Positions 1 to 64,000 of a DNA stretch of 64,000 bases are shown here, in pieces. Source of the stretch: Eggerthella lenta DSM 2243 (GTDB taxonomy: Bacteria; Actinomycetota; Coriobacteriia; Coriobacteriales; Eggerthellaceae); NCBI RefSeq assembly GCF_000024265.1, contig NC_013204.1, positions 248,001-312,000 of the forward strand. The letters are read 5' to 3'. Position 1 is the stretch's first letter, and each line of letters begins with the position of its first letter. The notes beneath the pieces were generated by a model. It was not told where the DNA came from. It worked only from the letters and a program-made list of their open reading frames with translations, and did no database searches. Made by a program: the position numbers and the translations under genes.

Positions 1-699
1 TTCCTGGCCGCGTTCTTTTTCGCATACACGGTCCAGGCCATCACGGGATTCGCAGGGAACATCTTCGCCATGCCGGTGGGCACGACGCTGCTGGGCCTGG
101 AATCTACGGTGTCCATCCTCAACGCGATGGGCTTTTTCGCCTGCGGCTTGCTGACGGCACTCAACATCAAGAGCGTGAATTGGCGCGAGCTTGGCAAGAT
201 CCTGGGCGCGATGATCGTGTTCATGGTGCTGGGCATTTGGCTGGATACCCTGGTGCCCCTGCATATCCTGTTGAAGATCTACGGCGTGATCATCGTGATC
301 ATCGGTATCAAGAACCTGGCGGTGCCCCAGCAGAAGTTCATGCCGGAATGGGCGCTGTGGATCATTCTCGCTCTGGCCGGCCTGATCCAAGGCATGTTCG
401 TGTCGGGCGGCGCGCTGCTGGTCATCTACGCGGTGCAGAAGCTGCGCGATCAGCAGCAGTTCCGCATCACGCTGTCCGCCGTGTGGACCGTGCTCAACCT
501 TATTTACGCAGGCATCGCGTTTCAGCAGGGGCACTTCACGGGCGACGTCGTCCAGATCATCGTGTTCTGCGTGCCGTTGGCCGTGCTGGCCACGTTTCTG
601 GGCAGCAAGCTGCAGAAGAAGATCAGCCAGGAAAGGTTCCTCAAACTCACGTACGTGCTGTTGTTGTGCGTCGGCGTCATCTTGCTGGTTACGTCGTAG
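1..699 (+). CDS. TauE/SafE family sulfite exporter-like permease (5' end outside window)
   Basis: Membrane permease of the TauE/SafE (DUF81) family, which exports small anions such as sulfite or sulfoacetate; the substrate here cannot be told. The reading frame is open from base 1, so the N-terminus lies upstream and the first visible residues (FLAAFFFAYTVQAITGFAGN) already hold the typical first-helix QxxxGFGxx-like motif. About 233 residues are visible, almost all in hydrophobic helices, including VSGGALLVIYAVQ, which matches the G-rich start of the second half of the internally duplicated fold. The C-terminus ends in a helix and stop. The next gene, a universal stress protein, starts 71 bases on in the same direction. 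Confidence 0.85.
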   Translation, partial: FLAAFFFAYTVQAITGFAGNIFAMPVGTTLLGLESTVSILNAMGFFACGLLTALNIKSVNWRELGKILGAMIVFMVLGIWLDTLVPLHILLKIYGVIIVIIGIKNLAVPQQKFMPEWALWIILALAGLIQGMFVSGGALLVIYAVQKLRDQQQFRITLSAVWTVLNLIYAGIAFQQGHFTGDVVQIIVFCVPLAVLATFLGSKLQKKISQERFLKLTYVLLLCVGVILLVTS

Positions 700-770
700 C
701 GTTCGGCGGCGCGCGGAGGTGCTGCTTGGGGTACAATGACCCCAGATGCAATCGAGGGAAAGGAACGACC

Positions 771-1211
771 ATGGCGCAGGAATACGCTCGTATCTTCGCC
801 GCGCTCGACGGCGCGTCGACGCAGGAAGCGGTCGCGCAGCGCGCGGTGACGCTTGCGGCGGACAACCACGCGAAGCTCATGTTCGGCCACGTGATCGATT
901 CGGTTCCCTACGAGGCTTCGGGCGTCGATTTCGAAGCGTTGTGCGCCGAGGGCAAAAAGCGCATCGAAGCCGACCTGGCCGACGTGCTGGCTGCGGCGCG
1001 CCAGAACCCGGACATTCCGTCCGTGGAAGTGTCTGTGCACGCGGGGCGCATCGCCGACACGCTGGAGCACGAGCTGATCGAGCCGTTCGAGCCGAACCTC
1101 GTGGTGTGCGGCGAGCGCGGGCTGTCGAACATCAAGTACGTGTTCGTGGGCAGCGTGTCCACGTTCCTCATCCGCAACCTCCGCTGCGACGTGCTGGTGG
1201 TGAAGCAGTAG
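771..1211 (+). CDS. Universal stress protein (UspA family)
   Basis: 146-residue single-domain universal stress protein. The usual signature is present: an N-terminal beta strand followed by an Asp (IFAALDGA), the middle VCGERGLSNIKYVFVGSVST segment (the G-2x-G-9x-G-S/T ATP-binding motif, here GERGLSN then VGSVST) and the final hydrophobic strand CDVLVVKQ. This suggests a nucleotide-binding dimer, role in stress or dormancy unknown. ATG at 771 is preceded by AAAGGAACGACC as ribosome site; a TACAAT -10-like hexamer sits at 732-737. A strong hairpin with T-run (1278-1320) lies downstream. A second, distinct paralogue lies at 38897. Confidence 0.92.
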   Translation: MAQEYARIFAALDGASTQEAVAQRAVTLAADNHAKLMFGHVIDSVPYEASGVDFEALCAEGKKRIEADLADVLAAARQNPDIPSVEVSVHAGRIADTLEHELIEPFEPNLVVCGERGLSNIKYVFVGSVSTFLIRNLRCDVLVVKQ

Positions 1212-1277
1212 GGAACGAGGCAGAATGAGACAGGTGAACGGGGCCGATGGCTCGCTCCGTTTTCTGCGAGAAGAAGC

Positions 1278-1320
1278 GAATCGCCCGATCGGTTGAAGCC
1301 GGTCGGGCGATTCTCGTTTT
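1278..1320 (+). terminator. Rho-independent terminator after the stress-protein gene
   Basis: Arms GAATCGCCCGA and TCGGGCGATTC around a 14-base loop, followed by TCGTTTT. The hairpin is nearly identical in sequence and context to the one at 6092-6134 beside the second LuxR/flavoprotein module. Confidence 0.8.
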
Positions 1321-1370
1321 AGCCCGCCGAAAGGGGGGTAGGGCTTGACGACGGCATCGTGCGCTGTCGG

Positions 1371-3173
1371 CTACCCCTCGCGGCACAGGTCGATGATGTC
1401 CTGCTTGGAGTGGACGTCGAGCTTCCGGTACACGCGCTTCGTATACGTCTTCACGGTGTTCTCCGAGACGTCGAGAGCGCGCGCGATGGCGGCCACCGTT
1501 TCCCCGAGGGCCAGCAGCTCGAGCGTTTGACGCTCGCGGTCGGTCAGGCCGTGTTGGAGGGCTAAGCGCTCGCACGGGTTCGCGCGGGTGACCGCGAGGG
1601 GCGCTGATGCCGGCTGGTCGTCTCCGACGGCGCATTGTCGCCCGAAAGCCTCGGTTTCGGGTGTAAAAGCGCGGCTTTCGGGCGACAACGCGTCCGTGGA
1701 GCGCGCGGGCGCGACGTCGGCCAAGCGAGGCTGGCGCATGAAGGCCGCCAGTTCCGCACGGGTATGCACGTCGAAGGCTCGGTAGATCTTCTGCGTATGG
1801 TATTTCACGGCGCTCGGCGAGAGGTAGAGATCCTGCGCGATGCGCGCGATGGTGCGACCCTCTAGAAGCTGTTTGAAGACGGTAGTCTCCAGATCGCTCA
1901 GCCCGTAGGCGGCGGCGACGAGATCGGGTTCGGGCGCGGCGACGATCTGGATCGGCGCGGAGGCAAGCCGGGTTGCGTCGGCGGGTTCCGAGGCGGCGCC
2001 GCCGGATGGTCGCGCGTCTTGCTCGGGCGGCGGTGAAGGCTGCGGATCGCTGCGGCGCGGGATGCGCTCGCGGCCAAGGAGCCAGGAAGCACCCAGCATG
2101 ACCAGGTACAACGTTCCCAACCCGATGAGGGCGAACCCGGCGTTCGTCCCCGGAAGGTACACGCGGGTCAGCGCACCCGCTTCCGTTCCCGCCAGCAGGC
2201 ACAGCAGCGAAACCGTATCGCTTGCGGCGAATAGCGGCATGACGGGTATGCGCGCAGCCTTTCCCACTTCGGCGATGGTGCAGGCCAGCACGATGCCGCA
2301 CATCATGTAGCCCGTGGTGGCCAGCGTGCCGGCAATAGCGGGAGGGACGGCTTCCGTCAGCCCTGGCAGCACCAGCAGGCCCAGCGCGGAAAGCGGCAGG
2401 GCCACGCGGTAGCTGCTTTCCAGCTTGAACGGCTGGCGAAACAGCAGCGCGGGCACCGACATGATAACCAGCACGCAGGCGGAAATCCCCAGCACGAGGT
2501 ACTGCATGAGATCGGGATCGATGTCGGGTTGCCCCGATAGGCTGGTGACGAACCCGCTGAGCAGGGCGAACAATCCTACGGCAAGCACGCCTTTGCCCAC
2601 GAGCGGCGCGACGTCGGCTATCTGGCTGGAGAAGGTGCGCTCGATGGGCCGTGCGACGCGCAGCCGGGTGGCGCAGGCGCATGCCGCCAGCAGCGATGCC
2701 AGGGTGATGGGGATGTACCATTCCTGCGGGCATTGCAGCACGATCGCGCACAGCGCGGTGGCGGCCGCATGGCTGCCCAGCAGGAACAGGTAGCTGGTGC
2801 GGTAGGAAAACATCGGCAGCGCCGACAGCCACAGCAAGCTGAGCACCGCCTGGCCGACGCCGATGAGCACCGTGCCCGCCACGAACCCGGGCTGCATGCC
2901 TACGCTGCATGATCCCAGCACCAGCGCGAATCCTATGCACAGCGCTACGGCGGCGAAACCGGCCGCCTTTGAGCCAAGGGGCTCGTGCGCGACGTTGCGG
3001 TACCGCAGGGCGACGGCTACGAACGCTGCTGCGTGCGTCGCGCCGAGCACCGGCATGTACGTGCCGTCGTCGAATGAGGGCACGCTGGCGAACGCGGTGG
3101 TCGCATGGTAGCTGAGGATATTGGCAAGCAGGAGAAACGCATATCCTGCGTAGCATGCTGCGCGCGTAGCCAT
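1371..3173 (-). CDS. Membrane-bound LuxR-family regulator with two HTH domains
   Basis: About 600 residues: an N-terminal half with around 12 hydrophobic helices (residues ~1-360), a low-complexity linker, and two C-terminal LuxR/GerE helix-turn-helix domains, at ~425-480 (LSDLETTVFKQLL ... SPSAVKYHTQKIYRAFDVH) and ~540-600 (LTDRERQTLELLALGE ... SENTVKTYTKRVYRKLDVH). Multi-helix membrane LuxR proteins are typical of Eggerthellaceae and often sit beside the reductase they control; two HTH domains in one chain are unusual. I chose ATG at 3173 because GGAGGGGAG lies 8 bases upstream; a GTG at 3191 would include that site in the protein. It diverges from the flavoprotein gene at 3414, which is its likely target. 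Confidence 0.87.
   Translation of the reverse strand: MATRAACYAGYAFLLLANILSYHATTAFASVPSFDDGTYMPVLGATHAAAFVAVALRYRNVAHEPLGSKAAGFAAVALCIGFALVLGSCSVGMQPGFVAGTVLIGVGQAVLSLLWLSALPMFSYRTSYLFLLGSHAAATALCAIVLQCPQEWYIPITLASLLAACACATRLRVARPIERTFSSQIADVAPLVGKGVLAVGLFALLSGFVTSLSGQPDIDPDLMQYLVLGISACVLVIMSVPALLFRQPFKLESSYRVALPLSALGLLVLPGLTEAVPPAIAGTLATTGYMMCGIVLACTIAEVGKAARIPVMPLFAASDTVSLLCLLAGTEAGALTRVYLPGTNAGFALIGLGTLYLVMLGASWLLGRERIPRRSDPQPSPPPEQDARPSGGAASEPADATRLASAPIQIVAAPEPDLVAAAYGLSDLETTVFKQLLEGRTIARIAQDLYLSPSAVKYHTQKIYRAFDVHTRAELAAFMRQPRLADVAPARSTDALSPESRAFTPETEAFGRQCAVGDDQPASAPLAVTRANPCERLALQHGLTDRERQTLELLALGETVAAIARALDVSENTVKTYTKRVYRKLDVHSKQDIIDLCREG
1631..1692. repeat. 62-bp palindrome inside the LuxR coding region
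   Basis: Twenty-base arms (CGCATTGTCGCCCGAAAGCC and its complement with one mismatch) flank a 22-base centre. The palindrome encodes the linker between the two HTH domains (about residues 494-514). The core TCGCCCGAAA also forms the arm of the palindrome at 13806-13863. Confidence 0.75.
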
Positions 3174-3282
3174 GTTCGATCTCCCCTCCACGCCCCGAGC
3201 GATCCGCTTCCCGTGCGGATGCCGCGCCCTGCCCTACATGATACCCGTCGCGAAGCGCTGCGCTGCTCATTTTGGCCGTTTC

Positions 3283-3321
3283 GGGTGACAGAAAACCGGG
3301 TCTTGGCGGCTCTGGGTGATG
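3283..3321. promoter_or_regulatory. Three GGGT-type direct repeats between LuxR and flavoprotein genes
   Basis: GGGTGACA (3283), GGGTCTTG (3298) and GGGTGATG (3314) lie 15-16 bases apart in the divergent promoter region. They resemble the GGGTTGAT repeats at 8060-8106 in the second module. Assignment as regulator sites is inference. Confidence 0.3.
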
Positions 3322-3413
3322 CCCGTTTGCCTGCCGCTTCGTATGCTGGAGGCGTGGTTGGCGGCCTTTCGGCGGTCGGCCATTTCGTCAAAGGAAGAGG
3401 GAAGGGGATCATT

Positions 3414-5180
3414 ATGAGAGAGCAGAAACTCACCCGTCGCACGTTTCTCGGCTTGGGCGCGACAGCTGCGGTGGCCGGGGCGGCCGGCCTCGCGGGATGC
3501 GCGCCGGGTGCGAAAAGCGATGCGGGCGCGGACGCTGGCGCGGCCGAGGGCGGCGCGGCAGGTGCGGGCGGCGCAGCGGCGGGCGGCAACCCTACGGAGT
3601 TCGTGCCGTCGTTCATGAACCCGCCGGCGCCCGTCGACGAGTCGAAGGTGACCGAGACCGTCGACGTCGATGTGTGCGTGGTGGGCCTCGGCCTGGCGGG
3701 CGTGTGTGCGTTGCGCGAGGCCGCGGAGTCGGGCGCGAAGACGTTCGGCTTCGATAAAGGTTCCGACGTGGGCTACCGCTCGGGCGAGTTCGGCACGTTC
3801 GGCAGCGAGATCCACAAGCAGCTGGGCATCGAGCAGCCTGAGACGCAGGAAGTGGTCAACGAGCTGATGAAGGTCATGGGCAACCGCCCCAATGCGCAGC
3901 TGCTGAACTATTGGATCGCGAACTCCGGCCCGGACTTGGACTGGTACATCGGCACTGCCGAGCACGAGCTGCTGACCAGCGATCACGACGTGCCCACCGA
4001 CCCCGAGAAGCCCTACGTGTTCCCTGAGCGCTTCCCGGTGAACGAGAACTACAATTGGCGCGAGGAGAACTACCCGTGCTTCCCCGGCATGGTGCACCTG
4101 CTGCCCGACCACGGCTGGGCCATGCACGGCACGCTGGAGGCCGCGCAGAAGGCCGGCGCCGAGGCGCGTTTCAACCTGAAGGGCGAGCAGCTCATCAAGG
4201 AAGGCGACAAGGTGGTGGGCGTGTACGCGTCCGACGAAGACGGCAACATCGTGCGCATCAACGCGAAGAAGGGCGTCGTGCTGTCGTGCGGCGACATGTC
4301 CAGCGACACCGAGATGCTGACGTACTACGCGCCCCAGGCCACGAAGTACGGCTGCTTTTTCAGCACCATGGACAAGAGCGGAAAGCCGGTGAACACGGGC
4401 GACGGCCACAAGATGGCCATGTGGGCCGGCGCGGTCATGGAGGACGGCCCCTATGCCCCGATGACGCACAGCCTGGGAACGAACTCCGTCGGCATCGACC
4501 CGTTCCTCATGGTGAACCAGGACGGCAAGCGCTTCGCCAACGAGGACGTGGGAGCGCAGGAGCTGCAGAACGCCATCAAGCGTCAGAAGGGCGGCGTGTC
4601 GTACCAGATCTTCGACAGCAAGTGGAAAGAGCAGCTGTCGGCGATGCCCCAGTGCTTCGGCGGCGTGACGCACTACATCCCGCCCGAGCAGGAAGCCGAG
4701 TACGAGCACGCCATCAACCACTTCGCTGCGGGCTACGCCTCCGACACGTACTTCCAGGGCGAGATCGAGCAGGGCTCCATCATCCCGGCCGATTCCATCG
4801 AGGAGTTGGCGAAGGCCGTGAACATCCCGGCTGACGCGCTGGTGGAGACGGTGGAGCGCTACAACGAGCTGGCGCACGCGGGCAAGGACGCGGACTTCTC
4901 CAAGGTGTCCACGCGCCTGTTCCCCGTGGAGAACCCGCCGTACTATGCGGTGCCGTTCGGCGACTCGGGCATGTTGGTGCTGATTGGCGGCATCGACTGC
5001 GACGTCGACTGCCGCGCGCTCGATGCCGAGAAGAACCCGGTGCCCGGCCTGTTCGTGGCGGGGAACACCATGGGCGGCCGCTTCCTGGTGGACTATCCCG
5101 TGACGGTGGCCGGCGCCAGCCACTCGATGGCCATGTCGTTCGGTCGCCTGGCCGGTCGCAAGGCGGCAGAAGGCAAGTAG
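3414..5180 (+). CDS. Tat-exported FAD-dependent flavoprotein reductase (fumarate reductase-like)
   Basis: 588 residues. A twin-arginine signal (TRRTFLGLGATAAVAGAAG) ends in a lipobox-like LAGC, so the protein is probably exported folded and lipid-anchored. After an Ala/Gly-rich linker comes the FAD_binding_2 domain: dinucleotide fold VDVCVVGLGLAGVCA, the NTGDGHKMAMWAGA segment and the C-terminal GLFVAGNTMGGRFLVDYPVT segment typical of this family. It belongs to the fumarate/urocanate reductase-like group that is greatly expanded in Eggerthella; the electron acceptor cannot be read from the sequence. There is no heme motif or FMN domain, so electrons must come from a partner. ATG at 3414 is preceded by GGAAGAGGGAAGGGG. 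The divergent LuxR gene is its likely regulator. Confidence 0.9.
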   Translation: MREQKLTRRTFLGLGATAAVAGAAGLAGCAPGAKSDAGADAGAAEGGAAGAGGAAAGGNPTEFVPSFMNPPAPVDESKVTETVDVDVCVVGLGLAGVCALREAAESGAKTFGFDKGSDVGYRSGEFGTFGSEIHKQLGIEQPETQEVVNELMKVMGNRPNAQLLNYWIANSGPDLDWYIGTAEHELLTSDHDVPTDPEKPYVFPERFPVNENYNWREENYPCFPGMVHLLPDHGWAMHGTLEAAQKAGAEARFNLKGEQLIKEGDKVVGVYASDEDGNIVRINAKKGVVLSCGDMSSDTEMLTYYAPQATKYGCFFSTMDKSGKPVNTGDGHKMAMWAGAVMEDGPYAPMTHSLGTNSVGIDPFLMVNQDGKRFANEDVGAQELQNAIKRQKGGVSYQIFDSKWKEQLSAMPQCFGGVTHYIPPEQEAEYEHAINHFAAGYASDTYFQGEIEQGSIIPADSIEELAKAVNIPADALVETVERYNELAHAGKDADFSKVSTRLFPVENPPYYAVPFGDSGMLVLIGGIDCDVDCRALDAEKNPVPGLFVAGNTMGGRFLVDYPVTVAGASHSMAMSFGRLAGRKAAEGK

Positions 5181-5187
5181 CGCGAAG

Positions 5188-5245
5188 CCCTGCGGCGCGC
5201 ATCGCGCGCGCCGCAGGGTGCCGGGCGGCGTTGCCGCCCGGCACC
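5188..5245 (+). terminator. Two overlapping strong hairpins after the flavoprotein gene
   Basis: The first stem (5188-5218) pairs CCCTGCGGCGCGC with its complement over a 3-base loop; the second (5217-5245) pairs GGTGCCGGGCGGC with its complement over GTT. They share two bases, so only one can form fully. There is no T-run, so the role as terminator is a guess. Confidence 0.5.
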
Positions 5246-5376
5246 CTCGCGCGGCTGCGCTGCGCGAGGCCTCCTGTACCGTACCGCCCAAGGCCGCTCG
5301 CCTCCCTCCCCGAGCGGCCTTGGTCTTGCACGGCGCTACTGCGGCAGCGCTGCGTGAAGCTTTGCAATCGTCCAAA

Positions 5377-5414
5377 ATCTACCGAGGATCTACCAGAATC
5401 TGCCAAAATCTACC
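5377..5414. repeat. Four ATCTACC direct repeats at 10-11-base spacing
   Basis: ATCTACC, ATCTACC, ATCTGCC and ATCTACC begin at 5377, 5388, 5398 and 5408, one per helical turn. Such phasing is typical of a protein-binding array; the protein is unknown. Confidence 0.55.
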
Positions 5415-5480
5415 AATCGGCACATAACGAGACAGGGGGCGGGGTTGATGGCTGTTTTTGAAAGCAGGATGAGGCAGCAG

Positions 5481-6065
5481 CCATTTTTTTTCTCGCCGAT
5501 CTTCTGTTCCGTTCTTGTTGCGGTTGCTTGCGGCGGTCTCGCCTGCCTTCGTAGCGCGCTCCTGAAATTCAATAAGCAAAACCATCATGGACAAAAAGTG
5601 CCTCCATTCAGTAGTTTTTGACCCCGAATTCCGCAAGCCCGGAATGGCGTTTTTTATAATGCCAGGTGAGAGGCTTGTCATTCGATCTATCCTCGGAAAA
5701 GATTACTGAATCGAGGCGGTTTTTGTCCATGACGCTATCGGTAATGGAAAGCTGTCGCCAAGCGGAAGGAGCATGAGGCAGGGGACGGGCGGTCGGTCGG
5801 CGACCCGTTGGGGGCAGGGGGGCGGCCGGTGACTCGTTGGAGCCAGGGGGCGGGCGGGCGACGGTGACTCGTCGGAGGCAGGGGGGCGGCCGGTCGGCGA
5901 TCCGTCGGGTCTCGGCCGTACCGAACCAAAAGCCGGCGGGGCGTCCGATCCGGCGGAGCCGTTGCGCTCCGGCCGCGTTCGATCCGGCGAAACCGTCAAG
6001 CTCCGGCTGCGTCCGATTCGGGCCGGTTCCTACCGTAATGGGCTGTCAGCCCCGTTCCCCCTGCC
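5481..6065 (+). repeat. Long non-coding repeat, copy A
   Basis: About 585 bases, repeated in the same orientation at 9765-10241. Bases 5491-5760 align to the second copy without gaps and with few mismatches; the following G-rich part is longer here because a 'GACTCGTTGGAGCCAGGGG'-like unit is repeated. Inside are two divergent copies of one motif, at 5585-5620 (reading left) and 5697-5732 (reading right), sharing TACTGAAT-n-GAGGC-nn-TTTTTGTCCATGA. A perfect TATAAT lies between them at 5655-5660. No convincing coding frame crosses both copies. It fills most of the 1-kb gap between the two flavoprotein genes and ends just before the terminator at 6092. Confidence 0.85.
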
Positions 6066-6091
6066 GCGCTCCCGTTTCCTGCGAGAAGAGG

Positions 6092-6134
6092 GAACCGCCC
6101 GATCGGTTGGAGCCGGTCGGGCGGTTCTCGTTTT
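6092..6134 (+). terminator. Rho-independent terminator at the end of repeat copy A
   Basis: Arms GAACCGCCCGA and TCGGGCGGTTC, then TCGTTTT on the + strand. No + strand gene precedes it for 900 bases, so it may end a non-coding transcript from the repeat, or it may be a relic copied from the terminator at 1278. Confidence 0.7.
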
Positions 6135-6187
6135 CCAGCTCGCCAAGGGGGAGGGGAGGTCGGCGAGTGTGGACGGGGTTGTTCGGT

Positions 6188-7966
6188 TTACAGCTGCGCC
6201 AGGATGCGGCCGACCAGCATGCCGTGCGTCAGCGCCATGCCATGGCTGATGCCGGGAGCCGGCAGGGGGTAGTCGACGAGGAAGCGGCCGCCTTGGGCGT
6301 TGCCCACAGCGTACAGGCCCTCGATGACCTCGTCCTCGGTGTCCATCACGTTGAAGTCCACGTCGGTTTGCAGGCCGCCCATGTTCACGAGGATCACCGT
6401 GTCGGTGAGCGGGTAGGCGTAGAACGGACCTTCCTCTACGGGGAACAGACGGTCGGCGCGCTTGCCGAAGTCCTCGTCGTTGCCGGCGGCCGCCAGCTCG
6501 TTATAGCGCTCGATGGTGGCGGTGAGCGCGGCTTCGTCGACTTCCATGAGCTTGGCCAGCTCGGCGATGGAGTTCGCCGTCACGCCCAAGGCCTTCTCGC
6601 CCTCGAAGTAGCTCAGGAAGCCCGGCGTGTTGCCGTCTTCGTTATCCTCGTCGGAGATGTAGGCGTTTTTGCCGTACGAGCCGTTGGGCACGTCGGCGCC
6701 CGACTCCACGTACCAGTTCACGTTGCCGTGGCCGGTGTCCATGTACTTGATCTGGTCTTTCCACTTGCTGTCGAAGATCTGCCAGGCCGTCTTCTTCGGC
6801 AGGCGCGAAAGCTGGTTCTGGAACGGCTGGCCTCCCACGTCCTCGTTCATGAAGCGCTCGCCGTTGATGTCCACCAGCAGGAACGCATCCATGCCCAGAG
6901 GCCCGCCCAAGTGGTGCGTCATGGGAGCGTGCGGGCCATCCTCCATCTTCGCGCCGATCCACATGCCCATCTGCTGGCCGTCGCCCGTGTTCGTCTTCTC
7001 GCCCTTGGCATCGACGTTCGGGAAAATGCTCATGAAGCGGTCGGACCACGGCACGTAGTAGCTCATCATCTCGGCGTTCGAGGCGTAGTCGCCCGTGGCA
7101 AGAAGCACGGCCTTGCTAGCGGTGATCTTCTTGTAATCGCCGTTCTCGTCTTCGACGATGACGCCTTCCACGCGTCCTGCGTTGTCCGGACGCACCAGCT
7201 GGCGGGCGAACGTGGAGTACAGGAACTGCACGCCGGCCTTTTCGCAAATGTCCACCATGTTCTGGATGTAGGGGCCGTTGTCGGGCAGGCAGATCTGGCA
7301 GTCGTCGAAGATGGGGTAGAAATCGTCGGCGATGTTGGCCTCGGCGGGATGCGGCCAGTGCATTTTGCGGACGCTCATGGACTTGCCGTCGTAGGTGTCG
7401 GATTCCGCCTCCACCACGTACTGACCCTCGCTGGCGGCCAGGAACCAATCGAACGCCTCGCCGGAGTTGTCGGCCCACAGGTTCAGGATGCGCTGGTTGG
7501 GGCGGTAGCCGCACTCTTTCATGATCTGGCCGACTGCGGCGTTCTTGTCGATGTGGATGCCCAGGTCCTCTTGGATTTTGCCGCCGATGCAGCCCACCTG
7601 GTTCGAGCGGTACTGCCACGTGGTGGCCTTCTCCACGACGACGATGTTCTTCGCGCCGCTTTCCACGGCTGCGCGAGCCGCGCTGATGCCGGAGAGTCCG
7701 GCGCCCACGATGACGATGTCGGCTTCGACGGTCTCTTTGATGTCGCTTTCGGCAATGGGACTCGGCTCGGTCAGGAAGCTCGGTCCGCCGGCGGCGGTGG
7801 AGCCGGATGCGGCGCCGGCGTCCGATGCGCCTGCGCTTGCCGCGTCGCTGCTGGCTTGCGGCGAGCAGCCGGCCAGCCCTGCGGCTCCGGCGGCCATGGC
7901 GGCTGTGGCGCCCAAGCCTAGAAACGCGCGGCGGGACAGCCCTCGTTCATTGCGTGACATGGTCAT
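6188..7966 (-). CDS. Tat-exported FAD-dependent flavoprotein reductase (fumarate reductase-like)
   Basis: 592 residues, paralogue of the gene at 3414. Tat signal LSRRAFLGLGATAAMAAGAA then LAGCS lipobox; Ala/Ser-rich linker; FAD fold ADIVIVGAGLSGISAARAAV; NTGDGQQMGMWIGAKMEDG; and GLYAVGNAQGGRFLVDYPLP near the end. The family reduces a C=C or similar bond in an external acceptor using FAD; substrate unknown. No heme or FMN domain is seen. Start ATG at 7966 has AGGGAGGACGAC in front; an ATG two codons later is possible. It diverges from the LuxR gene at 8208, a mirror image of the first module. Confidence 0.9.
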   Translation of the reverse strand: MTMSRNERGLSRRAFLGLGATAAMAAGAAGLAGCSPQASSDAASAGASDAGAASGSTAAGGPSFLTEPSPIAESDIKETVEADIVIVGAGLSGISAARAAVESGAKNIVVVEKATTWQYRSNQVGCIGGKIQEDLGIHIDKNAAVGQIMKECGYRPNQRILNLWADNSGEAFDWFLAASEGQYVVEAESDTYDGKSMSVRKMHWPHPAEANIADDFYPIFDDCQICLPDNGPYIQNMVDICEKAGVQFLYSTFARQLVRPDNAGRVEGVIVEDENGDYKKITASKAVLLATGDYASNAEMMSYYVPWSDRFMSIFPNVDAKGEKTNTGDGQQMGMWIGAKMEDGPHAPMTHHLGGPLGMDAFLLVDINGERFMNEDVGGQPFQNQLSRLPKKTAWQIFDSKWKDQIKYMDTGHGNVNWYVESGADVPNGSYGKNAYISDEDNEDGNTPGFLSYFEGEKALGVTANSIAELAKLMEVDEAALTATIERYNELAAAGNDEDFGKRADRLFPVEEGPFYAYPLTDTVILVNMGGLQTDVDFNVMDTEDEVIEGLYAVGNAQGGRFLVDYPLPAPGISHGMALTHGMLVGRILAQL

Positions 7967-7993
7967 GTCGTCCTCCCTGTTCGAAGTGTTCTC

Positions 7994-8014
7994 GCGTCAT
8001 CCCTCATGTGACGC
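7994..8014. promoter_or_regulatory. Small palindrome upstream of the second flavoprotein gene
   Basis: GCGTCA and TGACGC arms, 9-base spacer, 28 bases upstream of the flavoprotein start. A plausible dimer-binding site only. Confidence 0.25.
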
Positions 8015-8059
8015 TGGCATGACGATACGTCGCAGCGCGTGGTTTGCCGCCGACCCAAA

Positions 8060-8106
8060 GGGTTGATTCCGAAGGAGGTGGGTTGATATCGTCTCAAAGG
8101 GTTGAT
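8060..8106. promoter_or_regulatory. Three GGGTTGAT direct repeats in the divergent LuxR/flavoprotein promoter
   Basis: GGGTTGAT begins at 8060, 8080 and 8099, i.e. about two helical turns apart, midway between the divergent genes. A TACAAT -10-like hexamer follows at 8144-8149 with no good -35, as expected of an activator-dependent promoter. Binding by the neighbouring LuxR protein is inference. Confidence 0.5.
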
Positions 8107-8207
8107 GCTGGCGTGCGTTCGCGCTCCGGGTGAAAAAGTCCGGTACAATGACGGAAGTTTTCATGGACGTGCGAGGGGCAAGTGGTCGCCTGGAGGGAGG
8201 AGGGTCG

Positions 8208-9731
8208 GTGAAGGCTACGTTCTCGTCGACGGATCGCGGGTTCACTTTGCGCTACGTCGGTCTGAGTTTCTACTACGCCTGGGTGTTCTTGTCGTTCAAT
8301 TCTCTTGATATCGTGGGAGGAGACGGACGGGCTATCTCGATGGTGCACATCGTGTCGTCGGCCACCGCCATGGTGATGTTTGCGGCGTGCGCGTTAAATT
8401 GGCGCTCGGTGATGGGGTGGGCGGCCGGGCGCGTTCGGTCTGTGCTGCTGGCGTGCGGCGTGACGGCGCTTGCCGGAACCTGCCTGTACGCGCTTCCCGC
8501 GTTTTCTGCTTTGCCTGCGGTCATGGGCGTGGGTGCGTTTGCCACGGGATTCGCCTGCACGCCCATCGTCTTGGCATGGGGCGTGATATACCGCGATCTC
8601 GATGCCCGGCGCGCTGTGCTGTTCACATCCATGACGTTTCTGGGTGCGGCCTTGCTGCACGGGGCGATCATGCTGCTTGGTCCGACGCTGGCACCGGTGG
8701 CGGTGTCGCTGTTGCCCTTGGCTGCGGCGGTTGCCGCAACGGCCAGCCTGCGTGATTGGAAGGCCGAGCGCGTGCCGGATGCCGAAACGCGCCGTCGCGC
8801 GCGGGGCGAGATACGCGATCTGGTTCGTACGGCGTTGTCGTGGCGCGTGCTGGCGGGGCTGATCGCGGCGTTGTTCGCGTATGGCGGGTTGCGGGTGTAT
8901 TTCGGCTCGGTTGCGCCGAGCGTGTTCTCGAATCCTGCGCTTATGGCGGGCACCATTGCGCTGGCAGCGTTCGTGTTCTTCGTATACGGCGCTTTGGTGT
9001 CGCGCACGAGCCTCAACCTCGGCGTGCTGTACCGTATTGCCATGTCGGTATGGGCGTTGGCGTTCGTGTTGATCGCGCTGGTGGGGCACGACAACATGAC
9101 GATGGTGTTCTTCATGGCATCGCTCAGCTCGGTGTTGTTCGAAGTGCTCACCTGGGCGCTGCTGGTCGAGATCGCGCGCACGACCCATTTTGCTGCGCTG
9201 CTGGTGTTCGCGGTGGGCCGTTTGGCCGTGCATGTGGGAATAGTAGTCGGCGAGGTGGCTGCGTTCGCGTTGATCGACGATATGCTGCTGTTTGCGGTCG
9301 TGGCCGTGTTCGTGCTGGTGGCTTCGACGGGCTTCGCGTTCGCCGACCGCGACACCACGTTCGCATTTGAGAGCCCGACGCCGGCCGAGTTGGAGCGACT
9401 TTCCGGTGGGGACGGGCGTTCGCATGCCGACGAGCCGGTTTCGTCTGGCTCGGGGGTTGCGGGCTCTGCGGTTGAGCCGGCGGATGCGAGCCTTGTTCCT
9501 GTCGCCGCGGACGTTGGGGCGCGCATCGAAGCGCTGGCGAAAGCGTATCAGCTATCGCCGCGCGAGAAGGAGGTGTTCGCTCTGTGGGTGACGGGACATG
9601 GCTCGAAGTACATCCAGGAGAAGTTCGTCATCTCGCCGGCAACGGTGAAAACCCACGTGCGCCATATTTACGAGAAGTGCGATGTCCACAACCGCGCCGA
9701 ACTTATGCGCAAGCTGGAAGAGGCCGGTTAA
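8208..9731 (+). CDS. Membrane-bound LuxR-family transcriptional regulator
   Basis: 507 residues: about 12 hydrophobic helices (residues ~15-390), an acidic Ser/Gly-rich linker, and one C-terminal LuxR HTH (residues ~445-507: LSPREKEVFALWVTGHGSKY ... SPATVKTHVRHIYEKCDVH). It probably senses a compound at the membrane and controls the divergent flavoprotein gene at 7966. I chose GTG at 8208, since GGAGGGAGGAGGG ends 5 bases upstream; starts at 8130, 8148 or 8163 would add a non-conserved, non-hydrophobic leader and lack ribosome sites. Confidence 0.88.
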   Translation: MKATFSSTDRGFTLRYVGLSFYYAWVFLSFNSLDIVGGDGRAISMVHIVSSATAMVMFAACALNWRSVMGWAAGRVRSVLLACGVTALAGTCLYALPAFSALPAVMGVGAFATGFACTPIVLAWGVIYRDLDARRAVLFTSMTFLGAALLHGAIMLLGPTLAPVAVSLLPLAAAVAATASLRDWKAERVPDAETRRRARGEIRDLVRTALSWRVLAGLIAALFAYGGLRVYFGSVAPSVFSNPALMAGTIALAAFVFFVYGALVSRTSLNLGVLYRIAMSVWALAFVLIALVGHDNMTMVFFMASLSSVLFEVLTWALLVEIARTTHFAALLVFAVGRLAVHVGIVVGEVAAFALIDDMLLFAVVAVFVLVASTGFAFADRDTTFAFESPTPAELERLSGGDGRSHADEPVSSGSGVAGSAVEPADASLVPVAADVGARIEALAKAYQLSPREKEVFALWVTGHGSKYIQEKFVISPATVKTHVRHIYEKCDVHNRAELMRKLEEAG

Positions 9732-9764
9732 AAGAGCGACGTGCGTTTAACCGAGGTTCATCAA

Positions 9765-10241
9765 CCATTTTCTCGCCGATCTTCTGTCCCGTTCTTGTTG
9801 CGGTTGCTTGCGGCGGTCTCGCCTGCCTTCGCAGCGCGCTCCTGAAATTCAATAAGCAAAACCATCATGGACAAAAAGTGCCTCCATTCAGTAGTTTTTG
9901 ACCCCAAATTCCGCAAGCCCGGAACGGCGTTTTTTATAATGCCAGGTGAGAGGCTTGCCCTTCGATCTATCCTCGGAAAAGATTACTGAATCGAGGCGGT
10001 TTTTGTCCATGATCCTATCGGTAATGGAAAACTGTTGCCAAGCGGGCGGAGAATGAGACAGGGGACGGGCGGTCGACGGCGACCCGTTGGAGCCAGGGGG
10101 TGGCCGGCGATCCGTCGGGTCTCGGCCGTACCGGATCAAAAGCCGGCTGGGCGTCCGATCCGGTGGAGCCGTCAAGCTCCGGCTGCGTTCGATTCGGGCC
10201 GGTTCCTCCCGTAATGAGCCGTCAGCCCCGTTCCCCCTGCC
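9765..10241 (+). repeat. Long non-coding repeat, copy B
   Basis: About 477 bases matching copy A (5481-6065) in the same orientation at a constant offset of 4280 over the first 270 bases. The divergent motif pair is at 9865-9900 and 9977-10012, and the TATAAT is conserved at 9935-9940. The G-rich part after 10040 is shorter than in copy A. It starts 33 bases after the LuxR stop and fills most of the gap to the DUF2871 gene. Confidence 0.85.
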
Positions 10242-10245
10242 TCAT

Positions 10246-10283
10246 CCAAAAACGACGAAGCCCTCCGGGTGTCGGAGGGCTTC
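10246..10283 (-). terminator. Rho-independent terminator of the DUF2871 gene
   Basis: On the - strand, GAAGCCCTCCG pairs with CGGAGGGCTTC around a 5-base loop and is followed by GTCGTTTTTGG. It lies 25 bases past the stop of the gene at 10308. Confidence 0.85.
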
Positions 10284-10307
10284 GCGGCGGTCGCAGGGGG
10301 CGTGCTT

Positions 10308-10736
10308 TTAGGCGCGGGCGGCCGCCTTGCGGTTCACCACGCGCTTGAACATCACGGTGAGCAACACGAGGCCCACGCCGATGAGGATGTGGCCGATGCC
10401 GGCGATGCCCGAGATGGCGGCGTCGGGCATCGCAAGCGGTGCGCCGGTGACCTCCACGACGCCGCGCACCAGCATCATGCACACGGTGACGACCAGGCCT
10501 ACGTTGTACACGATGTAGAACGGCTTGAACAGCTTGTCGCCGGTGAAGTCGTCCTGCAAAGCGAACAGCGTGGCGATCAGGAATACCGCGAACCCGAGCA
10601 CCAGCAGGTGCGGGTGCATAAGTCCCAGTGTGGTCTGCCCGGTGAACTGCGCGAAGTTCGTGAACTCGCGGAAGAATACGCCTGCCGCCGCCCCGGCGAT
10701 AAGGTATACGAGCGCGGTGTTGATCAGTTTCTTCAT
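10308..10736 (-). CDS. DUF2871 family membrane protein
   Basis: 142 residues with four predicted membrane helices. The sequence (TTLGLMHPHLLVLGFAVFLI ... LQDDFTGDKLFKPFYIVYN) matches my recollection of the DUF2871 family, whose function is unknown; the HPH pair in helix 2 and the conserved Arg/Gly in helix 3 (MMLVRGVVEV) are the family features I can see. Start ATG has GGGAGGATCC just upstream. It is transcribed away from the aminotransferase at 10937; a perfect ATGAAC-GTT-GTTCAT palindrome (10767-10781) lies in the shared upstream region. Confidence 0.8.
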   Translation of the reverse strand: MKKLINTALVYLIAGAAAGVFFREFTNFAQFTGQTTLGLMHPHLLVLGFAVFLIATLFALQDDFTGDKLFKPFYIVYNVGLVVTVCMMLVRGVVEVTGAPLAMPDAAISGIAGIGHILIGVGLVLLTVMFKRVVNRKAAARA

Positions 10737-10766
10737 AAGGATCCTCCCTGGTCCGTATGGTCAAAT

Positions 10767-10781
10767 ATGAACGTTGTTCAT
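10767..10781. promoter_or_regulatory. Palindromic operator candidate ATGAACGTTGTTCAT
   Basis: Perfect 6-base arms about GTT, 31 bases upstream of the DUF2871 start and within AT-rich DNA. It resembles TetR/MarR-type operators, but no such regulator is encoded nearby. Confidence 0.4.
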
Positions 10782-10936
10782 TATCCGAGGTTTCTTTTTC
10801 CGAAGGGGATATGTCACCAAATCGTCATCAATTGCCGTTTCCCTGCGGGCGATCCACGAGCGCGAGCGGTTGTGCTACTCTGTTCCTCATCGAAATCAAC
10901 GGCGGAGCCGGGCGACAAGACGAGGACGTGGTGCAT

Positions 10937-12118
10937 ATGGTGAACGAGAGAATGTACGGCTTGGGAGCCGAGCCGAGCGCGATTCGCGAGTTGTTCGCGT
11001 ACGGCATGGTGCGCAAGGCGGAAATCGGCGCCGAGAACGTGTTCGACTTCAGCATCGGCAACCCTAGCGTGCCGGCGCCCGATGCCGTGAAGCAGGCGGT
11101 GCTCGAGCTCATGGACGAGGAGCCTAGCGCCTTGCACGGCTACACGCCGGCAGCGGGCGATCCGCGCGTGCGCCAGGCCGTGGCCGACCATATTCGCCGT
11201 CGCTACGACGTGCCCGCCCAGCCCGAGCAGGTGTACCTCACGGCAGGTGCCGCCGCAGGCTTGGCCATCTCCATCTCGGCCGTCACCGAGCCTGGCGACG
11301 AGGTCATCATCATCGCCCCGTTCTTTCCCGAGTACAAGGTGTGGATCGGCACGGCGGGATGCACGTGCGTGGAGGTGCCGGCACATGTGCCCGACTTCCA
11401 GCTGGATATCGACGCGCTTGCGCAGGCTATCGGGCCGAAGACGGCCGCTATCATCCTCAACTCGCCGAACAACCCGGTGGGCGCCGTGTACTCGCGCGAG
11501 AACCTGGAGGCGTTCGCCGCGCTGCTTGCCCGCAAGGAAGAAGAGCTCGGCCGCAAGCTGTACGTTATCAGCGACGAGCCGTACCGCGAGATCACGTACG
11601 GCGCCGAGGTTCCCTACGTGCCGTGCGTGTGGCCGCGCACCATCGTGTGCTACTCGTACTCGAAGTCGCTGTCGCTGCCGGGCGAGCGCATCGGGTATCT
11701 GTACGTGTCCGACCTGATGGACGACGCGCGCGAAGTGTCCACGGCGGTGGCCGGCGCGGGCCGCGCGTTGGGCTTCATCTGCGCGCCAGTGCTGTTCCAG
11801 CGCGTTATCGCGCGCTGCATCGACGAGCCGTCCGACGTGGCGGCCTACGCGGCCAACCGCGAGCTGCTGACGACGGGCCTCGGCGAGTTGGGATACGAGT
11901 TCGTGGAACCGCAGGGCGCGTTCTACCTGTGGGTGCGCGCGCTCGAGGACGACGCGCAGGCGTTCAGCGATCGCGCGAAGGCTCATGAGCTGCTGCTGGT
12001 TCCATCTGACAGCTTCGGCGTCGGCGGCTGGGTGCGCGTGAGCTACTGCGTCTCGCGCGAGGTCATCGAGCGCAGCATGCCCGCGTTCAAGGCTCTCAAA
12101 GAATCGTACGAAGGCTAA
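10937..12118 (+). CDS. Pyridoxal-phosphate aminotransferase (class I/II, aspartate-aminotransferase-like)
   Basis: 393 residues. Class I/II fold: N-terminal FDFSIGNPSVPAP, the cofactor stack LTAGAAAGLAISISA, the NSPNNPVGAVY loop with the invariant Asn, SDEPYREI with the Asp that binds the pyridine nitrogen, the Schiff-base Lys in SYSKSLSLPGERIGY, and the Arg that binds the substrate carboxylate near WVRVSYC. It moves an amino group between an amino acid and a 2-oxo acid in the cytoplasm; the substrate is not evident. Start is uncertain among GTG 10928, GTG 10931 and ATG 10937; GAGGA lies at 10921-10925. A permease for amino acids follows after a terminator, which hints at amino-acid uptake and use. 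Confidence 0.9.
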   Translation: MVNERMYGLGAEPSAIRELFAYGMVRKAEIGAENVFDFSIGNPSVPAPDAVKQAVLELMDEEPSALHGYTPAAGDPRVRQAVADHIRRRYDVPAQPEQVYLTAGAAAGLAISISAVTEPGDEVIIIAPFFPEYKVWIGTAGCTCVEVPAHVPDFQLDIDALAQAIGPKTAAIILNSPNNPVGAVYSRENLEAFAALLARKEEELGRKLYVISDEPYREITYGAEVPYVPCVWPRTIVCYSYSKSLSLPGERIGYLYVSDLMDDAREVSTAVAGAGRALGFICAPVLFQRVIARCIDEPSDVAAYAANRELLTTGLGELGYEFVEPQGAFYLWVRALEDDAQAFSDRAKAHELLLVPSDSFGVGGWVRVSYCVSREVIERSMPAFKALKESYEG

Positions 12119-12134
12119 GGGCTTGCCGTGAAGG

Positions 12135-12172
12135 GCCGGCGACGCGGCTTCGGCCGTCGTTGCCGGTTTTTT
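12135..12172 (+). terminator. Rho-independent terminator after the aminotransferase gene
   Basis: GCCGGCGACG-CGGC-TTCG-GCCG-CGTTGCCGG-type stem with a TTCG tetraloop and one bulge, then a six-T run. Confidence 0.8.
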
Positions 12173-12330
12173 GTTTTGCCGAACCGGAAAGGTCGGGAAA
12201 AAAGTGTTGCCCTCCTCGAACTAATGATGGCGCTCTCGTCCTCGACGCGCGATAATATCGCTAGATCGCTTTGCTGCGATAAAGCAGCATAGCGGTGCAG
12301 ACGGTATAGGTTCGAACAAGGGGACACACG

Positions 12331-13731
12331 ATGGCTCAGCAAGACGGTTCTCCGGCGAAGGCGTCCGGAGAGAACATCGAGCAGTTCGGCTACAAGCAGG
12401 AACTGCGAAGAGGTATGGGACTATGGGACGTGGTATTGTACGGCGTCCTGTTCATGGTGATTATCGCGCCGCAGTCCATTTTCGGCACCATCCAGCAGAA
12501 CAGCCACGGCATGACGCCGCTGGTGTACATCATCGGCTTCGTGGCCATTCTGTTCACGGCTATGAGCTACATGCGCATGAGCAAGCGGTTCCCCATTGCG
12601 GGTTCGGTGTACTCCTACGTGCAGCGCGGCATCAACCCGCACGTGGGCTTCATGGCGGGCTGGCTGATCCTGCTCGACTACGTGCTAGTTCCCTCCTTGC
12701 TCATCGTCATGGTGATGAACTGGGGCGTGGCGCTGGTGCCGGGCAGCCCGGCCTGGCTGTGGGCTGTGGCGTTCATCGCGTTCAACACGTTCGTCAACAT
12801 TCGCGGCATTCAGATGAGCCGCGGCGTTGACTGGGTCATCTTCATCGTCGAGATTGTGGCCGTGGTCGCGTTCATCGCTCTTGGCACCAACTTCGTGTTG
12901 GGCGGCGGCGGCGCGGGCGGCTTCGTCCTCGACCCGATCTACCAGCCGGGTCAGGTGGACGCGCACTTCGTGGCGGCGGGCATCTCCATCGCGGCGCTTT
13001 CGTTCCTGGGCTTCGACGGCATGTCCACGCTGGCCGAGGAAACGCACGAGCCTGAGAAGAACATCGGCAAGGGCATCATCATCGCACTGTCCATCATCAT
13101 CGTCGTGTTCGTGGCGCAGACCTACATCGCCGCCATCGTGCAGCCCGATTGGGCGGCCACCGATCCCGACATGGGCTTCTTCGATTCCGTCTACCTAGTG
13201 GGCGGGCCGGTGTTCTACAAGATCATGTTGCTGGTCAACATCGTCGCGGTGGGCATCGCCAACATCATCAACGCGCAGATGGCATCCTCGCGCCTGCTGT
13301 ACAGCATGGGCCGCGACGGCGTGATCCCGCGCGTGTTCGGCAAGGTGCATCCGAAGTTCCAGACGCCGTGGTTCGCCTCCATCTTCTTGGGCGCGATCAC
13401 GCTGTGCCTGGCGCTTCCGCTGCAGGACTACATGGGTACGCTGGCGGGCTTCGTGAACTTCGGCGCCCTGTCGTCGTTCATCCTGCTGAACTTCGCCGTG
13501 TTCTGGTTCTTCTTCGTGAAGGAAAAGAAGCGCGCGTCGTTCAAGGACATCCTGATGTACCTCATCTGCCCGTTCATCGGCATAGCCATTTTGGGCTACG
13601 TGTTCACCGGCTTCGAGTGGGCCACGTATGCCGTGGGCGTCACCTGGCTGGTCATCGGCCTGATCATCGGCGCGGTGAAATCCAAGGGTTACAAGGAAGT
13701 GCCCGAGGCGTTCAAGAACCTGGAAGTGTAA
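12331..13731 (+). CDS. APC family amino-acid permease
   Basis: 466 residues with about 12 membrane helices. Helix 1 carries MGLWDVVLYGVLFMVIIAPQ in place of the usual GxG-type start, and helix 6 carries SIAALSFLGFDGMSTLAEET, the family's substrate-site segment (FxGFD and the E-E-T/x-P end). It imports an amino acid or amine by proton symport or exchange; the exact substrate cannot be told. ATG at 12331 follows AAGGGGACACACG. It has its own leader after the upstream terminator and a terminator of its own at 13755. The position behind an aminotransferase suggests linked amino-acid catabolism. Confidence 0.9.
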   Translation: MAQQDGSPAKASGENIEQFGYKQELRRGMGLWDVVLYGVLFMVIIAPQSIFGTIQQNSHGMTPLVYIIGFVAILFTAMSYMRMSKRFPIAGSVYSYVQRGINPHVGFMAGWLILLDYVLVPSLLIVMVMNWGVALVPGSPAWLWAVAFIAFNTFVNIRGIQMSRGVDWVIFIVEIVAVVAFIALGTNFVLGGGGAGGFVLDPIYQPGQVDAHFVAAGISIAALSFLGFDGMSTLAEETHEPEKNIGKGIIIALSIIIVVFVAQTYIAAIVQPDWAATDPDMGFFDSVYLVGGPVFYKIMLLVNIVAVGIANIINAQMASSRLLYSMGRDGVIPRVFGKVHPKFQTPWFASIFLGAITLCLALPLQDYMGTLAGFVNFGALSSFILLNFAVFWFFFVKEKKRASFKDILMYLICPFIGIAILGYVFTGFEWATYAVGVTWLVIGLIIGAVKSKGYKEVPEAFKNLEV

Positions 13732-13754
13732 GGACGCATTCGTTGATTGAAGGG

Positions 13755-13790
13755 ACGGCCGCGGCGTATTTGCCGCGGCCGTTCGCGTTT
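13755..13790 (+). terminator. Rho-independent terminator after the permease gene
   Basis: ACGGCCGCGGC and GCCGCGGCCGT arms around GTATTT, then TCGCGTTTTCG. Confidence 0.75.
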
Positions 13791-13805
13791 TCGTTCCCCG
13801 CAACG

Positions 13806-13863
13806 CATCATCGCCCGAAAAACACGCCTCAGCTTCGATTTCCGTGTTTTTCGGGCGATGATG
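13806..13863. repeat. 58-bp perfect palindrome upstream of the sugar-kinase gene
   Basis: Perfect 21-base arms (13806-13826 and 13843-13863) with core ATCGCCCGAAAAACACG, 16-base loop. It ends 30 bases before the start codon. The TCGCCCGAAA core also forms the palindrome at 1631-1692. It could be an operator, a transcript hairpin or a small dispersed repeat. Confidence 0.75.
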
Positions 13864-13893
13864 GTGCGCAAGCCGAATGAGAAGGAGATGACG

Positions 13894-14802
13894 ATGGGCG
13901 AAGGAAAGGCCGTGCTGGCCGTCGGAGCCATCATGGTGGACATGCTGTGCCAGGTTCCGCGCCTGCCCCGATCGGGCGAGGGGATCGTGGTGGAGGAGTC
14001 GCGCGCGGTCGTGGGCGGTTGCGCGTTCAACGCGGCGAACGTGCTGCGGCAGCTGGGTGCTCCGTACGAGCTGTTCGCGCCGGTGGGGTGCGGCATCTTC
14101 GCCGGGTTCGTGGAACGCGAGCTGCGCGAGCGCGGGCTCGAGGCGCCGCGGTTCGATGATCGCGACAGCGGCGGCTGCATGTGCTTCGTGGAGCCGGGCG
14201 GCGAGCGCACGATGGTCACGCTGCCGGGCATCGAGCGCCATTTCGTGCGCGCATGGTTCGACCGTGTCGAGGCCGCGCGCTTCGGTTGCGGGTTCGCGAG
14301 CGGCTACGAGGTGGAAGGGCCGGGCGGCGACGCCATCATCTCGTTCTTCGAGGATCATCCCTCTATAGAGCTGTATTATGCGCCCGGTCCGCGCGTCTGC
14401 GGCGTAGGCGCGCAGAAGACGGCGCGCATCAACGCGTTGCATCCGGTATGGCACCTGAACGACCAAGAGGCGCTTGCGTATACCGGGAGCGCCACGCTTG
14501 AAGAGGCGGGCGCCGCCATCGTCGAGGAGTGCGGCAACGCAGTGGTGATCACGGCGGGCAAGGACGGCGCGCATCTGTTCGTCGATGGGCGGCATGCGGT
14601 GATTTCTGCCGGGCTTGTGGATGTGGTGGACACCGTCGGCGCGGGCGATGCGCATCTGGGCGCGCTGACCGCGGCGCGCGCGGCTGGACGCTCATGGGAA
14701 GACGCGCTGGCGTTGGCGAACCGCGTGGCCGGAGCGGTGTGCGGCGTGGAAGGGTCGACGCTGGCCGACGAGGCGTTCGCGAGGACGGGTGCGCGGCTGT
14801 AG
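13894..14802 (+). CDS. PfkB family sugar kinase (ribokinase-like)
   Basis: 302 residues. The ribokinase fold is shown by the N-terminal GGCAFNAANVLRQLG (family signature 1, sugar-binding GG) and C-terminal VVDTVGAGDAHLGALTAARA (signature 2, with the GAGD anion hole and catalytic Asp). It phosphorylates a sugar or nucleoside with ATP in the cytoplasm; the substrate is unknown. ATG at 13894 has GAAGGAG six bases upstream; the ATG at 13888 is too close to that site. A perfect palindrome precedes the gene. It is unusual in having GDA-H rather than GDAF after the catalytic loop, but the catalytic Asp remains. Confidence 0.88.
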   Translation: MGEGKAVLAVGAIMVDMLCQVPRLPRSGEGIVVEESRAVVGGCAFNAANVLRQLGAPYELFAPVGCGIFAGFVERELRERGLEAPRFDDRDSGGCMCFVEPGGERTMVTLPGIERHFVRAWFDRVEAARFGCGFASGYEVEGPGGDAIISFFEDHPSIELYYAPGPRVCGVGAQKTARINALHPVWHLNDQEALAYTGSATLEEAGAAIVEECGNAVVITAGKDGAHLFVDGRHAVISAGLVDVVDTVGAGDAHLGALTAARAAGRSWEDALALANRVAGAVCGVEGSTLADEAFARTGARL

Positions 14803-14885
14803 GGCGCGTTGTCTGATGGCGTAGTCGTTCGTTGAGATATTCTCGGACGAAACTGTTATCTATACGTAAACTTGTCGTACAATTG

Positions 14886-14909
14886 AAGTTACTTTTGAAG
14901 TTACTTTTC
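14886..14909 (+). repeat. Tandem GAAGTTACTTTT x2 in the leader of the GGDEF/EAL gene
   Basis: The 12-base unit is repeated perfectly in tandem just before the coding start at 14925 and just after a TACAAT -10-like hexamer (14878-14883). It lies in the 5' leader or promoter spacer. Confidence 0.6.
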
Positions 14910-14924
14910 CCTAACGGCTAGGAA

Positions 14925-17900
14925 TTGTCGTCGGTGCTTGCCCGTGCGATCTTCCCGGATGAAAGTGGTATGCTCATGGAGGCGATGTTCGGTGAAGTCG
15001 AAACTCTTGCCTACGTGATAGACAGTGAATGCCGCGTCGTCTACTTCAACAAGAAGATGGAGGTTGCGTTTCCTCATCTTGAAACGGGCATGCTTTGCTA
15101 TCAGGTCTTGCGCGGCGAGCCCGCCTCTTGTCCGGATTGCCCGCTGATTCTTGACCACGCCAGCAAGAGCCGGGTCTACAACCAGCGCATCCGGAGTTGG
15201 ATAGAGACAGAGGTGAGCGACATAGACTGGCCTGGCTCGGGCGCGTGCCACATTTTCCTGAGCCGTGTCATCGATCGGCCTGATTTGGGCGCGGCCGATC
15301 CGAAGCCTTTCGATGCCCTGACGGGCCTGTATACGCGCGAAGCGTTTTTCTCGGCGGTCTCCACTGCGATCCAAGCATATCCGGAGCGCTCGTATTGCCT
15401 GATGGCCGTTGACATCGAACATTTCAAGCTGTTCAACGAATGGTACGGCGAAGAGGCCGGAGATTTGTTTCTGGAAGAGGTGGGGAGGCTGCTCGGCGAG
15501 GCTGCAGCCGAGAGCGGCGGCGTTTCAGGCTATCTGAGCGGTGACGACTTCTGCATGCTGCTACCTTGCGACGAGGGCATGATCGAGACTCTGCGAGCCC
15601 GCATTACTCAAAGCGCGCTTCATCACGGCAAAGGCATGGGCTTTCTTCCCGCGTTCGGGCTGTTCCGCATTGACGATCGGTCCCTGCCCGTCGGCATCAT
15701 GTACGATCGCGCGTTGCTGGCTTTGGCCTCGGTCAAGGGGAATTACGCTCAGCGTTTCCGATGGTACGACGATGGTATGCTCAGAGAGATCAAGGACGAC
15801 CATTCGCTTTTGCTCGAAGTGCAGCAGGCTTTGGAGAAGGGCGAGATCACGTTCTACGCTCAGCCGAAATGCAACCTCGACACGGGCAAGATCGTGGGCC
15901 TCGAGGCTCTGGTTCGCTGGATGCACCCTGAGCGCGGGCTCATCCCGCCGATCCAGTTTATCCCCATGCTGGAGCGAAATGGGCTGATAACCGCGCTCGA
16001 TCTGCATATTTGGGAGGAAGTGTTCCGCGCTCTGCGCGCGTGGGTGGACGCCGGCCAGGCGCCCGTGCCCATTTCCGTGAACGTGTCGCGCCGCGACCTG
16101 TATGCGCTCGATGTTTTGGGCACGTTCGAGGGATTGATCGAAAAGTATGATATTCCCCCTCGTCTGCTCGCCGTCGAAATCACCGAAAGCGCGTACGTCG
16201 AGGATTGCGAGCTGATCGTGGACATCGTCGAGGGTTTCCATGACCTGGGCATCTCCGTTCATATGGACGATTTTGGCAGCGGGTATTCGTCGCTTGGCAT
16301 GCTGAAGGACGTGAACGTCGACGTCTTGAAACTGGACATGAAGCTGCTGGACGCGATAGACGCGCAAAGCCGCAAAGCCCGTAGCATTCTGGAAGCCATC
16401 ATCGGTATGGCGAACTTGCTGGACATCCGCGTGATCGCGGAGGGGGTGGAAACCGAATCCCAACGGCAATTGCTGGTGAAGATGGGGTGCCTGTACGGGC
16501 AAGGGTACTTCTTCTACAAGCCCATGCCGAAGGCGGAGTTCGAGCCTTTGATTGCGAATCGGACGAAGGTTGATTTCCGCGGCATCCATGCGGACTCCAT
16601 CGAGAGGTTCCGTATTCGCGACCTGATAGAGAGCAGGGTGCTCAGCGATGCCATGCTCGACGATATCCTGGGTCCCTTGGTGCTGTACGATCTGTACGAT
16701 GGCGAAGTGGAGCTTCTGAGCGCCAACGAGCATTACTGTCAGCTGAACGGGGTTAACGCCGTTGACCTGCACGAGCTGCGTTCCACGTTCGCGCGTCGAG
16801 CGTTCGAGTCGGATTGGGACGAGGTCATGGAAGCGTTCGAGCAAGCTCGCGAGAACGTCCCGAATGGCGCGGTCGTCGTAGTGCGTCGTATGCGCCCGGA
16901 CGGGTCGACCGCTCACCTGCTCGTCCATCTGCTGTTCCTGCGCGAGCACGAAGGCCACTACCTGTATCTGGGTTCGCTGAGGGATGTGACTCGCGAGCGG
17001 CAGCAGGCGCGTCAGCTGGAGTCCTCTCGTCGAGCGTTATCGGCTGCCACGGATGCTTCCCCGCGCGATCCGCTGCTCGTAGCGTTGGGGGAAGAGAACC
17101 GGCGAACCGCCCTGGCGCTTTCCGCCGAGCTTTCGCCCGGAGGCATGATCGGAGGATACTGCGAGCCAGAGTTCCCGCTGTACTTCGCCAACGCTGCTAT
17201 GGTGGAGCTTCTGGGTTACGACACGTACGAGGAACTGGCTGCGGGCATCGATTGGCGCGTGGGAAACACCATACATCCGGACGATCTGGCCTCGGTTGCG
17301 CTCGACATCGGGCCCGAGTATTACGTGGGGCTCGAGTACACTACCACGTACCGCATGGCTCGCAAGGACGGGACGTGGTTCTGGACGCTCGACAAAGGCC
17401 GGGTGGTCGAAGCGGAAGACGGCAGGCTTGCCATCGTGAGCGCTTGCACCGACATCACCGAAGTCATGGCAGTGCAACAGCAGCTTGCCGAGCGAAACAA
17501 ATTGTTGATCAGTCAAAACGAAGAGCTTGCATTCCTGAATGAAGATATGCCCGGTGGCTATCATCGCTGCCTCGACGCTCCCGGGTGCGATTTCCTGTAC
17601 ATGAGCGACCGCTTTCTGGACATGTTCGGCTACACGCGCGAAGAGATAAAGGAGCTGTTCGACGACAAGTACATGCTCATGGTGCACCCGGACGACCGCG
17701 ACAGCGTGGCCAAAGGCGTGACCGCGCTCAGGGAGGGCACTGCGGGGTCGGATCCGTTGGAGTACCGCATGAGAGCCAAGGACGGCTGGCGCTGGGTGAT
17801 CGACCAGAGCCGTTTCTTGGAATACGATGACACCTCGTTCCTGCAGGGCGTCGTAGTGGACGTGACGGAAACCGTGGAGCTGCGCGACATGATGAGCATG

Positions 17901-19277
17901 CTGATCGAGCACACCTCGAGCGACATCGTGCTGCTGTCATGGTCCGACAAAGAGGACGTCCGCGTGAACGTGGTGGCGTGCGGTGCGTCGAAGAAGTACG
18001 GGCTCTCGCCCGAGCAGTACGAGGATATCATTCGCGGCCAGCTGTACCTTCCGAGCGGAGACGGGGGCGGGCGCCTGGTCGACGAGATTGTCGACAAGAT
18101 CGATCGAGGCGAGAGCTTGGCGATTGTGGATCGACCGCGCTTTCCCGGGCGCGAGAACGTCTGGATGCACATTGAGGCTCGCCGCGTGGGCCTCGAGTCC
18201 TTTGAGCGTATGGCGTTGTGTTTGGTCACCGATGTGTCTTCTATGAAGAACCAGCAACAGGAGCTGTGGCTCACCAAGCGAAAGCTGGAGGGGGTTCTGG
18301 ATCAAGCCGGCGTCCAAAGCTGGGACTGGGACATCAACAGCAATCGCTTGGTGCTCTCGCGCAGCGAGCTTATGGATCGTATATTCGCAGGTCTGAGCCG
18401 CTTCGAGGACGATATGCTGGTCGTGGACGGGTTCGACCCCGAGACTATGGAGTTCCGCTTCGTGCCGCCCGACTACCAGCAGGCGTTCAGGGACTCGTTT
18501 CGGGGCGTGCGCACTGCTCGCGATCGACAGCGCTCGGTGTTTGAGATCCCGTTCACGTTCGAAGGCGAGGCGCCCTTGTGGATCGAAGTCTCGTGCGAGA
18601 CGGTGCGCGACGAGCAGGATCGGCCTGTCCGTGCGGTGGGATACTACCTTGACATGACCGATCGCAGAAACGAATCCTTGCAGAACAAAGCGAACTCCGA
18701 GGCGTTGCGGCAGCTGCGAAAAAAGAGCTTCCAGCTGCTCAAGATGGCGAAGACCGATGCGTTGACCGGGTTGCATAACCGCCAGGCGGCCATCCCGAAG
18801 ATAGAGGAGCGCCTACGCGCGGTCGAGGCGGGCGAGCTGGGCGATGCTTCGTGTGCGCTGATCATGTTGGATCTGGACTCCTTCAAGCTGGCCAACGACG
18901 TGTTCGGGCACGCGTACGGCGATCAGGTTATCGTGCATGTGGCCGAGGCTCTGAAGGAGTCGTTCCCTGGCGACGTCGTCTGCCGTATGGGTGGGGACGA
19001 GTTCCTGGTGTGGTGCGAGGACGTGGACGAGGGAGCGTTGGAGGATAGGATCGCCTCTGCGCTGCGTGCCATGGAGGTCGAACGCGTTGAGGACGGTCGA
19101 ACGTTCCTGTTCTCGGCGTCGGCCGGTTACGTGCTGGTTCCGCAGGAGGGCTTCTCGTTCGACGACTTATATCAGAAAGCGGATTCGGCGCTGTTTTCGG
19201 TCAAGATGGACGGCAAGCGCTCCTGCTCGCGATTCTGGTCTGGGATGAAGACCGTTCGCTGCGAGTTGGCCGAGTGA
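14925..19277 (+). CDS. Giant c-di-GMP signalling protein: GGDEF-EAL-PAS-GGDEF
   Basis: 1450 residues, no membrane helix seen. Order: a PAS-like sensor (~20-95) with a CPDC motif; a GGDEF-like domain (~130-275) with a degenerate SGDDF site; a complete EAL phosphodiesterase (~290-540: GLEALVRW, VNVSRRDL, EITES, DDFGSGYSSL, KLDMKL, AEGVETESQ); several PAS/PAC repeats (~560-1260); and a C-terminal diguanylate cyclase (TDALTGLHNR, then MGGDEF near 1356). It may both make and break cyclic di-GMP under control of several sensed ligands. The first GGDEF probably acts only as a GTP sensor. The start is uncertain: TTG at 14925 as listed, or ATG at 14970/14976. A sister gene lies at 53529. Confidence 0.9.
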   Translation: MSSVLARAIFPDESGMLMEAMFGEVETLAYVIDSECRVVYFNKKMEVAFPHLETGMLCYQVLRGEPASCPDCPLILDHASKSRVYNQRIRSWIETEVSDIDWPGSGACHIFLSRVIDRPDLGAADPKPFDALTGLYTREAFFSAVSTAIQAYPERSYCLMAVDIEHFKLFNEWYGEEAGDLFLEEVGRLLGEAAAESGGVSGYLSGDDFCMLLPCDEGMIETLRARITQSALHHGKGMGFLPAFGLFRIDDRSLPVGIMYDRALLALASVKGNYAQRFRWYDDGMLREIKDDHSLLLEVQQALEKGEITFYAQPKCNLDTGKIVGLEALVRWMHPERGLIPPIQFIPMLERNGLITALDLHIWEEVFRALRAWVDAGQAPVPISVNVSRRDLYALDVLGTFEGLIEKYDIPPRLLAVEITESAYVEDCELIVDIVEGFHDLGISVHMDDFGSGYSSLGMLKDVNVDVLKLDMKLLDAIDAQSRKARSILEAIIGMANLLDIRVIAEGVETESQRQLLVKMGCLYGQGYFFYKPMPKAEFEPLIANRTKVDFRGIHADSIERFRIRDLIESRVLSDAMLDDILGPLVLYDLYDGEVELLSANEHYCQLNGVNAVDLHELRSTFARRAFESDWDEVMEAFEQARENVPNGAVVVVRRMRPDGSTAHLLVHLLFLREHEGHYLYLGSLRDVTRERQQARQLESSRRALSAATDASPRDPLLVALGEENRRTALALSAELSPGGMIGGYCEPEFPLYFANAAMVELLGYDTYEELAAGIDWRVGNTIHPDDLASVALDIGPEYYVGLEYTTTYRMARKDGTWFWTLDKGRVVEAEDGRLAIVSACTDITEVMAVQQQLAERNKLLISQNEELAFLNEDMPGGYHRCLDAPGCDFLYMSDRFLDMFGYTREEIKELFDDKYMLMVHPDDRDSVAKGVTALREGTAGSDPLEYRMRAKDGWRWVIDQSRFLEYDDTSFLQGVVVDVTETVELRDMMSMLIEHTSSDIVLLSWSDKEDVRVNVVACGASKKYGLSPEQYEDIIRGQLYLPSGDGGGRLVDEIVDKIDRGESLAIVDRPRFPGRENVWMHIEARRVGLESFERMALCLVTDVSSMKNQQQELWLTKRKLEGVLDQAGVQSWDWDINSNRLVLSRSELMDRIFAGLSRFEDDMLVVDGFDPETMEFRFVPPDYQQAFRDSFRGVRTARDRQRSVFEIPFTFEGEAPLWIEVSCETVRDEQDRPVRAVGYYLDMTDRRNESLQNKANSEALRQLRKKSFQLLKMAKTDALTGLHNRQAAIPKIEERLRAVEAGELGDASCALIMLDLDSFKLANDVFGHAYGDQVIVHVAEALKESFPGDVVCRMGGDEFLVWCEDVDEGALEDRIASALRAMEVERVEDGRTFLFSASAGYVLVPQEGFSFDDLYQKADSALFSVKMDGKRSCSRFWSGMKTVRCELAE

Positions 19278-19496
19278 CGGGTGCTGCCGGCTCTCTGTCT
19301 GCGGCCGCTTCGGCTCGCTTGCTTGCGCGATCATGAAAACAACACTTACGAGAATGCTTGAGATTCGCTAGAATCGAAGATGCCGCGGCGCGCTTCAGCG
19401 CGCCCGGCGTGTCTCGTTTCCCCGAAAGGCGCCTTCTGCGCTGGTAGGTTCGATGGGGCCAATCAAGACAACCGAAGACGAAAGGACGATTCCTTT

Positions 19497-21374
19497 ATGC
19501 AAGGGAAACCTCTTGTGCTGCTGCTGTCCGTCTTGTACGGCAGCGCGTTCATTGCGGGGTTCAACGAGAACCTCGTCAACATGGCGCTCGTGTCCATCAT
19601 GGCGGAGTACGGCGTCGACTCCGTGACGGCTCAGTGGCTGGTCACCGGCTATATGATCGTGGCCACCGTCGTGGTCACGTGCATGGCGTTTCTCTATCGG
19701 CGCTTCCATGTGCGCACGCTGTTCTTCGGCGCGGCCGGCTTGAGCATCGTCGGCTCCGCGATGGGGCTCGTCGCTCCCAGCTTCGAGCTGCTGCTGGTCG
19801 CGCGCCTCGTGCAGGCGGTGGGCACGGGCATCTTCATCCCGCTTATGATGAACACCATCCTCGTGGTCACGCCGAAGAACAAGCTGGGCACGTACCTGTC
19901 CGTCGGCGGCTGCATGATCACGTTCGGCCCCGCGTTCGCCCCGGTGGTGTGCGGCGCGCTGGTGACGGCGTTCGGATGGCACAGCATTTTCGTCGTGCCC
20001 ATCGTGGCGATGGCGGTGCTGGCCGTGCTCGGCTTCTTCTACATGAAGAACCTCGAAACGCACGAAGCGCATCTCGACGTGCTGTCGGTGGTCCTTTCCG
20101 CCGTGGCGCTGACCGTGTTGTCGTTCGGTTTGACGCAGCTGACCACCGACGGTGTTCTGGCTGTCGCCGCCCTTGTGCTGGCGGCGGCCATGGTTGCAGT
20201 GTTCGTGGTGCGCCAGCTGCGATGCGCGCATCCGCTCATCGATTTGGCGCCGATGAAGAATCGCGCGTTCTGGCCGGCGATCATTCTGGTGACCATCGCG
20301 ATGATGAGCATGTTCTCGATGAGCGTGCTGCTGCCGCTGTACTTCGAAGGCGCGGCGGGCATGACCGCCTTCGCCGCTGGTCTGGTGATCCTCGTTCCCG
20401 TGCTGGCGAACGCGGGCGCCACGCTGCTGGGCGGCCGCATCATGGACAAACGAGGCGAATGGCCTTTGCTGCCTCTGGGCTTCGGCGGCATCGCCGTCGG
20501 CTTCATCGCGTTGGTGGCGGTTGCGCCGCAGCTGTCCGTGCCGGCGGTGTTCGCGGCCATGCTGGTGATGTACGTGGCGGTGGGCTTCATCTTCTCGCCC
20601 TCGCAGACGGCGGGCCTGCGTGCGCTGCCGCCTCGGCAGAATCCGTTCGGCGTGGCGCTCATGACCACGTTCGTGCAGATCGCCGCCTGCATCGGGCCAT
20701 CGCTGTACATCGGCATCATGTCGTCGGGCCAAGCGGGCGCTGCGGCTTCGGGCGCGTCTGCAGCGCAGGCGACCGCAGACGGGTTCGCGCTTGCGATGGC
20801 AGTGGCCGCGGCCATCGGCGTCGTTGGGTTCGCCTTAGCGCTGGCGTATGCTCGCGCGGCGCGGAAGCGTGCGGCCGTGCAGGCCGTGGAACGCGCGGCG
20901 CAGCCCCAGGCGCTGTCGGTGCTTGCGTCCATCATGGAGGCTGACCCCTACACGCTGCCGGCCGCCACGCCGGTGCGCGAGGCGATGCGCGCGTTCGTGG
21001 ATTTGAGGGTCGGCGGGTTGCCGCTGGTGGACGAGCAGGGGCATCCGGCGGGCTTCGTGTCCGACGGCGACGTGATGCGCTACCTGGCCGACAAGCATCC
21101 GCTGATCACGGGATCGTATTCGCTGGTGGAAGCCGCCAACAGCCAGACGTTCGACGAGCGCCTGCGCGAGCTCATCGAGCTTCCGGTGAGCGCGATCGCC
21201 ACCGACAAGCTGGTGGCCATCGAGGCCGGATCGTCGCTGGAAGAGGTGTGCAACCTGTTGGCCACGCGCCGTTTGAAGAAAGTGCCGGTGGTGCGCGACG
21301 GCGCGATCGTGGGCACCGTCAACCGCTCCGACGTGCTGCGCTACGCGATGGACACCTGCCTGCAGGGAGTGTAG
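19497..21374 (+). CDS. MFS transporter (DHA2/EmrB-like) fused to a CBS-domain pair
   Basis: 625 residues. Residues ~1-470 form a drug:H+ antiporter-2 type permease (about 14 helices; LVNMALVSIMAEYGV and VARLVQAVGTGIFIPLMM, the latter matching the G-rich antiporter motif). Residues ~477-620 are two CBS motifs (TPVREAMRAFVDLRVGGLP ... GFVSDGDVMRYL and SLEEVCNLLATRRLKKVPVV ... GTVNRSDVLRYA), which usually bind adenine nucleotides. The fusion suggests transport gated by cell energy or a nucleotide signal, which is inference. ATG at 19497 follows GAAAGGACG by 10 bases. The substrate is not known. Confidence 0.88.
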   Translation: MQGKPLVLLLSVLYGSAFIAGFNENLVNMALVSIMAEYGVDSVTAQWLVTGYMIVATVVVTCMAFLYRRFHVRTLFFGAAGLSIVGSAMGLVAPSFELLLVARLVQAVGTGIFIPLMMNTILVVTPKNKLGTYLSVGGCMITFGPAFAPVVCGALVTAFGWHSIFVVPIVAMAVLAVLGFFYMKNLETHEAHLDVLSVVLSAVALTVLSFGLTQLTTDGVLAVAALVLAAAMVAVFVVRQLRCAHPLIDLAPMKNRAFWPAIILVTIAMMSMFSMSVLLPLYFEGAAGMTAFAAGLVILVPVLANAGATLLGGRIMDKRGEWPLLPLGFGGIAVGFIALVAVAPQLSVPAVFAAMLVMYVAVGFIFSPSQTAGLRALPPRQNPFGVALMTTFVQIAACIGPSLYIGIMSSGQAGAAASGASAAQATADGFALAMAVAAAIGVVGFALALAYARAARKRAAVQAVERAAQPQALSVLASIMEADPYTLPAATPVREAMRAFVDLRVGGLPLVDEQGHPAGFVSDGDVMRYLADKHPLITGSYSLVEAANSQTFDERLRELIELPVSAIATDKLVAIEAGSSLEEVCNLLATRRLKKVPVVRDGAIVGTVNRSDVLRYAMDTCLQGV

Positions 21375-21385
21375 GGGAGACGTCT

Positions 21386-21545
21386 GGCTTCGTAGGGCGC
21401 TGCAGGGCGCCGGCCGGCTTCGCAGGGCGCTGCAGGGTGCTGCAGGGCGCCGGCCGGCTTCGCAGGGCGCTGCAGGGTGCTGCAGACTGCCGGCCGGTTT
21501 CGCGGGGTGCTGCAGGATGCCGGTCGGCTTCGCAGGGCGCCGGCT
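21386..21545 (+). repeat. GC-rich tandem repeats after the MFS-CBS gene
   Basis: Imperfect units of the type GGCTTCGCAGGGCGCTGCAG, some with an extra GGTGCTGCAG and a GCGCCGGCC spacer, fill the stretch between the MFS gene and the 118-bp palindrome at 21546. No gene seen. Unit lengths vary (about 20-55 bases), unlike a CRISPR array. Confidence 0.7.
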
Positions 21546-21662
21546 GGCAGAGATTGCACGCTATGCACGATTCTAAGCCGCATTTTTAATGCGGTCGGGA
21601 AGAAAGCCCAGGTCGTAAAAAACTAACGATGAAAAAATCGTGCATAGCGTGCAATCTCTGCC
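21546..21662 (+). repeat. 118-bp palindromic repeat, copy 1
   Basis: Long imperfect palindrome: the left end GGCAGAGATTGCACGC then TATGCACGATT pairs with AATCGTGCATA then GCGTGCAATCTCTGCC at the right end. The inner part contains AGAAAGCCCAGGTCG, shared with the other copies (22882, 35837, 61332). This copy and copy 2 have the same orientation and flank the nuclease-like gene at 21907. Confidence 0.85.
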
Positions 21663-21906
21663 AGCTACGGCTCGGTCCGCCGTTAAACCAGGATTGGCAT
21701 AGCCCGGATCGGCCCGTCCCGCGAAAGCTCGCCGGCGGCTCGGAAGCCCTCCTCGGCCATCGGCCAGGCGCTCGTCCCGCCCGATCGCCAGCCGCCCGAC
21801 AGGGGAAGCGGCGTGCGGCGGTGCATGTCGATCCCGGTTTAGCAGCGGACGACCTCGCTTCGACTGCCAAGGATGAAGCGGGTTCGCTGCCGGCTTTCGA
21901 TCGCAT
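21663..21906. other. Non-coding stretch between palindrome copy 1 and the nuclease-like gene
   Basis: About 240 GC-rich bases in which I see no convincing gene, RNA or terminator. Confidence 0.5.
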
Positions 21907-22839
21907 TCAGAACCCGAGCAGATCGCGGCGAAGCTGTCGGTTGGCGCGCGTGAAATCGGGATCGACGTAGCGAAGGCGCTTTCCGGTGTGTTCGGCAACG
22001 GTGTGCGCGATCGCGTTCATGCTTCCGCCGTTTTCGAGTTGCCATTTCGTGACGGTCAGCACGGTGATTCCCATCGACACCAGGGCATCTCGTCTCATCG
22101 AGTCCTTCAGCATCTGCTCTGGATCCTCGTGGTTTCCGCCGTCGTATTCGACGTCGAGTTTCGCTTCAGGCCAGTACAAATCGCACACGAGGTAGTTCTT
22201 GCCGGCAATGCGCCGTTCCCGCCTGCCCAAGTCGATGCGATGGTTGAGCAGCGGCTGCTTCAGGCCGTAACCTCCCATTCGGTACGGCAGCGTGAGAAGC
22301 ATCGTCAGGATCGTCTCGCGCGATGAGGCCGATCCGTTCGCCACATAGCGAAGCGCCTTGATTGCCTTCCTTTTGCCGTGCGTCTTGTCGAGGCTGTTTG
22401 CATACGCGGTAAGCTTTTCGACGCTGGTCAGCGGCGCGCACGTTCGGTAGGAGTTGTCGGAGAGGTCGTAGGCTCCGCATAGCTCGAAGCCCAGTTCGAT
22501 AAGCTTCGGAAGATTCCATAACGTGGCCATTTGCACGAAACACAACTCCGGGGAGCATACGCGGAAGCCGTTCATAGAGTCGAGGGTCGAGCGTGGCGGC
22601 AACGTTCCGCCTTCCACATGACTGACGGCCTCGTTCGAAGCTCGACGAACGGAGTTGTGCGGTACGAGCACGTGCAAAGGACGTTCGAGCCACCATGGCC
22701 CCGGTTCGGCAAGCGATCCTTTTCGGGGAGGTTCGTCGAGAAGCGGTCGGGTATCTTCGATGGCGCGAAAACTTCGCTGGCCGATGCGAACCGATCTCCA
22801 GTATTCAAGTGCGGATGTATGACATAGGGTTGGCTCCAT
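21907..22839 (-). CDS. DUF559-like endonuclease-domain protein
   Basis: 310 residues, cytoplasmic. The C-terminal third contains YWPEAKLDVEYDGGNHEDPE, then RRDALVSMGITVLTVTKWQL, resembling the DUF559/Vsr-like restriction-endonuclease fold (D-x9-E-Y-D and the following R-R-D). The N-terminal two thirds (ALEYWRSVRIG ... STLDSMNGFRVCSPELCFVQ) look like the AbiEi/TypeIV-like domain that precedes this nuclease domain in many Actinobacteria, with a possible DNA-binding role. Function is unknown. ATG at 22839 was chosen since upstream codons run into palindrome copy 2; its ribosome site is weak. The gene is enclosed by two same-oriented 118-bp palindromes. Confidence 0.75.
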   Translation of the reverse strand: MEPTLCHTSALEYWRSVRIGQRSFRAIEDTRPLLDEPPRKGSLAEPGPWWLERPLHVLVPHNSVRRASNEAVSHVEGGTLPPRSTLDSMNGFRVCSPELCFVQMATLWNLPKLIELGFELCGAYDLSDNSYRTCAPLTSVEKLTAYANSLDKTHGKRKAIKALRYVANGSASSRETILTMLLTLPYRMGGYGLKQPLLNHRIDLGRRERRIAGKNYLVCDLYWPEAKLDVEYDGGNHEDPEQMLKDSMRRDALVSMGITVLTVTKWQLENGGSMNAIAHTVAEHTGKRLRYVDPDFTRANRQLRRDLLGF

Positions 22840-22881
22840 TGGCTCATGATACGTGGTCGATAGCAAGATGGGAAGCCGGTT

Positions 22882-22999
22882 GGCAGAGATTGCGCGGTAT
22901 GCACGATTATTGAGGCTTGTTATCGGAAGAAAAGAGAGAAAGCCCAGGTCGAAAGAAATGGCAGTGTCGAAGAATCGTGCATAGCGTGTAATCTGTGCC
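22882..22999 (+). repeat. 118-bp palindromic repeat, copy 2
   Basis: Ends GGCAGAGATTGCGCGG / TATGCACGATT pair with AATCGTGCATA / GCGTGTAATCTGTGCC. Inner AGAAAGCCCAGGTCG is conserved in the same orientation as copy 1. It begins 42 bases upstream of the nuclease-like start codon, so it may hold that gene's promoter. Confidence 0.85.
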
Positions 23000-23214
23000 A
23001 CGCCGAGGACGATCTGCTGTAGAACGGGAGCCGGAGGTGCGCGCGTCGGCCCGCGCGCGGCGGCCGGGGTCGCGTGCTCGGCCGGCGCACATGCGGCGGC
23101 CGCTGCCGCGTACGGCATCCGGCACCCGTGCATGTCGGCCGCTGCCGCGTGCGGCATCCGGCGGCGCGTTGCCGGTCGCCTGTGCGCGTGTTCTGCAATC
23201 GGGGTGCGTTCCGC

Positions 23215-23242
23215 TTGACATCGTACCGCGTCGTACTAAAAT
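23215..23242 (+). promoter_or_regulatory. Sigma-70-type promoter of htpG
   Basis: Consensus -35 TTGACA (23215-23220), 16-base spacer, -10 TAAAAT (23237-23242). The CIRCE operator begins six bases downstream and would cover the transcription start. Confidence 0.85.
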
Positions 23243-23247
23243 CCCGT

Positions 23248-23274
23248 TTAGCACTCGAAGTCCGAGACTGCTAA
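23248..23274 (+). promoter_or_regulatory. CIRCE operator (HrcA-binding site)
   Basis: TTAGCACTC, nine bases, GACTGCTAA: one mismatch from the CIRCE consensus right half (GAGTGCTAA). Outer bases CCCGTT/AACGGG extend the palindrome. HrcA represses chaperone genes through this site in many bacteria; hrcA is not in the window. Confidence 0.9.
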
Positions 23275-23316
23275 ACGGGCAGACCGGCAGGTACGAAAAG
23301 GAGAGCGACGCCAACT

Positions 23317-25257
23317 ATGCGCAAGTTCAAAACCGAGAGCAAGAAGCTGCTCGACCTCATGATCAACTCCATCTACACGAACCGCGAGATCTTCCTGCGC
23401 GAGCTCATCTCGAACGCGTCGGACGCGGTGGACAAGCTGTACTTCCGCAGCCTCACCGACAAGGACATCCAGCTGAGCAAGGACGAGCTGGGCATCCGCG
23501 TGGCGTTCGACAAGGACGCGCGCACCGTCACCGTGTCGGACAGCGGCCTGGGCATGACGAAGGACGAGCTCGACCGCAATCTGGGCACCATCGCGCACTC
23601 CGACAGCATGGAGTTCAAGGCCGACAACGCCGACGCCCAGGGCGACGACGTGGACATCATCGGCCAGTTCGGCGTGGGCTTCTACTCCGCGTTCATGGTG
23701 GCGTCGAAGGTGCGCGTCGTGTCGAAGGCGTACGGCAGCGACGAGGCCTGGGCCTGGGAAAGCGACGGCGTGGAGGGCTACACCATCGAGGAGGCCCAGC
23801 GCGAGGGCCACGGCACCGACGTCATCCTCACGCTGAAGGACAACACCGACGACGACAACTACGACACGTTCCTCAGCGAGTTCGGCTTGCGGAACCTCAT
23901 CAAGCGCTACAGCAACTACGTGCGCTACCCCGTGCAGATGGAAGTGTCGAAGACGCGCGAGCTGCCCAAGCCCGAGGACGCCGGCGACGACTACAAACCC
24001 GAGTACGAGGATTACACCGAGGTCGAGACCATCAACTCGATGATCCCCATCTGGAAGCGCAGCAAGTCCGAGGTCACCGACGAGGAGTACAACGAGTTCT
24101 ACAAGACCGACTTCCACGACTTCACCGACCCGGCGCGCACGTTCAGCATCCACGCCGAGGGCGCGCTCAGCTACGACGCGCTGCTGTTCATCCCCGGCCG
24201 CGCGCCGTACGACCTGTACAGCAAGGACTTCAAGAAGGGCCTGGCGCTGTACAGCTCCAACGTCCTGATCATGGAGAAGTGCGAGGAGCTGCTGCCCGAC
24301 CACTTCAACTTCGTGCGCGGCGTGGTGGACAGCCAGGACCTGCAGCTGAACATCAGCCGCGAGACGCTGCAGCACAACAGCCAGCTGCGCGCCATCGCGA
24401 AGAAGATCGAGAAGAAGATCACGTCCGAGCTGAAGAAGATGCGCGACAACGATCGCGAGGAGTACGAGAAGTTCTTCGAGAACTTCGGTCGCGGCCTGGA
24501 GTTCGGCATCTACAACAGCTACGGCATGCTGAAGGACCAGCTGGCCGACCTGCTGCTGTTCTACTCGGCCAAGCAGGAGAAGCTGGTCACGCTGGACGAG
24601 TACCTGGAGGCCGCGCCGGCCGACCAGAAGGCCATCTATTACGCCGCCGGCGAGAGCGTCGAGCGCCTGGCCAAGATGCCCATCGTGAAGACGGTGCTGG
24701 GGAAGGGCTACGACGTGCTGCTGTGCACGAAGGACGTGGACGAGTTCTGCTTCCAGTCGATGATGACGTACGGTGCGCCCGCGGCCGACGGCGAGGATGC
24801 GCCGGAGCCGTTCGAGCTGAAGAACGTGGCGTCGGGCGACCTCGACCTGGCCTCCGAAGAGGAGAAGAAGGAAGCCGAGGAGACGACGAAGGACAACGAG
24901 GCCCTGTTCGCCGCTATGAAGGACGCGCTGGGCGACTCGGTGATGAAGGTGGCGGTGTCGTCACGCCTGACCGATGCTCCCGCTTGCATCACCGCGGCCG
25001 GTCCGGTGTCGCTGGAGATGGAGCGCATCATGGCACAGATGCCCGACGGCGGCGAGGGCATTAAGTCCGAGCGCGTGCTGGAAGTGAACGCGAAGCACGC
25101 GGTGTTCGACGTGCTGCGCGCCGCGCAGGAAGCCGGCGACGCCGACAAGGTGAAGCTGTACGCCGAGCTGCTGTACAACCAGGCGCTGCTGGTTGAGGGC
25201 CTGCCCATCGAGGATCCGGTAGCGTATGCGAACGCGGTGACCAAGCTGATGGCGTAA
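23317..25257 (+). CDS. htpG: Molecular chaperone HtpG (Hsp90)
   Basis: 646 residues, full length for bacterial Hsp90. The N-terminal ATPase domain shows FLRELISNASDAVDKL, DSGLGMTKDEL and IGQFGVGFYSAFMVA, all hallmarks of GHKL nucleotide binding; the middle domain has LQLNISRETLQ with the catalytic-loop Arg. The C-terminal dimer domain carries an acidic stretch. It refolds or matures client proteins in the cytoplasm with ATP. ATG at 23317 lies 42 bases after a CIRCE operator, with AAAAGGAGAGCGACGCC as ribosome site. This control of htpG by HrcA rather than CtsR or sigma-32 is clear in the sequence. Confidence 0.97.
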   Translation: MRKFKTESKKLLDLMINSIYTNREIFLRELISNASDAVDKLYFRSLTDKDIQLSKDELGIRVAFDKDARTVTVSDSGLGMTKDELDRNLGTIAHSDSMEFKADNADAQGDDVDIIGQFGVGFYSAFMVASKVRVVSKAYGSDEAWAWESDGVEGYTIEEAQREGHGTDVILTLKDNTDDDNYDTFLSEFGLRNLIKRYSNYVRYPVQMEVSKTRELPKPEDAGDDYKPEYEDYTEVETINSMIPIWKRSKSEVTDEEYNEFYKTDFHDFTDPARTFSIHAEGALSYDALLFIPGRAPYDLYSKDFKKGLALYSSNVLIMEKCEELLPDHFNFVRGVVDSQDLQLNISRETLQHNSQLRAIAKKIEKKITSELKKMRDNDREEYEKFFENFGRGLEFGIYNSYGMLKDQLADLLLFYSAKQEKLVTLDEYLEAAPADQKAIYYAAGESVERLAKMPIVKTVLGKGYDVLLCTKDVDEFCFQSMMTYGAPAADGEDAPEPFELKNVASGDLDLASEEEKKEAEETTKDNEALFAAMKDALGDSVMKVAVSSRLTDAPACITAAGPVSLEMERIMAQMPDGGEGIKSERVLEVNAKHAVFDVLRAAQEAGDADKVKLYAELLYNQALLVEGLPIEDPVAYANAVTKLMA

Positions 25258-25261
25258 CTTG

Positions 25262-25289
25262 GTTCCGGCGGCTTGCCAGCCGCCGGAAC
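25262..25289 (+). terminator. Hairpin after htpG
   Basis: Perfect 12-base arms GTTCCGGCGGCT and AGCCGCCGGAAC with a TGCC loop, five bases past the stop. There is no T-run. The rest of the gap to 25521 is GC-rich and empty apart from a GTCATCCTGAGCG fragment at its end. Confidence 0.6.
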
Positions 25290-25521
25290 AGCTCGACGCT
25301 GCGGTCCGCTGCGGCACCCCGTCTTCGCGCGATCCCGGAAGCTCGCGTACCACAGTATCCCCTACGGGGACTTCCTGCGGGGCGCGCTTCGCCTCCGCGA
25401 TCCCACGAATGCGAGGCACCGCAGCGGCCCTCGCTGTCTTACTACGCCAACCGGGGCGCGCATTATGCGTCCTGCGGACGCATAGACGGGTCGCTTCGCT
25501 CCCGTCTGTCATCCTGAGCGG

Positions 25522-27465
25522 CTAGCGGCGCGCGCTTGCGCCGGCGCTTACGGCGACGGCTCCTGCGACTGTGGCGACCGCGGCGGCTCCAACGACTGCG
25601 ACGCCGAAGGGATCGCCGGTGCTCGCCAGCGGCTTGCCGCCGGGGGCGGCGGGCTCCTCGACGGGCTCGTCGGTCGGCTCGGGCGTGGGTAGCGGCGTAG
25701 GCTCGGGGTCGGACCCGCCCTTGATCACGATGCGCCCTTGGCCGTCCGGATCGGCGTATTCGCCGCCGATCGTTCCCTTCAAATCGTACTGGATGTACTC
25801 GATGAGCGCCTTGTTGTCCAAATCCAGCAGCACGGCTTCGTCGTTCATGAACATGGTGAGGCCGTCGCCACCGTCCACCAGCAGGAACGTGTGCGACACC
25901 AGCTTGTAGCGCCGGTTCACGTCGAGGGGCTCGCCGTTCACCAGCACGTTGCGGACGCGGTACTCGCCCGCCACGCCGCCGAATTTGCCGCCCGGCATCT
26001 GCACCGACGACGGAATGTCCGTGCGCACGGTGTACGTGAGGCCCGCCGCATGCTGCAATCCTCCGCTGGGCTCGGGCAGCTTCGACGCGCCCACTTCGAG
26101 GGCGTCGAGGATGTTCTGGCCGAGGGTGTCCACGTAGGCCAGCTGGTTGTTGAACGGTTGCACGTCGATGAGGTTGCCGTACGTCACGTCGCCCGGCTCG
26201 ATGTTCGCGCGGATGCCGCCGCCGTTCACGAGTCCGATATCGGCCATGATGCCGCCATGCCATGCCAGCGCGAGGTACGCATCGGCCACGAAGTCGCCGA
26301 GGTTCGTCTCGTGCGCGCGAACGGCCCAGGTGTAGTCGTCGTCCTCGAGGGCGACCAAGCGCACGTCCGAGCGCCCGATGACGCGCCCGGTGATCTTCGC
26401 GAGATCCGCTTGCAGCCCTGCGATGCAGGCGGCCGTGTCGGCATCGACGCCGTCCCAAGCCTTGATGATGCTGGCGGTGCCGTTCGTCGTGGATGCGGTG
26501 ACGGTTTCGGTGCCGTCCGACGCGTAGGCGGCGATGGTTCCGGTCGCGGGGTTGATGACCACCTGGCCGATGCCCACCAGCTGGGTGCCCGTCTGCGTGA
26601 CCAGCACCGGTTGGCCGTTCTTGTTGAGCGGGGTCTGAACGTACAGCTCGTGCGAATGGCCGTCGATGATCACGTCGATGCCGCTCGTGTTCGCCGCCAC
26701 GGCCGCGCTGGTCCAGCGCGGGGTCACGCCGCCTTGGCCCAGGTGCGCCAGCGCCACCACGTAGTCGGCACCGTCGGCGCGCGCTTGGTCGACGGCGCGC
26801 TGCACGGCGTCGTACAGCTTCGCGCCGGAGTCGTCCTCGCAAAAGCCGTAACGGTAGGTTCCGCCTTCCTGGAAGTGGGCGGGGGAGGACTTCGTCAGCG
26901 ACTCGGGCGTGCAGATGCCCAGGAACGCGACCTTTTTAGTGTCGGCGCCCGTGCCGTATTCGCGCATGGCGTACGCGTCGAACATGAGGTTGCCCGTGCG
27001 CAGGTCGGTGAAGTTGCAGGACAGGTACTTCGCGTTCGCGCGGGCGACTAGCGTGTTGAACTGGGCCATCCCGTAGTCGAACTCGTGGTTGCCGGGGATG
27101 GCGAAGTCGTAGCCGCACTCGTTCATGATGTCGACGAGGTACTCGCCGTCGGTCAGCGTGCCCATGGCCTTGCCCTGCACGGCATCGCCCGCGTCCACAA
27201 GCGTCACGTTGTCCGCGCCGTAGGTCGAGCGCATGGTTTTTGCGTAGTTGACGAGCTTCGCGTATCCCAGGTTGTCGTCCACGGCGCAGTGCACGTCGTT
27301 CGTGTGCACGATGACGATGGCGCCGGGCTGCGTCGCAGTGGCGGCGGTTGCCGCTTCATCGCCGAACGCGCGGCGGGCGGGAAGCGCGAGCGAGGCCAGC
27401 GCAACGGCGGACAGCGTGCAGAACGATCGGCGGGTTATCCGATGGGGAGCGGGCAGGTGCGTCAT
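25522..27465 (-). CDS. Cell-surface 5'-nucleotidase (metallophosphoesterase, UshA/YfkN-like)
   Basis: 647 residues. Tat-like signal (ITRRSFCTLSAVALASLALP), then the calcineurin-type phosphatase domain with IVIVHTNDVHCAVDD, VDAGDAVQGKAMG and PGNHEFDYGMAQF metal-binding motifs, then a 5'-nucleotidase C-terminal substrate domain (FNNQLAYVDTLGQN, YVDT-type region). The tail has a Pro/Glu-rich spacer, LASTG (a sortase-motif variant), a hydrophobic helix and Arg-Arg, so it may be fixed to the wall. It probably strips phosphate from external nucleotides for scavenging. ATG at 27465 has GAGGAGG upstream. The MerR gene diverges 120 bases away. Confidence 0.9.
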   Translation of the reverse strand: MTHLPAPHRITRRSFCTLSAVALASLALPARRAFGDEAATAATATQPGAIVIVHTNDVHCAVDDNLGYAKLVNYAKTMRSTYGADNVTLVDAGDAVQGKAMGTLTDGEYLVDIMNECGYDFAIPGNHEFDYGMAQFNTLVARANAKYLSCNFTDLRTGNLMFDAYAMREYGTGADTKKVAFLGICTPESLTKSSPAHFQEGGTYRYGFCEDDSGAKLYDAVQRAVDQARADGADYVVALAHLGQGGVTPRWTSAAVAANTSGIDVIIDGHSHELYVQTPLNKNGQPVLVTQTGTQLVGIGQVVINPATGTIAAYASDGTETVTASTTNGTASIIKAWDGVDADTAACIAGLQADLAKITGRVIGRSDVRLVALEDDDYTWAVRAHETNLGDFVADAYLALAWHGGIMADIGLVNGGGIRANIEPGDVTYGNLIDVQPFNNQLAYVDTLGQNILDALEVGASKLPEPSGGLQHAAGLTYTVRTDIPSSVQMPGGKFGGVAGEYRVRNVLVNGEPLDVNRRYKLVSHTFLLVDGGDGLTMFMNDEAVLLDLDNKALIEYIQYDLKGTIGGEYADPDGQGRIVIKGGSDPEPTPLPTPEPTDEPVEEPAAPGGKPLASTGDPFGVAVVGAAAVATVAGAVAVSAGASARR

Positions 27466-27572
27466 GGGTGCCTCCTCGAAACGAGCGCGAAAACGCGGTT
27501 CGTTCAGTATACCGTGCGAGGTGCGCGAGCCGGAATCCCCGATTTCGAGCGTCCGCGAGCGGCGCTCGTCGG

Positions 27573-27578
27573 CTATAC
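27573..27578 (+). promoter_or_regulatory. -10 element TATACT giving a likely leaderless MerR transcript
   Basis: TATACT lies only 7 bases before the ATG at 27586, so transcription would start at or next to the A of the start codon. No ribosome-binding site is present. Leaderless genes are common in Actinobacteria. Confidence 0.45.
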
Positions 27579-27585
27579 TCGGCGC

Positions 27586-28344
27586 ATGGACCAGCCTCGC
27601 ACTTACACCACCTCGCGCATCGCGAGCGCCGTCGGCATCCACCCGAACACGGTGCGCCTCTACGAGCGCATCGGGTTCATCACCGCGCCCGAGCGCCTTG
27701 CGAACGGCTATCGCGTGTTCACGGACCTGCATCTGCTGCAGGTGCGGCTCGTGCGCGCTGCGCTCAACGTCGAGCTGGTGCAGAACGGTCTGCGCCGGGA
27801 GGTGCTCGCCATCGTCGAAACGATGGCGAGCCAGCGCTACGACGAGGCGATCTCGCTGGCTCGGCAGCGTATCGACCACCTGCGGCGCGAGCGTTGTGCC
27901 GCCGAGGATGCCCTGCGCCACGTGCGCGATCTGCTCTCGCGCTCTGACGGTTCCGCACGCGCCGAACGGCTTATGCTGACGCGCAAGGAGGCGGCTGACC
28001 AGCTGGACACCACCATCGATGCGCTGCGCAATTGGGAGATGAACGGCCTGTTGCAGGTCAAGCGCAAGCAGAACGGCTATCGCGTGTACAGCGCCGCCGA
28101 CCTCGACCGCCTGGCCATCATCCGCGCGCTGCGTGCCGCGAACTATTCGCTGGCCGCCATCCTGCGGCTGCTCGACGCGCTTGACCGCGATGCGACCGCC
28201 GACATCGGACACGTGCTGGACCATCCCGATCCCGACGATGACATCCTGTCGGTATGCGATCGTTTGCTGACGTCGCTCGATGCGGCGGAGCGCAACGCCT
28301 TCGAGATGATCGAGCTGCTCGAGCGCATGAAAAAACTCGCCTGA
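27586..28344 (+). CDS. MerR-family regulator with two HTH domains
   Basis: 252 residues. The first MerR winged helix is at ~5-65 (SRIASAVGIHPNTVRLYERI ... NGYRVF), followed by a helical stretch, then a second MerR-like helix-turn-helix at ~130-200 (TRKEAADQLDTTIDALRNWE ... NGYRVYSAADLDRLAIIR). Two HTH domains in one chain could let one subunit bind two half-sites. No Cys pairs for metal sensing are seen, so the signal may be a drug-like molecule. The gene runs into an ABC exporter operon 73 bases downstream, its likely target. Confidence 0.85.
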   Translation: MDQPRTYTTSRIASAVGIHPNTVRLYERIGFITAPERLANGYRVFTDLHLLQVRLVRAALNVELVQNGLRREVLAIVETMASQRYDEAISLARQRIDHLRRERCAAEDALRHVRDLLSRSDGSARAERLMLTRKEAADQLDTTIDALRNWEMNGLLQVKRKQNGYRVYSAADLDRLAIIRALRAANYSLAAILRLLDALDRDATADIGHVLDHPDPDDDILSVCDRLLTSLDAAERNAFEMIELLERMKKLA

Positions 28345-28417
28345 ACAAACCCTCCACTTTGCCACCAGAGTTGGCGCGTCTTCTAGTATCTTCGGCGACC
28401 GAAAGATAGGAGGACGT

Positions 28418-29209
28418 ATGAACGACGTTGTACACGTACGTGATCTGGTGAAAACGTACGGAGGCGTGCCTGCGGTGGACGGGATCGGCTTCGACGTGGC
28501 CATCGGCGAGACGTTCGGGCTGCTGGGTGCGAACGGAGCGGGGAAGACCACGACGCTGGAATGCCTGCTGGGCGTGAGTTGCCCCGACGCGGGGAGCGTC
28601 ACGATCTTGGGCTTGGATCCGCGAACCCGGCGCAAGGAGCTGTTCCAGCGGGTGGGCGTGCAGTTCCAAGAAGCGCGCTACCAGGACAAGATTACGGTGG
28701 ACGAGCTGTGCCGCGCAACGCGCGCGCTGTATCGCGAAGCCGACGACCCGGCGAAGCTGCTCGCGCGATTCAGCCTGACCGAGGTGCGCAAGCAAGCCGT
28801 CGAGTCGCTGTCGGGCGGCCAGCGCCAGCGCCTGTTCGTGGTGCTGGCGCTCATCCCGCGTCCTGAGGTGGTGTTTCTCGACGAGCTGACCACGGGGCTG
28901 GACGTGAAAGCCCGCCGCGACGTGTGGAATCTGTTGGACGAGATGCGCCAGCAGGGTATGACCATCGTGTTGACCAGCCACTTCATGGATGAGGTGGAAG
29001 CGCTGTGCGATCGCGTCATCATTCTGCGCAAGGGGCGCATCGTCTTCGAAGGCACCGTTGCCGAAGCTGTGGCGTCCGGTCCGTTCGCCAGCTTCGAGGA
29101 CGCGTACCTTGCGTACGCGGAACCTGCCGAACACGCTGAGTCCGTGGAAGCTGCCGAGCCTGCCGCAACCGCCCATTTCTCCGAGGGAGGCGCCCATGAA
29201 AGCCTTTAG
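28418..29209 (+). CDS. ABC transporter ATP-binding protein
   Basis: 263 residues. Walker A LLGANGAGKTTTLECLLG, Q-loop VQFQEARYQDK, signature LSGGQRQRL, Walker B VVFLDELTTGLD (with Leu after the catalytic Glu) and switch His in LTSHFMDE. It is of the drug/multidrug exporter (CcmA-like) subfamily and pairs with the permease that overlaps its 3' end. AGGAGG precedes the ATG. The C-terminal ~35 residues are Ala/Glu-rich and non-conserved. Probably regulated by the MerR protein upstream. Confidence 0.95.
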   Translation: MNDVVHVRDLVKTYGGVPAVDGIGFDVAIGETFGLLGANGAGKTTTLECLLGVSCPDAGSVTILGLDPRTRRKELFQRVGVQFQEARYQDKITVDELCRATRALYREADDPAKLLARFSLTEVRKQAVESLSGGQRQRLFVVLALIPRPEVVFLDELTTGLDVKARRDVWNLLDEMRQQGMTIVLTSHFMDEVEALCDRVIILRKGRIVFEGTVAEAVASGPFASFEDAYLAYAEPAEHAESVEAAEPAATAHFSEGGAHESL

Positions 29210-29939
29210 CACCCTGTTCCGAGTCGAGTTCCGCCTGTCGCTGCGCGACATGAACATGCCCATCTTCGCCGTGATCATGCCTGTGGTGGTGATGTTGGTC
29301 GTCGGCATGATGTTCGGCGATCAGCCTGCCTACGAGGGCGCGAGCTACACGTTCGTGGCGCAATCGGTGGGCGCGGTGTCTGCCATCGGCATCTGCGCCG
29401 GCGGCGCGATGGGCCTGCCGCTCGTGGTGTCGAACTACCGGCACCGCAAGATTCTCAAGCGCTACTTCGTGACGCCCGTCAGCGTGCACACCATTCTGGC
29501 GGTGCAGGTGGCCATCTACACCGTGTACGCGCTGATCTCGGCCGTGCTCGTGTTCGGGGTGGCGGCGCTGTTCTTCGGCTACGCGTTCACCGGGTCGTGG
29601 CCGGCGTTCGTCGGGTCGTACGTGTTGGTGCTGGCGGCTATGCTGGCGCTCGGCATGATGGTGGGCGGCCTCGCGCCGAACGAGAAAGTCGCGGGCGTGC
29701 TGGCAAGCCTCCTGTACTTCCCCATGCTGCTGCTGTCGGGGACGACGCTGCCCTACGAGATGATGCCCACGGCCGTGCAGCGCGGGGCCGACCTGCTGCC
29801 GCTCACCCAGGGCGTGAAGCTGCTGAAAGCCACGTCGCTCGGACTGCCCGTCGACCAGGCCGTCGTGCCGGTGGCGATCATGGCGGTGTGGGCCGCGGTA
29901 TGCACCGTGATCGCCGTGCGTTTCTTCAAGTGGGAGTAG
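29196..29939 (+). CDS. ABC-2 type exporter permease
   Basis: 247 residues with six membrane helices. It has the ABC-2 pattern: N-terminal cytoplasmic segment ahead of helix 1 (FSTLFRVEFRLSLRDMNMP), and the SGTTLPYEMMPTAVQ motif between helices 5 and 6 (family P-x-x-MP). It forms the membrane channel for the ATPase at 28418. Start ATG 29196 overlaps the ATPase gene by 14 bases and has GAGGGAGG upstream, implying translational coupling. Substrate unknown. Confidence 0.93.
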   Translation: MKAFSTLFRVEFRLSLRDMNMPIFAVIMPVVVMLVVGMMFGDQPAYEGASYTFVAQSVGAVSAIGICAGGAMGLPLVVSNYRHRKILKRYFVTPVSVHTILAVQVAIYTVYALISAVLVFGVAALFFGYAFTGSWPAFVGSYVLVLAAMLALGMMVGGLAPNEKVAGVLASLLYFPMLLLSGTTLPYEMMPTAVQRGADLLPLTQGVKLLKATSLGLPVDQAVVPVAIMAVWAAVCTVIAVRFFKWE

Positions 29940-30000
29940 GCATACTGGGATTCGTTGCGTCCGGCAAGGCATAGAATCCCATCGCCATCCCCGATGTTTC

Positions 30001-30522
30001 CTACCCCACCATGCGGGCGCGGGCGTATTCTTGGGCGTCGGCTATGTAGGCTTCTTGGGAGTGCTCGATGTTGCGGGCCACCGTCTGGGCGTCGAGCGTG
30101 CGGATCACCTTGCCGGGCACGCCCACGACCAGCGAGCACGGCGGGATCACGGAGCGCTCCTTCACCAGCGCGCCGGCCGCGACCATCGATCCCGCACCGA
30201 TCACGGCGCCGTTCATCACGGTGGCGTGCATGCCCACGGTCACATCGTCCTCGATGGTGGCGCCGTGCACGATGGCATTGTGGCCCACCGACACGCGATC
30301 GCCCAGCGTGACGGGGCAGTCGTAGTCGCTGTGCAGCATGGCGTTGTCCTGCACGTTGCTGTTCTTGCCAATGCGGATGGGCGCCACTTCGCCGCGGATG
30401 ACGGCGCTGAACCACACCGAGCTGCCCTCGTCCATCGCCACGTCGCCGCAGATCGCCGCATTCGGCGCGATGAACGCGGCTTTCTCCACGTCGGGGAACA
30501 TCCCCTTGAATTCAACGAGCAT
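30001..30522 (-). CDS. Gamma-carbonic-anhydrase-like hexapeptide-repeat protein
   Basis: 173 residues of left-handed beta-helix repeats (IAPNAAICGDVAMDEGSSVW, VSVGHNAIVHGATIEDDVTV) with the three His ligands (HSDYDCP, GHNAIVHG, VGMHATV) expected of the gamma-carbonic-anhydrase fold. The Cam-type acidic loop is missing, as in YrdA/CaiE-like members, so enzymatic hydration of CO2 is possible but not certain. ATG at 30522 has AAAGGAACC upstream. It is convergent with the ABC operon and not linked to it. Confidence 0.87.
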   Translation of the reverse strand: MLVEFKGMFPDVEKAAFIAPNAAICGDVAMDEGSSVWFSAVIRGEVAPIRIGKNSNVQDNAMLHSDYDCPVTLGDRVSVGHNAIVHGATIEDDVTVGMHATVMNGAVIGAGSMVAAGALVKERSVIPPCSLVVGVPGKVIRTLDAQTVARNIEHSQEAYIADAQEYARARMVG

Positions 30523-30602
30523 GCCGGTTCCTTTCCTTCGGGTACGCCGTCCAGTATCCCGAAGGAACCCCCGCCCCGCATCGCAAGTTCCATGCGATTT
30601 AG

Positions 30603-31541
<939 letters not shown>

Positions 31542-31550
31542 GGCGACGGC

Positions 31551-31832
31551 TCAGAAGAGGTCGTCGTGACCGCCGGTTCGCGCGAAGCCGACCACGCCAT
31601 CGACTATCTCGTACATGATCAACCAGTCACTGGTTCGTCCTTTGACGTGAAGCTCTCGTTTTCCTTGGAGGTTGCCGCTTAAAGCGTGGTCGTTGTATTT
31701 CAAAGGTATGGGTTCCTCGTCGGAATGAAGAATGGCGGATATAGCCGCCTTGAAAGACCCCATGTCCCAGTGCTTCTTCATGCATTTTTTGACATCGCGC
31801 TCGAATGCCGGGGAGTTGATGGAGCGATACAT
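31551..31832 (-). CDS. Type II toxin, YafQ/RelE-like mRNA interferase
   Basis: 93 residues of the RelE superfamily, YafQ branch: KCMKKHWDMGSF, then LKYNDHALSGNLQGKRELHV and the C-terminal HDDLF with the conserved catalytic His-Asp. Such toxins cut mRNA on the ribosome. Its ATG directly follows the stop codon of the antitoxin gene. It converges with the SDR gene, nine bases away. Confidence 0.92.
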   Translation of the reverse strand: MYRSINSPAFERDVKKCMKKHWDMGSFKAAISAILHSDEEPIPLKYNDHALSGNLQGKRELHVKGRTSDWLIMYEIVDGVVGFARTGGHDDLF

Positions 31833-32093
31833 TTATATCCCTAAGGCAGCGAAGAGCTCATCTGCGTCTTCGTGCGTCCTGTGCGAGGGATCTTTTCTTA
31901 TCTCCTCCAACTCTCGGAACGCTTCGAGGGTTTCCTCGTTGGGCTCCTTGGCAAGAGGGGCGGGGCTTATGACCAAATAGGGCGTTGAACCCTTGAAAAC
32001 GGTGACCGACTTGCGCGTTTCGCTTACTTGGCGGCCAATTTTGGTGAAGTTCGCTCGAGCTTCCGATACGCTCACGGTATTTGTGATGGACAT
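31833..32093 (-). CDS. Type II antitoxin, Phd/YefM-like
   Basis: 86 residues. The N-terminal half (TVSVSEARANFTKIGRQVSE ... TVFKGSTPYLVISP) is a typical Phd/YefM DNA-binding domain; the acidic C-terminal tail would wrap the toxin. It lies first in the operon. Start ATG 32093 has GAAAGGAGACGCT before it. It should bind the palindrome at 32126-32163 and repress the operon. Confidence 0.92.
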   Translation of the reverse strand: MSITNTVSVSEARANFTKIGRQVSETRKSVTVFKGSTPYLVISPAPLAKEPNEETLEAFRELEEIRKDPSHRTHEDADELFAALGI

Positions 32094-32125
32094 AGCGTCT
32101 CCTTTCGATCGGCTGAATCAAAAAT

Positions 32126-32163
32126 AGCATAACTATAGCTATAAATCTAGCTATAGTTATGCT
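32126..32163. promoter_or_regulatory. Palindromic operator of the toxin-antitoxin operon
   Basis: Perfect 16-base arms AGCATAACTATAGCTA and TAGCTATAGTTATGCT around TAAATC, 33 bases upstream of the antitoxin. It is an AT-rich island in GC-rich DNA and includes -10-like TATAAA. It is the expected site for antitoxin autorepression. Confidence 0.8.
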
Positions 32164-32259
32164 ACAGATATTTGCCCATCATGGTCCTGATGCGATTTGG
32201 GACGAGTTGGTGGAGATGGCGCAAGCTCGCCGCAGCGCGTCCGCATGGCGTTGCGGCGC

Positions 32260-33303
32260 TTACCCGGCCTTCACGGCGCCTTTGTCACAGCGGTTGCCCC
32301 AGGAGTCGATGATCTTCCCGTCGCGGTAGACGCAGATGATCTCGCAGTGGTTCGCGCACTTCTGGCACTCCACCTCGCGGGTGACGAACTCGAACGTGCG
32401 CAACGCGTCGAAGTCGAACGCCTCGCCGTCGCCGGGCTCCCCGGCGCGCGGAGCGGCCTCGGCGGCCAGCAGCGCCACGCCGAACGCGCCCATGAGGTGG
32501 CCGTCCTCGTCCACGACCACGTCCATGCCCAGCTCGTCGCGGAACGCCTGCACCACGCCGGCGTTCTTGCTCACGCCGCCCTGGAACACCACGGGCGCGG
32601 CGATCTGCTTGCCTTTGCCCACGTTGTTCAGGTAGTTCGTGGCCACCGCGCGGCACAGGCCGGCGATGATGTCCTCGCGCGCGTAGCCCACCTGGATCTT
32701 ATGTACGAGGTCGCTCTCGGCGAACACGGTGCAACGCGCCGCGATGTTCGCGGGCTTCTTCGAGGTCAGCGCGATGTCGCCGAACTCTTCCACCTCCACG
32801 CCCAGCCGATGCGCCTGGCTCGACAGGAATGCGCCCGTGCCCGCCGCGCACAGCGTGTTCATGGCGTAGTCCACGGCGATGCCGCTCTCCACGCAGATGA
32901 TTTTCGAGTCCTGGCCGCCGATCTCCAGGATGGTGCGCACGTCGGGATGCAAAAACGTCGTGCCCACCGCGTGCGCCGTGATCTCGTTCTTCACCACGGT
33001 GGCGCCGCACATGGCGCCCACCAGCCGCCGCGCGCTGCCGGTGGTGCCCACGGCGCGCACGCGCACCGCGTCGCGATCCACCTGCGAGCCCAGGTCGGCC
33101 ACCACGCGGCGCGCGGCATCGGCCGGGTTGCCCTCGGTCCACAGGTACGTGCGCGCGATGATGCGCCGGTCGGCGTCGATGATCACGCCCTTCGTGGAAA
33201 TCGACCCGATGTCGATGCCGAGGTAGCAGTCCGTTCGCCCTGACGGGACGGGGCGTCCCTCGCTGGCGTTGGCGGTCGTGTGAGTTTCCCTTGCTTCGGT
33301 CAT
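32260..33303 (-). CDS. Acyl-CoA dehydratase activase (BadF/BadG/BcrA/BcrD ATPase family)
   Basis: 347 residues. ASKHA ATPase fold: CYLGIDIGSISTKGVIID phosphate-1 loop, AVGTTGSARRL, and ILEIGGQDSKII, with Cys in AMNTLCAAGTGAFL and AARCTVFAESD that hold the interdimer [4Fe-4S] cluster. Such proteins use ATP to push one low-potential electron into a dehydratase or reductase. The C-terminal tail is Cys-rich (VECQKCANHCEIICVY ... NRCDKGA) and matches the junction seen in large fused activases. The ATG overlaps the stop of the next gene upstream by 4 bases (ATGA). It is the last of a three-gene operon. Confidence 0.92.
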   Translation of the reverse strand: MTEARETHTTANASEGRPVPSGRTDCYLGIDIGSISTKGVIIDADRRIIARTYLWTEGNPADAARRVVADLGSQVDRDAVRVRAVGTTGSARRLVGAMCGATVVKNEITAHAVGTTFLHPDVRTILEIGGQDSKIICVESGIAVDYAMNTLCAAGTGAFLSSQAHRLGVEVEEFGDIALTSKKPANIAARCTVFAESDLVHKIQVGYAREDIIAGLCRAVATNYLNNVGKGKQIAAPVVFQGGVSKNAGVVQAFRDELGMDVVVDEDGHLMGAFGVALLAAEAAPRAGEPGDGEAFDFDALRTFEFVTREVECQKCANHCEIICVYRDGKIIDSWGNRCDKGAVKAG

Positions 33304-34526
33304 CGGGCCGTCTTCTCCTTCTTCATGGCGATCATGTCGTAGAACGCTTCGAGGCGCGTGTCCAAACCGGTGTCGCTGGTCTGCGAGTCGTAGCTGAGGT
33401 ACAGCACGGGCACGCCGGTGTCGCGGCTGATGCGCTGCAGCACGGGCATGCAGTCGACCTCGGGCGTGCAGCCCGACGACTTGAGGTGCACGATGCCGTC
33501 GAACCCTTCCTGCGCGTACTTGCGCGCGGCCGCGATGGTCATGCTGGACGTGGGGCCCATGTCGTACTGCACGTACTCCGAGATGCCGGCGCGCAGGTTC
33601 TTCTCGTTGTAGCGCAGGTTGCGGTTCGTCATGTTCAGCGCTCGGTGCAGTTCCACGCCCATGTCCAGGAACTTGCGCTCCAGATCAAGGTTGCTGGCTG
33701 GGTCGGCTGCGGTGAAGTACTCGCCCACGATGCCCACGCGCAAGGGGCGGGCGGGGCGATGCTGCGGCAGCGCGCGCAACGCATCGAGGCCCTTCCGCTG
33801 CGCTTCGGCGATCTCGCGCTCGTTCGTGGCCGCGCGCATGTCGGCGAAGTACGCCTCCCGCGCGCGCTCGAACGACCCGGGCTCGGCTTCGAACCCGGCG
33901 TTCGCCAGGTAGAAATCGTTCACTTCGTCCAGGTGCTCGATCATTTTAAACACGGCCAGCATGTTACGCACGCCATGCGGCACCGACAGGTCTGGGTTCA
34001 CCTTCTTCTTGCATACCGAGATGTACTCGGTCAGGGGCTTGCCGGTGAGCATGGCGAAGTTCAGCATGTCGAACTCGTAGCCCAGATCGCGCATGATGGA
34101 TTGCTGCAGCTCGCCGTAATACCCCAGGCGGCAGGGCCCGGCGAACTGCACCAGCACGTCGGCGCCCAGCTCCAGCGCCTCGATGTAGTCGCCCAGGATG
34201 TGCTTGAACGGCGCGCACACCATGTCGCTGGAGTGGCGCGAGCCCAGCTCGATGGTGCGCTTCGTGGGCTTCGGCAGTGCGACGAAATCGGCGTCCAGCA
34301 CGTGTTCGACGAAGAATTTGAACGCGATGTCGTAGTAGCTGTAGCGGAAGAACGCCACGCGCGTGCGGGCGTGGCGTTCGCGCTTGGCGCGCGGCTTCTT
34401 CGGCAGCGAGGGCAGCAGCTTGAACGGGCCGCGCCGCGTGCCCACCACCACGCGGGCGCCGCGCACCTCGCGGTCGCCGTCGGTGTGCAGCGGGTTCACC
34501 GCGTCGCGTTTCGTCTCAGGCGCCAA
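33300..34526 (-). CDS. 2-hydroxyacyl-CoA dehydratase/activase-like subunit (C-terminal part of large activase)
   Basis: 408 residues. It contains CAPFKHILGDYIEALELGAD, GPCRLGYYGELQQSIM and HLKSSGCTPEVDCMPVLQRI, the Cys-containing segments of the 2-hydroxyglutaryl-CoA dehydratase D-like / CoA-substrate-specific protein family. Those Cys residues probably bind an Fe-S cluster. The start codon is TTG (34526) with AAGGGGGC upstream; it overlaps the gene before it by 11 bases and the activase after it by 4. Substrate unknown. Confidence 0.82.
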   Translation of the reverse strand: MAPETKRDAVNPLHTDGDREVRGARVVVGTRRGPFKLLPSLPKKPRAKRERHARTRVAFFRYSYYDIAFKFFVEHVLDADFVALPKPTKRTIELGSRHSSDMVCAPFKHILGDYIEALELGADVLVQFAGPCRLGYYGELQQSIMRDLGYEFDMLNFAMLTGKPLTEYISVCKKKVNPDLSVPHGVRNMLAVFKMIEHLDEVNDFYLANAGFEAEPGSFERAREAYFADMRAATNEREIAEAQRKGLDALRALPQHRPARPLRVGIVGEYFTAADPASNLDLERKFLDMGVELHRALNMTNRNLRYNEKNLRAGISEYVQYDMGPTSSMTIAAARKYAQEGFDGIVHLKSSGCTPEVDCMPVLQRISRDTGVPVLYLSYDSQTSDTGLDTRLEAFYDMIAMKKEKTAR

Positions 34527-35535
34527 CGTAGCCCCCTTTCTTCTGGTAGCGCAGGATGTCGATGAAGCTCTCGACGCGCGTCTCCAACCCGGCGGTGCCG
34601 CTTTGCGCGTCGATGGTGAGGTTGAGCACCGGCTTGCCCTGGATGCAGCGCACGATGGCGTCGTCGGTCATGGAGTCGGGCCCGCAGGGGAACGCGCTGA
34701 CCAGCACGATGCCGTCCACGCGGTGGTGCAGCTGCGTGATGGCGCCGATGATCTCGCGGTTCACGATCCACGGCAGCGTGTCGGAGAAGTCGAAGCTGGC
34801 CTGCAGCGAGCGCTCACGGTCGGCCTCGTCGGCGAACAGCACCACGGCGTTCATGCTTTCCAGCAGGTCCGTCAGCGCGCCGCCCATGAACGCATCGTGC
34901 GCGAGGTAGGGGTGCGCTGCCAGCAGGATGGCAAGCGGTGCGTCCTCGGGGCGCCGCGCCGCCGCCCGCGCGGCTTCCAGCTGGGACAGGGCGCGCGTTT
35001 GCCGCAACGTCGCGGCGCGTTCGGCCTGCTCCTGCGCGCGGGCGGCCGCTTTCCAGGCGCGCTTCGCCTCGCGCGGGCCCGTGTAGCGCTGCGTGGCCAG
35101 CTCGATGAGCGCGTCTTTCATGCTTTTGTGTTCATCCACCTCGTTCACCAGGCACGACAGTACTTCGATGCGCTGGTCGGCGAAGGTATTGGCCACGAGG
35201 TCGGGCAGCGCCTGGAACTTCGTGCAGAACCCGCGCCGTCGTCCCACGTTGGCGATGCTGGGCACGAACACGGCATCGCACGCGTCCGAATCCACCAGCG
35301 AGGCCACGTGTCCCAGGTAGATCTTCGAGGCCAGGCAGCACTCGTCGTTCGACAGCGCGTCCCCGTGCGCCACGGTGGAGCGGTCGGTGGGGTCGCTGAG
35401 CACGACGTCGCAGCCCAGCGCCTCGAAGAACGTCGTCCACAGCGTGCCGTAGCGGTAGTGCAACAGCGCGCGCGGCATGCCGATGCGGCGCGGGCCGTCG
35501 GCGGCGGCGCGGAGGGGGAACCCGGGTGATGCCAT
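34516..35535 (-). CDS. DUF2229 family protein, acyl-CoA dehydratase activase-related
   Basis: 339 residues. RRIGMPRALLHYRYGTLWTT, ECCLASKIYLGHVASLVD and RRGFCTKFQALPDLV match DUF2229, which in many Clostridia lies in the middle of a single ~1400-residue activase. Cys-67/68 and the later Cys may bind Fe-S. First gene of the operon; ATG at 35535 has AAGGAGCACGC. A central Ala/Arg-rich helical insert (~residues 150-200) looks specific to this lineage. Confidence 0.82.
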   Translation of the reverse strand: MASPGFPLRAAADGPRRIGMPRALLHYRYGTLWTTFFEALGCDVVLSDPTDRSTVAHGDALSNDECCLASKIYLGHVASLVDSDACDAVFVPSIANVGRRRGFCTKFQALPDLVANTFADQRIEVLSCLVNEVDEHKSMKDALIELATQRYTGPREAKRAWKAAARAQEQAERAATLRQTRALSQLEAARAAARRPEDAPLAILLAAHPYLAHDAFMGGALTDLLESMNAVVLFADEADRERSLQASFDFSDTLPWIVNREIIGAITQLHHRVDGIVLVSAFPCGPDSMTDDAIVRCIQGKPVLNLTIDAQSGTAGLETRVESFIDILRYQKKGGYVGA

Positions 35536-35836
35536 GCGTGCTCCTTGGGCGAGGTGGTTTGATCTGCAGAGCCGGAGCCCGATGACGGCGCCGTTCTTGC
35601 CTAACGCAGCTTACACCAACAGTCGCGCGGCGCTCGAAGGCACGCCCAAGCGACATGCTTTCTTCGCGGGGAGGGGTGTTGCGTTGGTGGCGGGTTGCTT
35701 GGGGGGTCGCGTTGGGGACGGCGGTGGGTCGGCGGCGGGTTGCTTGGGGTCTTGCTGGCGACGGCTCGCCGGCGGGTTGAAGGCGAGCTGGTGGCGGGTC
35801 GTTCGAGGGGGCCTCGCCTCCGGTTGACTCGCGCGT

Positions 35837-35954
35837 GGCAGAGATCGTACGGTATGCACGATTCTCCGCCGCCGCCGTTTCTCGCGACCTGGGCTTTTCC
35901 TTTCCGCCTCCGAAAACGACCACCTGAAATCGTGCATAGCGCGCGATCTCTGCC
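35837..35954 (-). repeat. 118-bp palindromic repeat, copy 3 (inverted)
   Basis: Ends GGCAGAGATCGTACGG / TATGCACGATT and AATCGTGCATA / GCGCGCGATCTCTGCC. The inner CGACCTGGGCTTTTCC is the complement of the motif in copies 1 and 2, so this copy is in reverse. It lies in the 819-base gap between the activase operon and the LysR gene. Confidence 0.85.
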
Positions 35955-36013
35955 ACGGCGTTCCTCCGTTCGCCGTCGGATCGATGCGGATGCGAGTCTG
36001 CCGGGCTCCTGCG

Positions 36014-36041
36014 GCGAGCCGCTCGAGCGGCTCGCGTCTTT
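36014..36041 (+). terminator. Strong hairpin with short T-run
   Basis: GCGAGCCGCT and AGCGGCTCGC form a perfect stem with at most a CG loop, then GTCTTTAT. No + strand gene precedes it nearby. The rest of the gap up to 36354 shows no gene. Confidence 0.45.
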
Positions 36042-36354
36042 ATAGGCGCTGCGACGGAGGGTGCGCCCCTCCGCCACTCGGTTTTTCCGCAGGAGGTGGG
36101 ATTTGCGGAAAGCGCGTAAAACCACCCGTCCCTGCGACGCGCTGTGACGCAGCTTGCGCCGATGGAGCCCCTTTCGCAAAGCCCGTAAGCGACGCGCGCC
36201 CTTCGTGCGATCAGAGGCGCTCTTCTCGCGCGTTTTGTGCTCAGGAACTGCTGTTCAAAAGATAGTTGAACGGGGCGCGTCTCGGATGCAACGACCTAGG
36301 AGCGCGGTAGAATCTCAAAAAGGATCGGCGCGCGATAGGTTCGAGGTAGACTTT

Positions 36355-37317
36355 TTGAATATCAAGCAAGTAAGATACTTCGTCGCTGTGTTCCAGAGCG
36401 GCAGCTTGTCAGCGGCCGCAAAGGAGCAGTACGTAACCGTCCAAGCGGTCTCGAAGGCTATCGCTGATCTGGAGCGAGAACTGAAGAACGAGCTGTTCGT
36501 GCGCGAAAGCCGCGGCGTGCATCCCACCCTGTTCGGAAAGGCCTTCTACGTCAAAGCCGAGCCGGTGCTGAGAAGCTTCGACGAGTTGGAGGCGTTTGCG
36601 CACAGACGACGCTCTGCCGAATCTCCGTTGTTGCGGTTGGGGCTGTGCGCGTCTCCGCTCTATGGATACGAGCAAGCATGCGCCAGCATTGCATCGTTCG
36701 TCTACAAGAACTCGGGCATCGAAACCTCTATACGGCTTGAGGCGGGGCTTCGCGGCTTCGGGGCGCTGCAGGCGGGACACCTGGATGCGCTTATCGTGGT
36801 TGGCGCATGCCGTCACCCCGATATGGATTGCCTGAATCTCGGCAAGGTGATGCTGGGCGTGATTATGTCGTATCGGCACCCCTTGGCGCAGCATCAAACT
36901 GTCAGCTTGGACGATATAAAGCCGTACCCCGTCTCCATATCGGAAGACTTCGACCGCTTCAACGATTCCGTTGCGGAGTTCTATCGTGAGCGCGGGGTCG
37001 ATATTCTCGTCAGCGCGACTACTGCCGCGCAGTTCGAGCGCTATCTGACGCGAGAGAACGGGTTGGCGCTCACCGTTGGCGTTCCTGCGCTCGGTCAGTT
37101 CAACCCCCTCACCGAGTTGAAACCCATGGCGGCCAAGGATTCCGTTTCCGTGCCTATCTGCCTCGTCAGCCTCAAAGGACGCAAGGCGCCCGCCTATGCG
37201 GGCTTCGAGCGCTGGATGACGAACGAGCTTGCCGTCAAAGGCGGCGATCCGGTCAGGAGGTTCGTGTCCACGACGGCTTCTACTCCTGCATGTTCTGAGG
37301 CAGGAACAGGTTGTTGA
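36355..37317 (+). CDS. LysR-family transcriptional regulator
   Basis: 320 residues. The N-terminal winged HTH (NIKQVRYFVAVFQSGSLSAA ... SKAIADLERELKNELFVRES) is typical of LysR, followed by a periplasmic-binding-like effector domain. The start is TTG at 36355, with GAGG eight bases upstream and the standard position relative to the HTH; upstream ATGs would add 67 residues of non-conserved sequence. The effector and target are unknown; the convergent reductase at 37280 overlaps its last 38 bases. Confidence 0.88.
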   Translation: MNIKQVRYFVAVFQSGSLSAAAKEQYVTVQAVSKAIADLERELKNELFVRESRGVHPTLFGKAFYVKAEPVLRSFDELEAFAHRRRSAESPLLRLGLCASPLYGYEQACASIASFVYKNSGIETSIRLEAGLRGFGALQAGHLDALIVVGACRHPDMDCLNLGKVMLGVIMSYRHPLAQHQTVSLDDIKPYPVSISEDFDRFNDSVAEFYRERGVDILVSATTAAQFERYLTRENGLALTVGVPALGQFNPLTELKPMAAKDSVSVPICLVSLKGRKAPAYAGFERWMTNELAVKGGDPVRRFVSTTASTPACSEAGTGC

Positions 37318-38656
37318 ACGCCTCGGTCATGGACGGGTGCGTGAATACGGCGCTCTGCAGCACGGAGGCGGGAATGCGTGCATCCATGACCAGTTTCACG
37401 GTGTTCACCAGCTCCTGCGCATCTTCGCAGAACAGATCCATGCCCAGCAGCACTCCTGAGTTCGCGTCTACCACGGCCTTCATCAGACCCACCGGGTCTT
37501 GCAGGATGCGCGCTTGCGAGATTTTTTCAGCGGGCAGTTTGTATACCTGTACGGAATAGCCGGCTTTGCGCGCCTCGTCCGCGGTCATGCCGACGCGCGC
37601 GAACGGCGGGTGCACGAACGTGCAATAAGGGATGGCGCCGCGGTTCTTCGTCGTGCGCGATCCGTCGCCCAGCAGGTCGGATGCGACGATGCGGAAGTCG
37701 TCGTAGGCGATGTAGGTGAATTGCATGCCGCCCGTCACGTCGCCCATGGCCCAGACATTGTCGGCCGTGGTGCGCAGGTGCTCGTCCACCTTGATTCCGC
37801 CGCGGTCGTTCAGCTCGATGCCGGCGGCTTCCAGGTTGAGGCCGGTCGTGTTCGGGGTGCGGCCGACCGCGACCAGCACGGCATGGCCGGGATAGCGCTT
37901 CTCCTCGCCGTTCACCTGGGCGAACACCAGCACCTGGTCGTGCTCGTCGTCGATGTGCGTCACGTGCGCGTCGTACACGATGGTGACGCCGCGGTCTTCG
38001 AGGCTCCTCCGCACGGCTTCGGCCGTCTCGGGATCCTCGTGGGCGAGGATGGCGTCGCTGTTTTGTAGGATGGTCACCTGTGCGCCGAAGTCGGTGTAGA
38101 ACGAGGCGAACTCGAGGCCGACGTAGCCGCCGCCGATGATGACGAGCTGGCGCGGCAGGGTGGGCAGCTCGATGAGCGAGCTGCTGACGAACACGCGCGG
38201 GCTGTCTATGCCGGGGATGGAAGGCAGCTTCGGCAGCGAGCCGGTGTCGATGAAGATGCGCTTCGCCTCGATGCTGCGCGTGCCCGACGCGGTGGCCACC
38301 GTCAGGTGCGTGGCGTTCGCGAACGATGCGCGGCCGTCGATGACGTCGACGTTCTCGCGATCGGCCAGCGCGCGGTAGTTGCGTTCGCGCGAGGCGGAGC
38401 GCAGTTCTTTCATGTCGTCGACGGCCGCGGTGTAGCGCTCCTCGCGTTCAACGATAGAGCCGCCTACGGCCGCGGTCAGTCGTGCCGATTCCACGAGTGC
38501 CTTCGTGGGGATGCATGCGTTGTTCACGCAGGCGCCGCCGTACATGGTGTCGGACTGCTCCACGACTACGATGTTCTGGCCATCGTCGGCAAGCGCACCG
38601 CCCAGGGCGAGGCCCGCCGTTCCGAACCCGATGATCGCTGCGTCGAACTGTTCCAT
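37280..38656 (-). CDS. Pyridine nucleotide-disulfide oxidoreductase (mercuric-reductase/lipoamide-dehydrogenase-like)
   Basis: 458 residues. FAD fold FDAAIIGFGTAGLALGGALA, the redox pair in GGACVNNACIPTKALV (Cys-x4-Cys), NAD(P)H fold LVIIGGGYVGLEFASFY, and dimer domain with FVHPPFARVGMT and the C-terminal FTHPSMTEAF (His-Pro, proton relay). The disulfide is present but the second FAD motif VWAMGDVTGGMQFTYIA lacks nothing. It belongs to the ill-defined group near RclA/MerA that handle reactive chlorine or thiol stress; the substrate is not sure. ATG at 38656 has AAAGGACGC. Its 3' end overlaps the LysR gene by 38 bases. Confidence 0.9.
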   Translation of the reverse strand: MEQFDAAIIGFGTAGLALGGALADDGQNIVVVEQSDTMYGGACVNNACIPTKALVESARLTAAVGGSIVEREERYTAAVDDMKELRSASRERNYRALADRENVDVIDGRASFANATHLTVATASGTRSIEAKRIFIDTGSLPKLPSIPGIDSPRVFVSSSLIELPTLPRQLVIIGGGYVGLEFASFYTDFGAQVTILQNSDAILAHEDPETAEAVRRSLEDRGVTIVYDAHVTHIDDEHDQVLVFAQVNGEEKRYPGHAVLVAVGRTPNTTGLNLEAAGIELNDRGGIKVDEHLRTTADNVWAMGDVTGGMQFTYIAYDDFRIVASDLLGDGSRTTKNRGAIPYCTFVHPPFARVGMTADEARKAGYSVQVYKLPAEKISQARILQDPVGLMKAVVDANSGVLLGMDLFCEDAQELVNTVKLVMDARIPASVLQSAVFTHPSMTEAFNNLFLPQNMQE

Positions 38657-38896
38657 GGTGCGTCCTTTCGTCGAGACCCTAAAGGGGGCCGCTCTATTCG
38701 GGGCATGTTGCACGCTGCCGAAGATGTTTATCGTAGGGCACCCGACCGCCCGGCTGGCGATGGCCGGCGATCCGCGCGAAAGCGGTCATGAAAGCGTGGA
38801 CAACTTGTTTCCCTGCCCGCGCTGAAAGCCCTATACTGGAGGTAGGACGTTTTCAGGCGGCGCACCGCGCTCGCCGCGACCGAGAGGAGGCCCACC

Positions 38897-39328
38897 ATGG
38901 CCGTTAACAAGTTGCTCGTGGCGTTCGACGAATCCGAGGGTGCCGACCGCGCGCTCGCCATGGCCGCCAGCCTGGCTGCAGTGAATCCCGAGGCGCATGT
39001 GGACGTCGTGTACGTGGTGCCTATCCCGCTGCTCGACGAAACGCAGATGGCGAACTTCAAGGACATTCTCGACATGATGATCTCCGACGGCGAGGATCTG
39101 CTGGCCGAGGCCGAGCAGAAGATGGGCGAGGACGTTGCCGCGCGCACCGACTCGCTGCTGCTAACCGGCACGAATCCGGCCACCGAGATTGTCAAGCTGA
39201 TCGGCCAGCGCGACTACGACCTGCTGATTGTGGGCAACCGTGGCCTGAGCGGGCTCAAGGAGTACATGGGCAGCGTCAGCCACAAGCTGTTGCACGCATC
39301 GCCCATCCCCGTGCTGATCGCGAAATAA
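38897..39328 (+). CDS. Universal stress protein (UspA family)
   Basis: 143 residues. Full signature: LLVAFDESEGADRAL, VDVVYVVPIPLL, and LLIVGNRGLSGLKEYMGSVS with the G-2x-G-9x-G-S nucleotide-binding motif, ending HASPIPVLIAK. ATP binding is likely. GAGAGGAGGCCCACC precedes the ATG. It is followed by a hairpin (39341-39369). It differs from the Usp at 771 in sequence and belongs to a more typical branch. Confidence 0.93.
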   Translation: MAVNKLLVAFDESEGADRALAMAASLAAVNPEAHVDVVYVVPIPLLDETQMANFKDILDMMISDGEDLLAEAEQKMGEDVAARTDSLLLTGTNPATEIVKLIGQRDYDLLIVGNRGLSGLKEYMGSVSHKLLHASPIPVLIAK

Positions 39329-39340
39329 CCTTCCGAACGC

Positions 39341-39369
39341 GAAACGGCCCCGGGCAATGAGGCCGTTTC
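39341..39369 (+). terminator. Hairpin after the second stress-protein gene
   Basis: GAAACGGCC and GGCCGTTTC arms, 11-base loop, 12 bases past the stop; no clear T-run. Confidence 0.6.
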
Positions 39370-39370
39370 G

Positions 39371-39401
39371 ATGAGACAAAGGGACGGGGCTATTGTCTCA
39401 T
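39371..39401. repeat. ATGAGACAA...TTGTCTCAT hairpin repeat
   Basis: Arms ATGAGACAA and TTGTCTCAT around AGGGACGGGGCTA. The same GAGACAGGGGACGGG theme occurs in the 0.5-kb repeats (5790, 10050). It looks like a dispersed REP-type unit. Confidence 0.55.
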
Positions 39402-39422
39402 TCGCGTGATTCGCGGGCGTTT

Positions 39423-39469
39423 CGTGCGGGTGCGGCGGAGCTTGGACAGGGATCCGCCGCATCCGCACG
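39423..39469. repeat. Short palindrome
   Basis: Seventeen-base arms CGTGCGGGTGCGGCGGA and TCCGCCGCATCCGCACG (one mismatch) around a 13-base loop, in the gap between usp and the rhodanese gene. Confidence 0.55.
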
Positions 39470-39560
39470 GCTTTGACGCGTGCGCCGACGGCTTGCGGCG
39501 CACGTTCCCCTCCCGTTCTACGCATGTTCGCGGACGCTCGGTCTGACGAGCGTTTCGGTT

Positions 39561-39669
39561 TGTCGCCTTGGAGATCCGTGCGCGTTCCGCAGTTGGCTTA
39601 GCGGAGCGGTTGCCCATACCTGTCCACGTGTCGTTTCCGGCGGGACACGCACGGACCTCCAAGGCGACA
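39561..39669. repeat. 109-bp palindrome downstream of the rhodanese gene
   Basis: Thirty-base arms (39561-39590 and 39640-39669) with three mismatches, core TGTCGCCTTGGAG and CTCCAAGGCGACA, 49-base centre. It ends four bases before the rhodanese stop codon. No copy elsewhere in the window. Confidence 0.7.
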
Positions 39670-39673
39670 GATT

Positions 39674-40189
39674 CTACTGCGCGTCGCCTGCGAAGCTGCC
39701 TGGCTCGGTTCCGGCCACCTTTTCGCCGTTCCAGTCGACGATGCCGCCCAGGTCGAACACGTGCTTGTAACCCAGGTTGAGAAGCATGTTCGAAGCGTGT
39801 TCGCTGCGCACGCCGGTCCGGCAGTAGACGATGATGGAGGCGTTTTCGTCCACGCCTTGAAGGCCGGCGGGTTTGACGGAGCCGATGGTTTCGACGGGTA
39901 TGTTGATGGCTCCGGGGATGTGCCCGTCAGCATATTCGCGTGCGGTGCGGACGTCTACAAGGGTTGCGGAGTTTTCGCTCATCATGGCAACCGCCTCGTC
40001 CTCGGAAATTGTGGCGTACCCGCCGTTGCGTTCGTTTGTCATGGATTCCTCGCTTTTGCTTTGGTTTTGAATTGCGGGCGCGTCGGATGATGCGGCGGGC
40101 GTTTCCGCGCATGCCGCCAGGGTGAGCGCTCCGGCTGCGGCCAGCGTGACGACGGCCAGCGCCGCGTGTTTTCTCATACGGCTATTCAT
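39674..40189 (-). CDS. Rhodanese-domain lipoprotein
   Basis: About 171 residues. N-terminal lipoprotein signal (MRKHAALAVVTLAAAGALTL then AAC), a Ser/Gln-rich spacer and a single rhodanese domain (ATLVDVRTAREYADGHIPGA) with the active Cys loop VYCRTGVRS. Exported rhodaneses carry persulfide sulfur or help in thiosulfate/cyanide chemistry at the cell surface; the exact role is unknown. Start is either ATG at 40189 (listed) or TTG at 40198; TTAGGAGG lies upstream, at a long distance from the first and a short distance from the second. Confidence 0.88.
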   Translation of the reverse strand: MNSRMRKHAALAVVTLAAAGALTLAACAETPAASSDAPAIQNQSKSEESMTNERNGGYATISEDEAVAMMSENSATLVDVRTAREYADGHIPGAINIPVETIGSVKPAGLQGVDENASIIVYCRTGVRSEHASNMLLNLGYKHVFDLGGIVDWNGEKVAGTEPGSFAGDAQ

Positions 40190-40242
40190 GAGCTGCAACG
40201 TCCTCCTAAGGGGAGCGCTAGGGTCGACGGTAAGTAACTGTA

Positions 40243-40271
40243 ACGCTATTGCATACAGATTACAAAGTCAA
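40243..40271 (-). promoter_or_regulatory. Promoter of the rhodanese gene
   Basis: On the - strand, TTGACT (40271-40266), 17-base spacer, TAGCGT (40248-40243). It lies in an AT-rich patch 54 bases upstream of the start codon. Confidence 0.5.
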
Positions 40272-40366
40272 GCATAGTATTAGAATTTTACGAACATGCG
40301 ATATCGTCTTCACAAGGCACCGCGCTGTCTGCTTGACGGCCCTTCGTGCCCCCCGGCTGGTCTCGC

Positions 40367-40532
40367 AATGGCAAAAAGATACCGAATTCGGAAGCGAGCG
40401 GGCGTCCCTGTTCGGCATCGGCGCATGATGCTGGAGACGGGATCGTTTTGACCGGGCGTTATCGGGAGAGGCCCTTTCCTGCTTTCTGAGGAGAGGCGCA
40501 GCGACTTCCGAATTCGACGCCTTTTCGCCATT
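40367..40532 (+). repeat. 166-bp palindromic repeat, copy 1
   Basis: Ends AATGGCAAAAAGATAC then CGAATTCGGAAGC pair with ACTTCCGAATTCG then ACGCCTTTTCGCCATT. The inner part has TGACCGGGCGTTATCGGGAG, which resembles TGACCAGGTATTACGAGAAA of copy 2 (51675-51840, inverted). Equal total length in both copies. Confidence 0.75.
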
Positions 40533-40660
40533 GGCCGTGCTGTCGGTTGCACGGAGGCGGCCGCGGGCTGCGAGACGACGACGGCTGCTGCTGGCGCGAG
40601 GCATAGCCCGCGGCTCGGCGAAGCGCTGGCTATGCGCGCAAGGATCAACAAGCGTACGAA

Positions 40661-40676
40661 TGTTTCACGTGAAACA
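40661..40676. promoter_or_regulatory. parS site 1
   Basis: TGTTTCACGTGAAACA, an exact match to the canonical chromosomal ParB-binding site; the palindrome extends to CGAA/TTCG on both sides. Intergenic, between the rhodanese and flavoprotein genes. Confidence 0.93.
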
Positions 40677-40856
40677 TTCGGGGTCGAACAGGAGAAGGAG
40701 CCCGAACGACGGTTTTGAGAGCCGGCGGCCACGATGCGGCTGCGACCCGTTCGTATGCAAAGCGCCCTCCGGCGAGAGCCGGAGGGCGTGAGGGGAGGGA
40801 AGGCGGTGTGATGACGCTCGGGCGTCGGGCGTGCCGGCTCCCGAGCGTTCGGCGCG

Positions 40857-42461
40857 TTACGCGCCGTAGTACTCCAGAGCCGACTGGGCGGCGATGCGGC
40901 CGGTGACGGTGCCCATGCACATGGACGAGCCGCTCACGGCGTAGCGCATGTAGAACAGCTCGGCGTTGCCCAGCGTGCCGCCGGCATACAGGCCGGGGAC
41001 GGGCTTGCGGTCGGCGTCCAGCACTTCGGCCTTCGTGCTGATGGCCAGCTGGCCGAACGAGTCGTTCGTGTTCGGTGTGATCTGGATGGCGTAGAACGGC
41101 GCCTTCTCGATGGCCTGCAGGTCTTCGGGCTTCTTGTGGAAGTCGGCGTCCTCACCGGCCTCGCACAGCTCGTTATAGCGCTCGATGGTCTTCATCAGCG
41201 GGTAGGAGGGCAGCCCGGCCGCCTCGGCCAGCTCCTCGATGGTGTCGGCCGTGTCGACGACGCCCTTCTCCACGCCCTTCTTGATAAGCTCCATGCGCTT
41301 GTCGGGCTGCTGCGAGTCGCAGATGATGGTGAATTCCTTGCGGCCGCTTTCCACGAACGGCGTGAAGTAATCGAACTGGCTGGTCATAGACTCGTTCGCG
41401 CAACGATAGCCCAGGTCGGTGACGAACACGCCCGTGTTCACCATGCGCAGCGCGCTCAGCTCGTCGTTGAGGGGCAGCGGTTCGCGGCCCACCAGGTGGA
41501 TCTGCGACAGGCCGCCCTTCAGCAGCGTCATGGCGCCGGCCTGCTTCGCCAGCTCGATGCCGTCGCCCGTGTTGCTGGGGCTGCTGAACGTGTGCCAACC
41601 CACGGCACCCGGCGCGTACAGCTCCTTCGCCCAATCCTGGCCGTCGAAGCCGCCCGAAGCCAGCATGACGGCCTTCGCGTTGATGGTGTACTCGGTCTTG
41701 CCCTGGCGCGCCTTCACGCCCGCGGCCTTGCCGCCGTCCATGAGCACTTCGATGGCGCGCGTTTCCATCATGATTTCCACGCCGTTCTTCTCGGCTTCGG
41801 CGATGAGGTTGTCCACGATGCCCTTGCCGCTGGTGGTCGACAGCATGGAGCGGTCGGACACGTTGTCGCCGGGCTTCTTGTCGAAGTCGCAGCCCAGCTC
41901 CACCAGCCAATCCATGGCCGCGCCGCCGCCCTCGGCCACGAGGCGGCAGATGTCCATGTTCGCGTCGCCGTCGGACTGATCGAAGAAGAACTGCGCCACC
42001 TCCTCGGGTGTGCCATAGTCCGTGTAGCCCAGCTCGTCCTGCTTCTTCGCGCCGCAGCAATAGAAGTTGCCGGAGCAGATGGACGAATCGCCGCCGGTCA
42101 CGTTGTGCTTTTCAAGCACGACCACCTTGGCGCCGGCGCGCGAGGCCTCCACGGCCGCGCTCATGCCGGCCACGCCGCTGCCCACGATGACGAAGTCGAC
42201 GTCCTTGGTTTCCTGCTTCTCGGCCGGGGTCTCGGCGGCGGCTTGGATGGTGTCGGGCTTCTGGGCGCCGGTTGCGCTCGACGTGTTGTTGGCGCTTGCG
42301 GCATCGGAGCCGCTTTCGGCGCTTGCGGGCGCCGCGGTGCTTTGCGGCGCGCAGCCGGCGAGGCCGCTTCCGGCTACGACGGCTGCCGTCGCGCCCAGTC
42401 CCATAAGGAACGAGCGGCGCGAAACGCCTGCGGATGCGATGTTCTTTCCCTCTGTGCTCAT
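40857..42461 (-). CDS. Tat-exported FAD-dependent flavoprotein reductase (fumarate reductase-like)
   Basis: 534 residues. Tat signal VSRRSFLMGLGATAAVVAGS then LAGCA lipobox, a Ser/Ala linker, FAD fold DFVIVGSGVAGMSAAVEASR, VLEKHNVTGGDSSICSGN (substrate-domain entry like that in fumarate reductases), SNTGDGIELAKQAGAMT and VPGLYAGGTLGNAELFYMRY. Shorter and clearly diverged from the two at 3414 and 6188. It should be an exported oxidoreductase with covalent or tight FAD and an unknown acceptor. ATG at 42461 follows GGGAGGATCATC. The LuxR gene at 42839 lies upstream in the same direction. Confidence 0.9.
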   Translation of the reverse strand: MSTEGKNIASAGVSRRSFLMGLGATAAVVAGSGLAGCAPQSTAAPASAESGSDAASANNTSSATGAQKPDTIQAAAETPAEKQETKDVDFVIVGSGVAGMSAAVEASRAGAKVVVLEKHNVTGGDSSICSGNFYCCGAKKQDELGYTDYGTPEEVAQFFFDQSDGDANMDICRLVAEGGGAAMDWLVELGCDFDKKPGDNVSDRSMLSTTSGKGIVDNLIAEAEKNGVEIMMETRAIEVLMDGGKAAGVKARQGKTEYTINAKAVMLASGGFDGQDWAKELYAPGAVGWHTFSSPSNTGDGIELAKQAGAMTLLKGGLSQIHLVGREPLPLNDELSALRMVNTGVFVTDLGYRCANESMTSQFDYFTPFVESGRKEFTIICDSQQPDKRMELIKKGVEKGVVDTADTIEELAEAAGLPSYPLMKTIERYNELCEAGEDADFHKKPEDLQAIEKAPFYAIQITPNTNDSFGQLAISTKAEVLDADRKPVPGLYAGGTLGNAELFYMRYAVSGSSMCMGTVTGRIAAQSALEYYGA

Positions 42462-42581
42462 GATGATCCTCCCTGTTCGACGATGCTTCTTGTCGGCGGC
42501 CGACCCTCCTCCGGTCGATCCGCTGTCGCCATCCTGCCAGGGAACGGGGTCGCCCCGCCAGCGCCAAAGTGGGTGGATTGC

Positions 42582-42625
42582 GAAAACCCTCCATAGTGGA
42601 GGGGTGGAGGGTGGAGGCACGAAGG
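42582..42625. promoter_or_regulatory. CCCTCCATAGTGGAGGG hairpin with GTGGAGG repeats
   Basis: A palindrome around ATAG is followed by two more GTGGAGG units in the leader region of the third flavoprotein gene. Possible regulator sites; no evidence beyond the repeats. Confidence 0.35.
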
Positions 42626-42658
42626 CGGGTCGGGAGGCGGAACGCTGCTGCACACCTT

Positions 42659-42847
42659 GTCTTCCTGAGCGCAGCGCCGTAAGGCGCGGGGTCGAAGGAT
42701 CCCGTGCGGTGCCAACTGGAAGCGCCGCAGCTGCCGCCGCACGGGATCCTTCGACCCCGCGCTTAGCGGGTCTCCCTGCGCTCGCTTCGCGCGCTCGGGA
42801 GTTCGACAGTCTGCTGGCCTGTCGAATGCTGCGCTCGCTCAGGACGA
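42659..42847. repeat. Nested palindrome of the CCTGAGC/GGATCC type, overlapping the LuxR 3' end
   Basis: Inner arms (42684-42709 and 42737-42762) are perfect over 26 bases with core GGGGTCGAAGGATCCCG; outer arms carry CTTCCTGAGCGCAGC and GCTCGCTCAGGACGAC. The right outer arm overlaps the last 9 bases of the LuxR gene. Parts of the same repeat occur at 25506-25518 and 57778-57832. This repeat type is common in many bacterial genomes. Confidence 0.75.
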
Positions 42848-44302
42848 CAGCGGGCGTCCCTCCGCGTGGAGCTCGACGCGGTCGAGGAGGTCTTGCTTGT
42901 CGACGGCGCTGCTCTTCTGGTACACGTTGTGGATGTAGCCCTTGATGGTGTTCGGCGACAGCCCCAGCTCGTCGGCGATGTACGTGCGCGTGCGGCCTTG
43001 GCACAACAGGATCAGCACGTCGGTTTCACGGGCGGTGAGGGCATGGGCGGCGGCGAACGAGCGCAGCAGATCGACTTGCATCGTGCGCACGTCGCTCGTC
43101 TCGGGTACAGGCGACGACGACGGCGCTTCCTTCTGCGCGCGTCGGGTTTCCAGCCGCTTCGCCACGATGGGGTTGAGCGCCAGCACGAACAGCGACACAA
43201 GTGAGATGAGCGCGAGTCCCGTCACCAGCACATCCTGCGCGATCACCGCCGCGCCGAACGCGACGCCTCCGAGGATCAGCAGCGCCGACGCCCCCAGCGC
43301 AACGCTCAGGTACACCCACATTGATACGTGGTCGCGTTCGCCCAGCAGGCACACGGCGATGCGAACGTTCATGCCCGACAGGTAGAACGCCACGAACACG
43401 AGCACCGCCGCAATCACGTGCACGATGGGCGAAGTGATGAACGGCAGCGCGATCAGCGCCACGGCCACGATGGGGAACAGGATGTCGTACAAATCGCCCA
43501 CCGACAACGCGTGCTTCTTGCGCACCACGTACGCCAGCATGATGCCGGCTGCCAGCAAGATGTCCAGCACGGCCTGCGCGGCGATGGGCACGGGCTCCTC
43601 GACCACGGTTGCCACCTGGCTCACCGCGCCGAACACGAACGAGAACACCGCCAGGTACGACACCGCTTTCACGAAGTCGCCCGCGCCGCCCTGCGCGAGG
43701 CTGACGCGCCGCGCCGTTGCATCCATCGGTGCCGTGCGCGCAAGCGGCAACGCCGAAACCACGATGATGGCCAGCGCGAACAGCAGCTCGAAGGTGCCCG
43801 ATGCGACGAAGATGACGGCCGCCACCGCCCCGCCGCACAGAAACGACAGCGGCACGGTGCGCGCAAGCGACACCTGGCCGCGCTCGTGTAGGCTGGTGAT
43901 GCGCGCCATCCATGCAAGCTCGGCGGTGGCCAATCCGTAGCCGATCAGGCTCGAGGCGGCGATGGCGTACGGCCAGCCGCCCTCGATGAGCCCCACCAGC
44001 CGCGCGAACATGAGGGCGTTGCCCAGGAAGGCTGCGGCGAAGGCGCTGACGATGCGCGCGCGGCGCGTGGGCTTGCGGCGCAGAGCGTAGGCCAGCGCGG
44101 TGCCGGCCATCGTCAGCGCGTACGCGAGGAAGAACAGTGCGCCGAACGCATCGCCCGCCCCGTGCGACAGGCTCATCTCCTGAAGGAACGTGCTGGAGAT
44201 CATGAGGGGGAACGTCAGCCCGCACACGATGCCGTATCCCACGGCGCTGCCCGCGAGCGTGCGTTTCGCGCCCGCGGATTCCGGCTTGGTTTCGTGCTGC
44301 AT
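42839..44302 (-). CDS. Membrane-bound LuxR-family transcriptional regulator
   Basis: 487 residues: about 12 hydrophobic helices (residues ~15-385), a polar linker and one LuxR HTH (~420-480: LTARETDVLILLCQGRTRTY ... SPNTIKGYIHNVYQKSSAVD). The HTH has Tyr-Ile in place of the usual H/T-V before the recognition helix end. ATG at 44302 has GAGGAGGGAGGGG upstream. It lies upstream of the flavoprotein gene in the same direction and is its likely regulator, the third such pair in the window. Confidence 0.87.
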   Translation of the reverse strand: MQHETKPESAGAKRTLAGSAVGYGIVCGLTFPLMISSTFLQEMSLSHGAGDAFGALFFLAYALTMAGTALAYALRRKPTRRARIVSAFAAAFLGNALMFARLVGLIEGGWPYAIAASSLIGYGLATAELAWMARITSLHERGQVSLARTVPLSFLCGGAVAAVIFVASGTFELLFALAIIVVSALPLARTAPMDATARRVSLAQGGAGDFVKAVSYLAVFSFVFGAVSQVATVVEEPVPIAAQAVLDILLAAGIMLAYVVRKKHALSVGDLYDILFPIVAVALIALPFITSPIVHVIAAVLVFVAFYLSGMNVRIAVCLLGERDHVSMWVYLSVALGASALLILGGVAFGAAVIAQDVLVTGLALISLVSLFVLALNPIVAKRLETRRAQKEAPSSSPVPETSDVRTMQVDLLRSFAAAHALTARETDVLILLCQGRTRTYIADELGLSPNTIKGYIHNVYQKSSAVDKQDLLDRVELHAEGRPLSS

Positions 44303-44421
44303 ATCCCCTCCCTCCTCGTTCCCCGTATTCTACTCGACGCGCGCGCCGAGTAGCGGACAGGTTTCGCGCGCATGCAAAACGCATAGCGCATCGGAAGGGA
44401 GAGCGGACGGTGGCGTACGAA

Positions 44422-44437
44422 TGTTTCACGTGAAACA
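44422..44437. promoter_or_regulatory. parS site 2
   Basis: TGTTTCACGTGAAACA, with the same outer CGTACGAA...TTCG context as site 1. It lies in the 366-base divergent gap between the LuxR and MFS genes, which otherwise shows no gene. Confidence 0.93.
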
Positions 44438-44668
44438 TTCGCGTTCCGACGCGGGAGGGCCTCGGCGAGGACGGCATCGCGACCTGCCAGGCCATCATTC
44501 CGCGCCAGCATTCCTCCTCTGCTCGCGGGCCTCGTTCGGGCGTTGGCGGGCTTCCCCACGAGTGCGCGACGCTCTGCTGACCGTTCGGTTTCCGTGTGCT
44601 GCGGCCGCATGCTCGTCCGCGCGACCGCGACCATACTGGAAAGGATCACGCAGCGATAAGGAGCAGGC

Positions 44669-46447
44669 ATGGAAGGCATAGACCGGACGGCGCTCGCGCC
44701 CGCGGACGCGGCGCGCGTGCACGAAAGCGACGAACCCGAAACCACCCCGCTGACCTCGACCGTCGACGATGCCGAGCGCGCGGCGGCCTTTGATGCGCCT
44801 TCGACCGCAGCACGCTCCGGCCATGTCTCGGCCTCGGCCACGTCCGACGCGGCCCGCGACGCGGCGGCGCGCACCCGCGCGCACGAGCTTGCCGCAGCGT
44901 CGGCGCGGCAGGGCGGCGTGCCCGCGAGCGAGCCCAAACCCGAGCATTCGCGCGGCGTGGCCGCCGTGTTCGCTGGCTTGCTGCTGGCCATGTTCGCCAG
45001 CACGCTGTCCGAGACGGTGACGGCCACCGCGCTTCCCACCATCGTGGGCGATCTGGGCGGCGTCGACCATATGCAGTGGGTGACCACGGCGTACATCCTG
45101 GCGTCCACCGTCATGATGCCAATCTACGGCAAGCTGGGCGACCTGTTCGGCCGCAAATACCTGTTCATCATCGCGCTGTCCATCTTCATCGTGGGGTCGG
45201 CCACGTGCGGGCTCGCGCCCAGCATGGACGGCCTCATCGCGGGCCGCGCCGTGGAGGGGCTCGGCGGAGGCGGCCTTATCATCCTGGCGCAAGCTACCAT
45301 CGCCGACATCATCCCGCCGCGTCAGCGAGGGAAGTACATGGGCCTCATGGGCTCGGTGTTCGCGGTGTCCACGGTGGTGGGGCCGCTGTTGGGCGGCTGG
45401 TTCGTGCAGGTGACGGGGTGGCGCTGGCTGTTCGCGTTCAACATCCCGCTGGCGCTGCTGGCCATCGCGGCCGTGGCGTTCTTCCTGACGAAGCCCGTGC
45501 GGCGCGACGACCGCCCGCCTATCGACATCGGCGGCATGATGGCCATGGCCGTGTCGGTGTCGTCGCTGGTGCTGGCCACGGCGTGGGGCGGCACGCTGTT
45601 TCCGTGGATCTCGCCGCAGATATTCGCGCTGTTCGCGCTGTTCTTCGTGGCGGCGGTTGCGTTCGTACTGGTGGAACGCAAGGCGAAGGAGCCCATCATC
45701 CCCATGCTGCTGTTCAAGAACCGCAACTTCGTGGTGTGCACGGTCACCGGAATGTTCATCATGCTGGGCATGATGGGAACCATATCGTACCTGCCCACGT
45801 ACTTCCAGATCGTCGAGGGGCTGGCGCCCGAGCAGGCGGGTCTCATGACGGTGCCGATGATGGCGGGCGTGCTGATCACGGCGGTGGGCACGGGCTTCCT
45901 CGCCACGAAAACGGGCCGCTACAAGTGGATGCCCATCGCGTCGTGCGCCGTGACGGCCGTGGGGTTCGTGCTGCTGTCGCAGCTGACCGTGGGCACGCCG
46001 CTGGTGGTGACGGGCGTGTTCCTGTTCGTGCTGGGCTTCGGCATCGGTCTGGGCCAGCAGATCCTCGTGCTCATCGTGCAGAACGAGTTCCCGCACGCCA
46101 TCGTGGGCACGGCGACGGCGGCGAACAACTTCTTCCGGCAGATCGGCTCCACGCTGGGCGCGTCGCTGGTGGGCGCGCTGTTCACGTCGCGCCTGACTGC
46201 CGACTTGGCCGCCAAGCTGCCGCACGTGGACAACATCAACATGAACCGCATCACGCCCGATTTCGTGCAGCACCTCGACAGCGGCACGCGCGCCATCATC
46301 ACCTCGGCGTACAGCGACGCGCTCGTGCCTATCTTCCTGTACGTGGTGCCGTTGCTAGTGGTGGGCTTCGTGCTGATGCTCACGCTCAAGGAGCACCCGT
46401 TGGCCACGAAGGTGAACCACACCGGCCACCCTGGCGACACGGTGTAG
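44669..46447 (+). CDS. MFS multidrug efflux pump (DHA2/EmrB-QacA family)
   Basis: 592 residues. A polar, Ala/Asp-rich N-terminal extension (~1-90) precedes 14 membrane helices. Motifs: LSETVTATALPTIVGDLGG (family start D/E in helix 1), GKLGDLFGRKYLFI (loop 2-3 motif A), and GRAVEGLGGGGLIILAQATI (motif C of antiporters), plus IPPRQRGKYMGLMG. It exports drugs or similar compounds in exchange for protons. ATG at 44669 follows AAGGAGCAGGC. The long N-terminal extension is unusual. The local context gives no substrate. Confidence 0.93.
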   Translation: MEGIDRTALAPADAARVHESDEPETTPLTSTVDDAERAAAFDAPSTAARSGHVSASATSDAARDAAARTRAHELAAASARQGGVPASEPKPEHSRGVAAVFAGLLLAMFASTLSETVTATALPTIVGDLGGVDHMQWVTTAYILASTVMMPIYGKLGDLFGRKYLFIIALSIFIVGSATCGLAPSMDGLIAGRAVEGLGGGGLIILAQATIADIIPPRQRGKYMGLMGSVFAVSTVVGPLLGGWFVQVTGWRWLFAFNIPLALLAIAAVAFFLTKPVRRDDRPPIDIGGMMAMAVSVSSLVLATAWGGTLFPWISPQIFALFALFFVAAVAFVLVERKAKEPIIPMLLFKNRNFVVCTVTGMFIMLGMMGTISYLPTYFQIVEGLAPEQAGLMTVPMMAGVLITAVGTGFLATKTGRYKWMPIASCAVTAVGFVLLSQLTVGTPLVVTGVFLFVLGFGIGLGQQILVLIVQNEFPHAIVGTATAANNFFRQIGSTLGASLVGALFTSRLTADLAAKLPHVDNINMNRITPDFVQHLDSGTRAIITSAYSDALVPIFLYVVPLLVVGFVLMLTLKEHPLATKVNHTGHPGDTV

Positions 46448-46461
46448 AGCGAGACATCAAC

Positions 46462-47313
46462 CTACCGGCGCAGCTGCCAGAAGGCTACGGCGCTGGCGGC
46501 GGCCACGTTGAGCGAGTCCACCCCGCAGGCCATGGGGATGCGCACGGTGTAGTCGCAGCGGGCGATGGTGTCGTGCGCGAGGCCGTCGCCCTCGGTGCCG
46601 AACACCAGCGCCAGGCGCTCCTCGGCGTTGAGGGCGGGATCGTCCAGCGGCACCGAGTCGTCCGTCAACGCGAAGGCTGCGGTCTTGAAGCCCAGCTCAT
46701 GCAGCAGCGGCACGCCGTCGGGCGCCCAGCCGCCCGTGCCCGTCGCGCCCGCGCCGGCCTCTTCGCCGATGCGCGTCCACGGCACTTGGAACACCGTGCC
46801 CATCGACACGCGCACGGCGCGCCGGTACAGCGGATCGTAGCAGGCGGGCGTCACCAGCACGGCGTCGATGCCGAGGGCTGCGGCCGAGCGGAAGATGGCG
46901 CCGACGTTCGTGTGGTTCGTGATGTCTTCCAGCACCGTGATGCGCCGCGCTCCGCGTACGATATCGGCCACGCTGGGCAGCTGCGGGCGGCGGAACGCTC
47001 CCAGCGCGCCGCGCGTCAGCTCGAACCCGGTGAGCTTCGTCAACTCGTCGTGCGGTGCGACGAACACGGGGACGCCGTCGCCCCAGCGCGCGGAGATCTC
47101 GTCGATGATCGGCTGCATCGCGGGCAGCCATTTCGCTTCCATGAGCAGCGACAGAGGCTCCATGCCAGCCGCCAGCGCGCGCTCAATCACCTTGCCCGAC
47201 TCGGCGATGAACAGCGCTTTCTCCGGCTCCAGCTTGCTGCGCAGCTGCGCCTCGGTCAGCCGCGCGAACGCATCCAGCCGCGGATCGTCCAGCGTTTCCA
47301 CGTTCTCGATCAT
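46462..47313 (-). CDS. SpoU/TrmH-family RNA 2'-O-methyltransferase
   Basis: 283 residues. An N-terminal substrate-binding domain (~1-110) is followed by the SPOUT methyltransferase knot: motif 1 VLEDITNHTNVGAIFRSA, motif 2 LALVFGTEGDGL and motif 3 VRIPMACGVDSLNVAAASAV. It methylates a ribose in tRNA or rRNA using SAM; the target cannot be told. ATG at 47313 has GAGGAGG eight bases upstream. It overlaps the isochorismatase gene by 4 bases and is last in the operon starting at 48628. Confidence 0.93.
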   Translation of the reverse strand: MIENVETLDDPRLDAFARLTEAQLRSKLEPEKALFIAESGKVIERALAAGMEPLSLLMEAKWLPAMQPIIDEISARWGDGVPVFVAPHDELTKLTGFELTRGALGAFRRPQLPSVADIVRGARRITVLEDITNHTNVGAIFRSAAALGIDAVLVTPACYDPLYRRAVRVSMGTVFQVPWTRIGEEAGAGATGTGGWAPDGVPLLHELGFKTAAFALTDDSVPLDDPALNAEERLALVFGTEGDGLAHDTIARCDYTVRIPMACGVDSLNVAAASAVAFWQLRR

Positions 47314-47957
47314 CGGGCTGCCTCCTCGAAGCATGCCTCGCGCACTCCGCCCGCCACGTCTGCGACGTTCGCCAGACCGCGTTCGCAGAATTCGTCGCAG
47401 GTCATGATGTGGGCGCCGATGAAGGCCATGTCCTCGATGTTCGCCGCCTGCACCTCCGGCGTGCGCGACGACGTGCAGTCTTCCAGCAGCACCACATTGT
47501 AGTCGAGCGACAGCGCGTCGTAGCAGGTGGTGCGGATGCAGTTCGGCGTGGTGGTGCCGATGAGCACGACGGTGCCCACGCCCAGGCGGCGAAGCACCAG
47601 GTCCAGCTGCGTGGCGAAGAACGCGGAGAAACGCGGCTTCGCGATCACGCGGTCGCCCGGCTGCGGCGCCAGCGGTTCGTACTCGTCCAGCGTGCGCGGG
47701 CTGGCGCAGGCGCGCGACACGGGCTTGCCGCCTTCCACCCAGCCGCGATGCCGCGCGGCTTCCACATCCGAGCCGTCGGCAGCGTACTCGCGGATGGCGT
47801 GGAACACGGGCATTCCCAGCTCGCGCGCTCGGTTGAGCGCTCGCGTGCAGGCGGGCACGGTGGCTGCGGCTCCCGCCACGCATAGCGCCGACGAGGAGTC
47901 GAGGAACCCGTGTTGCATGTCGATGATGATGAGGGCTGCTTTGCGCGGGTCGATCAT
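47310..47957 (-). CDS. Isochorismatase-family cysteine hydrolase
   Basis: 215 residues. The fold and catalytic triad are visible: Asp in LIIIDMQHGFLD, Lys in RVIAKPRFSAFF, and Cys in GTTTPNCIRTTCYDAL with the preceding cis-peptide loop (Thr-Thr-Pro-Asn). Members hydrolyse isochorismate, nicotinamide or carbamates; this one is not assignable. It overlaps both neighbours by four bases (ATGA), so the three genes 48628-46462 form one operon. Confidence 0.93.
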   Translation of the reverse strand: MIDPRKAALIIIDMQHGFLDSSSALCVAGAAATVPACTRALNRARELGMPVFHAIREYAADGSDVEAARHRGWVEGGKPVSRACASPRTLDEYEPLAPQPGDRVIAKPRFSAFFATQLDLVLRRLGVGTVVLIGTTTPNCIRTTCYDALSLDYNVVLLEDCTSSRTPEVQAANIEDMAFIGAHIMTCDEFCERGLANVADVAGGVREACFEEAAR

Positions 47958-48628
47958 AGGGCGCTCCTTCGCACGATCTCGAACTGGTTCCTATTGTAGT
48001 CGATGAGGCCGTCCCTTTTCATCCGCGACAGCTCGGCGCACATGGCACTGCGGTCCACCGACAGGTAGTCGGCCAGCTCCTGGCGGTCGAACGGGATGAC
48101 GAAGCGGCTGGCGTGCGCGGCTTCCGCCTGGTCGGAGAGGTACGACAGCAGCTTGGCGCGCGTCGTGCGCTTCGTGGTGTGCTCGATTTTGCGCGTCAGC
48201 GCGTGGGTGCGCTTCGCCACGATGCCCAGCAGGTTGCGGATGAGCCGGGCGTGGAACGCGCACGACGACGGGCACATGGTGGTCACGCGCCCGATGTCCA
48301 GGAACAGCACGGTCGCGTCTTCGGCTGCCACCACGTTGATGTCGAAGGCCAGGTCGGGCTCGCAGGCATACACTTCGGCGAACGATTGGCCCGGTCCGAA
48401 CGATGCGAGGATGCTGCGGTTGCCCCAGTAGTCCTCCTTCTCCAGCCGTACCGAGCCTTCCAGCATGATACCCATCGCCGTGGTGCGGTCGCCCACGCGG
48501 AAGAGGTAGGAGCCTTTGGGGAATGTGCGCTTCCGCGCGCCCAGGCACTGCAGCATGGGCGCGAGGTCGGCGGCGTCGATGTTCGCGAACAGGGGCGATC
48601 GGCCGATGAGGGGCAGGTGGTGTTCCAT
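47954..48628 (-). CDS. Crp/Fnr-family regulator, candidate HcpR
   Basis: 224 residues. cNMP-binding-like beta roll (FPKGSYLFRVGD ... GIMLEGSVRLEKED, GPGQSFAEVYA) and a C-terminal HTH (VIPFDRQELADYLSVDRSAM ... AELSRMKRDGLIDYNRNQF). There is no Fnr-type N-terminal Cys cluster. It diverges from hcp; in many anaerobes the Crp/Fnr protein beside hcp is HcpR, a nitric-oxide sensor that activates hcp, so I infer that role. ATG at 48628 has AAAGGAG. A palindrome (48640-48653) lies just upstream. Confidence 0.88.
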   Translation of the reverse strand: MEHHLPLIGRSPLFANIDAADLAPMLQCLGARKRTFPKGSYLFRVGDRTTAMGIMLEGSVRLEKEDYWGNRSILASFGPGQSFAEVYACEPDLAFDINVVAAEDATVLFLDIGRVTTMCPSSCAFHARLIRNLLGIVAKRTHALTRKIEHTTKRTTRAKLLSYLSDQAEAAHASRFVIPFDRQELADYLSVDRSAMCAELSRMKRDGLIDYNRNQFEIVRRSAL

Positions 48629-48639
48629 AGGGCTCCTTT

Positions 48640-48653
48640 GTTGTAAATACAAC
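48640..48653. promoter_or_regulatory. Palindrome GTTGTAAATACAAC, candidate Crp/Fnr-type operator
   Basis: Perfect GTTGT/ACAAC arms, 4-base centre, 12 bases before the regulator's start codon and 163 bases before hcp. Position in the leader suggests autocontrol; whether it also serves hcp is not clear. Confidence 0.55.
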
Positions 48654-48740
48654 GGAAATGCTTGAACCAGTATCGTAGGGTAAGCGTCATCAGGCAAGCA
48701 AGCGATGACCGAGCGCTGCGCACTGCACCGTGAACGGCAT

Positions 48741-48775
48741 GCGGCGCGAAGGGGGGCAGTCCCCTTTCGCGCCGC
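48741..48775. repeat. GGCGCGAAGGGGGGCAGTCC-type hairpin, copy 1
   Basis: Imperfect palindrome of the GGGGACTGTCCCC class in the leader of hcp. A close copy lies at 50605-50635, past the end of hcp, so the gene is bracketed by the repeat. Confidence 0.65.
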
Positions 48776-48815
48776 TCTGGCGGGGTTTGAGCGCAGGCGC
48801 AAGAGAGGACGAGAC

Positions 48816-50411
48816 ATGGGCGATACGGCGACGATGTTCTGCTTCCAATGCGAGCAGACGGCTGGATGTACTGGCTGCACCGGGGCGACCGGCGTGTGCG
48901 GCAAGCAGGCGAGCACGGCTGTTTTGCAGGACGAGGTGACGGGCGCGCTCGTTGCTCTGGCGCGAACCGTACGTGCTGCGGGGATGAACGGGGACGCGCG
49001 GCGAACGGCGGACGATCTTGCGATGGAAGGTTTGTTCGCTACGCTGACGAACGTTGATTTCGACGATGCGGCCTTGGCCGACCTCCTCGCGCGCGTCCAT
49101 GCCGAGCGCGATTCCGTTGCAGCGTCGGCGCAGGTGGGGGCTGCGCCCGACTACGATCTGGCCATGCTGTGGAACGCACCCGAGGACGCGCGTTCGCTCA
49201 AGTCGCTGGTGCTGTTCGGTCTGCGCGGGCTGGCGGCCTACGCCTATCATGCAGCGGCGCTGGGCTATCGCGACGACGCGGTGTCGTCCTTCCTGCATGA
49301 AGGCTTGGCCGCGCTGGCCGACGACGAGGCCGACGCCGACGTGTTGCTGCCGCTGTCGCTCAAGGTGGGCGAGGTGAACCTGCGCTGTATGGAGTTGCTC
49401 GATCGGGCGAACACCGAGACGTTCGGCACGCCGGAGCCCACCACGGTGACGCGCGCGGTGGAAGCCGGCCCCTTCATTGTGGTCTCTGGTCACGACCTGC
49501 ACGACCTCAAGCTGCTGCTCGATCAGACGGAAGGCCGCGGCGTGAACGTCTACACGCACGGCGAGCTGCTTCCCGCGCACGCGTATCCCGAGTTGAAGCG
49601 CTATGCCCACCTCAAGGGCAATGTGGGAACCGCATGGCAGAGCCAGCGCGTCGAGTTCGCCGACCTGCCCGCGCCCGTCCTGTTCACCACGAACTGCCTC
49701 ATGCCGCCGGCGGCCTCCTACGCCGACCGCGTGTTCACCACCGGTCCTGTGGCGTACCCCGGCATGATGCACGTTGAGGCTGCGCCCGACGGCGGGAAAG
49801 ACTTCGAGCCGCTCATCCAGCGTGCGCTGGAGCTGGGCGGTTATGCGGCTGCAACCGATACGACCGGCACGTTCACCACGGGCTTCGGCCACAGCGCCGT
49901 CCTCGGCGTGGCCGACACCGTGGTCGACGCGGTGAAGCAAGGCGCCATCAGCCGTTTCTTCCTTGTGGGCGGCTGCGACGGTGCGCGTCCGGGCCGCAGC
50001 TACTTCCGCGACTTCGTGCAGCAGGCTCCCGACGACAGCATCATCCTGACGCTGGCGTGCGGCAAGTTCCGCTTCAACGACCTGGACTTGGGCACTATCG
50101 GCGGTCTGCCGCGCATCATGGACATGGGTCAGTGCAACGACGCGTACGGCGCCATCCGCGTGGCCGTGGCGCTGGCCGAGGCGTTCGACTGCGGCGTGAA
50201 CGACCTGCCGCTGACGCTGGTGCTGTCGTGGTACGAGCAGAAGGCCGTGTCCATCCTGCTGACGCTGTTGCATCTGGGGATTCGCGGAATCTACCTGGGT
50301 CCGACTCTGCCCGCATTCGTGTCGCCCGGCGTGTTGGATGTGCTGGTGCGCGAGTTCGACGTCCGCCCCATCACCACGCCGGAGGAGGACTTGAAGGCGA
50401 TTTTGGCGTAG
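48816..50411 (+). CDS. hcp: Hybrid cluster protein (hydroxylamine / nitric-oxide reductase)
   Basis: 531 residues, the usual length. N-terminal Cys motif MFCFQCEQTAGCTGC ... GVCGK for the [4Fe-4S] cluster; hybrid-cluster ligands in the C-terminal half include VSGHDLHDL (His), YTHGELLPAH (Glu region), FTTNCLMPP (Cys), VGGCDGARPGRSYF (Cys) and LACGKFRFN (Cys). It reduces nitric oxide or hydroxylamine in the cytoplasm, protecting anaerobes against nitrosative stress. ATG at 48816 has AGAGAGGACGAG. It diverges from a Crp/Fnr regulator, its likely activator. A GGGGACTGTCCC hairpin lies on each side. Confidence 0.96.
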   Translation: MGDTATMFCFQCEQTAGCTGCTGATGVCGKQASTAVLQDEVTGALVALARTVRAAGMNGDARRTADDLAMEGLFATLTNVDFDDAALADLLARVHAERDSVAASAQVGAAPDYDLAMLWNAPEDARSLKSLVLFGLRGLAAYAYHAAALGYRDDAVSSFLHEGLAALADDEADADVLLPLSLKVGEVNLRCMELLDRANTETFGTPEPTTVTRAVEAGPFIVVSGHDLHDLKLLLDQTEGRGVNVYTHGELLPAHAYPELKRYAHLKGNVGTAWQSQRVEFADLPAPVLFTTNCLMPPAASYADRVFTTGPVAYPGMMHVEAAPDGGKDFEPLIQRALELGGYAAATDTTGTFTTGFGHSAVLGVADTVVDAVKQGAISRFFLVGGCDGARPGRSYFRDFVQQAPDDSIILTLACGKFRFNDLDLGTIGGLPRIMDMGQCNDAYGAIRVAVALAEAFDCGVNDLPLTLVLSWYEQKAVSILLTLLHLGIRGIYLGPTLPAFVSPGVLDVLVREFDVRPITTPEEDLKAILA

Positions 50412-50481
50412 CTCCCGACCATGCGTGCGAAGGAGCGAAGCGAGGTGCTAAAAACGAAATTGAGTTGAGAATCCGGCGGGT

Positions 50482-50520
50482 ATTCCGAAGTTTTCTCAAT
50501 TGGTTTGAGAAAACTTCGGA
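50482..50520 (+). terminator. Perfect 17-bp hairpin downstream of hcp
   Basis: TTCCGAAGTTTTCTCAA and its exact complement around TTGGT, 71 bases after the hcp stop. It could be a terminator, but no T-run follows. Confidence 0.5.
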
Positions 50521-50554
50521 ACGTTTCAAAGCGGAGCTGTACCAAGCGCGTCAA

Positions 50555-50585
50555 AGCGTGTCAAAGGGACGGGTGATTTGACACG
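50555..50585. repeat. GCGTGTCAAA...TTTGACACGC palindrome
   Basis: Perfect 10-base arms about GGGACGGGTGA. REP-like; the GGGACGGG core recurs in other repeats of the window. Confidence 0.55.
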
Positions 50586-50604
50586 CCTTCGATACGCTCA
50601 CGAA

Positions 50605-50635
50605 TGGCGCGAAAGGGGACTGTCCCTTTTCGCGC
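50605..50635. repeat. GGCGCGAAAGGGGACTGTCC-type hairpin, copy 2
   Basis: Near-perfect palindrome ending four bases before the stop of the rubrerythrin-VIT1 gene; also plausible as that gene's terminator. Class known to be dispersed in many bacterial genomes. Confidence 0.65.
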
Positions 50636-50638
50636 CAC

Positions 50639-51541
50639 TTAGATATCCACGCCCAGGAACTGCTTCACCAGGATGCCGATGACGAACGACAGCGCCGCCA
50701 CGCCCAGGCTGATGCCGGCCATCTGGCCGAATCGTTTCTTGAACGGAAGATCCTGCGCCACCGAGAGATAGTAGTTGAACACCACGAGTATCAGCAGCAC
50801 GATGACTACCATGGTACCCATGGCCCACAGGTAGTGCGACTCGTCGAACAGCAGGTACGGCAGAATCAGCAGCGCTACCGTCACGAGGTAGGCGACGCCC
50901 GTGTACGAAGCCGACTTCAGCGCGTCGGGACGCCCCTCGCTCTTCGACGACAGGTACTCGCTCGACGCCATCGACAGGGTGGCTGCGATGCCGGTGATCA
51001 GACCCGAAAGCGCGATGAGACGCGTGTTCTGCATAGCCAGCGTCAGACCCGCCAGCGTACCGGTCATCTCCACCATGGCGTCGTTCATGCCCAGCACCAT
51101 GCTGCCCACGTACGACAGGCGCTCCTCGTCCAGCATCGCCAGCAGCGCCTGCTCGTGCGATTCCTCGTCGGCGCGGATGCCCAGCGCCTCGGGCGCTTCT
51201 TTCGCCAGCTCCTCGTACGAGATCTGGGCCTTCTCCTCGCCCCGCTCCATCAGCTTGACGGCGAACGTGAAGCCGAACACGCGCGCGATAAGGGAGAATC
51301 GCAGCACCTTGCCGCGCTGGGGCTTCATCGCCTCGCCAGTGTAGCGCTGCCAGATGGCGGCGTGCTTCGCCTCCTCGTCGGCGATGCGCAGCAACGCGGC
51401 GCGGTTGCTCTCGTCCTTGGTGCCGGCCGCGATGCGCCGGTACACTTCGGATTCGGTCACCTCGTTCTGCTGGAAGATGCGAACCTGTGCGAGCGCTTCG
51501 GGGGAGAGCTGCGCGGTCGGGGCGGGTGCGGTATCGATCAT
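50639..51541 (-). CDS. Rubrerythrin-like/VIT1 fusion (membrane-bound ferritin, MbfA-like)
   Basis: 300 residues. Residues ~10-135 are a ferritin-like diiron domain with ExxH pairs (VTESEVYRRIA, IADEEAKHAAIWQ, RADEESHEQALL). Residues ~140-300 are a VIT1/CCC1 iron/manganese transporter with five helices (LGMNDAMVEMTGTLAGLTLA, SMASSEYLSSKSEGRPDALK). The fusion should oxidise or sense iron and move it across the membrane, giving iron and peroxide resistance. ATG at 51541 follows GAGGAGC. No regulator is adjacent. Confidence 0.92.
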   Translation of the reverse strand: MIDTAPAPTAQLSPEALAQVRIFQQNEVTESEVYRRIAAGTKDESNRAALLRIADEEAKHAAIWQRYTGEAMKPQRGKVLRFSLIARVFGFTFAVKLMERGEEKAQISYEELAKEAPEALGIRADEESHEQALLAMLDEERLSYVGSMVLGMNDAMVEMTGTLAGLTLAMQNTRLIALSGLITGIAATLSMASSEYLSSKSEGRPDALKSASYTGVAYLVTVALLILPYLLFDESHYLWAMGTMVVIVLLILVVFNYYLSVAQDLPFKKRFGQMAGISLGVAALSFVIGILVKQFLGVDI

Positions 51542-51674
51542 GATGCTCCTCGCTGTTTCTTTTTCGGTTCGGCTGCCAGCATATCCGATTTTGCTATGTC
51601 GTGGCTGCTGTTTTCCGGTTGCGCCGCATCTTTCTCGCTCCGTGTCCGATCCCGTGCATCCGATGGTGCCGCCG

Positions 51675-51840
51675 GTGGCGAAAAAGGCTCGAATTCGGAA
51701 GTTTCGGAGCGTGCCGCAGGCGCTGCGAAAAACGCTCTTTCTCGTAATACCTGGTCATCGAAGTGCCCTTCATGGATACAGGCATGCCGTGCCCTCCTGA
51801 GGGGCGCGATGGTTTCCGAATTCGGCATCTTTTTGCCATT
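51675..51840 (-). repeat. 166-bp palindromic repeat, copy 2 (inverted)
   Basis: Left end GTGGCGAAAAAGGCTCGAAT, then TCGGAAGT; right end TTTCCGAATTCGG then CATCTTTTTGCCATT. Same length as copy 1 (40367-40532), in reverse. It occupies the gap between the VIT1 fusion and the small membrane-protein gene. Confidence 0.75.
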
Positions 51841-51864
51841 TCGAGCCCGGGGCGTTGCACGCTC

Positions 51865-52323
51865 TCAGGTCTGGGGCGTTGCACGCTTCACCCAGAGCAG
51901 CCACCCGAAGGCGGCCGCCATCAGCACGAGGCCTGCGGCGTCGAACAGGATGAAGCGCTCGATGCTGGCGGAAAGCGCGGCGTGGCCGGCGGGCAGCCCG
52001 AAGCGCAGCCACGATTCGCCGGCAAGGCCGATGGCCTGCTGCACCAGCACGATGACGGCCACGGCGCGGAAGCGCAGCGGGCTGGCGATGACGGCGGGGT
52101 AGGTGGCGTTCCACATGAGGAACGCGATGCCGAGGCCCTGCACGGCCGCGGCGCCCGGCACGCCCGCCACCTCGAACGACGGTGCGTAGGCATCGGGCCA
52201 AAGCACGAACGACGCCGCGCACTGCACGTTGATGGCAAACACCAGCAGAAACGCTGCGCGCGCCAGCCACGCGGCGCGGCGTACGCGCACGGGCAGGTCG
52301 TTCGTGTCGGCGGGTTGGTTCAT
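51865..52323 (-). CDS. Small membrane protein, function unknown
   Basis: 152 residues with four hydrophobic helices (AAFLLVFAINVQCAASFVLW; AAAVQGLGIAFLMWNATYPA; RAVAVIVLVQQAIGLAG; RFILFDAAGLVLMAAAFGWL). I recognise it only as resembling uncharacterised four-helix proteins of Actinobacteria. ATG at 52323 has AAAGGATATCGGT. It diverges from mazG 88 bases away. Confidence 0.75.
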   Translation of the reverse strand: MNQPADTNDLPVRVRRAAWLARAAFLLVFAINVQCAASFVLWPDAYAPSFEVAGVPGAAAVQGLGIAFLMWNATYPAVIASPLRFRAVAVIVLVQQAIGLAGESWLRFGLPAGHAALSASIERFILFDAAGLVLMAAAFGWLLWVKRATPQT

Positions 52324-52410
52324 ACCGATATCCTTTCGCATTGTCGTGCAGCATACCACGCCCCTCGCGCGGCGGTATACTGCTGTTGAGCAACCGAAGA
52401 AAGGATCTCC

Positions 52411-53382
52411 ATGACTGCCTCCGAACCCACGCCGCCCATCGCATCCCCGTCTCCTGCCGCGCCCCTCGCAAGCCAGCTTGCGGCCAACCCCTGCAGCCAT
52501 CCGTCGTTCGACCAGTTCGTCGCCACCATCGCCGCGCTGCGCGCGCCGGACGGATGCCCGTGGGATCGCACGCAGACGCACCAGAGCATCGCGCACAACA
52601 TGATCGAAGAGGCATACGAGGCGGTGGACGCCATCGAAGCCGCCGATGTCGCGCACCTGCGCGAGGAGCTGGGCGACGTGCTGCTGCAGGTGGTGTTGCA
52701 AAGCCAGATAGCTTCCGATGCCGGCGAGTTCGACATCAACGACGTGTGCGCCGACGTGAACGAGAAGATGGTCCGCCGCCATCCTCACGTGTTCGGCGAG
52801 GCGCAAGCCGCCAACGCCGGGGACGTGCTGGATCTGTGGGAACGGGTGAAGATGGCGGAGAAGGGCGCCGCCGACGAGGCGGCCGACGGTGCGGGCGAGC
52901 GGCGCGAAGGCCTGCTGGACGGCGTGCCCACCAGCTTCCCCGCGCTCATGCAGGCGCAGAAGATATCTCGCAAGGCCGCGGCCGCCGGGTTCGAGTGGGA
53001 CTCGCTTGACGGCGTGTGGGAGAAAGTGCGCGAGGAAATCGCCGAGCTGCAAGAAGCCTACGCCGTCGCGCCCAAGGCGGCGAACGGCAAGGTGGACGCC
53101 GCGGCCGCTTCCGCAGGCGCGGCCGTCGACCCCGCCGCGGCCGAGGCGGCCGTCGCCGCCGTCGAGGACGAGCTCGGCGACGTGCTGTTCTCGCTGGTGA
53201 ACGTGGGCCGCCGCATGGGCGTGGACGCAGAAGGTGCGCTGCGCTCCACCTGCCGCAAGTTCCGCGACCGATGGGCCTGGATGGAGCAAGCCGCCTGGCA
53301 GCAGGGTCGAACCATCGAAGACCTCTCCAGCGAAGAGCGCGAAACCCTGTGGAACGAGGCGAAGAAGCGCGAGCGATCGTAG
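52411..53382 (+). CDS. mazG: Nucleoside triphosphate pyrophosphohydrolase MazG
   Basis: 323 residues, two MazG domains. Domain 1: CPWDRTQTHQSIAHNMIEEA ... LREELGDVLLQVVLQSQIA with the EExx-ExxD metal ligands. Domain 2: GFEWDSLDGVWEKVREEIAE ... EDELGDVLFSLVNVGRRMG, interrupted by about 30 Ala-rich residues between its two ligand helices. It cleaves NTPs to NMP and PPi, clearing damaged nucleotides or lowering (p)ppGpp. GAAAGGATCTCC precedes the ATG. Confidence 0.94.
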   Translation: MTASEPTPPIASPSPAAPLASQLAANPCSHPSFDQFVATIAALRAPDGCPWDRTQTHQSIAHNMIEEAYEAVDAIEAADVAHLREELGDVLLQVVLQSQIASDAGEFDINDVCADVNEKMVRRHPHVFGEAQAANAGDVLDLWERVKMAEKGAADEAADGAGERREGLLDGVPTSFPALMQAQKISRKAAAAGFEWDSLDGVWEKVREEIAELQEAYAVAPKAANGKVDAAAASAGAAVDPAAAEAAVAAVEDELGDVLFSLVNVGRRMGVDAEGALRSTCRKFRDRWAWMEQAAWQQGRTIEDLSSEERETLWNEAKKRERS

Positions 53383-53528
53383 GGTCGCCTCCTGTCGTCC
53401 TGGGCGCCCGCACCGCTTCGTTCGGGTCTCCGCTTCAACCCTTTGGCACATTTGATGGCGCAGGTGGGCGTAAAGCGCTAAACTGTATCCCCATCGTCAT
53501 ACATCCTACCAAGAAGGCGAGGGGGGCG

Positions 53529-56500
53529 ATGCGTCCTGCATGGGAATTTGGAATCGAAAAAGACTCGCTGGAGGAAGAAAAAACCGACGGGGGGGGGGGG
53601 GGCTCATTCGGGCCTTCTGAGCACGACGCCCTCTCGGGTCTTCTAAACCGCAGCGGATTCAACGTGCGCGTGCGCGCATTGATCGACGCCCATCCCGATG
53701 AGGCGTATGTTCTTGTGTACGGCGACATCGATCGCTTCAAGGCGTATAACGATCTGTTCGGCACTTCGGCGGGCGATAGCCTGCTCGCTGATATCGGCGA
53801 GATGATCCGCCGCAATCTGCCGAGCAATGCGACGGCGGCTCGGTTGCGCGCCGATCATTTCATCGGCTGCTTCCCGCGTTCTCTGTTCGACGCCGATCGC
53901 ATGCTCGCCGTGTTCAACGACTGGTTCGCTGCCTATCGTCAGGACTTCACCTTCTTCGTTCGCATGGGGGTGTATTCCATCGACGATCCCGAGCTGGACG
54001 TCAACCTCATGTGCGACCGTGCGCTCTTGGCGCTGCGCGCCGCGAAGAGCGGTTCTGCGGGCAGCCGCTATGTGCTGTACGACGAGACGCTGCGTGCGTC
54101 GCTGCTGAAGGAGCAGCAGCTGGCGGGCGAGATGACTACCGCGCTCGACCGGGGGCAGTTCGTGCCGTTCTTCCAGCCTCAGTACTGCTATGCGACCGGC
54201 CGTATGATCGGCGCCGAAGTGCTCGCGCGCTGGAAGCATCCCAAGCGTGGTCTGCTGGGTCCCGCCGAGTTCATTCCCGTGTTCGAGCGCAACGGCCTCA
54301 TCTCCCGCTTCGATTACTATATGTGGGATCAGGCGTGCCGCTGCCTGCGCGCGTGGATCGACGCGCACGGTCGCGACGCCGTGCCGCATCTGTCGGTGAA
54401 CCTGTCGCGCGCCGACATCTATCGATCCGACCTGTGCTCGTATCTCAAGGGGCTCGTGGAGCGCTACGATGTGCCGCCCAGCCTGCTGAACCTCGAGATC
54501 ACCGAAAGCGCGTACATGGAATCGCCTGACCAGCTGGTTGGAGCCGTCATGGAACTGCGCCGCGCCGGCTTCACCGTGGAGATGGACGACTTCGGCAGCG
54601 GATACTCGTCGCTGAACACGCTGAAAGACGTGCCTGTGGACGTGTTGAAGCTGGACATGGGCTTCCTCGATGCGCACGAGAGCTCGCGCGGCGGCCTCAT
54701 CCTCGCCTCCATCGTGCGCATGGCGCGCTGGCTGAACCTGCCCGTCATCGCCGAGGGAGTGGAAACCCAGAAGCAGGCAGCATACCTGGCCAGCATAGGG
54801 TGCGAGTACATGCAGGGCTATCTGTTCTCGCGTCCGGTAGATCGCGAGACGTTCGAGCGCATGTTGATGGACGGCGGTCGAGAGTCCGTCAAGCGGCCGA
54901 TCATTGAGAATCTGCAGGATGATGCATCCGAGTTTTGGAACGCGGATTCCCCGGTAACCCATTTTTTCAACAGCTACGTGGGCGCCGCCGCCATCGCCGA
55001 ATACGACAACCGAACGTTGGAGATCGCGCGTGCGAACCATCAGTTCGCTGAGCTGTTCGGCATGCTCGATGATTTGGACGCGGCGGAGAGGATACGCAAG
55101 GACCTGCTGACGCAGCTGTTGGACGAGGATCGTGCCGCGCTGCATGAGGCTATTTTGCGCGCGGTGCGCGATCGCGGCGACTCCGAGAGCGAGCTGCGTT
55201 TCCGCAGCGGCGGACGAGGGCGTTGGATCCGTGTCCGCATCCGTCTGCTCTCGCGCGCGGGCAATCTCAGCAACCTCTATTTGCTTGCCGAGGAAACCAC
55301 TCAGGAGCAGGCTTTGCGCGATCGGCTGGCTGCCACGCGCGACACCATTCCGGGCGGTCTGGCGTTCTACGAGGTGGCGGATCGCATTCGTCTGTTGGAT
55401 TTCAGCGATGCCGCTGCCGATATGATCGGCTACACTCGCGAGGAATACCAGGCCCGCACGTTGGACGACGCGCTTGCGGTGGTGCATCCGGAAGATCGCG
55501 CACGCGTCGAAGCGGTGGCTGCCGAACTGGATGCGGGTGCGTCGCGGTCGTCGTGCACTATGCGCGTTCTGCGCGGCGACGGCAAGGTGGCGTGGCTGCA
55601 TCTTTCAGCGTCGACGATGTATCGAGACGAGACGGCGCTGTACGTGGTGGCCGTGCTCATCGACGTGACGAACGAGAAGGAGAATGAGCAACGCCTCAAG
55701 GCGCAAAGCGAGCTGCAGTGCCGGTTGAGCGATTCCGTTCCGTGCGGCATCGTGCGCTATACGGTGGACGACGAGCCCCGCGTGCTATTCGTCAACCGTA
55801 CGGGATGCGAGATATTCGGGTACGCCGATTTCGCTGCATATCGTGCTGGGACGGCGGGCGGTAAGATCGTACCCATCCACGATGACGACGATGAGCTGCA
55901 TGCCAAGACGGTTGCGGCGCTCAAGGCCGGGGCGGCGCCCATCGGCTTCACGTATCGTTTCGTGCGAAGCGACGGCTCGATGGGATGGATCGAGGGCACG
56001 TCGGCGCTGGAGCGCGATATCGACGGCAGGACCGTCGTCCAAAGCGCGTTCCTGGATGTGTCCGACCGCCAGCAGAAGCGCTACGAACAGGATATACACC
56101 GTTATTCGATGGTGTTGTGCTCGGTGTACGACGAGATCGTCGAGTTCGATGGCGAGAACAAGACGTACCGCTCGCTGTACTCGTCGGGCAGGACGCTCGC
56201 CGACAGAACCATGCCCATGGAAGAGGCGCTCAAGTTCTGGACCGACCATCTGCCCGAGCCGGACGATCGCTTGCGCCTACGTGCCGCGATAGACGAATGC
56301 CTTGCAGACGACGGCGCCAGCCCTATCGCCTGCACCTACCGAATGGCGTTCGAAGATAGGAGCTGCTGGTACCAGAGCATTCTGCTGCGAGTGTCGGAGT
56401 CGGCCGTGCTGTGCTGCAGCAAGGACGTGACGGAACACGTGTCGAACGAGGATCGCAGGATCATGATGCGCGTGCTGGACACCATGGGCAAGCTGCCGGT

Positions 56501-57368
56501 GGGCGTGGGCGTGTTCGCGAAGCGCGATGGCGAGGTGCGGCTGCGCTATGCCAACGACCGACTGAGCACCATGTTCGGCGACGGGCTTCCGGGTGCGCCC
56601 GATAATCCCGATTGGGATGCGCCGCTTGAGCTGAGCGAAGAGGTGAAGCGGCTCGATCAGCGTTGCGTCGACCAGGAATTCATCGCGGATGGGAACGAAT
56701 TGGACGTAGGTCTTCGTGCGGTGCGCGATAACGGAGAGGCGATTGACGTGCGGATCCAGGGCCGCGTAGCGCGCGAGCCTGACGGCGAGCTGGTTCTGTA
56801 CGCAGTGGTCAGCGACGTGACGGCGGAGCTGCGCGATCAGCGTGAACGCTCTTGGCAGAATGAGCGCTATCGCCTGCTCAGCGAGATGACGCACAAGATG
56901 AGCTTCGACTACGATTCGGATTCCGACACGGTGCTTTTGTACATGGATCGCACGGGCAAGGGCATGGAAGCCCAGGTTATCCCTCATTATTTGGAAACGC
57001 TTTCGGAAACTCGCGGCAAAATCATCCATCCTGGCAGCATGGACGACGTGCGCAGGATGTTCCAGCATGCACGGTCGGGCGCCAACGAGGTGAGCGCCGA
57101 GTATCAGGCAGACTACTTCGGCAAGGGCTATGCCTGGTACCGCGCCAATCTGTTCGTTGCCCACGACGTCGCGGGCGTGTGGCATCTCGTAGGGTTGATA
57201 GAGAATATCGATGACGAGCACGATCTGCGGTTCCGTGCGGAAAACGACGCGACGACGGGGTTGAGCAACCATACCGCCACGCAGGATCTGGTTGCCTCGG
57301 CGCTCGCCGACGCATCGGTGCGGCGGCACAGCGTGTGCGTCGCGCTCGATATCGACGACTTCAAGTAG
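53529..57368 (+). CDS. Giant GGDEF-EAL-PAS protein, cut short by an in-frame TAG; 14-G tract near its start
   Basis: 1279 residues to the TAG. Order: poly-Gly from the G tract (~21-25); a degenerate GGDEF (~35-180; RADHF at the active site, near residue 107); EAL (~200-440; AEVLARW, VNLSRADI, EITES, DDFGSGYSSL, KLDMGF, AEGVETQKQ); several PAS/PAC domains (~470-1235); and the beginning of a C-terminal GGDEF (TTGLSNHTATQ ... ALDIDDFK) that is broken by TAG where the family has Lys. The rest of that domain lies at 57369-57722. EAL retains its metal ligands, with EVL for EAL. ATG at 53529 has GAGGGGGGCG. Close relative of the gene at 14925. Confidence 0.85.
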   Translation: MRPAWEFGIEKDSLEEEKTDGGGGGSFGPSEHDALSGLLNRSGFNVRVRALIDAHPDEAYVLVYGDIDRFKAYNDLFGTSAGDSLLADIGEMIRRNLPSNATAARLRADHFIGCFPRSLFDADRMLAVFNDWFAAYRQDFTFFVRMGVYSIDDPELDVNLMCDRALLALRAAKSGSAGSRYVLYDETLRASLLKEQQLAGEMTTALDRGQFVPFFQPQYCYATGRMIGAEVLARWKHPKRGLLGPAEFIPVFERNGLISRFDYYMWDQACRCLRAWIDAHGRDAVPHLSVNLSRADIYRSDLCSYLKGLVERYDVPPSLLNLEITESAYMESPDQLVGAVMELRRAGFTVEMDDFGSGYSSLNTLKDVPVDVLKLDMGFLDAHESSRGGLILASIVRMARWLNLPVIAEGVETQKQAAYLASIGCEYMQGYLFSRPVDRETFERMLMDGGRESVKRPIIENLQDDASEFWNADSPVTHFFNSYVGAAAIAEYDNRTLEIARANHQFAELFGMLDDLDAAERIRKDLLTQLLDEDRAALHEAILRAVRDRGDSESELRFRSGGRGRWIRVRIRLLSRAGNLSNLYLLAEETTQEQALRDRLAATRDTIPGGLAFYEVADRIRLLDFSDAAADMIGYTREEYQARTLDDALAVVHPEDRARVEAVAAELDAGASRSSCTMRVLRGDGKVAWLHLSASTMYRDETALYVVAVLIDVTNEKENEQRLKAQSELQCRLSDSVPCGIVRYTVDDEPRVLFVNRTGCEIFGYADFAAYRAGTAGGKIVPIHDDDDELHAKTVAALKAGAAPIGFTYRFVRSDGSMGWIEGTSALERDIDGRTVVQSAFLDVSDRQQKRYEQDIHRYSMVLCSVYDEIVEFDGENKTYRSLYSSGRTLADRTMPMEEALKFWTDHLPEPDDRLRLRAAIDECLADDGASPIACTYRMAFEDRSCWYQSILLRVSESAVLCCSKDVTEHVSNEDRRIMMRVLDTMGKLPVGVGVFAKRDGEVRLRYANDRLSTMFGDGLPGAPDNPDWDAPLELSEEVKRLDQRCVDQEFIADGNELDVGLRAVRDNGEAIDVRIQGRVAREPDGELVLYAVVSDVTAELRDQRERSWQNERYRLLSEMTHKMSFDYDSDSDTVLLYMDRTGKGMEAQVIPHYLETLSETRGKIIHPGSMDDVRRMFQHARSGANEVSAEYQADYFGKGYAWYRANLFVAHDVAGVWHLVGLIENIDDEHDLRFRAENDATTGLSNHTATQDLVASALADASVRRHSVCVALDIDDFK
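53589..53602 (+). repeat. Homopolymer tract of 14 G
   Basis: Lies 60 bases into the coding region. Fourteen G keep the downstream domains in frame with the ATG at 53529; loss or gain of one G would stop translation early. Typical of phase-variable genes. Confidence 0.9.
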
Positions 57369-57722
57369 GTGAACGACACGTACGGTCACATTGAGGGCGA
57401 TACGTTGCTGCATGAGGTGGGCAAGGTGCTGAGATCGAGCTTCCGCGAAAGCGACGTGCTGGGTCGCGTGGGCGGCGACGAGTTCCTGCTGCTGCTGAAA
57501 AACATCGATCTCGAAGTGGCACTGGACAAGCTGGAACAGGTCAAGCGCCAGCTTGCAGCCGTGAAGGTCGGCTCGCAGGGAAAAGCCCTGTCGGTCAGCA
57601 TGGGCGTGTATGTGCCGGAAGACGATGACCTGGCGTACCGCGACGTGTTCGTGAAGGCCGACGAGGCGCTGTATCGGGCGAAGCGTTCGGGGAAGAACCG
57701 CATCTGCGTCCACGGCCGCTAG
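57369..57722 (+). pseudogene. Detached C-terminal part of the GGDEF domain
   Basis: Continues the frame of the gene at 53529 right after the TAG. 117 codons: VNDTYGHIEGDTLL, VLGRVGGDEFLLLL with an intact GGDEF signature, and the closing AYRDVFVKADEALYRAKRSG. The first codon is GTG, but there is no ribosome site. Without the missing part (DIDDFK), it cannot fold as a full cyclase. The two halves would give one 1397-residue protein if TAG were AAG. Confidence 0.85.
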
Positions 57723-57777
57723 GGTCTTTTGCGACTTCCGTCATTCCGATCGCAAGCGCCAATCGCTGATCCCCTTG

Positions 57778-57835
57778 CCATCCTGAGCGCAGGCGGCGGA
57801 GCCGCCGGAGCCGAAGGATCCGGCGCGCCGTCAGC
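57778..57835. repeat. Partial CCTGAGC/GGATCC repeat
   Basis: CCATCCTGAGCGCAGGCGGC, a GGCGGCGGAGCCGCC hairpin, then GAAGGATCCGGCGCGCC: a fragment of the repeat seen whole at 42659-42847. Confidence 0.6.
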
Positions 57836-57949
57836 CTTCTCCGCCTGGCGCATCTGATGATTGCGCGGGATTCGGCGGCCGGAACGCCGTTGACGTGACG
57901 GCTCGGCTATCATGGGATCGATAGAGCCGTGCTTGAAGGAGTATTCGTT

Positions 57950-58693
57950 ATGGCAGACGCATCGCAGCAGCCGTCCGATCGTCGACTTGCAGTCGAGGCG
58001 CAGAGAGGCGAGGGGGCCAGCCGCTTTCCCTTTTTGTTGACCGACGACCTGCGCAGCCCCCTGGACGATCTGCAGCGTCTTCGTGACGCCGAGGTGAAAA
58101 CCCGCGAGATCATCCAGAAGTACCAAGCTGCCATGCGTGAGATGATGGTGCGCTTCGAGATCCTCGACCAGGATCTCAATCTCAAGAAGCACCGCAACCC
58201 CATCCATCATCTGGAGTCGCGCATAAAGAAACCTGCCAGCATCTTCGAGAAGCTGGAGCGCTACGGCAAAGAGCCCACGCTGGAGAACCTCGAGCGCTTC
58301 ATCATGGACGTGGCCGGCGTGCGCGTGATCTGCTCGTACATCCACGACGTGTACAACCTGCTGGAGCTGCTGCAAAAACAGGATGACCTGGAGATCGTCG
58401 AGATCAAAGACTACATCAACAATCCGAAGCCGAACGGCTATCGTAGCCTGCACGTTATCGTACGCATTCCCGTGTACTTTCTTGACAAGAAGGAACTCAT
58501 TCCCGTCGAGGTGCAGCTGCGCACCATCGCCATGGACTTCTGGGCCAGCTTGGAACACGATCTGAAGTACAAGTCGGTGAGCGAGGTGCAGGGGATCGAC
58601 TCCTACGACGAGCTCAAGGATTGCAGTCGCATCATCGAAGACGTGGAGTCGCGCATGCAGATCCTCGCTCGTGCGTTGGAGATGGAAGATTAG
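57950..58693 (+). CDS. Small alarmone synthetase (RelA/SpoT-domain GTP pyrophosphokinase)
   Basis: 247 residues, one RelA/SpoT synthetase domain with no hydrolase, TGS or ACT parts. RNPIHHLESRIKKPASIFEK (substrate-site Arg/Lys), MDVAGVRVICSYIHDVY (Mg-binding Asp in the DxAGxR motif), KDYINNPKPNGYRSLHVIV (G-loop YxSLH) and VEVQLRTIAMDFWASLEHDL (catalytic Glu, ExQxRT) are all present. It makes (p)ppGpp or pGpp from GTP/GDP and ATP. AAGGAG lies nine bases before the ATG at 57950. It lies behind the c-di-GMP gene, and both second-messenger genes may respond to one another. Confidence 0.95.
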   Translation: MADASQQPSDRRLAVEAQRGEGASRFPFLLTDDLRSPLDDLQRLRDAEVKTREIIQKYQAAMREMMVRFEILDQDLNLKKHRNPIHHLESRIKKPASIFEKLERYGKEPTLENLERFIMDVAGVRVICSYIHDVYNLLELLQKQDDLEIVEIKDYINNPKPNGYRSLHVIVRIPVYFLDKKELIPVEVQLRTIAMDFWASLEHDLKYKSVSEVQGIDSYDELKDCSRIIEDVESRMQILARALEMED

Positions 58694-58765
58694 CGGCCGG
58701 AGCCAGCTGCATGGGCTGATGGCCCGCACCCGCGCGCCTTCTGCGCGGTTCCGTCAGCATCTTCC

Positions 58766-58801
58766 GAAAGAGGCAAGCCGACTTTTCGGCCTGCCTCTTT
58801 C
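58766..58801. terminator. Bidirectional terminator between the alarmone synthetase and TDT genes
   Basis: GAAAGAGGCA-n-GCCGA and TCGGC-n-TGCCTCTTTC form a long stem with T-rich flanks on both strands; the two genes converge on it. Confidence 0.85.
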
Positions 58802-58806
58802 TTGCT

Positions 58807-59796
58807 CTAGTTCTCGAAATACTCCGAGAAGCGGGCGGTCTGCTTGTTCTCGCGAATGACGGCGGCGCTCTTCGGCTCTTCGATGCGCATGAAGAAGAAG
58901 TGCAGGTAATGGATGAACACGTATCCCACCATGACCACCGACACCGCCGCCTCGGCCGCGAACAGGACGTTCAGCACTTCGGGTACCGCAAGGCCGTTAG
59001 CCTGGAAGAACGCGAGCGCCTTGCCGAGCGCCGTGGCCGTGATGACGAAGGGGAACGTCATGGCCGCGTAGCTGGGGTAGAACCGAAGGCGCAGCAGAAC
59101 GGGGAGGCGCGACAGCACCACGGCGAACAGCACTTGCGCCAACACCAGCATCGCCAGGACGAACACGAGGTTCGGCTGGGGAGCCGTGGCCAAGTAGCCT
59201 ACAAGGGACAGGCTCATGGGAGCGGTGTAGATGCAGAACAGCGGGCGTGCGCTTTCGGGGATCTCGTGCTTCATGTAGCGGTACGTCACCAAGCCCAAAA
59301 GCACGACGTAGCAGGCGAATCCGAACCAGAACAGCAGATGGCCCACTGCCTCCATGCCGAACGTCGGAGAGGTGACGGACGCTACGACGATGCCCACGTA
59401 GCAGATGAAGTAGGTTGGAAACACCTCATGCAGTTTGAAGTGCGAGATGAAGCGAGCGGTGAACCAGCCCATCAGCGCGAGGTGCGCCACAACGGCCGCC
59501 GACCATAGCGCAAATGCCGGAATGTACGCGAAGGGGGCCAGGTAGCCGGCCAGCTGCATGAGCGTCATGAAGAGGGTGGCGCTGACGCTGGCCATGATGG
59601 AGTTATGCAGGTCGTCGCGAATCATATCGGGGAACAGCGCGATCTTGGCGCCGAGCATGGCGATGAGCACCAGCGACAGGATGCCGCAGACGATGTGAAC
59701 GATCTCGGTGTAGGGCTGCAGCAAGTTGCCCAACGCGGCTAAACCGAGCGCAACGCCTGCGGTGGGTATGGGGACTTTTCTGATGATCTCGCGCAC
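58807..59796 (-). CDS. TDT family transporter (TehA/Mae1/SLAC1-like)
   Basis: 329 residues with about ten membrane helices. The first helix has IPTAGVALGLAALGNLLQPY, the motif of the tellurite-resistance/dicarboxylate transporter family; FPSY-type helix 8 (RFYPSYAAMTFPFVITATAL) is also typical, with the Phe that gates the anion pore. It probably carries a dicarboxylate, sulfite or other anion. GTG start at 59796 has AGAAAGGTAGC. It diverges from the LysR gene 245 bases away, which may regulate it. Confidence 0.9.
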   Translation of the reverse strand: MREIIRKVPIPTAGVALGLAALGNLLQPYTEIVHIVCGILSLVLIAMLGAKIALFPDMIRDDLHNSIMASVSATLFMTLMQLAGYLAPFAYIPAFALWSAAVVAHLALMGWFTARFISHFKLHEVFPTYFICYVGIVVASVTSPTFGMEAVGHLLFWFGFACYVVLLGLVTYRYMKHEIPESARPLFCIYTAPMSLSLVGYLATAPQPNLVFVLAMLVLAQVLFAVVLSRLPVLLRLRFYPSYAAMTFPFVITATALGKALAFFQANGLAVPEVLNVLFAAEAAVSVVMVGYVFIHYLHFFFMRIEEPKSAAVIRENKQTARFSEYFEN

Positions 59797-60041
59797 GGCG
59801 CTACCTTTCTACTGTCGCGCATCTTACTCTTTGATGCGCACGATGGAGGGGTCCCGCTCGATGTTCCATCTGAAACACGCACGGGGGTCTGTCTGCGGCT
59901 TGCAAGCCTGCGACCTGGGAAGGCTCGGGACTTGCGAGTCGCTGCCCATTCTTCCATTCCCCTACGAAAAAGAAAACTTCTAAATACTTATGTTATGATT
60001 ACTATATCTTATGGTTATTGTTTGTCCTGATAGAGGTCGCA
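59797..60041. promoter_or_regulatory. Divergent promoter region TDT/LysR
   Basis: AT-rich 59975-60030 contains three TTATG repeats and TATATCTTATG, in contrast to its GC-rich surroundings. This is the likely site of both promoters and of a LysR-binding site. No clear T-n11-A palindrome can be picked. Confidence 0.4.
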
Positions 60042-60917
60042 ATGCTGGATTTCCGTGTCGAAACGTTTCTGACCGTTTGCCGAACGATGAACTACACGCG
60101 CGCCGCTGAGGAGCTGAACATCACGCAGCCGGCGGTGTCGCAGCACATCGCGCACCTTGAGCGCGATTACGGCGTGCCGTTGTTCGCCTACCGCAACAAG
60201 AAGCTGCAGCTCACCGACGCGGGCGCGCTGCTGCGCGACGCGCTGTCCACGATGGCGCACGACGAGCGCCTGCTGCGCGACCGGATGCGCAGCTCGGCCA
60301 CGGGCGCGCGCGTGGAGCTGTCGCTGGGCATGACGCTGACGGCAGGGGAGTACCTGGTGGCTGCGCCGCTGGCCGACTACCTCAGGCGACATCCTGAACT
60401 GCATGTCGCCGTGCGCTCGGGCGGCACGAGCGAGTTGCTGGCGTTGTTGAACGCAGGCGAAATAGACTGCGCGTTCGTGGAGGGCTTTTTCGACAAGAAT
60501 GCGTATGCGTGGGACGTGTTCCGCACCGAACGGCTGGTGTGCGTGTGCGCGGCCGATCATGAGTTTGCCGCTCGGCCCGTGCGCGTGGAAGATCTGTTCG
60601 ACGAGCGGCTCATCGTGCGCGAACCGGGGTCGGGCACGCGCGCGGTGCTCGAACACGCGCTGGCGGCTCAGAACCTTACGGTGGACGGCTTCGCGCAGGC
60701 CAGCGTGGTGGAGAGCCTTGACGTCATCAAGATCCTCGTGGAGCACGATCTGGGAATTTCGTTTCTGTACGAGGCGGCTGTGGCGCGCGAGCTGGCCGCC
60801 GGCACGCTGCGAGTCATCGATCTGGAGGGGCTCGCCATCTTGCATGACATCGCATTCATCCGCCTGAAGAACAGCGTTTTCGAGCGAGAGTTCCAGAACC
60901 TGTTCGCCGATCTCTGA
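60042..60917 (+). CDS. LysR-family transcriptional regulator
   Basis: 291 residues. HTH DFRVETFLTVCRTMNYTRAA ... TQPAVSQHIAHLERDYGVPL and effector domain with LSLGMTLTAGEYLVA and IVREPGSGTRAVLEHAL, as in CysB/CbbR-like regulators. ATG at 60042 has GAGG seven bases upstream; the GTG/ATG options before it lack one. It diverges from the TDT transporter, a typical layout for a regulator and its target. The ligand is unknown. Confidence 0.92.
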   Translation: MLDFRVETFLTVCRTMNYTRAAEELNITQPAVSQHIAHLERDYGVPLFAYRNKKLQLTDAGALLRDALSTMAHDERLLRDRMRSSATGARVELSLGMTLTAGEYLVAAPLADYLRRHPELHVAVRSGGTSELLALLNAGEIDCAFVEGFFDKNAYAWDVFRTERLVCVCAADHEFAARPVRVEDLFDERLIVREPGSGTRAVLEHALAAQNLTVDGFAQASVVESLDVIKILVEHDLGISFLYEAAVARELAAGTLRVIDLEGLAILHDIAFIRLKNSVFEREFQNLFADL

Positions 60918-60939
60918 TCGAAGGCTTCGACGAAGCTTG

Positions 60940-61200
60940 CCGGTCCCTCCTTCGCCTGCTGTTCCTGCGCTCCGCTTCTCGCGCCCGTGCTCGCGCCTCC
61001 CCCGCGTTCGATCCCGCTCCCGCGCTCCCGCACCCGCTTCCTCGCGCTCGCGCACCCTGCGTTCGACCCGGCCACCCGCACCCCCGCTCCCCACGCCCGC
61101 GTCCAATTCCTCTGGGTTCGCGTTTTGCGCTCGATTCCGCGGGATCTGCGTTCGAGTCCGCTGCCCGGGTCTGCCTCGCCGTTCAGTTCTCCTGCGTCGC
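60940..61200. repeat. Low-complexity pyrimidine-rich stretch
   Basis: Units such as CGCTCCCGC and GCGTTCGA recur irregularly. No gene, RNA or terminator recognised. Part of the 984-base gap after the LysR gene. Confidence 0.5.
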
Positions 61201-61238
61201 CCGGCTCGTGGGACGGCGCGCATCCCGGTCAGCCGGAA

Positions 61239-61254
61239 TGTTTCACGTGAAACA
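61239..61254. promoter_or_regulatory. parS site 3
   Basis: TGTTTCACGTGAAACA, within a ~57-base segment duplicated at site 4. Confidence 0.93.
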
Positions 61255-61331
61255 TCCGTACGCGTTGGAGGGGGGCGCAGGATGGGACCCGTGCCGGCGA
61301 GCGCCCTGCGACGGATCGTTTCCCTGCGCAT

Positions 61332-61449
61332 GGAAGAAAATGCGCGCTATGCACGATTCTTCTCCCTCGCTATTTCTTCCGACCTGGTGTTTTTCTCCTC
61401 GCCTCCGTCGGCAGGCCCCGATAATCGTGCATAGCGTGCGTTCTCTGCC
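61332..61449 (-). repeat. 118-bp palindromic repeat, copy 4 (inverted)
   Basis: Ends ATGCGCGC / TATGCACGATT and AATCGTGCATA / GCGTGCGTTCTCTGCC, with inner CCGACCTGGTGTTTTTC. Same orientation as copy 3; the left outer end is the most diverged of the four copies. Confidence 0.8.
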
Positions 61450-61546
61450 GCCCCGCTTCCCGGCCTTCTGCGGGCGATGCCGGCGCGAGCCCGTTCGGGC
61501 CGAACGCGGCGGCCGGCCCCCCCTCGGCTGGCGCCCCATTACAGTT

Positions 61547-61575
61547 AGACCCAGCCTTTGTTGGGTCTTTTCTTT
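61547..61575 (+). terminator. Hairpin with T-run
   Basis: AGACCCA and TGGGTCT around GCCTTTGT, then TTTCTTT. No gene on the + strand ends nearby, so either the transcript is non-coding or this is a relic. Confidence 0.55.
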
Positions 61576-61609
61576 CGCTCCTGCCTTAGGGGGATTACGA
61601 TGAAGGGGA

Positions 61610-61720
61610 CCCTGCGGGGTTGCTGGCCGACCCGCCCCCCGACTGGCATCCCCCCCCTCCGACTGGCGCCCCCCGACTGGCGCGGCCTCTCCGACCTCCT
61701 CTCGGACTGGCGCGCGGGTT
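61610..61720. repeat. CCCGACTGGC tandem repeats
   Basis: Irregular repetition of CCGACTGGC with C-runs. Non-coding. Confidence 0.5.
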
Positions 61721-61794
61721 CCCAATCCTGATCCTTGGCCGCCGTAGTGTCCCTGCCCGGCTCGTGGGACGGCGCGCATCCCGGTCAGCCGGGA

Positions 61795-61810
61795 TGTTTC
61801 ACGTGAAACA
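61795..61810. promoter_or_regulatory. parS site 4
   Basis: TGTTTCACGTGAAACA, 556 bases from site 3, with 35 identical bases on its left (CGGCTCGTGGGACGGCGCGC and on) save one. Confidence 0.93.
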
Positions 61811-61901
61811 TCCGTTCGCATCCTTTCTCCAAAAAACCCTCTTGACTTGGAGTCCGCTCGAAGCCCTATGATGATAGGCGAACCCATCGAGAGGAGCATC
61901 A

Positions 61902-63029
61902 TTGAGACCGGAATTTGAGACCACGCCGAAGCTGGGCTTCGGCTGCATGCGCCTGCCGTTGCTTGATCCCGCCGACCAGCAGAGCATCGACTTGGAGCAG
62001 TTTAAGCAGATGGTGGACGCGTTCATCGAAGGTGGCGGCACGTACTTCGACACCGCGTTCGTCTACCACGAGGGCGCGTCCGAGAAGGCGCTGAAAGAGG
62101 CGCTGGTGAAGCGCTACCCGCGCGACGCGTACACGGTGGCCACGAAGTGCCTGGCCTGGGCCGCGCCCAGCGCCGAAGAGGCGAAAAGCAACCTGGCCAC
62201 GTCGCTTGAGCGCATGGGGCTGGACTACGTGGACTTCTACCTGCTGCACAATGTGGGCGGCGAGCGCACGGCCAAGTTCGACGCGTACGGCATGTGGGAC
62301 TTCGCGCTGGATGCCAAGGAGCGCGGCCTCATCAGGAACGTCGGCTTCTCCATGCACGACGGCGCCGATGCGCTGGACGCGCTGCTGACGGCGCATCCGC
62401 AGATGGACTTCGTGCAGCTGCAGGTGAACTACCTCGACTGGGACGACCCGGTGGTGGAGGCGCGCCGCTGCATGGAGGTGGCCGCGAAGCACGGCGTGCC
62501 CGTGGTCATCATGGAGCCCGCGCGCGGCGGCCGCCTGGTGGAGCTGCCCCAGCGCGTGGCCGACGTGCTGCGCGCGGCGAACCCCGACGCCAGCCTGGCC
62601 TCGTGGGCGTATCGCTTCTGCTGCAACCAGCCGAACGTGCTCACCGTGCTCTCGGGCATGTCGAACCTGGACCAGGTGCGCCAGAACGTGGCCGACTACC
62701 AGGCGAACCGCCCGTTCTCGCCCGAGGAGCAGCAGGCGCTGGACGCGGCCGTCGAAACGCTGCGCGGCATGGCCAGCGTGCCGTGCACGAACTGCCGCTA
62801 CTGCGTGAAGGACTGCCCGCAGGGCGTGGTGATACCCACCATCCTGGGTCTGCTGAACCTGGAGCTTATGACCGAGAACCGTGATTTCGCGAAGGGCCTT
62901 TACTCGTGGCAGGCCGCCCCTGGGCCTGCCTCGTCCTGCATCGCCTGCGGCGCCTGCGAAGCGATGTGCCCTCAAGGCATCGACATCGTCCATCAGCTGG
63001 AAGTGGCGGCCGAGCACTTCGAGGGATAG
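61902..63029 (+). CDS. Aldo/keto reductase with C-terminal ferredoxin domain
   Basis: 375 residues. TIM-barrel aldo/keto reductase: LGFGCMRLPL, GGTYFDTAFVYHEG with the catalytic Asp/Tyr, TVATKCL (Lys) and YVDFYLLHNV (His). The C-terminal 90 residues hold two Cys-x2-Cys-x2/3-Cys sets (CTNCRYCVKDCP and CIACGACEAMCP), binding [4Fe-4S] clusters. The cluster-bearing group is common in anaerobes, where it joins ferredoxin-type electrons to carbonyl reduction. The start is TTG at 61902 with GAGAGGAGCATCA before it; no ATG/GTG fits. It stands alone between two parS sites. Confidence 0.93.
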   Translation: MRPEFETTPKLGFGCMRLPLLDPADQQSIDLEQFKQMVDAFIEGGGTYFDTAFVYHEGASEKALKEALVKRYPRDAYTVATKCLAWAAPSAEEAKSNLATSLERMGLDYVDFYLLHNVGGERTAKFDAYGMWDFALDAKERGLIRNVGFSMHDGADALDALLTAHPQMDFVQLQVNYLDWDDPVVEARRCMEVAAKHGVPVVIMEPARGGRLVELPQRVADVLRAANPDASLASWAYRFCCNQPNVLTVLSGMSNLDQVRQNVADYQANRPFSPEEQQALDAAVETLRGMASVPCTNCRYCVKDCPQGVVIPTILGLLNLELMTENRDFAKGLYSWQAAPGPASSCIACGACEAMCPQGIDIVHQLEVAAEHFEG

Positions 63030-63044
63030 CCGCCGCCCCGCTCG

Positions 63045-63270
63045 GGCAAAGCCCGCAGCCCGAGGTTCGCGAGCGCGCGGCCCGCGAGCCGCGAGCCCTG
63101 GTTCGCAGCCCGTGAGCCCAGCCCGAAGCCGTGCGCCGCGAGCCGCAAGCCCTAGCCCGCGAGCCCCAACCCGAAGCCGCGCGCCGCGAGCCCGTGAGCC
63201 TGCAGCCCGGACCCTGCGTGCCTGGGCTCCGCGAACCTCGAGCTCGCAGCCCTAACCCAAAGGCCCGCTC
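63045..63270. repeat. Low-complexity GCGAGCCC-type repeats
   Basis: Many irregular copies of CGCGAGCC, CGCAGCCC and CCCGAAGCC in the 548-base gap after the reductase gene. No gene seen. Confidence 0.55.
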
Positions 63271-63289
63271 CTTCGCAAGCGCGAACGGA

Positions 63290-63305
63290 TGTTTCACGTG
63301 AAACA
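63290..63305. promoter_or_regulatory. parS site 5
   Basis: TGTTTCACGTGAAACA, intergenic, between the reductase and binding-protein genes. Confidence 0.93.
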
Positions 63306-63414
63306 TCTCGAGCGAGGCAGGGCGAACGTGGTCGGTCGATGCCGCCGTCCTCCTGCGTTTCGGCTCGCTCATCGGCTCGTTCGCGGCCGCTTTACCTGAA
63401 CCTTTCTCGTTCCT

Positions 63415-63448
63415 GATGCCCCCTTTGCTCAAACTTGGGGGCATCTTT
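63415..63448 (+). terminator. Rho-independent terminator-like hairpin
   Basis: GATGCCCCC and GGGGGCATC arms, 13-base loop, then TTT. It separates the reductase region from the gene at 63578. Confidence 0.65.
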
Positions 63449-63577
63449 ACGCGCGCCTTCCTTCGTCCTTACCTTCCTTTCTTACGATGGTTCTCGCACG
63501 TTGGCCGCAGGGTCAACTCGTGCCGAAGACGAATGCGATCCCGGCGATTGCGCCGGGGATACGAGAGGAACGCAACT

Positions 63578-64000
63578 ATGGCAGAAGGGTTTTTGAGCAG
63601 GCGCCAGTTCGTGGCCGGCAGCGCGGCGCTGGCGATGGCGGGCATGTTCGGCGCTTTGACGGGCTGCACGGCCGGCGGCTCCGGCGCGGCTGCGGGCGCG
63701 GACACGGCTTCGGCCTCCACCGGCGGCGACGCAGCCTCTTCCACCGATCCCATCACCATGGTGTGGCTGCCCGACAACTCCTCGGCCGACCTCACCTCCT
63801 CGCGCGAGGCCATCGGCGCGGCCATCACGGCGGCATGCGGCCGCGAGGCGAATCTGCTGACCACCACCGACTACAACGTGGCCATCGAGTCCATCGCGTC
63901 GGGCAAGGCGCAGATGGCGCTGTTGGGCCCCGAGGGCTACGTGCAGGCCAACAAGAAGAACCCGAAGGTGCTGGCCGCCTTCACGAACAGCGACGAGGAC
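63578..64000 (+). CDS. PhnD-like ABC transporter substrate-binding lipoprotein (3' end outside window)
   Basis: First 141 residues. Tat-type/lipoprotein signal (FLSRRQFVAGSAALAMAGMF ... LTGC), an Ala/Gly/Ser linker, then ITMVWLPDNSSADLTSSREA and LTTTDYNVAIESIASGKAQM ... LLGPEGYVQANK, the N-terminal lobe of PhnD/phosphonate-type binding proteins. It should catch phosphonate, phosphite or a similar oxyanion for an ABC importer encoded downstream. ATG at 63578 follows GAGAGGAACGC. The frame is open to the end of the window. Confidence 0.88.
   Translation, partial: MAEGFLSRRQFVAGSAALAMAGMFGALTGCTAGGSGAAAGADTASASTGGDAASSTDPITMVWLPDNSSADLTSSREAIGAAITAACGREANLLTTTDYNVAIESIASGKAQMALLGPEGYVQANKKNPKVLAAFTNSDED

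Follow-up and report, generated by a model that had tools for sequence, protein, structure and literature searches.

Poly-G contingency loci of Campylobacter and Neisseria lie early in an open reading frame, their length modulo 3 decides expression and several of them occur per genome. In the lic genes of Haemophilus influenzae, start codons placed in different frames before the repeat give rise to more than two states. In the bacterium Bifidobacterium breve UCC2003, an intragenic G-tract is reported to switch sortase-dependent pili by replication slippage, G11 accounting for about 37% and G12 for about 60% of the tract lengths in culture (PMC9187656); another article leads to the same work (PMC12104195). 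Phase variation of c-di-GMP phosphodiesterases is described for pdcB and pdcC of Clostridioides difficile, which are controlled by an invertible promoter (PMC9286219, PMC11868660). A review of 2025 names two sources of c-di-GMP phase variation, an epigenetic switch in Escherichia coli and, in C. difficile, invertible promoters (PMC11868660). In Eggerthella lenta, the capsule locus is reported to undergo phase variation by megabase inversions (PMC13174815), and a further article concerns prophage diversity (PMC8778435). In Pseudomonas aeruginosa, intergenic homopolymer indels and c-di-GMP enzymes were linked as acting together (PMC8115180); this article, PMC9393564 and PMC11652169 held nothing on the locus described below. 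In the titles and abstract openings of the open-access literature, no report was found of slipped-strand phase variation in Eggerthella or Gordonibacter, nor of slipped-strand phase variation of a c-di-GMP gene.

The locus lies in the E. lenta genome, a single contig of 3,632,260 bases, within a stretch of 64,000 nt (bases 248001-312000) that is referred to as the window and to which the coordinates below belong. A long c-di-GMP gene carries exactly 14 consecutive G, 60 nt after its first start codon (ATG1, 53529-53531), and the run encodes, together with the following C, five glycines in the ATG1 frame. The count, the position and the translation agree with the preliminary description of the window, in which the run had been proposed as a phase-variable switch. 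The features of the locus are the following:

53479..53484, + strand: candidate -10 element TAAACT, a predicted element whose hexamer is common to seven of the eight other orthologues
53513..53524, + strand: Shine-Dalgarno-like stretch GAAGGCGAGGGG upstream of ATG1, the same or similar in orthologues
53529..53588, + strand: conserved 20-codon leader MRPAWEFGIEKDSLEEEKTD starting from ATG1, recognised by the leader pattern and by synonymous-site counts
53540..53542, + strand: ATG2, putative start codon in the second frame, within the pattern that matches 9/9 orthologues
53589..53602, + strand: poly-G tract of 14 G, proposed slipped-strand switch (shuffles, reading frames, orthologue comparison)
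53529..57368, + strand: coding sequence at 14 G, 1279 aa, with a degenerate GGDEF, an EAL, PAS and a truncated C-terminal GGDEF domain (open reading frame, Pfam)
53619..54050, + strand: N-terminal GGDEF-like domain with degenerate signature RADHF (71.6 bits)
54132..54836, + strand: EAL phosphodiesterase domain with conserved signature residues (227.1 bits; alignment with PDB 4rni)
55008..55901, + strand: PAS domains, span of the best stretches listed (Pfam PAS_4, PAS_3, PAS_9, PAS_8)
57243..57701, + strand: C-terminal GGDEF domain, GGDEF motif present, one TAG inside (129.7 bits)
57366..57368, + strand: in-frame TAG, a sense codon in 8/8 orthologues compared
14925..19277, + strand: homologous GGDEF-EAL gene without tract, used as control (no run of at least 7)

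The tract is far longer than expected by chance. In the rest of the window G runs do not exceed 6 and C runs do not exceed 8, and the six G9 matches observed compare with a maximum of four in dinucleotide shuffles, none of 100 shuffles reaching six. The homologous gene at 14925, which had been put forward for comparison as free of such a tract, indeed has none, its longest runs being shorter than 7. Glycine codons of nine open reading frames of the window, the tract left out, are GGC in 254 and GGG in 65 of 404 cases, so that a row of GGG is not a matter of codon habit.

Changes in tract length alter the reading frame of a genuine gene. From ATG1, the open reading frame measures 1279 aa at 14 G, 38 aa at 13 G and 30 aa at 15 G, and the early end of translation previously announced for 13 or 15 G thus holds for this start codon. 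At 13 G the earlier account is incomplete: the ATG1 frame stops as stated, and ATG2 (53540), which had been overlooked, then opens a frame of 1275 aa. The N-terminus is acidic in the ATG1 product (14 G) and basic in the ATG2 product (13 G). Upstream, TAAACT was seen before the leader in L010, L011, L131, L133, L134, L135 and L137, the L129 stretch ending short of the site; a scan for sigma-70 consensus promoters gave no match there.

The EAL domain aligns with the solved phosphodiesterase 4rni (E 1.4e-59) and displays EVL in place of EAL, followed by NLS, TES, DDFG, KLD, EGVE and QGY, among which are the residues that we take to be catalytic. EAL and PAS domains follow the 14-G frame as first described, and what that reading missed is the TAG at 57366-57368, which interrupts the C-terminal GGDEF domain in E. 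lenta. Past this codon the remainder of the domain stays open in frame up to a stop at 57720-57722. Since the TAG cuts the domain, the E. lenta protein, if made, would probably be a phosphodiesterase without its cyclase half. A second E. lenta GGDEF match with an internal stop, here TGA, was seen at G000:C1:2994892-2995311.

Orthologues were searched in 138 genomes of the family with the 1279-aa protein at a cut-off of E 1e-200 or better, which gave matches in 13 genomes (14 loci). An N-terminal G run of at least 7 is found in 11 of the 14 loci, and no tract in G002, G075 and the second copy of G068. Nine of the 11 tract-bearing loci share the leader ATG-CRN-CCT-GNA-TGG; the other two, in G006 and G030, have a G9 but a leader could not be recognised in them, and they are not counted among the orthologues. 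Among 395 genomes of the order the leader pattern occurs in ten, nine of them those of the orthologues and the tenth belonging to another family and devoid of tract. The related-locus search in the genome-contig collection found no relatives, and a scan of viral contigs for the leader pattern returned one match, without tract. The same scan of genome contigs gave at least 118 matching stretches, mostly from unrelated bacteria; the three Gordonibacter records used were G. pamelaeae 7-10-1-b (G111, 13 G), Gordonibacter sp. 28C (G095, 12 G) and Gordonibacter sp. Marseille-P2775 (G043, 9 G).

The nine orthologues span three genera, including Eggerthella and Gordonibacter, and their tract begins 57-65 nt after the first ATG. 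ATG1 is in frame with the body in E. lenta (G000, 14 G), G095 (12 G) and G043 (9 G) and out of frame in G001 (12 G), G003 (12 G), G111 (13 G), G076 (7 G), G104 (10 G) and G068 (9 G), hence on in 3/9 and off in 6/9, in both directions. Three in nine is close to the one third that a freely drifting frame would give. A constant length in relatives, named in the preliminary description as the observation that would speak against a switch, was not encountered, the tract ranging from 7 to 14 G between kept flanks; one genome was compared per species and these differences are differences between species. Because ATG2 is in the body frame in two of the genomes with ATG1 off (G001 and G076) and in-frame GTG and TTG codons occur downstream of the tract, the off state may be incomplete.

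The closest pair illustrates the mobility of the tract. G111 and G076 (L134/L135) are 99.3% identical over 3358 aligned columns (dS 0.018), and the only internal gap between them consists of 8 bp at the tract, i.e. six G and two adjoining bases. Four other aligned pairs have one to three small gaps before the start codon, and a 3-bp gap in the body occurs in two pairs. End gaps were left out of these pairwise alignments, and the pairs used for alignment and for dN/dS share branches. Difference counts of 17-18 in the 5' untranslated region, a product of one-base offsets, were not used.

Behind the tract, the bodies are open over 852-1384 codons (E. lenta read past its TAG). Their dN/dS amounts to 0.15-0.23 in all seven pairs computed, including G001/G003 in which ATG1 is off on both sides. 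Purifying selection is thus acting on the gene body, also where ATG1 is off, and the gene is kept in genomes in which it is off. On these values a pseudogene was rejected for the family, though the C-terminus is cut in E. lenta. The leader shows no synonymous difference in four pairs, against 3.3-5.5 expected from the body, which we take to indicate constraint at the nucleotide level. The overlap of the ATG1 and ATG2 frames would be one reason for such a constraint; a 5' RNA signal would be another.

The tract is real, and it is one of 12 runs of at least 12 G in the genome. In E. lenta, 85 G/C runs of at least 7 were counted, of which 30 reach at least 10 (a figure obtained by merging 73 pattern matches manually), 12 at least 12 and nine at least 13. 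The 85 runs of at least 7 compare with about 1,790 expected from the base composition of the window, each base being taken as independent. At least one run of at least 12 is present in 55 of 119 genomes of the family. The surroundings were inspected for the remaining 29 tracts of at least 10 in E. lenta and for the listed tracts of at least 12 in G001 (20), G002 (8) and G003 (6), some of which have no annotated neighbour. Tracts of at least 11 in E. lenta and at least 12 in the others were sorted by coding signal, and 40 open frames, one of them from the window gene, were submitted to Pfam. Several tracts lie between genes or behind gene 3' ends.

Tracts were assigned to genes and grouped into families by eye, families being chosen for tracts of about 11 or more in at least two species. 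Eight families were comparable between species, and the length differs in all eight; the tract of the window gene is one of them, the three tracts of the second GGDEF-EAL gene described below make up three, and the other four are as follows. Between the genes for a LytR-CpsA-Psr protein and a DEAD-box helicase, an intergenic tract occupies the same place in Eggerthella with lengths of 14, 16, 13 and, at a contig end of G002, 14 (L051, L105, L122, L112, respectively). A tract in the upstream region of a GGDEF gene measures 16 and 12, one in an SdpI-family gene 13, 18 and 12, and one in an ABC-transporter gene 11, 12 and 13. For GGDEF family D, the motif conserved upstream was not seen in E. lenta within the stretch retrieved. 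A LuxR-type tract gene of E. lenta (L042) and one of G002 (L113) were not retained as one family, their flanks being unlike by eye.

A second GGDEF-EAL gene (G000:C1:3312536-3313912, L059; L098, L126 and L270 in the other species) contains three tracts, of 13, 13 and 12 in E. lenta, 9, 11 and 14 in G001, 11, 11 and 11 in G003 and 7, 9 and 9 in G. pamelaeae. Two of them lie between the ATG and the first domain, and in each of the four species exactly one of the nine length combinations tried gives a full-length open reading frame; in none of the four assemblies is the combination present the open one. The third tract is located at the 3' end. In three of the four species, one of its three frames ends at or next to the start codon of the gene that follows; in G. 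pamelaeae none ends exactly at that codon. In E. lenta and G001 the following gene encodes a leucine-rich-repeat protein of the BspA type, and in the other two species it is unannotated. This arrangement suggests that translational coupling may be variable at the third tract.

Tracts of at least 12 in or beside c-di-GMP genes number 4/12 in E. lenta (two genes; 0.22 expected, P 1.4e-2 by gene) and 4/20 in G001 (0.51 expected, P 1.5e-3), values that were computed after the genes had been seen, with approximate footprints, and in which the three tracts of the second GGDEF-EAL gene (family B) are not independent. By inspection, 2/6 such tracts were counted in G003 and 1/8 in G002.

Further arrangements were seen in the same genomes. 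In G002, a PAS-GGDEF gene is preceded by a G14 (L117, 4062-4075) flanked by TTGCAT and TGATATACT; in such an arrangement the spacing of the promoter would vary with the number of G. A run of 15 (L054, 5017-5031; L273) is found about 50 bp upstream of an open frame that contains CheR domains; on the same strand, a small GGDEF open reading frame of 214 aa comes about 2.5 kb later. Three tracts (L112, L115, L116) are found at contig ends of the draft G002, as if the assembly breaks there. Tracts of G003 (L118, L119) and G001 (L109) lie near the start of BspA-type leucine-rich-repeat and FctA/VWA pilin-like open frames.

Several other readings of the tract were considered. The E. lenta genome of 2009 is reported to have been built from 454 and Sanger reads (PMC3035228). 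Tract counts can be off by a base, which makes single on/off calls uncertain; an error of this kind can shift a count by one and hardly explains why tracts of 7-14 G recur at one position in assemblies made independently, two of which are single-contig, so that assembly error was rejected as the whole explanation. An invertible promoter was likewise discarded, no ungapped inverted-repeat pair of at least 14 being found in 52900-54100 and the gene start thus lacking flanking repeats of the pdcB/pdcC type in this interval. That a poly-glycine linker or a G-rich nucleic-acid structure is kept whatever its exact length is scarcely credible: the tract does code for glycine in the on state, but 6/9 orthologues have out-of-frame lengths and GGC, not GGG, is the usual glycine codon. 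Long homopolymers can also provoke slippage of RNA polymerase or of the ribosome, by which one DNA length would yield mixed frames, with or without switching at the DNA level. Such slippage would allow low expression in the off genomes, but at a programmed site the offset should be constant, and the observed scatter, with ATG1 in the zero frame in a third of the orthologues and the rest off both ways, renders it very improbable.

A less remote alternative, which we still hold to be unlikely, is that the run is hypermutable and unselected, drifting neutrally at a tolerant N-terminal linker in cells without mismatch repair and occasionally silencing the gene, with no adaptive switch. Neither MutS1 nor a MutL above the cut-off was found in the four Eggerthella genomes (each found in 11 of 14 controls), the MutL profile giving one sub-cut-off fragment of 34-36 bits in each of the four, and NucS was not found in them either (7 of 14 controls). 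Slips should consequently go uncorrected by these systems and would be expected to persist in Eggerthella. The intergenic and 3' positions of several tracts and the stop in the GGDEF domain of the E. lenta copy also fit neutral drift. On the other hand, drift accounts poorly for runs of at least 7 being so rare genome-wide while nine reach at least 13, for a tract kept at the same place in nine orthologues across genera, and for purifying selection on bodies whose ATG1 is off.

Slipped-strand translational phase variation is therefore very probably the best explanation of the tract, and the switch first proposed is supported by the range of orthologue lengths and by the pair G111/G076, which differs by an indel at the tract only. 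As deduced from the sequences, the polymerase would slip on the G run during replication, adding or losing G within a culture, and the slips should persist, MutS1, MutL and NucS not having been found; tract length modulo 3 would decide if ribosomes that begin at ATG1 read on into the long c-di-GMP protein. ATG1 is predicted to be on at 11, 14 and 17 G and to run into a stop after 29-39 codons at 12, 13, 15 and 16 G; at 13 or 16 G the frame is that of the conserved ATG2, from which the protein may be made with a different N-terminus. Cells of one clone would thereby come to be with or without the EAL phosphodiesterase. In relatives the switched protein would comprise the EAL domain and an uninterrupted C-terminal GGDEF domain, and switching should shift c-di-GMP and what c-di-GMP controls.

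A broader proposal, possible and put forward tentatively, is that a set of poly-G loci serves to randomise the c-di-GMP signalling of Eggerthella and Gordonibacter. In this view, the window gene would have three states (an acidic N-terminus from ATG1 at 14 G, a basic one from ATG2 at 13 G and nothing at 12 G), the second GGDEF-EAL gene would need two tracts in frame at once, as in one combination of nine, and its third tract would set whether its stop meets the start of the gene for the BspA-type surface protein. If the switch is real, the signalling state of a strain may vary between its stocks, one culture differing from the next.

The contingency loci of Campylobacter and Neisseria differ from the present locus in belonging to other phyla and in having surface structures as typical targets. 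The Haemophilus lic loci differ from it in that the window run is a mononucleotide run, at which ATG2 would have the role of a start codon in another frame. Within the species, the reported capsule inversions are another process, slipped-strand mispairing appearing in the accessible part of that article only as a general mechanism (PMC13174815). The locus would resemble pdcB/pdcC in that a gut bacterium switches a c-di-GMP phosphodiesterase at random and heritably, as is proposed here; the reported means is an invertible promoter there and would be a coding homopolymer here, with no inverted repeats of at least 14 at the gene start (PMC9286219, PMC11868660). A homopolymer switch on a c-di-GMP enzyme would, if true, be a further route beside invertible promoters and the epigenetic switch. 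The B. breve pili, as reported, appear to be the closest in mechanism and phylum: a gut actinobacterium, a G run inside an open reading frame and a length that decides between a truncated and a full product (PMC9187656). They differ in their target, a pilus gene, in the class of the host and in the evidence, mixed lengths being reported there by deep sequencing in contrast with the comparison between species made here. This likeness would make the mechanism more credible and its novelty somewhat smaller. Overall, the type of switch is known, including in a gut actinobacterium, and the c-di-GMP target and the lineage appear to be new.
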